From a virus, in IMG/VR virus record IMGVR_UViG_3300035162_000138, positions 1-32,746 of that record: a stretch of DNA of 32,746 nt. The stretch is one strand, 5' to 3'. This document shows, one piece after another, positions 1-32,746 of the stretch. Below the pieces are notes generated by a model. The model was given only the letters and a program-made list of their open reading frames with translations, made no database searches and was not told where the DNA came from. The position numbers and the translations under genes are program-made. Every line of letters starts with the position of its first letter. The stretch's first letter is position 1.

Positions 1-216
1 TGTCTCTGCTGCAAGTGCAGCGTCAAGGGTCACTTCGATCTGGTTTAGCGCGCGCATAATTGCGTGGGCCTCTTCACGGGCGGCTACGTCAGCCGCACCA
101 CTGTTTGCGAAAATCTGCATTTGATTATCGCGCACACTCTGCATAAACTGCTGGAAAGCAGTGTCGTTCTTTAAACGACGGGCCTCATCGGCCTCCATGC
201 GTATCTCTGTTGTCAT
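1..216 (-). CDS. Small conserved phage protein downstream of portal (partial, runs off left edge)
   Basis: The reading frame is open for 72 codons from an ATG at 216 to the window edge, so the C-terminus is missing. Its ATG overlaps the portal stop as ATGA, a strong sign of translational coupling. The visible part is predicted helical and charged, with a REEAH segment near residue 47 followed by an Arg/Leu-rich helix. Small proteins of this type are common next to portal genes in podoviruses, but their role is not known to me. It could be a head-assembly or scaffold-like protein; I do not assign a function. Confidence 0.8.
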   Translation of the reverse strand, partial: MTTEIRMEADEARRLKNDTAFQQFMQSVRDNQMQIFANSGAADVAAREEAHAIMRALNQIEVTLDAALAAET

Positions 217-2294
217 TGCTGCACACCTTGGGCCATTCCGCCAATCATGCGAGCCTTGTCTTGCTCAGCCTGAATGCGAGCCACGTCAACCGACGTGCCA
301 TATTCTCCGTAGATTTTAGCTGCATCTACCAGCAAATCTTGAGCCATCTGGTCACGTTTTAAGTCGTCGCTGGCCGCTGCCTTTTGTGCGTCCAACTGCA
401 TTTTCATTTGGTCAGATTGCATTTTAACTTGAGCTTTGATTTGCTCTGCTTGCAAGAACGCAGCGTTTGGATCGGCTGGTTGGCCTTGCGCCTCTTGAGC
501 TTGCTGCTGCATTTGCAACATCTGAGCTTCAATCTCTGGTGTAATTGGCGCAAAGTAACGGTCTGCATTCCGTATACCGGAAATTGCCAACTGATCGGCC
601 AATGTGTTTCGGATATTAGTCATGCTGACCAAACCGTTTTGTGGACCGTAAGTTTGGTAAACCATAGTCTGCATTTGCAGTGCTTGGTTTAGCGCCATAA
701 TCTTTTCTTCTTCACGGCCAGTACCAAGTCCAACGTTGATGCTAACGTCAAAGGAAGCGTCCCATACACGAGGGTCAACCGGCACAAACGATCCATTCAT
801 TCGCATCATTTGCTCTTCATCTACGTTCTTGCTCATCAAGCGTAGCATGATGCCAAATAAGTCACGCATACCGTCTGCAAGGTTGCGGACCATAACTTCT
901 ACTTGACCCGCTGCTGCCTGAACGGTGGCGTTTACAGCGGCCTTTGTGGTTGACTGCATTGCATCTGGGTCTAGTCCCATTGACGCCCGTGACACACCCG
1001 TCTTGCTCTCTACGAGGCTGTCTAGGTAGGTCAGCGCGCCAAGTGTCTGGCCAGCGGTAAATGGTACTGACAATTCTTGCACAGCGCCAGGTTGACGCAT
1101 ACGCACGATTGCGCCAATTTCATTGTTGAGAACGTCATCAATATTGACTGCACCCTCAACAATGCCGAGGCGAGGGTTATTTGTCATCGCCACGTTGTCT
1201 AGAATTGACCTTAGCACGGCAGTGGCCGCGTCTTGGTCATCCATAACAATCTCGGCCAATGAGCGGCCATAGAATGTGTGTGGCTCTGGGTCAACCTCAA
1301 ACTTGGCAAACGGCAACTCATCGCATGGCTCATAGTCCAGCAATTCGTATGCCGTGCCACCGCATGTAAGTTTGTGCAAAATTGGAATGCCAGTGCCGTC
1401 AACGTCAATTCTCATGTAGGCTTCAGTCACGGCAACATTAAGCATTGATGGGTCTTGCATGTCCTCATCAGACGCATCCATGTCGTAGCCGCGCCGCTCA
1501 AAAGCTTCAACTTCAGTTACGTCTGATCCGCTTTCAAAGTTATCTAAATTCAAGACAACCTCTGGGTCGTAGCCCATAGCGATCAAGTCTCCAGCGCGCA
1601 TATCAGTGCGGTGAGCAACTACATATGCGTCGGAAAAATCTCGCGCATCACGGCTTACAAAGAACTCTTCCGGCGGGACGCTCTCAATGCACAGTTCGCC
1701 TTTTTCTTTCTGGCGGCTAAGCTTAACGCTGTGGATAGGCATTTCCATTTCCACGCCCATTTCGTCCATCTCAATGGAAACTTCAACGCTGTGTTCAATT
1801 ACAGTTACGTCGTCATCGTCCAGCAGATAAGTATATTCATCATCCGACAAGTCAGAAAACGTGTAGATTTCCGCTTCTGGATAAGTCATCCAGTAGGCTT
1901 TCACGATGCCTTGTTTCTTAACCAGCGCATCTTGGAAGGCGTCATTCATCACGCGGTAGCCGTTTAGCCGGGTAAACTCGTGGTGCATAAATTCAGTGGC
2001 TTGCTCAGCCATTGCCACGTCTTCTGGACCGCTTGGCACATATTCCACCGGCTTAGCTGTGCTGAGGAATATCCGCATTAAGCTTGGTTTTACCGCACGT
2101 ACAGTATCCCGTACCTTTGTGGCCACAACTTTGCTGCGACCCTTCTCGTATCCAAGATCAACCTCGCCGTCATAATAACGCTGAGCCTTAATTCGGTCTT
2201 CGCTGATCTCGCCTTCAACAAAGTCTACCGCGTTCGAGATTGCGTCTTGGACAATGCTTTCGACTTCTCTGCGTGATTTTGGTTTAAGTTCCAT
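213..2294 (-). CDS. Portal protein, P22-type
   Basis: A 693-residue protein that forms the dodecameric channel at one capsid vertex, through which DNA is packaged and ejected. The length, the acidic N-terminal third, the alpha/beta core with the HTFYGRSLAEIVMDDQ segment (about residues 343-358) and the Gln/Met/Ala-rich C-terminal helix (about 590-690) fit the P22-like portal family of short-tailed phages. The ATG at 2294 has AAGGA nine bases upstream. It follows the ejection-protein genes and overlaps the next small gene by ATGA. The C-terminal coiled helix, with Gln-Met-Gln runs, probably forms the portal barrel, as in P22; that is inference. Confidence 0.9.
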   Translation of the reverse strand: MELKPKSRREVESIVQDAISNAVDFVEGEISEDRIKAQRYYDGEVDLGYEKGRSKVVATKVRDTVRAVKPSLMRIFLSTAKPVEYVPSGPEDVAMAEQATEFMHHEFTRLNGYRVMNDAFQDALVKKQGIVKAYWMTYPEAEIYTFSDLSDDEYTYLLDDDDVTVIEHSVEVSIEMDEMGVEMEMPIHSVKLSRQKEKGELCIESVPPEEFFVSRDARDFSDAYVVAHRTDMRAGDLIAMGYDPEVVLNLDNFESGSDVTEVEAFERRGYDMDASDEDMQDPSMLNVAVTEAYMRIDVDGTGIPILHKLTCGGTAYELLDYEPCDELPFAKFEVDPEPHTFYGRSLAEIVMDDQDAATAVLRSILDNVAMTNNPRLGIVEGAVNIDDVLNNEIGAIVRMRQPGAVQELSVPFTAGQTLGALTYLDSLVESKTGVSRASMGLDPDAMQSTTKAAVNATVQAAAGQVEVMVRNLADGMRDLFGIMLRLMSKNVDEEQMMRMNGSFVPVDPRVWDASFDVSINVGLGTGREEEKIMALNQALQMQTMVYQTYGPQNGLVSMTNIRNTLADQLAISGIRNADRYFAPITPEIEAQMLQMQQQAQEAQGQPADPNAAFLQAEQIKAQVKMQSDQMKMQLDAQKAAASDDLKRDQMAQDLLVDAAKIYGEYGTSVDVARIQAEQDKARMIGGMAQGVQQ

Positions 2295-2310
2295 ATGCCG
2301 TTGTCCTTAA

Positions 2311-4536
2311 TTAAAATGCGCCGAAACGAAAGCCGGTTGTGCGCTGAATTTGCCGTTGCACAGGGTCAAGTATCTGCTCATCAGTTGTCTTACGCACCGG
2401 GTCATTGGTTGAAACTGCCCCGCCGATTCCCGGCGAGAAAACGCTTGGCGTTGGTGTTGTCCCGCCGCTCATCGCACCAAAAGCGCGCGCGCCGCCGTAA
2501 GCTTCACGCAGCATCTTTCCGCCGATAACCCGCGTTGAGAATTGAGCCAAATTTGTAGAACCAAGCGCAGCGCCAAGTTTCTGGATTAAACCAGAAGCGG
2601 CTGCGGCTGAGTTCGAGGCGTTCACAGCCCCGCCGGTAGCTCTAGCAGCAACGCTGGCAAATTGCCCAATTAAGTCCCGCTCTTGCTTGGTGAATAAAGC
2701 TTTTATTGCCTCTGGGTTCTTTGTTGTCATTTCCTTCCATGACTTCAAAAAGTTTACGCCGGAAAACACATCTTCGCCCGCTCTAGAAGCCGCCGATTTG
2801 TCCGTAAGGTTAAGGAAAGCTTCTTGCCGAACTTGGTTCCATTCAGTTTCCGGCAAAAACTTTTTAAGTTTTAGCAAGTCTCTGGATACATTACCCGGCT
2901 TCAATAACTTTGCATTTGACGCGCCCAAAATATAATTTGCCACCGCTTCTGGAGGTTGCTTGAGAACCAAGTCGCCATCGCGGGTAGCTGTCTCTGTCAA
3001 CGTATTCAAGATGCCGCCCTTACTTGACCAAGTAGATTTAAAATCGGCATAGTTCTTAATCGCCGCCGCCCAAGACGCAATTGCCGTCTCATCACCTTGT
3101 ATCAATGACTGCTGAACCATATCAGACAGGGCTTGGTCTAGCGTATTTTTTGCAGCCGTCGCCGCTGCTTGATCCGGCGAACCGGGAGAGCCAGCGTTGG
3201 CTAACTGTTGACGCTTTTGGAAGAGCATCTGGATGTCGCCACCTTGGGCCAAAATGTCATCAACCTCATCCATGATGCTTGTCGTAACCGGTCGCGATGA
3301 CGGCGTAAAGTCTCGGATTGACGCCCTCAATGTGTCAGCCAGTTCGCCAGCATTCGCTTGGGCCATTGAGGCTGGACCTGAAGCTCTGGCCACATCATAA
3401 AGCCTTGTGGCTTCCGTTTTGGCGGCGGCTCTCTGTGCCGCAAGCGCCTCTTGGGCCGCTGCGCCACCTTCGCCACGCGCTACAACTGGACCCTGACCGG
3501 CTATTCTTTGTTGAATTTCTGGCAAATTCTGCTGAAGCGCTTCAGTCGTCTTTTTCTCCGCTGTTGTCATCATAGTTTCAGCAGCTTGACCGTAAGCACC
3601 CTTTTTGGCCATATCCTCAAACAATTGCTGCCCTGCTGAGCCTGTGGTCGCACCTCTGGTCAAGGGAACGGGAACCGGTAAAGTCTCCGCCCCAGCCAAG
3701 CGAGCCGCCTCTGTTACGTCAACGCCTCTGGAAACTTGCTGCTGCATTGCAGCGACCATTTCAGCGGTTGCCTTGTCGGCGTCCACTCCCGCAGATTCTA
3801 ACTGCATGCGGATTTGTGGGTTTAATTGCCCGTCAGGTTGAATTATAGCTTCCGGCGACTTTCGGAAAATTCCAGCCACCTTCGTCAGAAGTTGAGACGC
3901 TTTTGCCCCAATAGCCCCGCCAAGAGCGCCAAGCGGAATGTCGCTAAACTTAAAGTCTGCACCGGACAGCTTTGAGCTTGACGCTTCTATCAAGCCAGCT
4001 TCGGTAGCCCCCAGAGCTGATACGCTTGTAAGGCCAGACAAAGGAACACCCGCAATCTGAAACGCCTTGCCTAAGCCAGTGGCCGCTGCGACTGCGCCAG
4101 CAGCTTGCATTAGGTCAGTCATGTCCAGCCCATACGGGTTGGGATAAAAGCGGTTGAATTGCTCTGTTTTCTTTCCGTCCCGGTAAATTGGGGTTATGGC
4201 CACCAAGTTCCCATATTGGTCTGTGTCAAAAGTGGAACCCGGCAAAATTTCTGCAATACCAGACTTCAATCGCTCGTCACTGGCCGTTGTGGCAAGCAGC
4301 GCCGTCATCTTTGCCGCTTTTTTCTTCGGCAATCCAAGATTGGCTTGAAACGCTAAAGGAATATTTTCTTCGCGCTGACCACCCTTGGCCCAATCTATCG
4401 CGCTTTGCACCATGCCTTTTTCTGTCGGCAGTGGGTTTTCTGATAGATATTTTCTAACAGCAGACGCCTGATCTTTCTCGCTCATTGTGTCTGGAAGTAC
4501 AAGAATTGTGCCGTCTGGAAGGGTTACGTCGGTCAT
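2311..4536 (-). CDS. Large internal virion / DNA ejection protein
   Basis: A 741-residue protein, not recognised by a catalytic motif. The N-terminus (about 1-50) looks like a short beta-rich tag followed by a helix. Residues about 145-235 are Ala/Gly-rich and hydrophobic, and residues about 250-700 are long Ala/Gln/Lys-rich helices with probable coiled coils. The C-terminal 60 residues are Gly/Pro/Thr-rich. This composition and the position between a SleB-type hydrolase-bearing protein and the portal match the DNA-ejection proteins of P22-like and marine podoviruses, which leave the capsid and help build the channel through the cell envelope. Its ATG overlaps the previous stop as TAATG. Confident as a virion protein, moderate for ejection. 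Confidence 0.72.
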   Translation of the reverse strand: MTDVTLPDGTILVLPDTMSEKDQASAVRKYLSENPLPTEKGMVQSAIDWAKGGQREENIPLAFQANLGLPKKKAAKMTALLATTASDERLKSGIAEILPGSTFDTDQYGNLVAITPIYRDGKKTEQFNRFYPNPYGLDMTDLMQAAGAVAAATGLGKAFQIAGVPLSGLTSVSALGATEAGLIEASSSKLSGADFKFSDIPLGALGGAIGAKASQLLTKVAGIFRKSPEAIIQPDGQLNPQIRMQLESAGVDADKATAEMVAAMQQQVSRGVDVTEAARLAGAETLPVPVPLTRGATTGSAGQQLFEDMAKKGAYGQAAETMMTTAEKKTTEALQQNLPEIQQRIAGQGPVVARGEGGAAAQEALAAQRAAAKTEATRLYDVARASGPASMAQANAGELADTLRASIRDFTPSSRPVTTSIMDEVDDILAQGGDIQMLFQKRQQLANAGSPGSPDQAAATAAKNTLDQALSDMVQQSLIQGDETAIASWAAAIKNYADFKSTWSSKGGILNTLTETATRDGDLVLKQPPEAVANYILGASNAKLLKPGNVSRDLLKLKKFLPETEWNQVRQEAFLNLTDKSAASRAGEDVFSGVNFLKSWKEMTTKNPEAIKALFTKQERDLIGQFASVAARATGGAVNASNSAAAASGLIQKLGAALGSTNLAQFSTRVIGGKMLREAYGGARAFGAMSGGTTPTPSVFSPGIGGAVSTNDPVRKTTDEQILDPVQRQIQRTTGFRFGAF

Positions 4537-6053
4537 TATTCAAATCCCCCAAATGTCCCGTCTCCATTATCAATGTCTGGATTCCATGTCTTGACATTTG
4601 GGCTAGACGTCGTGGCTGATCCGGCTGAGTATGAATTAAGAAGGGATTGAACTTGAGACGGTATAGCTTTGTTTGCCTCTAGTTGGCTTAAAGCTTCATT
4701 GGCTTGGTTAAAGTTAAGGTCATTATTTTGATATTGTCGCACTATTTGCGCTCTTTGCATGTCAAATTCAGCTTTTGCAATCATTACTGAAGTTATGGCC
4801 ATGTTAGCTTCTGGAGTATTTTTAAGACTACCAAGCGAGTTTATCATGCCAGCATATTCAATATCAGATGTGGAGCCAGACCCTTCGGCCCGAAGCGTAG
4901 GCCCAACGCGCTTAACAATAGACTGCCTAAGAGCTGCAACATCACTAAATTCTGGAAACGCTTCCGCGAACCGACCTGTGAGCGCCCCGCTGGGGGCTTG
5001 CTCGGCCAATTGCCGCAGAATATCTAAGTCCCGCCGCGCGCTTGAAGCGTTAGCCCCAGCCGTCAAGAAACCAGCAAACTGTTCACCGGTCTTGCCGTAC
5101 AATTTCTTTTTCAGCTCATCCTCTGGGTTTGCGGGCATATCCCCAACCTTGGAAAGAACCTCGGCCTCCGCTTCAGTTTTCCCTAATCCTTTCCAGTATT
5201 CATAACTTCTAATTTGCGAAGGTCTTGTGTCTTTGGCTGGGCTTAACCGGTTGCTAACAATAGCGCTCATTATATTAGACGCGGCACTTGGATTTGCCTT
5301 TAATATAGCTGCGACTTCTCCATAACCGTTTTCCTCTAACCATTTGGCCGTCTTGTTTACATTCCCCGCAGAAACCCGCTGCGCACCACGTTGCTGGATG
5401 GCTTCACCACCGCGAAACTCTTGCATTATTAGCGGGTCAAGTGCTGCCGCAAATTGTTCAAACCCTGTCATTCCAGTTTGCGGGTCAACGGCCATTGCTT
5501 TGTCTTTTAGCGAGGAAAGCAAACCACCAAGGCCACCTTGCTGTGGTGAGGTTTGTTGGCCGTTTATAGCCGGTGGGGTGATGTTTTCAAGCCTCAGAGC
5601 CATATTGTTCGCCTCTCCGTTTGTTGTAAGTAATCCGCTTTTGGGGTTGGCAGACCCGAAAACGTGGTCGCCTATCTTTTTCCAATCGCCACCAGCTTTT
5701 TGGCCCCAATTAGGTTGTGATATAGCTGGGTTGTAAAAGTGGGTTGCCCCGCCAGTAACATCTTCATACCCTCCAGCGATAAGGTCATCTGCCGCCCTGT
5801 ATGCGTCATCGCTGGCCCGCATTTTGGTCATGTCTTGACCCTGCTCCCCGCCCGCATAACCCGTTAAGCTATTCCAAGACGAAAACTGACCGGGCTTTAA
5901 TATCACGCCGCGCAAACCGTTGCCGTAGCCAGACGTATTCGCGCGGTTCATGATGACAGAGCCAGCGGCCATCATGCCGTCAAGACCTTGGTTGCCAGCC
6001 TCGGCCTGAAGCGTGAGCGCCAGTAGTTCCCGGTCGTTATCACTAACATCCAT
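4536..6053 (-). CDS. Ejection-type virion protein with N-terminal SleB-like peptidoglycan hydrolase domain
   Basis: A 505-residue protein. Residues about 8-135 match the cell-wall hydrolase SleB family (Hydrolase_2): a Glu at residue 18 in LTLQAEAGNQG is the expected catalytic acid, followed by VIMNR, a GQFSSWN segment, GATHFYNP near residue 102 and a closing IGDHVF. The remaining 370 residues are helical, Ala/Glu/Gln-rich and of unknown fold, including probable coiled coil near 310-470. The domain order suggests a virion-carried enzyme that cuts peptidoglycan locally so the ejection channel can pass; the family role is known, the use here is inference. TAATG overlaps join it to both neighbours. 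It is distinct from the GH19 endolysin at 29143-29766. Confidence 0.8.
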   Translation of the reverse strand: MDVSDNDRELLALTLQAEAGNQGLDGMMAAGSVIMNRANTSGYGNGLRGVILKPGQFSSWNSLTGYAGGEQGQDMTKMRASDDAYRAADDLIAGGYEDVTGGATHFYNPAISQPNWGQKAGGDWKKIGDHVFGSANPKSGLLTTNGEANNMALRLENITPPAINGQQTSPQQGGLGGLLSSLKDKAMAVDPQTGMTGFEQFAAALDPLIMQEFRGGEAIQQRGAQRVSAGNVNKTAKWLEENGYGEVAAILKANPSAASNIMSAIVSNRLSPAKDTRPSQIRSYEYWKGLGKTEAEAEVLSKVGDMPANPEDELKKKLYGKTGEQFAGFLTAGANASSARRDLDILRQLAEQAPSGALTGRFAEAFPEFSDVAALRQSIVKRVGPTLRAEGSGSTSDIEYAGMINSLGSLKNTPEANMAITSVMIAKAEFDMQRAQIVRQYQNNDLNFNQANEALSQLEANKAIPSQVQSLLNSYSAGSATTSSPNVKTWNPDIDNGDGTFGGFE

Positions 6054-7885
6054 TACTTATACCCTAAAGCCTTACGCTTAGCGTCCATAAATGGCCGAAT
6101 AACAACTTTAAGCGCTGGGACTTTCGCCACAACCGCCGCCATTTTTTCGCCATATTTGCTGTAAGCTTTGTAGAACCAATTTGGTGAGTAGCCGATAACC
6201 CACTCGCGGAACTGAAGCCATTTTGGATTGTCTTCGCCGTAAACCTCACGGGCAACCCAGCAAATCGGAAGGAGCGGAAGGATTTTAGCGCCGGTCTGCA
6301 AGTAACTAAGCAAGCCGGGATTTTGCGATTGAGTTGTGGTTTGCGGTCCTTGAGATTTCCCAAGAGCAGCCAATGGCGCAGAAAGTGACTGCATTGGCGC
6401 GCCTGTGTAGCCGCCATATTGCTGCTTTGCAGCGTCAATCAATTGCTGCTGCATAGCTTGCTGCAACAGACCTTGCTGCATTTGGTTCTGCTGAATAGTT
6501 TGGCCAGTGTTAAACGCTTGCTGACCAAGACCGCCAAGCTGACTTGCCGCGCCAAGACGCTGTTGATTTGCTTGCAAGCCAGCAGACTGATTTGCCAGCG
6601 ACATCTGGTTTGAAGCACCAGCGCCAAATTGAGCAGCTTGATTTTGTGCTGCCATGTTTGCGGCTGCTGCTTGATTTGCTGCTGCTGAGCCAAACTGACC
6701 CGCTGTATTTTGGGCTGCTGCGCCAAACTGACCCGCTGTGTTTTGAGCGCCTGCGCCAAATTGCGATGCTTGGTTAGCTGCGGCTGCATTAGCCAAAGAT
6801 GCTTGGTTAGCGGCTGCTGCCGCAAATTGAGCAGCCTGCTGTTGCTGAGCTGACTGCTGAGCTTGAGCTTGGTTAAACGCTGCTGCGCCAAATTGACTGG
6901 CTTGGTTTAATGCTGATTGGTTGGCAAGGCTTGATTGCTGGCCAAACTGACCAGTTGTTGTATCGGCCTGCAAGTTGGCTTGTTGATTTGCCAAAGCAGC
7001 TTGCTGCGCTGTACCAATGTCTTGCTGTGCCATTTGCTGAGCTTGAGTAAATCCGGCCTGACGCAATCCAGATGCAGCTCTTGCTGATTGCTCTGCAAAC
7101 GCACGTTGGGTTTCAGAGTCGGCAATAGCCTGACGTGAGCCGCCAAAGGCGTTGGCTGCTGTGGCTTGCGCGCCTTGCTGGTTTAGCGTCATATCCCTGT
7201 TGCGAGCTAAGTCAGATAGTGTTTGCTGCACAACTTGGTTTTCGTATGGGTTGGTATAAGCGCCTAAATCTCTTCCAGCAAGTTGACCCGCTTGTACTGA
7301 TTGGGCTGAAATGACTGGCGCTGGTCCAACCTGAGACGCATCATAGCCGCGATTTGCAACATCAGCAGCGGTAAACCCTTGGCTTCCAGCTCTTTCTGCG
7401 TCGTAACCCTGCGCGTCGTAACCCTGCGCATTATAGCCCTGCGAGTTCATGCTGCTCGGCCTGTATCCAGCCGCTCTGGCTCGTCCAGGCTGAAAGCCCA
7501 TGCCAGCTTGAGCGCCTTGCATGGCTTGCTGTAAAGCGCCAGCAGATGCCTGATTCACGTTGAATTGACCCTGTGGGGCCAGTGGCGCGTATTGTGGTTG
7601 CTGCGGTCGCCTCGGCAGCATTGCAGTAGACTGCGGCAACACAGCGGGTTGAGCTGGCATCACGCCTCGACCATTTTCGCCGGGCATAAACGGCGGCATC
7701 ACAGCGGGTTGTGGTTGCTGACCGCCTTGGCCACCTTTTCCGCCCATCGAACCCATTAATCCACCATTGCCGCCCTGCATCGGGTCGGGAAAGGTATTAG
7801 GCGTTCCTACTTGTGGATTATACGGCGTTGCGCCTGACCCTGAAAATAATGAGCCAATACCGGGCGTTCCTGTTCCACCAGACAT
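6053..7885 (-). CDS. Ala/Gln-rich ejection protein with a Cys-led C-terminal domain
   Basis: A 610-residue protein in three parts. Residues 1-130 are Gly/Pro/Gln-rich and probably disordered. Residues about 150-175 contain repeated QGYDA units. Residues about 205-300 hold the segment common to phage internal proteins (NPYENQVVQQTLSDLARNRD and an AFGGSRQAIADSE motif). Residues about 300-480 are imperfect Ala/Gln/Asn/Phe-Gly repeats such as NTAGQFG and NQASQFG. The last 69 residues form a separate domain starting with Cys 542 (CWVAREVYG), rich in Trp and Tyr, ending in a basic helix. It lies between two other virion proteins with TAATG or near-TAATG junctions. I read it as an internal or ejection protein. 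Confidence 0.72.
   Translation of the reverse strand: MSGGTGTPGIGSLFSGSGATPYNPQVGTPNTFPDPMQGGNGGLMGSMGGKGGQGGQQPQPAVMPPFMPGENGRGVMPAQPAVLPQSTAMLPRRPQQPQYAPLAPQGQFNVNQASAGALQQAMQGAQAGMGFQPGRARAAGYRPSSMNSQGYNAQGYDAQGYDAERAGSQGFTAADVANRGYDASQVGPAPVISAQSVQAGQLAGRDLGAYTNPYENQVVQQTLSDLARNRDMTLNQQGAQATAANAFGGSRQAIADSETQRAFAEQSARAASGLRQAGFTQAQQMAQQDIGTAQQAALANQQANLQADTTTGQFGQQSSLANQSALNQASQFGAAAFNQAQAQQSAQQQQAAQFAAAAANQASLANAAAANQASQFGAGAQNTAGQFGAAAQNTAGQFGSAAANQAAAANMAAQNQAAQFGAGASNQMSLANQSAGLQANQQRLGAASQLGGLGQQAFNTGQTIQQNQMQQGLLQQAMQQQLIDAAKQQYGGYTGAPMQSLSAPLAALGKSQGPQTTTQSQNPGLLSYLQTGAKILPLLPICWVAREVYGEDNPKWLQFREWVIGYSPNWFYKAYSKYGEKMAAVVAKVPALKVVIRPFMDAKRKALGYK
6400..7150 (-). repeat. Low-complexity coding repeats (Ala/Gln/Asn/Gly)
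   Basis: Inside the 610-residue virion gene the DNA is made of imperfect repeats of GCTGCTG and GCCAAACTGACC type units, giving NTAGQFG, NQASQFG and NQAS peptide repeats. The composition leaves long open frames in other phases on both strands; these are shadows of the repeats. Slippage here could change repeat number between relatives. Confidence 0.75.
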
Positions 7886-7886
7886 A

Positions 7887-8747
7887 TTACACGTCCTTCT
7901 TTGTTAGGCCGCCGATAAAGACGTGGCCGATTACGCGGCAAGTCGGATGGCCAATGGCCATAATAACTTTACCAGCATAGTTTGGTTCATATTCTTTTGG
8001 ACGCATTTGGTGGGCCATTTCTTTTGCCCAAGCCAGTGTGATGGGACGCATAAACGCTCGCAGCGCTTTAGCGCCAAGCGTATTGCGCTTGATGTACTCA
8101 GACACGGGCAATGCCCACAAGCGATAGCCGTCGCCTAAGATTGGGTCATCGCGGTTTACCATTAAGCCGTATTCAGAATCTAGCGCGTAAATGTCGTCAG
8201 GAAGTAAGCCCATCTTATTCATTGCTGTGCAGACAAGTGTACCGCCCTCATTACCGCTGGGTCTGTCTTTATCGCCTCCATCGTAGTTTCTTATTCCTCT
8301 AGTGCCAAACAAATTTGATATTGCTTCAACTATTCCGCCAGTTTCTCCAACACGGGAACCCGGCAGGCCAGTGACAGGATCAATAAACAGTTTGTTTATG
8401 TAATCATATTGGCCGGGACGTTTTTCAGCCAGTGTTTCTAGAGATTGCTCAAAAATTGGCGCGGATGAATAACCCTGAACTCCATTAGCATAGGTAGTTG
8501 GATCATCCATTCCACCCATTATGTCTCGCTGAGACATGTTGCTGCCTACTCCGAAATAATCAGCAGTATTTGCTACATTTTGAGCTGCAGCTCCCATCAT
8601 GGGTGTAGCCGCCGCAACGTCTGGACCGTAATTTGGGACAAAGCCTATTTTTGATATATCGTCAGCTCTGCTTAGATTTCGCTTTGCAGCGTCCTCTATA
8701 TACTGCGGCACTGCAACGGTTGAAGATGTTGAACCACCCTTACTCAT
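7887..8747 (-). CDS. Virion-associated protein with Cys-led C-terminal domain
   Basis: A 286-residue protein that starts by TAATG overlap with the upstream gene. The first 60 residues are Ser/Thr/Ala-rich and look like a virion-anchoring segment (KGGSTSSTVAVPQYIEDAAK), as in other phage internal proteins. Residues about 100-170 are a Gly/Asp-rich linker. The C-terminal 114 residues begin with Cys 173 (CTAMNKMGLLPDDIYALDSEYG), then GYRLWALPVSEYIKR and a FMRPITLAWAKEMA helix, and include a second Cys (270) near the end. I have seen this domain style in phage proteins but do not know its activity. Its neighbour at 6053-7885 also ends in a Cys-led domain, so the two may act together. Confidence 0.65.
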   Translation of the reverse strand: MSKGGSTSSTVAVPQYIEDAAKRNLSRADDISKIGFVPNYGPDVAAATPMMGAAAQNVANTADYFGVGSNMSQRDIMGGMDDPTTYANGVQGYSSAPIFEQSLETLAEKRPGQYDYINKLFIDPVTGLPGSRVGETGGIVEAISNLFGTRGIRNYDGGDKDRPSGNEGGTLVCTAMNKMGLLPDDIYALDSEYGLMVNRDDPILGDGYRLWALPVSEYIKRNTLGAKALRAFMRPITLAWAKEMAHQMRPKEYEPNYAGKVIMAIGHPTCRVIGHVFIGGLTKKDV

Positions 8748-9109
8748 TATTCAAACTCCTTAACGTAAGACGAGTGCATGGGCTTCCAGCCGTGCTTCGC
8801 CAATGGTTTCTTCCAGCCAAACCGTCCCGTCATAGTCAGTGCTGCGCATCCCTGCGCTTTGGCCCAATTTATTACATCGTCGTGCATATCCAAAATTTGG
8901 TTCAATTCTCCGCCGCCGAGGAATACGTTTAACAACTTCTTCCGTGGATATACCACAATTTCAGTTACTATGCACCCTTTTGGCGTTGGCCACAACTGCA
9001 TCGTACCTTTGTATATGCCTTCAGCTATGTCAATAAAGTCGTGAGTGCCACCTGAGTAGCCTAAAGCCGCTTCAATCCAAGGCTTGCATCGCTCTAGTTC
9101 GTTATCCAT
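8747..9109 (-). CDS. Small phage protein, possible GNAT-like fold
   Basis: A 120-residue protein. The order of elements is helix (residues 1-15), strand, helix, a pair of strands (GCIVTEIVVYP and KLLNVFLGGGE), a helix and a closing strand-turn (FGWKKPLAKHGWKP). This resembles the GNAT acetyltransferase-like proteins found in short-tailed phages near tail genes. The expected acetyl-CoA loop is weak (FLGGGELNQ), so the activity is uncertain. It overlaps the upstream gene by eight bases and the downstream gene by TAATG. It may be a virion-assembly factor rather than an enzyme. Confidence 0.6.
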   Translation of the reverse strand: MDNELERCKPWIEAALGYSGGTHDFIDIAEGIYKGTMQLWPTPKGCIVTEIVVYPRKKLLNVFLGGGELNQILDMHDDVINWAKAQGCAALTMTGRFGWKKPLAKHGWKPMHSSYVKEFE

Positions 9110-9755
9110 GTAACCTCGTAATCGACAGAGTTGACGACGGTATCGCCGGGACTGGCGACGCTGCGGCTGTGTAATTTAAAAAGCCGCTGGTGTTGTCAAA
9201 CATATAGTTGACCTCAAGATAGTCGCCAGCAGCCACAGTAAAGATTTGGGTGCGAGACGTAATTAAGGTTGCGTTGTTCCGGTGCAGCGCAGTCGCCATG
9301 CCGCTGTTGGCTGCGTCTGTTCCGTTTATGCTGGGCCAGAAGTAAAAGTGTACGGTGCTGGAAGAAGTTGACGACACTTGCGCCGAAAACGCCAAGACGT
9401 ATTCCCCGGCTTCCTCGAATACAATGCGAGATGCAGGAGTTCCCTGCGTAATGCCAGAGTTCCCCACCGGGGCGTCATAAGTTATTTTGTATGCAGTGTT
9501 GGCTAAGGCTGCAGTAACGTCGGCAGTCTTGATAAAATTAGCGTGGCCACCTTCCAGTACAATCTGATGCCACGCGCCACTCTTGGACACTACCGGGTAG
9601 CCGTTGGCTGGATCCCACAATAATACGCCGTCCTGCGAGGCCGAGGCGGACGCATCCTTAAAGCCAAGCTGGTCAAGTGCCAGCCCAAGGTAGCGCCGCA
9701 TATTCTCGGCCCACTGGCTTATGTCCAGCGTAATTGGTGGGAGTATCCTACTCAC
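9102..9755 (-). CDS. Probable tail-associated protein with beta-sandwich (C1q/TNF-like) C-terminus
   Basis: A 217-residue protein that begins with GTG, the GTGA overlapping the stop of the nozzle gene. The first 40 residues are helical (ISQWAENMRRYLGLALDQLG), the style of virion-attachment helices. Residues about 85-215 are beta-rich with the pattern EYVLAFSAQVSSTSS, then FYFWPSINGTDAANSG and GDYLEVNYMFDN, which resembles jelly-roll C1q-like domains found in many phage tail and fibre proteins. It probably decorates the tail or takes part in receptor binding; this is inference from the fold pattern and position. Confidence 0.62.
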   Translation of the reverse strand: MSRILPPITLDISQWAENMRRYLGLALDQLGFKDASASASQDGVLLWDPANGYPVVSKSGAWHQIVLEGGHANFIKTADVTAALANTAYKITYDAPVGNSGITQGTPASRIVFEEAGEYVLAFSAQVSSTSSSTVHFYFWPSINGTDAANSGMATALHRNNATLITSRTQIFTVAAGDYLEVNYMFDNTSGFLNYTAAASPVPAIPSSTLSITRLHG

Positions 9756-11230
9756 CTGCGGCCACCAGCTACAGCGTCAAGCCGCATAATACCGACGCGC
9801 CAATCTGATGCGGCGTCGCCCGTGACACGCATTCTAATTTGACGCCCGGTAAAGCGCAAACTGGTCGGGTTGGCCATGTTGTAAGGGCCATAGTCACGCT
9901 CGGTATCCGTTGGATAGAAGCGCGTTTTAAACGTGGCATTCACATCTCCCAGCGTCTTTTCATCTGGGATCATGCCGCGCACAGCCATAACTTGTTCGCC
10001 AACGCCAATGGCAATTGGACCAGTCTCGGCGAATGGCGTTTGGGTTCCGTAGTTAAATCCAATTTCCTGCTCGTACAGAGTGCCGTCGGCGGCAATCCAG
10101 AACGGCTGACGAAACACTCCGCGATCTACGCCAGCAGTGCGGCCAATCGTGCCAGTGGTCCAGATGTTTTCTGCGTAGTCAAATGAGACGTAGCTGTCGC
10201 ACTCCGTGCTGCTTTCGCTGGGGTAAAACCACCATATTTCATTAAAGCGGCTATTCACTACGGCGTGTACTTTGGATTTCTGGTCGTTGTTTATGTCGCT
10301 GAAAACGTAATCAGACACATCACAAGGCAATGCTTGCACAGCGCCACCAGAATACACAAAGAATGAACGCTGGCCCATCCACATGACGCCTGCGTCAACA
10401 GATGCCGCCGCATTGGCCGCAATTAATCCGCAAGATGTTCCAACACGCTCAAACCCGTAGACGTAGGGTGGGCCGCTATATGTAGCCGTGTGAGCGTCTT
10501 GGTCTGTAAGTATGAGAGACTGGCCGCGTGTACGCAGCCCAGCAAGAATGACGCCGTTTGTCTGAATTTGAATGTCACCCGCTTCGTTAGTCGCGGCTGG
10601 CGTCCACAAATTATTATCCTCTCGGTCTGACCACGCCACCTTGCGAGGGTCGCCGCTTGCGCCAAAAGCAAACACAAACCGCTCCTCTGTCACCATCATG
10701 CCAGAGCAACTTGTCGGCGCGTTGGACAGAACGGCGGCTGGTGTTGCGGCATCAAGCTGCCACTCGTAAATCTTGCCATCGTCTGCCGTGCAGCCCAGCA
10801 GATACTCGCCCCAGTTTTCCAAGCTCCATGTGGTAGCTCGCAAAATGCTGCCAGTGTCTTCAGAGGGCAGGCCGTACAAGCCATTGCCAAATGTGCTTCC
10901 GCTGTAGCCAGTAAACGCCGTGGCATCTACGCGGCCACCAGTAAAGCCAGCCGGGGTGATGTCGCTGATGGTGTTGCCAGCGGTCATTGCGTACAGCTTA
11001 TTGTGCGTACCAAGAGCCACGCGGCGGTTGTTGGAATTGTCTTCCCACGCCACCATTGTCCGTGCAACGCCGTTCAGATCAACAGTACCGCGCTGACGCC
11101 AGCCGCCAATGGGGCGCAACGCGCCCTCATGCCAGCGGATTAAGTTACCGTCGCGCCAGCGGCCCTGAGACTGATACTCAGTGCCGTTTCTATACTGACC
11201 CGCTGGTAGGTTTAGTGGGATTAACGGCAT
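9752..11230 (-). CDS. Tail nozzle / head-closure protein, P22 gp10-like
   Basis: A 492-residue, Gly/Trp/Asp-rich, all-beta protein. The start (PLIPLNLPAGQYRNGTEYQ, then GRWRDGNLIRWHEGALRPIGGW) is typical of the P22 gp10 stabilisation-protein family, and the repeated short strands (VALGTHNKLYAM, YLLGCTADDGKIYEW, RFVFAFGASGDPRKVAWSD) suggest a beta-propeller. In P22-like phages this protein forms the tail nozzle that seals the head after packaging and carries the tailspikes or fibres. It lies directly upstream of the C1q-like tail protein and downstream of the fibre chaperone, which fits a tail-hub role. Confidence 0.82.
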   Translation of the reverse strand: MPLIPLNLPAGQYRNGTEYQSQGRWRDGNLIRWHEGALRPIGGWRQRGTVDLNGVARTMVAWEDNSNNRRVALGTHNKLYAMTAGNTISDITPAGFTGGRVDATAFTGYSGSTFGNGLYGLPSEDTGSILRATTWSLENWGEYLLGCTADDGKIYEWQLDAATPAAVLSNAPTSCSGMMVTEERFVFAFGASGDPRKVAWSDREDNNLWTPAATNEAGDIQIQTNGVILAGLRTRGQSLILTDQDAHTATYSGPPYVYGFERVGTSCGLIAANAAASVDAGVMWMGQRSFFVYSGGAVQALPCDVSDYVFSDINNDQKSKVHAVVNSRFNEIWWFYPSESSTECDSYVSFDYAENIWTTGTIGRTAGVDRGVFRQPFWIAADGTLYEQEIGFNYGTQTPFAETGPIAIGVGEQVMAVRGMIPDEKTLGDVNATFKTRFYPTDTERDYGPYNMANPTSLRFTGRQIRMRVTGDAASDWRVGIMRLDAVAGGRR

Positions 11231-11244
11231 GGCCTGCTCCCTAT

Positions 11245-11745
11245 TTAAGCTGGTTTAGTAGGCCAGTCGGCATCGTCCAGATTTGGGAAATCAGCGTGGC
11301 TGGTAATATCACGCAAAGCCTGACGATAAGTTGTCATTGGCGCGTCCATTGTTACGTCCGTCAATGCGAAGTAATCTGTCTCAGCCAGCAGCGTGTTGCG
11401 AGTGGTGCGCACAGCTTCGCCAGCCGTTGCGTCGAGCGTCGCCTGATACGCAGTCTCATGCTCCGCCTTGGTGGTTGTTACGCCATCCTCAGTCGTGTCA
11501 GAGAACATGTCACGGGCAACGTACTTCTCCACCCAGTTACCATTGGCATCCTGCACTACGCCATCACGGGCAGATGATTGGTATGCTGTTGTCGTAGCCG
11601 CTGGTGAGGCCAAGACAGCCTCTAGGCTAAGGCCAGCAAGTGTTGCAGTCTTCCATGTTCGAGGTAGGGAGACGTTGCTGTAGTGGCTCCGCCATTGCCC
11701 TTGGGTTTTGACTTCGCCTGTAGTTGTGTGTCTGTATTCGCTCAT
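11245..11745 (-). CDS. Tail fibre assembly chaperone-like protein (Phage_tail_APC type)
   Basis: A 166-residue protein. It begins with EYRHTTTGEVKTQGQWR, a start seen in phage tail proteins. Its last 60 residues carry the pattern of the phage tail assembly chaperone family: RNTLLAETDYFALTDV, then YRQALRDIT, FPNLDDADWPTKPA. In that family the domain helps fold or attach fibre proteins. The ATG at 11745 has AAGGA eight bases upstream. It sits just downstream of the large fibre-like gene and upstream of the nozzle gene, as expected for a fibre chaperone or an attached fibre-tip domain. Confidence 0.7.
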   Translation of the reverse strand: MSEYRHTTTGEVKTQGQWRSHYSNVSLPRTWKTATLAGLSLEAVLASPAATTTAYQSSARDGVVQDANGNWVEKYVARDMFSDTTEDGVTTTKAEHETAYQATLDATAGEAVRTTRNTLLAETDYFALTDVTMDAPMTTYRQALRDITSHADFPNLDDADWPTKPA

Positions 11746-11772
11746 TAGATTGATCCTTTCATATGAGTTTGA

Positions 11773-13755
11773 TTATGCCACCGCATAGTAAATGTAGGTT
11801 GCACTAGATACGTTGATGTTTGTGGCTGCTATCTGATTAACAATGAAGCCACTGCTATCTGGGTCAATGCTATCGTCAGACACTTCATCTGCCGTAGTGT
11901 TAAGGCTCATGTGTGGGTCATTACCAGCGACAATACCACGGGCTGTGTCCCAAACATACCAGTCGCCTGTGCTGTCTGTACGCTTGATGAGGATAAACCT
12001 AGCACCCGAAGTGAAGCCAGCGTTGATGGTTTGGCTTGAGCCATTGCCTGTGTAGCTGCCGACCTTGGATACACCAGCTAAGGTTGCGAAGAGGTAGGCT
12101 ATGTAGGTTGCGCCAGAAGTATTACAGCCCGTTAAGTTGCCCGTATAGTCAATCCCAAAGGTAGTCGCATCTGGAGTTCTCCATATTGTTCCAATAGCAG
12201 AGCTTTCAGCATTATCGTAGTTTACGAACACATAGCTATCAGTTACGGAAGTTAATTCACTGGACTGCACAAACCAATATTCAGCAGTGCTTCTAGACTT
12301 ATATAAAACAAGTTCAGGGGCCACGCCAAGGTTATGATTTAAGGTCAAGGGGCTTCCCGTCCCCGTGTAAGCCACAACATCGAAGAAGGAAGGCGCACGT
12401 TTCCACGCATAATCAAAGTAGCCCGAAGAGACAGACCTATTCGGATTGCTGGTGGGTAGGAGATACCCATCCATGTAACCAGCAAGTGTTACGGAGGTGC
12501 TTGCACCCGCAACTTCCGCGCCGGTGGACGGTGTAAGAAGGTAAGGTTCACCACGCAGCCTGTCATATGTCCAGCCGGGATAGTATCCGCCTGTGCGTGA
12601 GTTAGCTATAAGTAGGTCTACAGGAAACCCAACCCCCGTAACTTCTGTAGCGGTATTGTTCCCAGACCGTGTCAATGCGTGAAACACCTCAGTCCCAGCC
12701 TCTGGTGGAGCAAGTTGTCCACGGCGGATTGCCATGTAGATGTGGGTTGCTCCAGAGGCGTTAGACGCAGTTACAGCACCAGTTAGCTTAAACCCAGTAG
12801 GCAAAGGGCTGGCAGCTGGCACAGCACCAATAACTGCATTCTCAGCAGCAGAGCTATCAGCAGCTAATGTTGCATCGTCTCCCCCACTAACAAAACCTCG
12901 CATTTGGTCTATAATCATCCAGTTGGAACTTGCGGTAGCATTCTTTACCATCAGCCACTGAGGCTCAAACCCTAAGTCAATCTCAGGGCCATTGGTGGAA
13001 CCATTACCAGTATAACTACCACACTTGATAATATCTTGGTCACCATCAGGGCCGAACTCACCGTCACCACTGTCGTTGTGGGCGAAGAGGTAGGCAACGT
13101 ATGTTGAGCCTGACGTATTAACGTCTCCGTGTGTGCCTACTGTAAATACACTATCTGTTGGCTCTGTATCATTCCACTTATTAGTGGCTGTAGCTTTAGC
13201 ATTACTTAGGTTCAGAAAGATGTGATCTGCTGCTGTAAGAGACCTGTGGTAGACGTTCCAATTAGTGGCTTTGCTAGTGGCCTTTACTATAATCATACCG
13301 GGAACACTACCAAGGTTATGACTTACAGTACGACCAGCAACACTATCCCCAGTATACGTCACCACATCGAAGAACTTAGGGGCCTTGCGGAATGTCCACG
13401 AGGCGTAGTTGTCAGTGTTATAGTTGGGTGGGTGACCATTTAAAACTGTAAATCCTGAAGTTGTAGGGGACCAAGTTCCAGCGCCTTGGTCTTGGCTCCC
13501 TGCTGTCAGGTTGCTAGATAGTTTAAAATTATCGCCTCTTTCTGTATCAAATAAAAGGTGGTCTGACGTGGAGACATTATTTCGGCTTTTAATCCAAGTT
13601 AAACCACCCTCATCTGTAAGATTTACGCCGTTGTTAATTGTCCTATCTGTGCCGTCAGCAAGATACAAATAAGTGCTGAACACATCTGTAATATCTAGGC
13701 CAGCACCGCCAGCATTACCAGCAGCGGCTTGGAGCATTTTCTTTTTAGTAGCCAT
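11773..13755 (-). CDS. Repeat-containing tail fibre-like protein (DUF7483-type repeats)
   Basis: A 660-residue, Ser/Thr/Gly/Asn-rich, beta-rich protein. It contains about four tandem diverged repeats of roughly 110 residues. Each has FFDVVTYTG or a CGSYTGNG / VGSYTGNG start, then HNLG or DLGF, a VK or YK strand, a W (NWNVYH, NWMIID, YWFVQS, DWYVWD) and an ending such as SGSTYVAYLFAH or SGATYIAYLFAT. Such repeats are frequent in fibre genes of marine phages. The likely role is host attachment as a tail fibre or a long surface protein. It starts at an ATG with GGAG eight bases upstream and lies between a short fibre-like gene and the chaperone-like gene. Confidence 0.75.
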   Translation of the reverse strand: MATKKKMLQAAAGNAGGAGLDITDVFSTYLYLADGTDRTINNGVNLTDEGGLTWIKSRNNVSTSDHLLFDTERGDNFKLSSNLTAGSQDQGAGTWSPTTSGFTVLNGHPPNYNTDNYASWTFRKAPKFFDVVTYTGDSVAGRTVSHNLGSVPGMIIVKATSKATNWNVYHRSLTAADHIFLNLSNAKATATNKWNDTEPTDSVFTVGTHGDVNTSGSTYVAYLFAHNDSGDGEFGPDGDQDIIKCGSYTGNGSTNGPEIDLGFEPQWLMVKNATASSNWMIIDQMRGFVSGGDDATLAADSSAAENAVIGAVPAASPLPTGFKLTGAVTASNASGATHIYMAIRRGQLAPPEAGTEVFHALTRSGNNTATEVTGVGFPVDLLIANSRTGGYYPGWTYDRLRGEPYLLTPSTGAEVAGASTSVTLAGYMDGYLLPTSNPNRSVSSGYFDYAWKRAPSFFDVVAYTGTGSPLTLNHNLGVAPELVLYKSRSTAEYWFVQSSELTSVTDSYVFVNYDNAESSAIGTIWRTPDATTFGIDYTGNLTGCNTSGATYIAYLFATLAGVSKVGSYTGNGSSQTINAGFTSGARFILIKRTDSTGDWYVWDTARGIVAGNDPHMSLNTTADEVSDDSIDPDSSGFIVNQIAATNINVSSATYIYYAVA

Positions 13756-13767
13756 TATTTAAGCTCC

Positions 13768-14370
13768 TTATGCCAGAGCCTGACCAGCTGTGAACCCGTA
13801 CCATGTAGTCCCACCGTCCCGAGAAGTGAACACAAACACATCCTTGGCAGATGCCGTGGCTGTCAGGGTAGGAGCAGTAGCAGCGGGCCAATCAACAGAC
13901 GTAGGCCATGTTACTGTAAAGCCAGACGCAGAGGCATCTTGGATAATCTCTATGGACATAGCGTAAGCCGTGCCGCTCGCGGGTGGATTGCTGAATGTAA
14001 ATGTGGTGTTCTCTGTCAGTGTGTGGCTGAACGTGTTGCCGGTCTCACAGTTTACTGTGGTAGCGTTGCTTGTTGATGTGACAGCGGCGTATGTTTCGTT
14101 GTAGCTATCAGCTATAAACTCGCCTGTTACGTCAGCCGTAATCTTTGTGTTGATTTGCGTCTGGATGGCAGAAGTCACGCCTACAACGTAATTTAACTGA
14201 GCCGTCGTGACCGTAGCACCGTCAAGGATTGCAATCTCAGTGGCGCTTACAGCCCCAAGGAGAGTATCCGTTTCGGTCCAGTTATCATTGATTTTTGTAC
14301 CCCAAGTGTCCTCGCTTGCGCCGACTTCTGGTAAGGTAAAACCTTGGTTTGGTGTAGTTCCATCAGCCAT
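13768..14370 (-). CDS. Tail fibre / collar-like protein
   Basis: A 200-residue protein. Its N-terminus (GFTLPEVGASEDTWGTKINDN followed by WTETD) is the attachment-type segment seen in many marine phage fibre proteins, next to the AILDGATVTTAQLNYVVGVT unit, which usually forms trimeric coiled or beta-helical shafts. Residues about 90-200 are beta-rich with Thr and Phe (TENTTFTFSN, FTVTWPTSVDWP, KDVFVFTSRDGGTTWYG). Its start overlaps the stop of the upstream gene as TAATG. I infer a fibre adaptor that links the baseplate to the longer fibre at 11773-13755. Confidence 0.72.
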   Translation of the reverse strand: MADGTTPNQGFTLPEVGASEDTWGTKINDNWTETDTLLGAVSATEIAILDGATVTTAQLNYVVGVTSAIQTQINTKITADVTGEFIADSYNETYAAVTSTSNATTVNCETGNTFSHTLTENTTFTFSNPPASGTAYAMSIEIIQDASASGFTVTWPTSVDWPAATAPTLTATASAKDVFVFTSRDGGTTWYGFTAGQALA

Positions 14371-15002
14371 TACGCGGCCCTCTCTAAGTAATCTGCCTCG
14401 GTCCAGCTTGTAGTCGGACTAGACGCCTCAAGCCACTTATATCGCGCAGAAACGCTTGCTGTAAAGCCAAACTGATCTGACGCCGCCATTAATCTAACGC
14501 GGTTATACACTATATCCGTTGATATGGAAACAGTAGGGGTTGCCGCGCCAACTGTATCAATAACCGCATTGGATACTGCAACAACGCTAATAATAGGAGA
14601 CGCCGCAACATTTCGCGTAACTTGCGCAGATGCGGTGGCGCTCACGGCAATAGTTGCCGACGCGCTGGCGTCTTCAATGCTAATATTTTTTCCGTAAAGA
14701 TACGAGCCGTAAGTGTTAAGTCCGTAGCCGGGACGGAAGCCCGGTATCACTTCATACTTAATTGCAGACACCGACGCGATGCCGCCTAGACTTATGTTTG
14801 CCGCCGCATCCGCAACTCTAATAGCCGTTGGCTCAGACGCAACAATGCCTATGGACGCAGAAGCCGCCGCCGACACGACAGTGACGGCAAAGGCTGTAGC
14901 AGAAACGCCAATGGACGCAGAAGCTGCGCCCTGCGTCGTCTCCGGCTCTCCGTACAGCCCAGAGGTAAAAACCCCAGAGCCGTATGTTGAGCGTAAAGCC
15001 AT
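14370..15002 (-). CDS. Ala/Ser/Val-rich repetitive tail protein
   Basis: A 210-residue protein without a recognised family. It opens with STYGSGVFTSGLYG and repeats that pattern near residue 90 (GLNTYGSYLYG). Between and after are diverged repeats of about 20-25 residues with alternating Ala, Ser, Val and Ile (ASASIGVSATAFAVTVVSAA, ASASATIAVSATASAQV), predicted beta-rich, ending in a RYKWLEASSPTTSWTEADY tail. Such alternating repeats suggest a beta-helical or fibrous structure on the virion. It overlaps both neighbours as TAATG. It may be a tail-fibre shaft or head decoration; I cannot tell which. Confidence 0.6.
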   Translation of the reverse strand: MALRSTYGSGVFTSGLYGEPETTQGAASASIGVSATAFAVTVVSAAASASIGIVASEPTAIRVADAAANISLGGIASVSAIKYEVIPGFRPGYGLNTYGSYLYGKNISIEDASASATIAVSATASAQVTRNVAASPIISVVAVSNAVIDTVGAATPTVSISTDIVYNRVRLMAASDQFGFTASVSARYKWLEASSPTTSWTEADYLERAA

Positions 15003-15388
15003 TAGCTGGCCGTGATGTCTAAGTCACCCGTTGGAATACGGAACACATCGCCATCATTGATAGCTTTGGCAACTGTCAAAGCAGAGTGAATAATCATGTT
15101 GCCGCTAGTGGCCGCGTCCATGATGCCAATCCATCCGATAGTACCCCAGTTACCGCCAGTAGCGGCAGGGAACTCAACGCCAGCAGTGTTGGATGCAACG
15201 TCGGCAGTTACGCTGAAAGTTACAGCAGTTCGGGCATATGCGCTACCAGACACCTCTGTACCAGCAGTGCCAGTATCAGTTGGGTCAGATGTAAACAAAC
15301 CAATGTACCAAGTCGTTGGACGGGTTACAGTGGTTGTCGTAAGCAAGTATTCAAGCGTTTTGGTCTCAAAAGCATTTGTTAAAGACAT
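15002..15388 (-). CDS. Small beta-rich tail protein
   Basis: I choose the ATG at 15388 (128 residues) because it has GGAGAG five bases upstream; the frame stays open upstream to 15421 without such a site. The protein contains TTWYIGLFTSDPTDTGTAGT, EVSGSAYAR and WGTIGWIGIMDAATSGNMI, a pattern frequent in small phage proteins annotated as tail or fibre proteins, with an Ig-like or jelly-roll beta fold expected. It sits between the adaptor and the Ala/Ser-rich protein in the late operon. The role is probably structural; no catalytic motif is visible. Confidence 0.68.
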   Translation of the reverse strand: MSLTNAFETKTLEYLLTTTTVTRPTTWYIGLFTSDPTDTGTAGTEVSGSAYARTAVTFSVTADVASNTAGVEFPAATGGNWGTIGWIGIMDAATSGNMIIHSALTVAKAINDGDVFRIPTGDLDITAS

Positions 15389-15438
15389 CAAGTCTCTCCG
15401 ATCAGATATATCTGGTGGCAACTTACACCACTTTTAAG

Positions 15439-16059
15439 TTAATAGCTAGTGACGCGCATACGAAGACCAGAACCCGCAAATCTAGTGTCATCAGAAGCTT
15501 TTTGCAGTGAATCAAGTACAGATTGATAAAGCGCCGCCCATGTTTGAATTCTAGCGTCATCGTTCAAGTAAGGAGCAGACTGAACCAGTGCGCCATACAG
15601 GTAAATATCAGGCGCAGTAGTCAAAAGCCAGTTTGCAGTGTTTGTATTACTTAAAGCTGGCGTCTTAGCGTAATACTGAAGCTGCATCTGGTATTCAGCA
15701 TCAGGCGTTGGAAATACTTCAATCGTATCGCCAATGTTTGCGTAAAAACGCGGCCTACCAGACACATCAGCCGTGTTTTGACGATACTCAAGCATATCAT
15801 CGCGCGAAACCAACTCAATTTTATATGTATTGCCGGAGGTAATGCTAAATCGCACAGTCTCCATCCAATCAGTTGGCATTTGCACATAACGACTATCCAG
15901 CGTAGCATCTACGCGGTTAATCATCCTGTAATGCCGCAAGTCACGGTTAATGCCAGCTTCAGTCAATGAAATAAAATCAGGAATAACCGCCGTTAAGTCA
16001 TCGCGGTTAAGCCAATTAGCTATGGTGGTTTGCAGCTCTGCGTATGTTGTGATTGCCAT
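15439..16059 (-). CDS. Head-tail adaptor protein (SU10/P22 gp4-type)
   Basis: A 206-residue, mainly helical protein beginning with TYAELQTTIANWLNRDDLTA, then IPDFISLTEAGINRDLRHYRM. A beta-rich middle (YVQMPTDWMETVRF, IEVFPTPDAEYQMQLQYYAK) and a C-terminal YLYGALVQSAPYLNDDARI helix pair follow. This is the pattern of adaptor proteins that bind the portal ring and begin the tail in SU10- and P22-like podoviruses. Its start overlaps the stop of the previous gene as TAATG. An adaptor fits with the portal and nozzle found elsewhere in the window. Confidence 0.78.
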   Translation of the reverse strand: MAITTYAELQTTIANWLNRDDLTAVIPDFISLTEAGINRDLRHYRMINRVDATLDSRYVQMPTDWMETVRFSITSGNTYKIELVSRDDMLEYRQNTADVSGRPRFYANIGDTIEVFPTPDAEYQMQLQYYAKTPALSNTNTANWLLTTAPDIYLYGALVQSAPYLNDDARIQTWAALYQSVLDSLQKASDDTRFAGSGLRMRVTSY

Positions 16060-17288
16060 TAGTAATTCCCCGACATTTGTGCGCGGTTGACCAGCGCGTC
16101 TAGTGCATACATATCTGCGGCCTCTTTGCCCTGATTTCTCAAAATTTCGTCATAAGTCATTTGCGCGTCAACCCATTGGTTATCAATTTTCTGAGACATA
16201 TTGGGGTTCATCTGGAAACCCCTTATGTCTTTAGGTAGAGCCTCTGTCTTTAACATATTTGACCCTTTAGGGGTAGAGGCAACCATTTTTGGGTAAGCCT
16301 CATACGGCATCTGGCGCGGCACGTTGCTTGATCTAAGCTCATTTGCAGTAGCGGCAGATAACAATCCACCGGAAGCAGATTTGTTTGCAAACGACAAATT
16401 TCGTAAGCTTCTATTTGAGTTGTCAAATCTTGCATCGTCATTTCTTAACACGGCGTCACTTTTATTGGGCCTGTCAATCAGCATAATGTTGCTTGTACTG
16501 TCAATATCCTCTACGCCGTTTTTATAAGGGATATTCGTATAACCTTCCGCAGCAAGACGTTGCCTCATAAACTTAGGGGCCTCTAACGATCTATCTAGAT
16601 TGTTTTCATCAGCCACATTAGAAAGAAATTCTTCAAGATCAGATTCCTCCCAAATACGTCCAGTTTTTGGATTGTTGAAAGGCTTTCTCAAATCGCCTTT
16701 GAGTGGATAAGTTAATCCGCCGGTTTGGCCTTCAACACCTAGCTTTCTAGCTTCAGCAGCAGCAGCGGTTCCAACGTGCGGCCCAAGATTGCTTGTGCCA
16801 GTTTTCATTTTATTAAAATCGAAATCATCAAAATAATCATTTGATTGCGACCAATGATTAACATCAGACCAATCTTCCCCGAAATTAGAGGTTGGGGTTG
16901 CGGGGTCTAATCCGCCGCCTTTTCTTAAATTACTAGCAGCGCCGCTGCCCATAGCTAGACCAGCAGTACCCATAACCTCTGGGACGAGGTCTTGCTCTGG
17001 GATAAGCCCCTGAGATGCTGAATATGGTGCGTCAAATGCTTTTAATACCGGGGCAAGTAATCCAGCTAAAAATCCGCCAAGATTGTTGTCAATTTCAAAT
17101 TCACTAGTTGAGACGCCACGGGAACCTTCTTCCTTTGACAACAAGCCGCCAAAAATAGGTCTACGGCCAGACGCAGACAGCTCAGCGTCACGCGCCCTCG
17201 CCGCATCGTAAATAAACCGAAACGGGCTTGCCTGCTCCCGCCAGTAACGCATCTCATCAGGGTCTTGCTGATACGTTGGTCCAGCCAT
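16059..17288 (-). CDS. Putative virion protein with ADP-ribosyltransferase-like (ART-PolyVal-type) domain
   Basis: A 409-residue protein. Residues 1-135 look like a virion-tag region with an Ala/Gly/Leu-rich segment (GGFLAGLLAPVLKAFDAP). Residues about 143-300 follow the order seen in phage and polymorphic-toxin ADP-ribosyltransferase-like domains: NHWSQS (H145), FDDFDFNKM, GPHVGTAAAAEAR (H171, G173, T174), then GYTNIPYKNGVEDIDSTSN (E260, D261, S264-T-S) and DARFDNSNRSLRNLS. The C-terminal 100 residues are unrecognised. If active, it could modify a host protein after ejection with the DNA. It lies in the late operon, with GAGGA eight bases before the ATG. The fold call is moderate and activity is unproven. 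Confidence 0.62.
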   Translation of the reverse strand: MAGPTYQQDPDEMRYWREQASPFRFIYDAARARDAELSASGRRPIFGGLLSKEEGSRGVSTSEFEIDNNLGGFLAGLLAPVLKAFDAPYSASQGLIPEQDLVPEVMGTAGLAMGSGAASNLRKGGGLDPATPTSNFGEDWSDVNHWSQSNDYFDDFDFNKMKTGTSNLGPHVGTAAAAEARKLGVEGQTGGLTYPLKGDLRKPFNNPKTGRIWEESDLEEFLSNVADENNLDRSLEAPKFMRQRLAAEGYTNIPYKNGVEDIDSTSNIMLIDRPNKSDAVLRNDDARFDNSNRSLRNLSFANKSASGGLLSAATANELRSSNVPRQMPYEAYPKMVASTPKGSNMLKTEALPKDIRGFQMNPNMSQKIDNQWVDAQMTYDEILRNQGKEAADMYALDALVNRAQMSGNY

Positions 17289-17355
17289 ACAAACAGTCCT
17301 CTATTTTTTCAGCACAATAGCACATTTATTCAACAATGACCACGCAGGCTGCGTA

Positions 17356-17544
17356 TCACACATCCTCTAAGCCATCCATAACCTTTTTCATGCGGTCAGA
17401 CAGCTTCCAATGGCCAGCGCGCCACCTAGCAGCATACTGCGCATCCTCTAAATCCAACCCGCGCCCAATATACTGCTTGATCCAGTTATTCATGCGAATA
17501 TTTTTCATTTTTGGCGAAAGTTTGTGAAATGGAATTTTTTTCAT
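17356..17544 (-). CDS. Small basic hypothetical protein coupled to terminase
   Basis: A 62-residue protein rich in Lys, Arg, Met and Trp (KKIPFHKLSPKMKNIRMNNW, then a helical DAQYAARWRAGHWKLSDRMKK). Its ATG overlaps the large-terminase stop as ATGA, which supports translation. I do not recognise a family. The basic, helical character would allow nucleic-acid or terminase contact, but that is a guess from composition. Confidence 0.7.
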   Translation of the reverse strand: MKKIPFHKLSPKMKNIRMNNWIKQYIGRGLDLEDAQYAARWRAGHWKLSDRMKKVMDGLEDV

Positions 17545-18941
17545 GCAATACCCTTCAAATTACGTTTGATTGCAGTTTTCCAACTGGACATAGCACCGGA
17601 CAAAGCCGTCGCCGCATCACTGGCCATTGTCAGGCACAATGCGTCGGCTAAATCCGGCGATTTAAGGCCACGCCTACGCATCTCGTCCTTACTCTCAGCT
17701 TTCATCTTGCCCGACGACGTAAACGAGTATCTAATCGCCGTCAGCTCTGACAAAAGCTGGTCATTATCCGGCAGCTTGCACGACCTATCCTCAAGCCAAG
17801 CCTTCGTCTTAAACCACAGCTCAGCCCGCAAATTCATGTATGTTTTGCCCATCGCCGGTGACTCGCCGACATTAATACCCCTGACCGGCGCACCTAACTC
17901 ACGCAAGCGGTCAACCACGCCACCGCCGACGCCAATGCTGTCAACAAGTATCTCACTAGGGCGCATACTTGACGGCAAATTTTCAAACTCAGCCATCACC
18001 CGGCCCACAGTCTGCATCAAATCCAACCCCTGCCAACTTGTTATCTCCGTCACCACGTTGCCATAACGCTTGCACAAAGCCGTCTTGTCCGATCCAAATC
18101 GAGCCACGTCCAAACCCCAGATTGGCTTTACATCCGGCGTGACCTCAACATCCCGGTGAATGGCGCTCTCAACCAAGTGAAACGGAACTATCGTGTTGTC
18201 ATCAGCCAGAGGGAACTCACCAAGCACCCTGATCCTGAAGGCGTTGCTATCCTCCCCATATCTAGCACGCATCTCGTCAACAAACTCATCGCTGACAAGT
18301 GGGCTTTCTATGCACGACCAACGCCGGGTCCACCAAGTCTCAGCCAGCCGGGTTTGGCTCTCGTAAAACGTACCGCTGGAGCGCGTCGGGTTGCTCAGCA
18401 GGATAGTCGTCGCCGCGTGGCCGGACATTGAACCAGCCGCCGCCTCAAAGACCTTCTCAGGCACACCAGACGCCTCGTCAACGACAAGTAGCACATTCTC
18501 CGAGTGAACACCGGCCAATGCTTCAGGCGTCTCAGCGCGGCTTGTGCGAGCCGATATGAACGCCTCAGATGGCGCGGCACACAGCTCAACCCGGTCCGAC
18601 TTGACCGTCAGCAGGATTTTCAACTGATCCGGCAGCTCGTTTATCCATCTTTTCAACTCAGCAAACAAAGCATCGAAAAGCTGACCACTGGTCGGCGCAG
18701 TCACCACAACCTTATTCGGAAAGCGCAACAAAACAAACCACAGCATAACCCAACTGGCCGACGTTGACTTGCCAGTACCGTGGCCACTGCGGATGCTGAT
18801 CTTGCGCTCGCCCGACGCAACAGCATTCAAAAACTCAGCCTGATAGTCATGCGGCGTAGCACCCAGCACCTCAGACACAAATAAAACCGGGTCATCCCGG
18901 TAACGCAGCACAAACTCTTCTAGGGGGTTGGCTTCATTCAT
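17541..18941 (-). CDS. terL: Terminase large subunit (packaging ATPase-nuclease)
   Basis: I set the start at the ATG at 18941 (466 residues), which has GAGG nine bases upstream and overlaps the small-subunit stop by eight bases; the frame is open further upstream inside the small-subunit gene. The N-terminal ATPase has a Walker A SGHGTGKS (about residues 52-59) and a Walker B LLVVDEA (about 151-157). The C-terminal RNase H-like nuclease has WGLDVARFGSD (Asp 278), ILVDSIGVGGG (Asp 334) and SPDLADAL (Asp 430, Asp 433). Length and motifs are complete. The enzyme cuts the concatemer and pumps DNA through the portal. The exact packaging type (cos or headful) cannot be told from the protein alone. 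Confidence 0.95.
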   Translation of the reverse strand: MNEANPLEEFVLRYRDDPVLFVSEVLGATPHDYQAEFLNAVASGERKISIRSGHGTGKSTSASWVMLWFVLLRFPNKVVVTAPTSGQLFDALFAELKRWINELPDQLKILLTVKSDRVELCAAPSEAFISARTSRAETPEALAGVHSENVLLVVDEASGVPEKVFEAAAGSMSGHAATTILLSNPTRSSGTFYESQTRLAETWWTRRWSCIESPLVSDEFVDEMRARYGEDSNAFRIRVLGEFPLADDNTIVPFHLVESAIHRDVEVTPDVKPIWGLDVARFGSDKTALCKRYGNVVTEITSWQGLDLMQTVGRVMAEFENLPSSMRPSEILVDSIGVGGGVVDRLRELGAPVRGINVGESPAMGKTYMNLRAELWFKTKAWLEDRSCKLPDNDQLLSELTAIRYSFTSSGKMKAESKDEMRRRGLKSPDLADALCLTMASDAATALSGAMSSWKTAIKRNLKGIA

Positions 18942-19434
18942 CTGTGACATCCTCATACTCAGCGTCAATGGCCAATGCCTCGCGCTCACGGTCCTCCGCG
19001 TCAATCGCGGCAATATCAGAGTTGACCTTGCGTAACGCATCCAAATGCATGTCGCTCACGCTAATCGTGACATTCGTCTGTGGCCGATTGCCGTAGCGCT
19101 CCTGATTATACGAGCCAGCCATAAACTTGCGCCACTGCACCTTCTCACGGGTGGCGGCAATCTCTTGCGTGGAGCTGGCACCATCCAGCGCGTCAACCAT
19201 GCCCAAGCCCTCCTCAACAAGCGCGTCAGCAGCAGCGTTCTTAGCCTTGCCAATGACCGCCGCATACTCCGGCACGCCATGTATCGTCTTGCTGAAATAT
19301 TCACGGCTGCAACCGTAGTTTTCCGCCAGCTTAGTCATCGTCTTGCCCGACGCCAACTCGTCGAACAAATACTCAGCACCGCCGCGCTGGGCGACATCAG
19401 TTAGAATTTTTTTTCGTAAAGGTTTTCCCGCCAT
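18934..19434 (-). CDS. terS: Terminase small subunit
   Basis: A 166-residue protein directly upstream of the large subunit. Residues about 20-55 form a helix-turn-helix-like segment (ELASGKTMTKLAENYGCSRE), then a central helix (VEEGLGMVDAL...EIAATREKVQWRKFMAG) and an acidic C-terminus (DAEDREREALAIDAEYEDVTDE in part). This arrangement, DNA-recognition domain, oligomerisation helices and acidic tail, is typical of small terminase subunits that bind the packaging site. The ATG has GGAG eight bases upstream. Confidence 0.85.
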   Translation of the reverse strand: MAGKPLRKKILTDVAQRGGAEYLFDELASGKTMTKLAENYGCSREYFSKTIHGVPEYAAVIGKAKNAAADALVEEGLGMVDALDGASSTQEIAATREKVQWRKFMAGSYNQERYGNRPQTNVTISVSDMHLDALRKVNSDIAAIDAEDREREALAIDAEYEDVTDE

Positions 19435-19491
19435 TTTTCTTTCTCCAAAGTTTTCAAATTTTACGCTGGTTATGTGTGTGTTGGCAAGGGG

Positions 19492-20025
19492 TCAGCGTTT
19501 GCCGTGGTTGGGGTGATAACCATACTTAACTTCAGCAGACCTGCGCACGGATACTGCTTCCTCAAAATCTTTAAATGAGCCAATTCTAACTGTTTTTTTG
19601 TTCACTCCAATACTAACTGTCCATCTCCAGTCTCGCTTGTCCCAATTAATTCCTATAACGCCAGACATATTCGTTGACGGGATTTTCGTATTTCTGGAAT
19701 TTCCAATTTGGTCAACGGCGCGTAAATTTTTAATCCTATTGTCAGACCTGACGCCATTTATGTGGTCTATCTGATCTTCAGGCCAATCGCCGTGGTGTAT
19801 AGCCCACGCGACCCTGTGAGACAGATAACTCTTGTTAAAGAGTCTAATTCGGCGGTAGCCCTTATGAACCTCTTCGTAAACTGGTTTGTTTGCAAATTTT
19901 GAGTTAAAAATTTTTATGGATGTTATCGGTGCGGGAAAGCTATCTGTGCGCCTACGCCAAGTAAGTGAACCTGTCTTTGGGTTGTACTTGATCGTTTGGT
20001 TGAGATCATCTATTGAAATTGTCAT
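19492..20025 (-). CDS. HNH endonuclease with AP2-like DNA-binding domain (homing type)
   Basis: I choose the ATG at 20025 (177 residues), which has AGGAG eight bases upstream. Residues about 70-101 hold the HNH_3 signature (SHRVAWAIHHGDWPEDQ, then DHING and DNRIKNLR). Residues about 120-162 (SGVIGINWDKRDWRWTVSI) resemble the AP2/ERF-type DNA-binding repeat that accompanies this nuclease in free-standing homing endonucleases. The gene looks more AT-rich than the terminase genes beside it, which suggests later arrival. Its place just upstream of terS recalls the HNH proteins that help packaging in HK97-like phages, but the AP2 domain makes a mobile homing nuclease more likely. Confidence 0.85.
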   Translation of the reverse strand: MTISIDDLNQTIKYNPKTGSLTWRRRTDSFPAPITSIKIFNSKFANKPVYEEVHKGYRRIRLFNKSYLSHRVAWAIHHGDWPEDQIDHINGVRSDNRIKNLRAVDQIGNSRNTKIPSTNMSGVIGINWDKRDWRWTVSIGVNKKTVRIGSFKDFEEAVSVRRSAEVKYGYHPNHGKR

Positions 20026-20055
20026 TGGCTGTACTCCTAAAATATGGCCGATCAA

Positions 20056-20086
20056 GTAGACGGGGCGCTACAACGCTGCCGTCTAC
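20056..20086. repeat. 8-bp inverted repeat, 15-nt loop
   Basis: GTAGACGG at 20056-20063 is the exact reverse complement of CCGTCTAC at 20079-20086. It lies 31 bp upstream of the HNH start and can form a hairpin in the 5' leader of a minus-strand transcript. It has no T-tract on either side, so it does not look like an intrinsic terminator. It could be a protein-binding dyad or RNA stem. Confidence 0.65.
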
Positions 20087-20131
20087 CCCCACACAATACC
20101 CCCCCAAATATTTCTTAGCAAGTTTATTTTT

Positions 20132-20181
20132 TTTCTGGCCGCGTGTGCGTGCTTTTCTACACACGCCCACCCGGCCAGAAA
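20132..20181. repeat. Long bulged hairpin (9 bp + 7 bp stem)
   Basis: TTTCTGGCC (20132-20140) pairs with GGCCAGAAA (20173-20181), and GCGTGTG (20141-20147) pairs with CACACGC (20160-20166); a CCACCC bulge and a 12-nt loop separate them. The plus strand has a T-run just before the stem and a G8 run just after it, so it is not a normal terminator on either strand. A cos/pac-linked structure, an origin hairpin or a structured leader are possible. Confidence 0.7.
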
Positions 20182-20239
20182 TCCTGACCCGGGGGGGGCA
20201 TTTTGCCTCATCCGCCAGCTAAGACGCATAATGGTGATT

Positions 20240-20268
20240 ATGTTAAATTTAATATGCAATGATTACAA
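20240..20268 (-). promoter_or_regulatory. Possible sigma70-like promoter facing the HNH and terminase genes
   Basis: Read on the minus strand, TTGTAA (20268-20263) and TAACAT (20245-20240) are separated by 17 bp; each matches four of six consensus bases. The block is AT-rich compared with its flanks. It would start transcription about 200 bp upstream of the HNH ATG and so drive the terminase operon. The match is weak, and phage late promoters often differ from sigma70 sites. Confidence 0.3.
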
Positions 20269-20311
20269 CGTGTTGACATTTATGGGGCATGATAACACCT
20301 ATCTGCCTTAT

Positions 20312-20355
20312 TGTTGCCACAATGTTGCCACAATGTTGACGCAATCTTGACACCA
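20312..20355 (+). repeat. Four 11-bp direct repeats
   Basis: TGTTGCCACAA occurs twice in tandem (20312-20322, 20323-20333), followed by TGTTGACGCAA (20334-20344) and a more diverged TCTTGACACCA (20345-20355). The 11-bp period places every copy on about the same DNA face, as in iterons or multi-site regulators. Confidence 0.65.
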
Positions 20356-20436
20356 TTCTGCCTTGTTTGCTACGCGAGCAGATGCGCGCTGAGCTGTGGC
20401 GATGTCTCGCGCAGAGCTTAACCCACCATTCACCTT

Positions 20437-20631
20437 TCAGTGGACAGTGTCGCCATCATCAACGCTATGCAGCTCAACGATTGCCTCAACCATTGCTTGT
20501 ACGACGCGCTCATAGTCTGAGCCATCAATCAGCCTACCGCCGATATAGTCAGCCAGCTCATCCAGCTCTAGCTCAGCTTCGTCGCTATCATCACAGTTCA
20601 AGCTCATCTTCAGTTCTATTCGGTACGCCAT
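20437..20631 (-). CDS. Small acidic hypothetical protein
   Basis: A 64-residue protein with an AAGGGGA ribosome-binding site five bases before its ATG. It is very acidic (DDSDEAELELDELADYIGG, YERVVQAMVEAIVELHSVDD) and mostly helical. I do not recognise it. It is the last gene of the leftward replication block before the long gap. Acidic small early proteins of phages often act as inhibitors or DNA mimics, but nothing here proves that. Confidence 0.6.
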   Translation of the reverse strand: MAYRIELKMSLNCDDSDEAELELDELADYIGGRLIDGSDYERVVQAMVEAIVELHSVDDGDTVH

Positions 20632-20769
20632 CGGCTTCCCCTTAAAGAAACGCCCCTGACTGCACTTGACGCAATCAGAGGCAGAGTTGTCGAGCTATCG
20701 GGAGGACAAGCCCGCACGTTCAATTAAAGTACAACTGCGCCCAGAAATCAAGATCAGTTGCATTTAGGC

Positions 20770-21060
20770 TCACTTGGCATCCTTTACGCTCTCAGCGGCC
20801 ATCTCACCGGCCAGCGCCGCATACCCACAAATGTCCACAAAGTTGTCGAGATGCGGCGAGGCTGACCCGCCCTTGCTCCTGCTGACCTTCATCAGCACCA
20901 TCATGGATGCCACGTCAACTGCGGTAATCTCCACGACGCCTAGATAAGCTGACCAGAACGCAGCTATGCGGCTGTGAGACGTCGCACTGTCTCCGTATGT
21001 GTCGTGTCGATCCTTGCTTATCAAGTGACCGGCGCTCTTCAGTATTTCATCACGTTTCAT
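20770..21060 (-). CDS. DUF6378-like small phage protein
   Basis: I choose the ATG at 21060 (96 residues), which has AAGGA seven bases upstream; a TTG at 21075 is possible but weaker. The sequence has the pattern of a widespread phage family: MKRDEILKSAGHLISKDRHD, TYGDS, IAAFWSAYLG, DVASMMVLMKVSRSKGG and DNFVDICGYAALAGE. Family members are small, helical and of unknown function, often found among nucleotide-metabolism or early genes. It overlaps nothing and follows the 198-residue gene by 11 bp. Confidence 0.72.
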   Translation of the reverse strand: MKRDEILKSAGHLISKDRHDTYGDSATSHSRIAAFWSAYLGVVEITAVDVASMMVLMKVSRSKGGSASPHLDNFVDICGYAALAGEMAAESVKDAK

Positions 21061-21071
21061 CTTGTCTTCCT

Positions 21072-21668
21072 TCAATCATGCCCAAATGGGATTTCATCAT
21101 CATACAACCTAACCTGAGTTATCTTAGCGTTAGGAAACTTGTTGACCACTGCGGCCATCATCTCATCTGTACGCACGCTTAGGACGGCACACACGTCATC
21201 CAAATGGTACACAGCCCACGTCGGCCTAGCCTTGCGCAATGCGCCTGCATCACCGCTGGCGAGGAAGCAATATATCTTGCCGCCCCACTCAACAATATGA
21301 CCATCAACTTGCGGCGGCTTGAAGCCGTCGGCCCTTGCTTTCTCATTCATCATCTTGAGTGCCTTTATGAGAGACGCAGACAACTCAGCACAGAGCGCGT
21401 AATCGTCTGTCATCATGGCGGCGTCCAGATCACCCTTCAGCTCTCTGTAGCGCAGCGCGTAAGCTGGCGGCACACTCTCGACCAGCGTATCACCCCAGAC
21501 CATTGCCGCCTTAGCTGACGCGGCACTAAACGGGACCACTGCTGCTGCTACCTTGTAATGGATCGGCTTACCGTAGTTAGTGTATTTGCTATCGAACTTT
21601 CCACGATTGGCCATCGCCGCTTTCGCTGCCTCTGACTTTTGCTTTCCTGCTTTAACTTTATTAACCAT
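21072..21668 (-). CDS. Hypothetical protein with SSB-like DDEIPF tip near its C-terminus
   Basis: A 198-residue protein. Residues 1-40 are basic (VKAGKQKSEAAKAAMANRGK); the middle is helical (LKGDLDAAMMTDDYALCAEL); residues about 115-190 are beta/alpha mixed (VDGHIVEWGGKIYCFLASGD, RPTWAVYHLDDVCAVL). It ends YDDEIPFGHD. DDEIPF is like the acidic tip by which single-strand-binding proteins dock partners and is also the very end of the window's own SSB candidate at 24724-25362. I recognise no domain; an accessory replication role is inferred from the tip and location. The gene follows a structured 341-bp leader region. Confidence 0.68.
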   Translation of the reverse strand: MVNKVKAGKQKSEAAKAAMANRGKFDSKYTNYGKPIHYKVAAAVVPFSAASAKAAMVWGDTLVESVPPAYALRYRELKGDLDAAMMTDDYALCAELSASLIKALKMMNEKARADGFKPPQVDGHIVEWGGKIYCFLASGDAGALRKARPTWAVYHLDDVCAVLSVRTDEMMAAVVNKFPNAKITQVRLYDDEIPFGHD

Positions 21669-21737
21669 TGTGGACCAACCCCCTTAACCTATTCCAACCT
21701 TGCCAACTGAAGCAAGGACGCAAAGCTGCGACTTTGA

Positions 21738-21767
21738 CGGGGCTTGGCGTCAGCCAAGAAAGCCCCG
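21738..21767. repeat. Stem-loop in the leader of the 198-residue gene
   Basis: CGGGG-CTTGGC (21738-21748) pairs with GCCAAG (21753-21758) and CCCCG (21763-21767), with a GTCA loop and an AAAG bulge. Next to it are CAAAG/CTTTG (21721-21736) and CCTTGC/GCAAGG hairpins. Together they form a three-stem block just before the gene start on the minus strand. Confidence 0.6.
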
Positions 21768-21790
21768 GCAATGGCGCTGCTGGTCGTCTC

Positions 21791-21826
21791 AAAAAAAGAG
21801 AGTGTTGGCATTGGCCAACTCTTTTT
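21791..21826. terminator. Bidirectional rho-independent terminator
   Basis: A stem GAGAGT-(G)-TTGGC / GCCAACTCT with an ATTG loop is flanked by A7 on the left and T5 on the right of the plus strand. Either strand therefore reads as GC stem followed by a T-run (T7 on the minus strand, T5 on the plus strand). On the minus strand it would end transcription arriving from the primase-helicase gene or act as an attenuator before the 198-residue gene. Confidence 0.75.
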
Positions 21827-21844
21827 AGACCTGCGTCTTGACAA

Positions 21845-22011
21845 AGTGCGCCACTGGGTGTAAATTTCCGGAGGAAATTCAGTAAATCCAGTGGCGCACT
21901 ATATAAATAAGGTGTTTGCGATATTTCCGAATCACCCTTAATTTCACGGCTTTCAGCCAAATGCGCCAGTCGCGCCACTGGTGCGCCACTGAGAAAATCC
22001 ACTGGCGCACT
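21845..22011. promoter_or_regulatory. Cluster of GCGCCACTGG-type sites around a TATATA box
   Basis: Six copies of a GCGCCA core lie in 167 bp: AGTGCGCCACTGG (21845-21857) and its exact reverse complement (21888-21900), TGCGCCAGT (21962-21970), GCGCCACTGG (21972-21981), GTGCGCCACTG (21981-21991) and ACTGGCGCACT (22001-22011). A TATATA box (21900-21905) lies between the two groups. A 7-bp hairpin (AATTTCC/GGAAATT, 21863-21879) is nested in the first pair. This looks like a multi-site operator or origin. No good -35 box was found. Confidence 0.6.
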
Positions 22012-22336
22012 ACTCAACGACATCAAAATCTTCTTCTTTTTCGGCTTCCACTTGCCGCTTGACTAACTCGTCAACAAACGCGCTCAGCGGCTCAATGGCC
22101 TTCTCGTACTTAAACTGTCCCTTTGACTTGTGTGGCCAGAAGTTCATCTCAACGTCGTCATCGCCTATCTTGGTGACGCACTGGATGTGCCACGGAGCGG
22201 CGGCATAGTTTGGCCAGTAGAAATCAACATTCGGGTTTGCCTTTACCCAACCAGCAAACTCTTTTATGTTTCTCACTTGTTCGCTTGCGTTCTTACTATG
22301 GAAGCAATCCCCCCACCATCCGGTAAACTTTGTCAT
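22010..22336 (-). CDS. Hypothetical early protein
   Basis: A 108-residue protein whose ATG overlaps the primase-helicase stop as ATGA. It is Trp-rich (FTGWWGDCFH, AGWVKAN, DFYWPNYAAAPWHIQCV, MNFWPHK) and ends in a charged helix (FVDELVKRQVEAEKEEDFDVVE in part). I do not recognise a family. Its coupling to the primase-helicase suggests a replication-linked role; the last codons run into the GCGCCA site cluster. Confidence 0.65.
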   Translation of the reverse strand: MTKFTGWWGDCFHSKNASEQVRNIKEFAGWVKANPNVDFYWPNYAAAPWHIQCVTKIGDDDVEMNFWPHKSKGQFKYEKAIEPLSAFVDELVKRQVEAEKEEDFDVVE

Positions 22337-24645
22337 ATTCCCATCTCCCCAACTCTACCTGTTGACATCACGCCGCCACGCTCCTTGCGCTGGCTTGGGC
22401 TGTGATACTGTTGCTCTTCAATCAAACCTTCATCCATCCACTTGCGCAGAATTGACTTGGCCTGCCCGCTGGTCTTCGCGTCGTCCATGTTTGGAAACAC
22501 ATATCCCGTGATGACTAGGCCAACCCAGCGCTGCCGGTCTTGCGGCCTGATTGAGTAGCGCTCGCCATCCTCTGGCCCCTTGTCGATGAGCGCCAGCATA
22601 TTGTTGACTACACTGGTTGACATGCCTGACCACTGATCTGGCAGGTTGAACTCAACGGCCACGCCAATGTATTCTTCGTTGTCGAGCTTGACGCCAATCA
22701 TGCGGCGGTAGACTGCCTTGTCTGCTGGCGCGCTGAGATTAGCTTTGCCGTCATCAACCCTAAACAGACCTCTGGCGCTGTCTTCCGGCACGCCCAGCGC
22801 AGTTGCGTCTTCTAGGCTAACTCGGTTGATAACTCTGGCTGCTCTGGCCGCACCGATAAGTGAGCCTGCGCCTCGGACGCTATCTATGTCAGCGTCAACG
22901 CCGTTGCCCTTTCTGACGTGATGCACGACGTGGATGGCGACATTGGCCTCTCTGGCCAGCTTGCGCAGCATTGCGACCACCACCTGCACGCTCATATTGG
23001 AATTTTCGTTAACTTGGTGAACTGACACAAATGGGTCAATTATGACTAAACCAATATTATTCGCTTTGATCTTGTCGCGCATTAAGTTGAGCAGGGCGTC
23101 ATTTTGGATTATGCCGTCCCTCGTCTCAGCGGCCAGCGTGATGCCAATTGTGTCTTCCGCATCCATAAACAGCTTGCCGTCAATGTCATCGTGGCTGACT
23201 TTGTAATGCTTCATAGCCGCTGCCAAGCGCAGTTGCATTTCTGACAGATCGTCCTCTAAATTAATTATCCAAGTATTTGCCTGCTGGATTACCTTTTCGT
23301 TCAGCAATGGCCGATTCGTTGCTACTGCTAACGCCTCAACCATAGTAAGAGAAGTCTTGCCTATACCACCGGCGGATGCCGTGACGCTGACAAAACCTCT
23401 GATGTGGTGATGACCATATACCCACTGCCTGCGCGGCAAACTTGCCTCATCGAACCGGAAGACCCTAGTCGGCCATTCCTGCCTCTGTGCAGGCTTAGGT
23501 TGGACCTCTGGCGCAATCTGGGCCTCTGGCACGGTGTCAAAGTCGTCTAAGCCATCATCAGGCTCGTATTCGGCCCCTGGTGTCGCCTGCTTGACCTCTT
23601 CAAACGGACTGGGCCGCAATTCGGCTGCGTAAGTCCTGACAGCCACCCGCATGTCGTTCCCATGCTCGTAATAGCAATACAGGTCAAATGCGTCGCCCCA
23701 GCAAAACTCTGCGCTGGTCTGGCCTATGCCTGCCGCCATGTCTGAACCTGACAGGCTGACCCAGTGCGTGCCGAAATCTTTGGTGGCGTGCGAGCCAGAT
23801 GTTTGCATTGGTGAGCGGTAGCTGTCGGAGCGACCTTGCTTCTCGTAGCCATGCTTGACCATCAGGTCGGCAATCGTGTTGCTACGATTAAACTCGGCAA
23901 CTGGATCACTCTCACCAAACTTATTTTGCTTTTCTTCACGCTGCTGCGCTCTAATTGCACGCTCGGCGGCGGCACGTTGCTCGGCTATCTCGGCATTCTT
24001 GCGCCTAAAAATCAAGTTTGCCCAGATTGTGCTTTCCTTTGGCACAAGCAGGCCGTCACCGCGATTGCGTGCGCCGTGGTAAAACAGCGGGTGACCGGCG
24101 CTGTCTCGCTTGGCTGGCGGCACGTTTGGAAGGAAGATTGGTTGGCCAGTGCGCGATAATGCTGGGTCAGCGGTTATATTTTCTGCGGCTAACAGCTCAA
24201 ACAGAGATAGCTGGGCGTCAACGTAATCCTCGCCGGAGATAGGCTCAGACAGCGGGATAAGTGCGCGCCACTTGCGGTTGTCTTCGCTGGCCCCGGCTGA
24301 CGAATAAAACAGCGAAGACGCATTGCCGGTAACTCGGTCAACGGCTTTGCGCAACTCTGTGAGCGACGGGTCGCCCTCATCCACGTCAATGGCCAGCATC
24401 CAGTATTCGCCGCGCTCACGTTGAGCCGCGTGGCTCCTGCCGTCATGCTCACGATAAGTTGATGGGATGATGAACGCGGCCTTTGACTTCTCAATGGCCT
24501 GCGGTTCATCCACCAGTGCCGCAATTTCCTTCAGCTTGATTGGTGAATACTGTGACCCGGCGTCGTTTATGCGAGTGTCCAGCGCACCGGCTGCAAGTAG
24601 CATCTCAACCTTGCCAACGTCGCTTGTTTTTGTTAAAGTTTTCAT
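22333..24645 (-). CDS. Primase-helicase: AEP-like primase domain plus RepA/AAA_25-type helicase
   Basis: I place the start at the ATG at 24645 (770 residues); the frame continues upstream only through a hairpin to a TTG. The N-terminal part has the primase-polymerase pattern: MLAIDVDEGDPS (about residues 83-94), an SSLFYSSAGASEDNRKWR segment, RALIPLSEPI and DPALSRTGQPIFLPNVP. A middle region (about 250-345) has the FGTHWVSLSG and GDAFDLYCYYEHG segments typical of these fusions. The helicase has a Walker A TASAGGIGKTS (about 422-432), a Walker B IGLVIIDPFVSV (about 531-542) and HVVHHVRKG. It would prime and unwind phage DNA; with no phage polymerase seen, host polymerase is likely used. Confidence 0.82.
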   Translation of the reverse strand: MKTLTKTSDVGKVEMLLAAGALDTRINDAGSQYSPIKLKEIAALVDEPQAIEKSKAAFIIPSTYREHDGRSHAAQRERGEYWMLAIDVDEGDPSLTELRKAVDRVTGNASSLFYSSAGASEDNRKWRALIPLSEPISGEDYVDAQLSLFELLAAENITADPALSRTGQPIFLPNVPPAKRDSAGHPLFYHGARNRGDGLLVPKESTIWANLIFRRKNAEIAEQRAAAERAIRAQQREEKQNKFGESDPVAEFNRSNTIADLMVKHGYEKQGRSDSYRSPMQTSGSHATKDFGTHWVSLSGSDMAAGIGQTSAEFCWGDAFDLYCYYEHGNDMRVAVRTYAAELRPSPFEEVKQATPGAEYEPDDGLDDFDTVPEAQIAPEVQPKPAQRQEWPTRVFRFDEASLPRRQWVYGHHHIRGFVSVTASAGGIGKTSLTMVEALAVATNRPLLNEKVIQQANTWIINLEDDLSEMQLRLAAAMKHYKVSHDDIDGKLFMDAEDTIGITLAAETRDGIIQNDALLNLMRDKIKANNIGLVIIDPFVSVHQVNENSNMSVQVVVAMLRKLAREANVAIHVVHHVRKGNGVDADIDSVRGAGSLIGAARAARVINRVSLEDATALGVPEDSARGLFRVDDGKANLSAPADKAVYRRMIGVKLDNEEYIGVAVEFNLPDQWSGMSTSVVNNMLALIDKGPEDGERYSIRPQDRQRWVGLVITGYVFPNMDDAKTSGQAKSILRKWMDEGLIEEQQYHSPSQRKERGGVMSTGRVGEMGI

Positions 24646-24686
24646 ATTCGGACTTTCTCCAATCAATCGGTCTGTTTTCCTAGTGG

Positions 24687-24716
24687 AACCCCGGCAGTGT
24701 CCCAACTGCCGGGGTT
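24687..24716 (+). terminator. 12-bp perfect hairpin with plus-strand T-run
   Basis: AACCCCGGCAGT (24687-24698) pairs exactly with ACTGCCGGGGTT (24705-24716) around a six-base loop. On the plus strand it is followed by TTCTTTATC, giving a terminator-like form. On the minus strand, the direction of the genes, it sits between the SSB stop and the primase-helicase start without a T-run, so there it may act as an mRNA stabiliser or processing stem. Confidence 0.65.
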
Positions 24717-24723
24717 TTCTTTA

Positions 24724-25362
24724 TCAAAACGGTATTTCGTCATCCTGTAAAGCTGCTGGCGCTTGAGCGGCTACAGTTTCAACCGCAGCAGGTCCAAAGT
24801 CGTCCAGCGCTGCGTCAAGTCCACCCTGCATCGTTGTACCGACTTCATCGAAGTCATCTAAGCCACCGCCGCCGTAGACCGCATGGGTAATTTGCACGGT
24901 ATCTATAAGTAAGGATATGCCGCCGTTATTTTCAGGATCACAAACCGGGTACGCAGTGACCTTGATGCTGCCCTTTGAACCGCCCCAGATGTTCAAGTCA
25001 GCCAATGGCTGCTTCATGCCGTCAATCACGCGAGGCTTTTCGTTCAGCGCGCCTTGGCTGTTAGTGCCATTGCGTTTTGCGCGAAACTCGACATTGCCAT
25101 TCTCCAGCTTTTTCATGCCGAAGACTTTTGTGAAGGGTTCCTTACGATTGCAGCTTTCGTAATGAGCTTTCAATTCTGCATGTAGTTTGGCCGCTTCGCT
25201 TTGCGGCATTTCCCATGCGACGGAGTAGGACGCATTGGACGCAGTTGGACTGCACTCCTCGCTCCGTTTTTCTGCGGTATTATAACGAAAAGTTGTGGAC
25301 AGTCGTGGATACTTAAATTCCACATTCCTACACATCGTTGATTTGAAGTCAGTATTCGCCAT
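24724..25362 (-). CDS. Single-stranded DNA-binding protein (DUF2815-like)
   Basis: A 212-residue protein ending in the acidic DDEIPF tip characteristic of SSB proteins, preceded by a flexible, acidic linker (GGGGLDDFDEVGTT onward). The core (about 1-150) has beta-strand-rich segments (VEFKYPRLSTTFRYN, NVEFRAKRNG, LNIWGGSKGSIKVTAYPVC and GISLLIDTVQITHAVYG) like the OB-fold phage DUF2815 proteins. GGAG lies eight bases before the ATG. It would coat single-stranded DNA and recruit the exonuclease and primase-helicase encoded on either side. Confidence 0.82.
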   Translation of the reverse strand: MANTDFKSTMCRNVEFKYPRLSTTFRYNTAEKRSEECSPTASNASYSVAWEMPQSEAAKLHAELKAHYESCNRKEPFTKVFGMKKLENGNVEFRAKRNGTNSQGALNEKPRVIDGMKQPLADLNIWGGSKGSIKVTAYPVCDPENNGGISLLIDTVQITHAVYGGGGLDDFDEVGTTMQGGLDAALDDFGPAAVETVAAQAPAALQDDEIPF

Positions 25363-25378
25363 GTTTTAGTCTCCTAGC

Positions 25379-26170
25379 TTAAAATTCGGCTGCGTCTAAT
25401 TGCAGCCATCTTGGTAGTACAACCACATTGGTCGTGTCGGACCAACCAGTGTCCCATCGCTGGGCCTCGTTGGCTTTAGCAATCTTGTCGAGGGTTTCGT
25501 GCATCTTCTGTTTCCCCCAAGCAAGATATTCTGGTGATAGAATGCTGGTTGAAACCGAATATGGAACCGATTTCTCAACATTTACAAAAACGAATTGTTC
25601 GGCTGGGTAGCCAGCGCAAACCATTGTATGAAGATAGAAGGCGGCTTGAATGGCATAATTGTACGACACCATGTCCTTGCTTACGCCTTTTGGTGAAGCG
25701 TCCTGACACGTTTTCAGATCGTAAATCACGCCCTTGGCATCCCAATAGCTGTCTGGGCGGCACTTGATCTTCAGCCCGGTTGTCGGCTCAGTGGCAAAGA
25801 AGCTGGCTTCATTAACCGTTGTGTCGCCTGCCATGCGCTGTCCTGCTGGATGAAACACAACGCTGTGCGCAATATTTTGCGCAAGGTCATAGTCACCGGC
25901 AGTCAGCAGCGTCTCGCCTTTGGCCTGCGCCTCTTCATATAGATCAGTCCAAGCCTTGCCGCGCCGGGTATCTGGCCCACGCACCATGCCCTTGCCGTCC
26001 TCCAGCACCATCGCATGCACACAGGTTCCAATGTCAAACACTGTGCTGGATTTGTAGACCTTGGCCTTCCAGTGCGCCAACGACTTGCTGTGGACCATCT
26101 TCACGTCACTTGAGCTGATTGCGTCAGTGGCGTGATATTCGGCGTTGGTCATTTTATCAGCGGTTATCAT
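25379..26170 (-). CDS. PD-(D/E)XK exonuclease, RecE/DUF3799-like
   Basis: A 263-residue protein. It starts with MTNAEYHATDAISSSDVKM, the usual opening of DUF3799 proteins. The nuclease core has GTCVHAMVLED (His 52), a CRPDSYW segment (Asp 140), IYDLKTCQDAS (Asp 151, Lys 153) and YAIQAAFYL (Gln 175). Such nucleases resect double-stranded ends for recombination. It overlaps the GIY-YIG gene as TAATG, with GAGGGA five bases before its ATG, and lies 17 bp upstream of the SSB gene. No separate annealase was found, so the SSB may serve that step; this is inference. Confidence 0.85.
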   Translation of the reverse strand: MITADKMTNAEYHATDAISSSDVKMVHSKSLAHWKAKVYKSSTVFDIGTCVHAMVLEDGKGMVRGPDTRRGKAWTDLYEEAQAKGETLLTAGDYDLAQNIAHSVVFHPAGQRMAGDTTVNEASFFATEPTTGLKIKCRPDSYWDAKGVIYDLKTCQDASPKGVSKDMVSYNYAIQAAFYLHTMVCAGYPAEQFVFVNVEKSVPYSVSTSILSPEYLAWGKQKMHETLDKIAKANEAQRWDTGWSDTTNVVVLPRWLQLDAAEF

Positions 26171-26667
26171 TATGTTCCCTCCGTCATTTCAATAATGCAG
26201 TTTATTATATCGTTGATGTAAAATACTTCTCGCGGCGAGGCAGGCAGGAATGGCTGAAGAATTCTAAGTTTCTTTTCGTCTACAAAATTAGTGATGTAGA
26301 AATTTGAAACCCCCAAAAACTTGCCAACTTCCGTTTTGGAAAAGAAAACTTTTCCGCTGCTTTCTAATAGCCGCATGACTTGTTTATTCATGCCCTGAAA
26401 CTCTTCCTGCGGGGCTTCCTCTAGCTCGCGCTCAGCCTGCGAGTTATGGTGGATATTGCACTTTGGCTTTTCAGCATGGATGGCATCAACCTCGGCCTTT
26501 AAAGCCTTCTCACGGGTGTCAAACCATTCAATCTTAACATCGGTCACTTCTGTGAACCAAGCGCTGCTTTTGTAGTGTTGTGACAGTCTGTTTTGCGCAT
26601 TGAGGCTTATCCCAACGTATAGCAAAGATTTATCATCTGCGAACTGTCTATAAAGTGCCGTCCTCAT
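26170..26667 (-). CDS. GIY-YIG nuclease-domain protein with C-terminal DNA-binding region
   Basis: A 165-residue protein. Residues 1-75 carry the GIY-YIG fold in variant form: ALYRQF (4-9), LLYVGIS (15-21), NRLSQHY (Arg 27, His 31), IEWFDTREKALKAEVDAI (Glu 59) and KPKCNI (Asn 71). The last 80 residues look like a helix-turn-helix region (SKTEVGKFLGVSNFYITNFV) followed by a short strand pair. The pattern is that of a free-standing homing or regulatory endonuclease. It is ATGA-coupled to the upstream resolvase-like gene and TAATG-coupled to the exonuclease gene, so it belongs to the operon. Confidence 0.78.
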   Translation of the reverse strand: MRTALYRQFADDKSLLYVGISLNAQNRLSQHYKSSAWFTEVTDVKIEWFDTREKALKAEVDAIHAEKPKCNIHHNSQAERELEEAPQEEFQGMNKQVMRLLESSGKVFFSKTEVGKFLGVSNFYITNFVDEKKLRILQPFLPASPREVFYINDIINCIIEMTEGT

Positions 26668-27050
26668 CCCAATTTCTCCCTAGCAATAAAACAGAACGTT
26701 TCAAAGTCTGTTTCGATTTGGCCTTCGCCGTCTTCCATTACGGCTGACAAAGGCATTACACAGCGGATTTGCTTGCGATCATATTTGTAGATCAGGCAAG
26801 GTATTTTGCATTCAAGCTCCGCTGCAACTTCAACTTGCACCCACCATGCCGGTGATCCGCCGATTGGCCCGTCTCTGTACCGCTTCAGCTCCAAACTGAA
26901 CGGAAAGTCAGGGTTATCGCATATCAAGTCAGCGTGAGACACTGCCCGATATTGCTCTAGGTCGCGCTTGAACTTTATGCCAAGCTCATCAAAAAGCATC
27001 TTGGCAATTTCACGCTCAAAGCTTGCGCCCTTATTGCGACCATTGACCAT
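26664..27050 (-). CDS. Holliday-junction-resolvase-like PD-(D/E)XK nuclease
   Basis: A 128-residue protein. It opens with NGRNKGASFEREIAKMLFDE (catalytic-type Glu 12), followed by an Asp at 41 (SHADLI), ELK (54-56) and WWVQVEVAAELECKIPCLIYK, the pattern of Hjc/VRR-like resolvases and related phage nucleases. It would cut branched DNA, resolving recombination intermediates or clearing concatemers for packaging. It starts by a one-base TGATG overlap with the small ribbon-helix-helix gene and overlaps the next gene by ATGA. Confidence 0.75.
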   Translation of the reverse strand: MVNGRNKGASFEREIAKMLFDELGIKFKRDLEQYRAVSHADLICDNPDFPFSLELKRYRDGPIGGSPAWWVQVEVAAELECKIPCLIYKYDRKQIRCVMPLSAVMEDGEGQIETDFETFCFIAREKLG

Positions 27051-27211
27051 CAGTCAGCCGGTGGTTGCTGAACTTCGACACCCAGCTCAGCGGCCTTAGC
27101 CACCGCAGAAGAGCGCACAAAGGCTGCGAAAGACAGGCCCGTCTTGCGACATGCCAGCGCCAGAGCTTGCTGCTGTGCCGTGGTAAATCCGATTGTTTGT
27201 TTGTGATCCAT
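27050..27211 (-). CDS. Ribbon-helix-helix (Arc/CopG-like) DNA-binding protein, 53 residues
   Basis: A 53-residue protein with a near-perfect GGAGG ribosome-binding site five bases before its ATG at 27211 and a TGATG overlap with the next gene. The order is a short strand (QTIGFTTAQQQ), a helix (ALALACRKTG), a turn and a second helix (LSFAAFVRSSAVAKAAELG), the layout of small ribbon-helix-helix repressors. It is the first gene of the leftward block and lies next to the dyad at 27285-27301, so it is a good candidate for the early regulator. Fold is inferred from pattern only. Confidence 0.72.
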   Translation of the reverse strand: MDHKQTIGFTTAQQQALALACRKTGLSFAAFVRSSAVAKAAELGVEVQQPPAD

Positions 27212-27279
27212 GTCACCCTCCATTTGATACTCAATCTTCTTAACGTGTAATTAATACTGGCACAACCCCAAATAAGTGC

Positions 27280-27310
27280 TTGCGCATACCTTTTTGGTAT
27301 GTCATACAAT
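27280..27310 (+). promoter_or_regulatory. Plus-strand early promoter with an embedded dyad
   Basis: TTGCGC (27280-27285) and TACAAT (27305-27310) form a possible -35/-10 pair with a 19-bp spacer; the -10 matches five of six. The dyad CATACC-TTTTT-GGTATG (27285-27301) lies inside the spacer, ideal for repression. It is about 31 bp upstream of the first plus-strand ORF. The spacer is longer than normal, so an activator or another -35 may be used. Confidence 0.45.
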
Positions 27311-27340
27311 ATGAGTAACTGGAAAACGGGAGAAAACCGA

Positions 27341-27427
27341 ATGAACAATAAGTTTGAAATCACAGGCGAAATCGTTTTTATCATAGCACTATTTGCAGTG
27401 CCATTGTTAATGAAGGGAACAATGTAA
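27341..27427 (+). CDS. Tiny membrane peptide, 28 residues
   Basis: ATG at 27341 has GGAG eight bases upstream. It encodes a short polar N-terminus and one hydrophobic stretch (IVFIIALFAVPLLM), ending KGTM. It follows the candidate early promoter and precedes the zinc-ribbon gene by one base. The size leaves real doubt, but the ribosome-binding site, hydrophobic segment and tight spacing support translation. Function unknown; small early membrane peptides can affect exclusion or host physiology. Confidence 0.5.
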   Translation: MNNKFEITGEIVFIIALFAVPLLMKGTM

Positions 27428-27428
27428 A

Positions 27429-27599
27429 ATGGAACACTGGATTGATTGCCCAGAATGCGACGGCAATGGCACCGTTGAGCGTGAAATCTTTATTTCACAA
27501 TCTATGAATAACCCCTACGGCTTTCCCGACACTGAAAGCGAAGAGTGCAGAAATTGCGCGGGCGTTGGCCGGATTGAACCGTTGGAGGAAGACGAATGA
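27429..27599 (+). CDS. Small zinc-ribbon protein with DnaJ-like CxxC motifs
   Basis: A 56-residue protein. It has two CxxC pairs: CPECDGNGTVE (Cys 7, Cys 10) and CRNCAGVGRIE (Cys 40, Cys 43), like the CxxCxGxG units of the DnaJ zinc domain, and should bind one zinc ion. AAGGGA lies ten bases upstream of the ATG and the stop overlaps the next start as ATGA. Such small zinc proteins are common in phages; the role is unknown. The peptide ends in an acidic tail (EPLEEDE). Confidence 0.75.
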   Translation: MEHWIDCPECDGNGTVEREIFISQSMNNPYGFPDTESEECRNCAGVGRIEPLEEDE

Positions 27600-28360
27600 G
27601 CAAGACATCAGACGCCACAATAGATCATCTTATCAAGTGCGCTGAGATGAATATGTGTCAAGGCGAAATTGCAGATTTGCTGCACATTTCCAATTCAACG
27701 GTCCACCGCATCGCAAAGAAATTAGGTATAACTTTAGCCAGAAAGGTCAGGCATGGAAAAAATAATGAAGTATATCCAGAGGCTCGAGAGGGTGAACCTG
27801 ATAATGCTGAACGAGCCGAACACATTGAAGAGGCCAAATTTGCAGCAGAGGCTACAGGAGCAGAGCGCGCTGCTCGAGAGGCTGAAATCCGCTTTAAGCG
27901 ATCTCCCGAAGGCAGACTAAAGGTAAGTCTTCAGGGCGTCACCGACAAGCACTTGCGCTACGAGATAACTTACGGACATTGCTTGCTGGAATTTGAGCGG
28001 CTGCAATATAAGCTGAAAAATCGTGGGCCATTGCCGTCAAGGGAGCCACGGCAAAGCACCATGCACAAGGGCGCGCTTGAGATAGCTCAGAAGCGCAAGG
28101 CTTATGGCATAGCGCAAGGTAAGCGACTTTTTGATATGTTGGGTTATGACCAGCGCGTTACCGTATCAGACGCCGCTGCTATGCTTGGGGATAGTGTACC
28201 TCGCACGGCCAGTTATCTGAAGAAATTGGTTTTAGCTGAGAAGATACACCGGGTGCGTGATTTAGTTGTCATTGAAGGCCAGCCCAAGAAGCAATGGCGG
28301 TGGGTGTTTAGCAAGAGCGACATTGAGCCGTTTCACTCTGGGTTTGAGGATGAGAAATGA
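27596..28360 (+). CDS. Two-HTH DNA-binding protein (early regulator or replication initiator)
   Basis: A 254-residue protein. Residues about 8-48 form a homeodomain-like HTH (DHLIKCAEMNMCQGEIADLL, then HISNSTVHRIAKKLGI). A charged, Ala/Glu/Arg-rich linker (about 55-110) follows. Residues about 165-245 look like a winged helix (KRLFDMLGYDQRVTVSDAAA, SVPRTASYLKKLVLAEKI, WRWVFSKSD). It overlaps the zinc-ribbon gene and the next gene by ATGA. It may control the early genes or initiate replication; both fit the position. A second open frame lies inside the linker (27753-27920). Confidence 0.72.
   Translation: MSKTSDATIDHLIKCAEMNMCQGEIADLLHISNSTVHRIAKKLGITLARKVRHGKNNEVYPEAREGEPDNAERAEHIEEAKFAAEATGAERAAREAEIRFKRSPEGRLKVSLQGVTDKHLRYEITYGHCLLEFERLQYKLKNRGPLPSREPRQSTMHKGALEIAQKRKAYGIAQGKRLFDMLGYDQRVTVSDAAAMLGDSVPRTASYLKKLVLAEKIHRVRDLVVIEGQPKKQWRWVFSKSDIEPFHSGFEDEK
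27753..27920 (+). CDS. Possible nested overlapping gene (coiled-coil peptide, 55 residues)
   Basis: Inside the HTH gene, in the +1 frame, an ATG at 27753 has AAAGG six bases upstream and opens a 55-residue frame. It reads as a Leu/Gln/Glu-rich helix (KYIQRLERVNLIMLNE, then LQQRLQEQSALLERLKSAL) ending LPKAD. It covers just the low-complexity linker of the host gene, where constraint on the main frame is weak. The match could be an accident, because Ala/Arg/Glu codons read out of phase often give Leu/Gln/Glu. Confidence 0.3.
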   Translation: MEKIMKYIQRLERVNLIMLNEPNTLKRPNLQQRLQEQSALLERLKSALSDLPKAD

Positions 28361-28575
28361 CTTATTGGGCAGCTCTAATCCTGACCTACACCGTGACATC
28401 TGGCGTGACCTCTTATGAGGCCACGTCGACGGTGTACTTCAAGGACATGCAAGCCTGTTCTGCGGCCAATGATGTGATTTATCCCATCATCTTGGCACAA
28501 TCCAGAGACAGCATAGCGAAATGCAAGCGCACTGAACTACCATCGGATAGTATAAGGCCAGTGGCGAGGAAGTAA
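28357..28575 (+). CDS. Small exported or membrane-anchored hypothetical protein
   Basis: A 72-residue protein ATGA-coupled to the HTH gene. The N-terminus (MTYWAALILTYTVTSGV) is short and hydrophobic, a possible signal or anchor; the rest has two Cys (34 and 56) that could pair outside the cytoplasm, with the DMQACSAANDVIYPIILA helix between. The family is unknown to me. It closes the plus-strand block. Confidence 0.6.
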   Translation: MTYWAALILTYTVTSGVTSYEATSTVYFKDMQACSAANDVIYPIILAQSRDSIAKCKRTELPSDSIRPVARK

Positions 28576-28577
28576 TC

Positions 28578-28727
28578 GTGTGGGTGGCCGTTGATGTGCA
28601 AGTCGTTTGGCGCAGTCTGGTAGCAACGTAACCAATCAAAACAACCGCCATTCCCGTGGCTAAGCGTATTTTTATTAGATAAAACCACCCACACACACTT
28701 CTAGCAAATGCCAGCCCATGCTACCAG
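28578..28727. repeat. Interleaved inverted repeats (pseudoknot topology)
   Basis: GTGTGGGTGG (28578-28587) is the exact reverse complement of CCACCCACAC (28685-28694), and CTGGTAGCA (28617-28625) is that of TGCTACCAG (28719-28727). The order is A, B, A', B', which is a pseudoknot topology in RNA. A shorter TGGCG/CGCCA pair lies inside. The segment lies between two convergent genes, starting three bases after the plus-strand stop and ending seven bases before the minus-strand stop, and has no supportable gene. Confidence 0.65.
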
Positions 28728-28733
28728 CGGAAA

Positions 28734-29108
28734 TCAATCAAACGAAGATAAAACTTTGTGCATGGTGTCTTGGTCAAACAGATCAGCGGCCAAGTGCGTT
28801 GTGCTTGGCCTGATTATCGAGTCATCTCCCCGGCAAAAGAAAATCTTATCTAGGTCAAGCGCCACAAACGCATAAACGTCAGACCGCCGGCGGGCGACTC
28901 CCTGCTTTGTATGAAACGGGTATCTTATATATTTGCGCTTTGATGACGTTTTGACTTGCAAGGTTAAGATGCGTGTATCCATCTGTATATACCCATCGTG
29001 GTCCTGCGAAGGAGCAAGGGTGCAGAAATAACCAGCGAGGCTCAGTCGGCTGAGGGCGAGGTATTCCCCCGCCCGTCCGACATTCGCGCTTGCTGCTTGA
29101 TCCTGCAA
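28734..29108 (-). CDS. PD-(D/E)XK nuclease-like protein (PDDEXK_5 / homing type)
   Basis: A 124-residue protein. It has GRAGEYLALSRLSLAGYF (Glu 15), then QDHDGYI (Asp 38) and LQVKTSS (Gln 51, Lys 53), the E-D-QxK pattern of the small PD-(D/E)XK nucleases related to intron-encoded and tRNA-splicing-type enzymes. The first in-frame start is a TTG at 29108, with no clear ribosome-binding site; a stop lies two codons upstream, so the start must be near. It is separated from the lysin gene only by the 9-bp palindrome array. Possibly a free-standing homing endonuclease. Confidence 0.68.
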   Translation of the reverse strand: MQDQAASANVGRAGEYLALSRLSLAGYFCTLAPSQDHDGYIQMDTRILTLQVKTSSKRKYIRYPFHTKQGVARRRSDVYAFVALDLDKIFFCRGDDSIIRPSTTHLAADLFDQDTMHKVLSSFD

Positions 29109-29110
29109 GG

Positions 29111-29151
29111 TTAGCTAACCTAGCTTAGCTAACTTAGCTAACTTAGCTAAG
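29111..29151. repeat. Four copies of a palindromic 9-bp unit
   Basis: TTAGCTAAC occurs at 29111-29119, 29125-29133 and 29134-29142, and TTAGCTAAG at 29143-29151; TTAGCTAA is its own reverse complement. The last three are in exact tandem. The final copy overlaps the endolysin stop codon and its last two codons. It could be an iteron array, a nuclease target or slippage product. Confidence 0.85.
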
Positions 29152-29766
29152 CCAGCCGTGGATTTCATTTGTCTGCTCAATTCGGTCGGCCAAACCGTGA
29201 TGGCCTCCGTTCACACGCTTCGTAATACTTTTGATCGTACTGTCATTGACGCCCTTGTCGGCAATATCAAACAGATTATTCTTGTTAAAAAACCACAGCG
29301 CCGTTTCCATTGCGTATGTGCTGGCAACTAGGTCCGGATCGGTCATAACTTCAGGTATGCCCATTTCTGATGCAAAGCTGCGATAATTTGATTTGCCGGT
29401 GAGCTGTAAAAATCCGCGACCACAATATAGCCTACCGTCGCAAGATGCCTCATCGCCATTTCCCATACGGTTTGCGTAGACCTTGTTGGCTAGACCAGAC
29501 GGGTTGCGCGAGTATGGCATGGCACTTTGAACCGTAGGGAAGCGCGAAGGCCACACAGCCATTATCCGTTCTGGGGTGCTGTAGTGCAGCCCCTCACGGG
29601 TTCGCTTGAAGCCGCCGCTCTCATGGTGCGCTTGACCCATTAGATGCGCGCCACGCTCCGGCGACAGATTGAAGTGCTTGGCAATGGCTCTGGCCGTATT
29701 CGGCCCAAACGCTCCATCAGCACCGACGCCGATTTTGGTTTGCAGGTTTTTCATAGCTTCGTTCAT
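29143..29766 (-). CDS. Endolysin, glycoside hydrolase family 19
   Basis: A 207-residue enzyme that cuts the glycan chains of peptidoglycan at the end of infection. Residues about 8-30 (LQTKIGVGADGAFGPNTARA) look like half a peptidoglycan-binding domain. The GH19 core has AHHESGGF (Glu 49) and TREGLHYS (Glu 58), the expected catalytic pair, then ANRMGNGD, CGRGFLQLTGKSNYR and TALWFFN. No signal peptide is present, so it needs the holin. The ATG overlaps the stop of the small Lys-rich gene as ATGA, and its stop codon lies within the palindrome array. Confidence 0.9.
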   Translation of the reverse strand: MNEAMKNLQTKIGVGADGAFGPNTARAIAKHFNLSPERGAHLMGQAHHESGGFKRTREGLHYSTPERIMAVWPSRFPTVQSAMPYSRNPSGLANKVYANRMGNGDEASCDGRLYCGRGFLQLTGKSNYRSFASEMGIPEVMTDPDLVASTYAMETALWFFNKNNLFDIADKGVNDSTIKSITKRVNGGHHGLADRIEQTNEIHGWLS

Positions 29767-29930
29767 TTTTTGGCCGCTTTCTTAGCTGTAGCCGACAAAT
29801 CTTTCTTGTGAACTAAGAATTTGCTAGAGGCGGTGTGCTTTGCGCCAGACATAACCTTGCCATTGGCTTTGTGGGTAGCACCCGTATGCTCTTTGCCATT
29901 CTTGAAATAGTGCTTAACGCCAGCCGCCAT
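29763..29930 (-). CDS. Small Lys-rich conserved phage protein
   Basis: A 55-residue protein with GAGG eight bases before its ATG. The text (GVKHYFKNGKEHTGATHKAN, VMSGAKHTASSKFLVHK) is a pattern I know from small phage proteins encoded beside lysis or head genes. It ends in an Ala/Lys tail. Junctions are TAATG on the upstream side and ATGA onto the endolysin. Function unknown; the positive charge might suit nucleic-acid or virion contact. Confidence 0.75.
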   Translation of the reverse strand: MAAGVKHYFKNGKEHTGATHKANGKVMSGAKHTASSKFLVHKKDLSATAKKAAKK

Positions 29931-30085
29931 TATGCCGTCCTCTTCTTTGGTTTAACCGCCGTCTTGGCCGCAGCTTTAAACGCGCTTGCCTTTGGCGCAC
30001 CTTTTGCACCCGGCTTGCGCATTTTCTCGCCACTGCCAGATTTTATGCGGTCACGTTTTTTGTGGATGTTAGAATATAGTCCCAT
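29930..30085 (-). CDS. Small basic conserved phage protein
   Basis: A 51-residue protein (YSNIHKKRDRIKSGSGEKMR, then KPGAKGAPKASAFKAAAKTA) of a type that is very widespread in phages with SU10- or P22-like heads. It is strongly basic. Its start and stop overlap the neighbouring genes as TAATG, so translation is well supported. The function is unknown; given its basic nature it may be a virion or DNA-associated protein. Confidence 0.8.
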   Translation of the reverse strand: MGLYSNIHKKRDRIKSGSGEKMRKPGAKGAPKASAFKAAAKTAVKPKKRTA

Positions 30086-30540
30086 TATTTATTTGCTCCC
30101 ATGAATTTAGATACACTACGCTGGCCAAACCAGAAGGCAATAATTGCGCTAAATAGAGCCTGTGTTTCCGTGTCAAACATCAACGGAACCGCGTCTTTCC
30201 AGTCACTCCCGGCTTCCAGCGCTTTCAGTAATATGACCGCTTTGACGGCCAAGAATAGCCCAAAAAACAGGTAAGTAATAACAGGGCGTACACTTGCGGA
30301 TAAGCCTGCTGCAAATCCAGTACGAGGGTTAGCAAATTCATAGAGCGCCTTTGTTTCTGCGATCTCAGCTTTCTTGTCGAGTTTCTGAATGTCGTGCATC
30401 ACGCCGAGGCTTGCGAGTTCGCCTTGCAGCTTTAGCTCCTCGATGCGGTTTTTGTGGTCCTGTTTCTTTTGAAAGAAACCCAGTACTTGTGGCAGGAACG
30501 ATGTCCCAAACCCAAGCGCGCTACCTAACAGAGCAATCAT
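30085..30540 (-). CDS. Holin candidate, GTA_holin_3TM-like
   Basis: A 151-residue protein. It begins with a hydrophobic Gly/Leu/Phe segment (ALLGSALGFGTSFLPQVLGF), then a charged helix (KNRIEELKLQGELASLGVMH), then two membrane segments near residues 85-110 (VRPVITYLFFGLFLAVKAVI) and 125-143 (ALFSAIIAFWFGQR). This is the layout of the three-helix holins found in gene-transfer agents and related phages. It would open the inner membrane for the GH19 endolysin two genes downstream. It is ATGA-coupled to the preceding small membrane gene. Family call is moderate. Confidence 0.68.
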   Translation of the reverse strand: MIALLGSALGFGTSFLPQVLGFFQKKQDHKNRIEELKLQGELASLGVMHDIQKLDKKAEIAETKALYEFANPRTGFAAGLSASVRPVITYLFFGLFLAVKAVILLKALEAGSDWKDAVPLMFDTETQALFSAIIAFWFGQRSVSKFMGANK

Positions 30541-30782
30541 TTGTCATACCTCTCTTCGTGTACAATTTTGGTTGGCGTAACGGTGGTCTTTGACTCCTTA
30601 CCCATCCATATGCCAAAGCAGCCTGTAAGCGCGCCCATGCAGACGCTGACAAGCCCTGACTGGGCGACACTGGGGTCAGGTAGGGACATAAACCAATGTA
30701 CAGCCTGATAACTTAATACGGTCACCGCGAGCATCATCAGTCGCGGTAGAACCTTATAATTGTCAAGAATTGTGTGTGCCAT
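30537..30782 (-). CDS. Small two-helix membrane protein, holin-like
   Basis: I choose the ATG at 30782 (81 residues), which overlaps the preceding stop as TAATG; the frame remains open upstream. It has hydrophobic segments near residues 13-33 (LPRLMMLAVTVLSYQAVHWF) and 42-62 (QSGLVSVCMGALTGCFGIWM), with a polar C-terminus. Small two-helix proteins next to holins often act as a second holin or an antiholin; this one is in the right place, but no family is recognised with certainty. Confidence 0.65.
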   Translation of the reverse strand: MAHTILDNYKVLPRLMMLAVTVLSYQAVHWFMSLPDPSVAQSGLVSVCMGALTGCFGIWMGKESKTTVTPTKIVHEERYDK

Positions 30783-31249
30783 TACCATTTCCCCTGTTGC
30801 TTGCCGATCATCCATAGCACTAATCCCAATCCAACGATCCCCGACAAAACTATAACCCCACCAAAAAACCAAGTGATAAGGGCCTGCTTTAGTTCAGCTT
30901 GCCTGTATGCCGTTTTCTTTCGTTGAGCGCGCACCCTGCGAAGGGTGTCTTTATATTCTTGAAGCCCGTCCATTCCGTAGCTGAACTGCACCATTGTCTC
31001 GACCTCTTGGCGGAGGGCCTGCATTTTCTTGTGTGCAGTAAAAGCGTCGATGGCTTGCTGTTCAGCCGACCCGGTAAGCGAGGCAAATATGCCTGGGTTC
31101 TTGCTTTTTTCGACGCAGTAATTAACGTCACTCACCGCCCCGGCGAAGCGGCTCAGGGCAGATGACGCATCCCGGCCAGCAAGCATCAAAGATTTTATGT
31201 TACTCACCGCGCTGGCGGCTATGGATATGGCTGTGATTGGATCAATCAT
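30782..31249 (-). CDS. Conserved phage protein with C-terminal membrane anchor
   Basis: I choose the ATG at 31249 (155 residues), with GAGGA ten bases upstream and ATGA overlap with the preceding small gene. The N-terminus IDPITAISIAASAVSNIKSL is widespread in marine phage proteins. The middle is helical, with probable coiled coil (KKMQALRQEVETMVQFSYGM). A single membrane segment lies near residues 125-148 (WFFGGVIVLSGIVGLGLVLW). It may be an accessory lysis or virion protein; the layout is not that of a classic spanin, as the membrane anchor is at the C-terminus. Confidence 0.68.
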   Translation of the reverse strand: MIDPITAISIAASAVSNIKSLMLAGRDASSALSRFAGAVSDVNYCVEKSKNPGIFASLTGSAEQQAIDAFTAHKKMQALRQEVETMVQFSYGMDGLQEYKDTLRRVRAQRKKTAYRQAELKQALITWFFGGVIVLSGIVGLGLVLWMIGKQQGKW

Positions 31250-31419
31250 GCAAAAACAATCCTCGCGGGGCAACTGTAGCTTGGAGCTACACGGTAAACT
31301 TTATCATACCAACTGCCATTCTTTTTGCCTTGGCAATCATAGTAGCAGTATTTGGACAACTGGTTTGATCCATCAATCCAAGCATGGCCCCAAGATAGAA
31401 AGACCAAAACGCAGATCAT
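31246..31419 (-). CDS. Small exported Cys-containing protein, 57 residues
   Basis: A 57-residue protein whose ATG is at 31419 and whose stop overlaps the next start as ATGA. Residues 1-13 (MICVLVFLSWGHA) resemble a short signal peptide. The mature part has paired Cys (CYYDC, then YSCPARI) and a VYRVAPSY segment, a layout seen in small secreted phage proteins. No lipobox is present, so I do not call it an outer-membrane spanin. It lies between two membrane-protein genes of the lysis block. Confidence 0.6.
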   Translation of the reverse strand: MICVLVFLSWGHAWIDGSNQLSKYCYYDCQGKKNGSWYDKVYRVAPSYSCPARIVFA

Positions 31420-31420
31420 G

Positions 31421-31654
31421 TTACCTCGCCATTAACTTGTCAATTTTCTCTTCTAGCTTATCAAACTTGTTCATGATTTGAGAGAGAACTTGAGAGCTAT
31501 CATTTTTTGTAACGTACTCCTTCGCCATTTCTTCACGGGTTCTATTGAGTAGGATACGGACGCGATCAAGCTCCTCTTTCTGTGTTTTAATCCACCAGCC
31601 AAGGCCGCTGATTACTACGGCAAAAAGTATATTCAAGATTGCGTCCATTTCCAT
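31421..31654 (-). CDS. N-terminally anchored coiled-coil protein
   Basis: I choose the ATG at 31654 (77 residues), two bases after the preceding stop, with GGAAGG about 11 bases upstream; an ATG at 31648 is a near alternative. It has a single N-terminal membrane segment (AILNILFAVVISGLGWWI) followed by a charged coiled coil (KEELDRVRILLNRTREEMAK, LSQIMNKFDKLEEKIDKLM). This topology fits an inner-membrane spanin or a haemolysin-like lysis accessory. Its position at the head of the lysis block supports that, but family is not clear. Confidence 0.6.
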   Translation of the reverse strand: MEMDAILNILFAVVISGLGWWIKTQKEELDRVRILLNRTREEMAKEYVTKNDSSQVLSQIMNKFDKLEEKIDKLMAR

Positions 31655-31655
31655 T

Positions 31656-31943
31656 TTAGTAGCTGCCTTCCCAAACGCGAAACTTGGAAAATTCCCCTGA
31701 CTGCATCTTGCGCTTGACAACTTCCTTAGCTGCTTCCGTGTCGGACCAAGCCACGCCAGCTTCCTTTAGCCAACCCGCAAGAACCGGGCCTTCCAAAAAG
31801 CCGACAAGTCGTTTTTCGCCGGACATGCCTATGCCAGCGGCTCTGGCCATTTCCGCGTCCTTCATAGCTTGGCTCACGTCGTGGCGCTGATGGATGACCA
31901 TGTTGTCACCCTCAAAGCTAACTTTTTCTGAAATTTTGGCCAT
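31656..31943 (-). CDS. Small conserved protein near the coat gene
   Basis: A 95-residue protein (AKISEKVSFEGDNMVIHQRH, then AMKDAEMARAAGIGMSGEKR and LVGFLEGPVLAGWLKEAGV). I know similar proteins from the neighbourhood of SU10-type coat genes, without a known role. The C-terminal part has a MQSGEFSKFRVWEGSY tail. It follows the 63-residue gene by a few bases, in the same transcript as the coat gene. A head-related role is inferred from position alone. Confidence 0.68.
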   Translation of the reverse strand: MAKISEKVSFEGDNMVIHQRHDVSQAMKDAEMARAAGIGMSGEKRLVGFLEGPVLAGWLKEAGVAWSDTEAAKEVVKRKMQSGEFSKFRVWEGSY

Positions 31944-31946
31944 GTC

Positions 31947-32138
31947 TTATTTGCTCTTGGCGCGTTTAGTAGGTGCGGGAGCGGGAGCTGGTTCAACGTC
32001 ACCAAGCACTTTAAGTGCATCTGGACGGACGCGCTGAAGGGTTTCAACCTCTGCAGCGGGAAGCTCTGCTATGTCGTCTTTAACCAGCTTTCCAAGAGAC
32101 GTGTGTATCTTGAAGCCTAAAACTAAAACTTTTTTCAT
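31947..32138 (-). CDS. Small hypothetical protein after the coat gene
   Basis: A 63-residue protein with GGAG seven bases before its ATG. It reads as a strand (KKVLVLGFKIHTS), a helix-turn (LGKLVKDDIAELPAAEVETL), a VRPDALKVLG helix and a Pro/Ala-Lys tail (PAPAPAPTKRAKSK). No family is recognised. It is the first gene after the stem-loop that follows the coat gene. Confidence 0.65.
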   Translation of the reverse strand: MKKVLVLGFKIHTSLGKLVKDDIAELPAAEVETLQRVRPDALKVLGDVEPAPAPAPTKRAKSK

Positions 32139-32159
32139 GTCATTTCTCCGATTGAGTTA

Positions 32160-32182
32160 GAGGGGCGACAAAGCCGCCCCTC
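32160..32182 (-). terminator. Stem-loop after the coat gene
   Basis: GAGGGGCG (32160-32167) pairs with CGCCCCTC (32175-32182) around a seven-base loop. On the minus strand it begins 12 bases after the coat stop codon and is followed by TAACTCAATC, not by a T-run. Coat-proximal stems of this sort in other phages act as partial terminators or protect the 3' end of the abundant coat mRNA; this is inference. Confidence 0.6.
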
Positions 32183-32193
32183 CACTTATTATA

Positions 32194-32746
32194 TTACGAA
32201 GTTGTGTTGTCGTAAATCGCACCGTTAGCTTTTTCGTTTTTAGAGCAAAGAGCCAATTCGGTTGTGACCTGACGAGTTGTGTTGTCGCCATTTTTGGCAA
32301 GTGCAACATTCTTGGTTCCACGCAATACTGCGCATTCCCACATGTTGTCCTGCAAAATGAAGACGTCTTGGCTGCGGTTTTCCCGTGAAGGGTGGAACTG
32401 AACCGTACCCCAAGGTGTCACATAAACTGCAAGTGACTTAATAACAGTCTCATCGCCAGCTTGTACTGCTGAACGCTGATTATTGTTCCCTGTGAAACCC
32501 AGAGCTACATTTTGTTGGAATGCTGACAGATAAACCGTATCCGGCTTGCCGCCCTCTTCCCAGATTGACTGCATAACGTCGTCAAACTTTGTTTGCGAGA
32601 ATGCAGTTGCTGTGCCGTCATCTGTACGTCCGTTTGAACCGTCGCCAGTTGGGTTTGCGCCGCCGTTACCGTTTTGGAAGTTTACGTTAGTAATCAACCA
32701 TGATGGTACGCCGCCAGTTTTGCGAGCAAGAACATTGCTTCCGCCT
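32194..32746 (-). CDS. Major capsid protein, SU10-type (DUF5309), partial: N-terminus off the right edge
   Basis: The frame is open from the right edge (first full codon at 32745) to a TAA at 32194, giving 183 residues; a TTG at 32697 is internal and is not the start. The C-terminal part has the family pattern: TVYLSAFQQNVALGFTG, VYVTPWGTVQFHPSRENRSQ, VFILQDNMWECAVLRGT and LAKNGDNTTRQVTTELAL, then SKNEKANGAIYD. These coat proteins have an HK97 fold and form the icosahedral head. A GGSNVLARKTGGVPSWLITN segment is visible near the edge. The upstream part of the gene, and probably the scaffold gene, lie outside the window. Confidence 0.82.
   Translation of the reverse strand, partial: GGSNVLARKTGGVPSWLITNVNFQNGNGGANPTGDGSNGRTDDGTATAFSQTKFDDVMQSIWEEGGKPDTVYLSAFQQNVALGFTGNNNQRSAVQAGDETVIKSLAVYVTPWGTVQFHPSRENRSQDVFILQDNMWECAVLRGTKNVALAKNGDNTTRQVTTELALCSKNEKANGAIYDNTTS

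Follow-up and report, generated by a model that had tools for sequence, protein, structure and literature searches.

A predicted structured small RNA gene exchanged among environmental phages

The minus strand of a 32,746-base phage sequence, an IMG/VR record with PHROG-recognised portal and terminase genes (hereafter the window), very likely carries a small RNA (sRNA) gene at positions 28576-28692. Comparison with related viral sequences also gives us good confidence in the fuller explanation of a phage sRNA of ~117 nt that would be transcribed from a promoter at G28692, fold into a three-way junction and be encoded by a single-copy gene exchanged between phages. The gene reads 5'-GUGGGUGG ... 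CCACCCAC-ACGA-3' with +1 at 28692, and the element extends from TCGTGTGGGTGG through CCACCCAC. It is 117 nt long in the window and 112-132 nt among family members, and its conservation ends at 28576. The flanking genes are convergent, as the initial annotation correctly described: on the left is a 72-aa ORF on the plus strand (28357-28575), whose stop codon abuts the sRNA 3' end, and on the right is a 124-aa ORF on the minus strand (28734-29108), which lies upstream of the sRNA promoter and adjoins a GH19 endolysin gene (29143-29766). Tandem TTAGCTAAC-type repeats occupy 29110-29152, between the 124-aa and endolysin genes, and a coding repeat with a 33-nt period is found at 6606-6915, inside a 610-aa minus-strand ORF (6053-7885). 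The window's TerL protein shares 61% identity with its counterpart in an environmental phage and 56% with the TerL of Sinorhizobium phage phiM5.

The element belongs to a family with two types of members, which differ in the form of helix P2; the window is type 1. A covariance model (R1) built from 28 type 2 members, with the window left out, matches the window element with 83.5 bits (E 1.8e-20), and the R1-confirmed family comprises 110 viral contigs, the window included. An exact core pattern finds 36 viral contigs and a 5' motif pattern finds 80, two of which (L158 and L183) were judged by eye to be false and left out of every set. A third pattern, independent of helix P1, finds 58 contigs, and R1 confirmed 30 of the 34 new ones; it did not confirm the remaining four (L223, L231, L240 and L251), where the sequence is unrelated. 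Two truncated members, L173 and L193, were left out of the structure and promoter sets. The P1-independent pattern brought in members with an altered P1, namely GCGGGTGG with CCACCCGC, GTGAGTGG with CCACTCAC and GTGGGTGGT with ACCACCCAC.

Across these members, the predicted RNA is a three-way junction, closed by helix P1 and with P2+P4 and P3 as its two arms. P1 is 8-9 bp long and pairs GUGGGUGG (28685-28692) with CCACCCAC (28580-28587), and relatives show compensatory UA>CG, GC>AU and CG>UA changes between its strands. P2 pairs UAUCUAAU (the type 1 form, 28674-28681) with AUUGGUUA (28629-28636) around one internal U.U mismatch, and its outermost pairs, the first and the last, covary in relatives. 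P4, the apical hairpin of the P2 arm, joins GCCA (28657-28660) to UGGC (28647-28650) across the loop CGGGAA, which is CGGGA(A) in most members; two-sided changes occur in three of its four pairs in type 2 and in one of four in type 1. P3 pairs CGUUG (28624-28628) with CAACG (28589-28593), is capped in most members by a conserved GCGCCAA and shows a compensatory UA>CG change in one type 1 subgroup. Compensatory changes are thus found in P1, P3 and P4 when family members are compared, and some P2/P4 pairs are broken in several members. Conservation stops after the 3' tail ACGA (28576-28579), which is GCGA in some members.

At least 93.7% of cells are paired in each of three alignments, and in each of them covariation, a shuffle-based measure inflated by the relatedness of the sequences, exceeds that of all shuffles (0/500) and of slid controls. 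Alignment A6 (type 2, 44 distinct sequences) has 97.9% of cells paired and a covariation of 0.162 against 0.104 shuffled, with at most 0.047 in a slid control. The corresponding values in A7 (type 1, 21 sequences) are 96.2% and 0.067 against 0.041, with at most 0.044 when slid, and in A3 (49 sequences of both types) covariation is 0.154 against 0.067. For one member, L171, unconstrained minimum free energy (MFE) folding returns exactly the model structure (z -3.3). The MFE fold of the window alone differs from the model (z -0.46), and the fold proposed for the window therefore rests on comparison.

A plus-strand reading is suggested by the position of the element right after stop codons. It survives as a very unlikely rival, in which the element would belong to the left (early) gene, either within its plus-strand 3' UTR or as a bidirectional terminator. 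In most contigs the left plus-strand stop does precede the element by 0-7 nt; in 81 of the 110, a plus-strand gene ends at most 30 nt to the left and a minus-strand gene at most 45 nt to the right; and contig L163, which has a relative of the left gene of L151, shows a classic intrinsic terminator after it in place of the element. Plus-strand folding, too, is better than that of shuffled sequence. The wobble pairs, however, fit the minus strand only. Read on that strand, the A6 pairs include 95 G.U cells and no A.C cell; since one helix had been chosen on the minus strand, we recounted without it and obtained 34 against 0, and P1 alone gives 9 against 0. In A7 the counts are 28 against 1, with 21 of them coming from one constant U.G pair. 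Alignment A1 folds no less strongly on the minus strand (z -4.5) than on the plus strand (z -3.4). The promoter described below is likewise on the minus strand only, and together these three lines of evidence argue for the minus-strand reading and overturn a plus-strand 3'-UTR RNA. Gene arrangement also speaks against the plus strand: 11 contigs have a left plus-strand gene and no right minus-strand stop within 45 nt, and six have no left plus-strand gene and a minus-strand terminator right after the element. The contigs other than the 81 comprise 12 without a left gene, 11 without a right minus-strand gene, four with the element at a contig edge and two with neither gene.

On the minus strand, a sigma70-like promoter is predicted upstream of GTGGGTGG, with TTG, 16-18 nt of spacing, a TATAAG-like box and about 6 nt to a G at +1. 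It is seen over 13 unrelated flank clusters that represent 106 contigs (four of the 110 were unused, two being truncated and two having short flanks). With hand-entered weight matrices, the promoter scores of the clusters add up to 67.8, compared with 8.2 (sd 11.3) in shuffled flanks (0/1000), and the sum drops when the start is slid; the same outcome was obtained with 15 flank clusters before the new members were added. The -35 T, T and G are each present in 10 of the 13 clusters, as are the -12 T and the A residues at -9 and -8. The plus strand gives no promoter signal (97/1000 shuffles). Eight of the 13 clusters score at least 4, and the window's own promoter is the weakest, at 2.5 (TAGAAG, CTGGTA). 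Its -10 box TAGAAG (28698-28703) lies 5 nt before +1 and is a weak example of what is TATAAG, TATAAA or TATAAT in most other contexts. The -35 box would be TGGTAG (28721-28726) at 17-nt spacing or, alternatively, CTGGTA (28722-28727) at 18-nt spacing, and a strict consensus promoter scan of the window found none near the element. We further note that relatives with the same 124-aa gene seem to keep a local hairpin in this promoter region (28702-28724 in the window), with stems GCCGCC/GGCGGC, CCAUUG/CGAUGG and UAGCA/UGCUA identified by eye; it is perhaps an operator or a coincidence.

The initial annotation also suggested a terminator structure, which the sequence around the element does not support. 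No GC hairpin with a trailing T run occurs in 28400-28900 of the window, and across the family only 8 of 61 downstream contexts have an intrinsic terminator within 160 nt. Six contigs have a strong one on the minus strand, starting at the RNA 3' end. Because such terminators are rare, we infer that the 3' end would generally be made by processing or by trimming back to P1.

The space that holds the gene is modular. Between the 72-aa and 124-aa genes, close relatives of the window have the element, a different one or, in one case, neither. Across the family, the left genes include HTH-type proteins, and the right genes encode several different endolysins or the 124/127-aa protein. Relatives without the sRNA gene (L010, L009, L023, L025-L028, L032, L033, L019 and L043) carry in the same intergenic place another conserved element of ~85 nt with a AAGTAATA-N6-TATTACTT dyad, and L007, L021 and L022 have the sRNA gene and the ~85-nt element in tandem, with the same gene-end repeat after each.

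Comparison of whole records indicates that the sRNA gene is an accessory gene, carried in single copy, which phages without recognisably related structural genes exchange. Of 20 records, 18 have just one copy and the other two, the close relatives G016 and G019, lack the gene, so it is dispensable. A homologue of the window's TerL is found in 6 of the 20 records and a portal homologue in 8, although some records are fragments, in which a missing match is not proof of absence. No protein cluster is common to all ten element-bearing records compared; the best clusters occur in eight of the ten and also in a record without the element. Three carriers (G001, G002 and G005) have 31-34 clusters in common with one another and only 4-5 with the window. 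The few TerL and portal homologues, the lack of a universal cluster and the low sharing with the window suggest that the gene moves between phage lineages.

Another rival is a DNA element that is mobile or serves recombination, similar to a MITE, an attC site or a linker, in which P1 would be the terminal inverted repeats; left and right neighbours are indeed found in mixed combinations. Contig L138 has a second, decayed sRNA gene (5762-5873, minus strand, 22 bits) in tandem with the intact one. In L007 (2958-3340) and L006 (compare L163), a ~125-aa ORF is inserted beside the sRNA gene with a duplicated sRNA-gene end beyond it, an apparent gain of a gene through recombination at the element. 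Several copies per genome would be expected of a MITE-like element, however, and each of the 18 positive records has one. Two patterns run against a genome set of 84,980 species yielded no confirmed member (no loci with the first; 24 with the second, none confirmed by R1). Moreover, strand-specific wobbles and a positioned promoter would go unexplained in a DNA element, and we regard this alternative as highly improbable. Searches elsewhere were also negative: R1 had no match in the five nearest annotated phage records or in 190 genomes from the class to which G021 belongs, where an empty answer is uninformative, and DNA searches gave chance matches only in a phage collection and one chance match in plasmids.

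A short minus-strand coding gene is less credible still. An ORF with a GTG start is open in the window at 28479-28694, but single-base insertions and deletions occur throughout the members, and compensatory pairing explains the substitutions.

The region was initially annotated for two interleaved perfect inverted repeats within 28578-28727, and both are present in the window in the order A-B-A'-B'. Repeat A is 10 bp long (arms 28578-28587 and 28685-28694, GTGTGGGTGG) and repeat B is 9 bp long (arms 28617-28625 and 28719-28727, CTGGTAGCA). Among 1000 dinucleotide shuffles of these 150 nt, three have an inverted repeat of at least 10 bp, 37 have one of at least 9 bp, and none combines one of at least 10 bp with another of at least 9 bp. 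Such repeats are commoner in real phage sequence than the shuffles imply, since, among 435 tiles of 150 nt, 16 contain one of at least 9 bp and 13 contain one of at least 10 bp. The inner 8 bp of repeat A (28580-28587 and 28685-28692) are P1 of the ~117-nt element, a conserved 8-9-bp helix with compensatory changes in relatives. Repeat B is, by the same comparison, judged a coincidence. Its left arm has a full 9-nt complement to the right of the element in only one of the 106 testable contigs (four of the 110 were not testable), namely the window; six keep 6 nt, and 99 have no complement of at least 6 nt. The right arm B' lies outside the element, overlapping the -35 region of the predicted promoter upstream of the start, and would thus be absent from the RNA. 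The pseudoknot that the initial annotation proposed from these repeats can therefore be dismissed, close relatives keeping one repeat only, which was its own stated ground for refutation. Its suggestion of a new small structured RNA is supported, with the opposite strand and with different boundaries and fold.

That annotation further pointed to a stretch resembling a tRNA D arm. The stretch, GCAGTCTGGTAGC, is present at 28612-28624, in type 1 members only, and the RNA itself is its complement. No anticodon or T arm follows, as had been observed: ARAGORN, whose model requires acceptor, anticodon and T arms, finds no tRNA or tmRNA gene in the window. In type 1, UGCUACCAGACUGCGCCA is complementary to a tRNA D arm, and the matching plus-strand 16-mer equals positions 9-24 of a tRNA-Pro gene in one of five genomes examined. 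Type 2 members lack the middle of the stretch and keep only GGCGC and GGTAGC, and the complementarity is therefore only a lead to a possible target.

These observations suggest how the preferred minus-strand sRNA would work. The gene, which usually lies where an early regulator-type gene meets a late or lysis gene, has a sigma70-type promoter positioned for transcription from G28692. The RNA would fold with its ends paired by P1, leaving the 4-nt ACGA tail and the P2+P4 and P3 arms, and would probably be stable. It may act in trans on a host component, such as an RNA-binding protein, an mRNA or a tRNA, for which we judge the balance about even: no single phage protein goes along with the gene, and its promoter belongs to the sigma70 type of the host. 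A dedicated promoter, occurrence in single copy, spread over phages with different structural genes and the lack of a constant phage partner all suggest an RNA that acts in trans and uses or blocks a host factor. Action on phage transcripts, in cis or antisense, is rather doubtful; in convergent contigs the RNA could work in cis, as an antisense to the mRNA 3' end of the left gene, which is not possible in the six contigs with a terminator. Another structural role is unlikely. The conserved unpaired GCGCCAA, CUACC and GGGA are candidate contact sites.

Two marks of an sRNA gene are present, namely a promoter at a fixed distance (in 13 contexts, weak in the window) and a structure with compensatory changes, and the element is very likely a phage sRNA, whose family is new to the extent of these searches. 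At the gathering cut-off, Rfam 15 has no match to the window or to six member loci, and at E up to 10 it gives only eukaryotic matches of chance level. A search of the literature by titles and abstract openings, with most subscription papers and all preprints outside its scope, did not find the element. The phi29 prohead RNA, which binds the prohead portal and the packaging ATPase, has a ~120-nt domain with paired ends, a three-way junction and its own promoter. Our sRNA resembles it in length (~120 nt), paired ends, junction and predicted promoter; unlike it, the sRNA has no Rfam family match and no protein common to the ten carriers compared, and its carriers have unlike terminases and portals. 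The T4 stable RNAs are structured, of unknown role and located within a tRNA cluster; the sRNA is likewise a structured phage RNA, whereas this window has no tRNA gene. Phage and prophage sRNAs such as IpeX, AgvB, Esr41 and abiF RNA, with functions largely unknown according to a review (PMC12197685), are similar in being small phage-borne RNAs that probably act on host or phage transcripts. Those named there come from studied (pro)phages or cyanophages; the present sRNA differs from them in its lack of an Rfam 15 match, its closed three-way junction and its occurrence as a single copy common to phages with different structural genes.

Annotation of viral metagenomes that is based on ORFs misses phage RNA genes, and for this one a covariance model and a predicted start site are in hand. 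The gene marks a site at which early and late modules are exchanged. Given the unlike structural genes and the lack of a fixed protein, the sRNA may offer a handle on a host function common to these environmental phages. As a speculative and rather unlikely extension, it would represent a new class of structured phage RNA, a single-copy module passed between unrelated phages that share a host group, by which they capture or inactivate one and the same host factor. In type 1 this could be through its complement to the tRNA-Pro D arm; if this is true, the type 1 RNA would be a phage anti-tRNA RNA.
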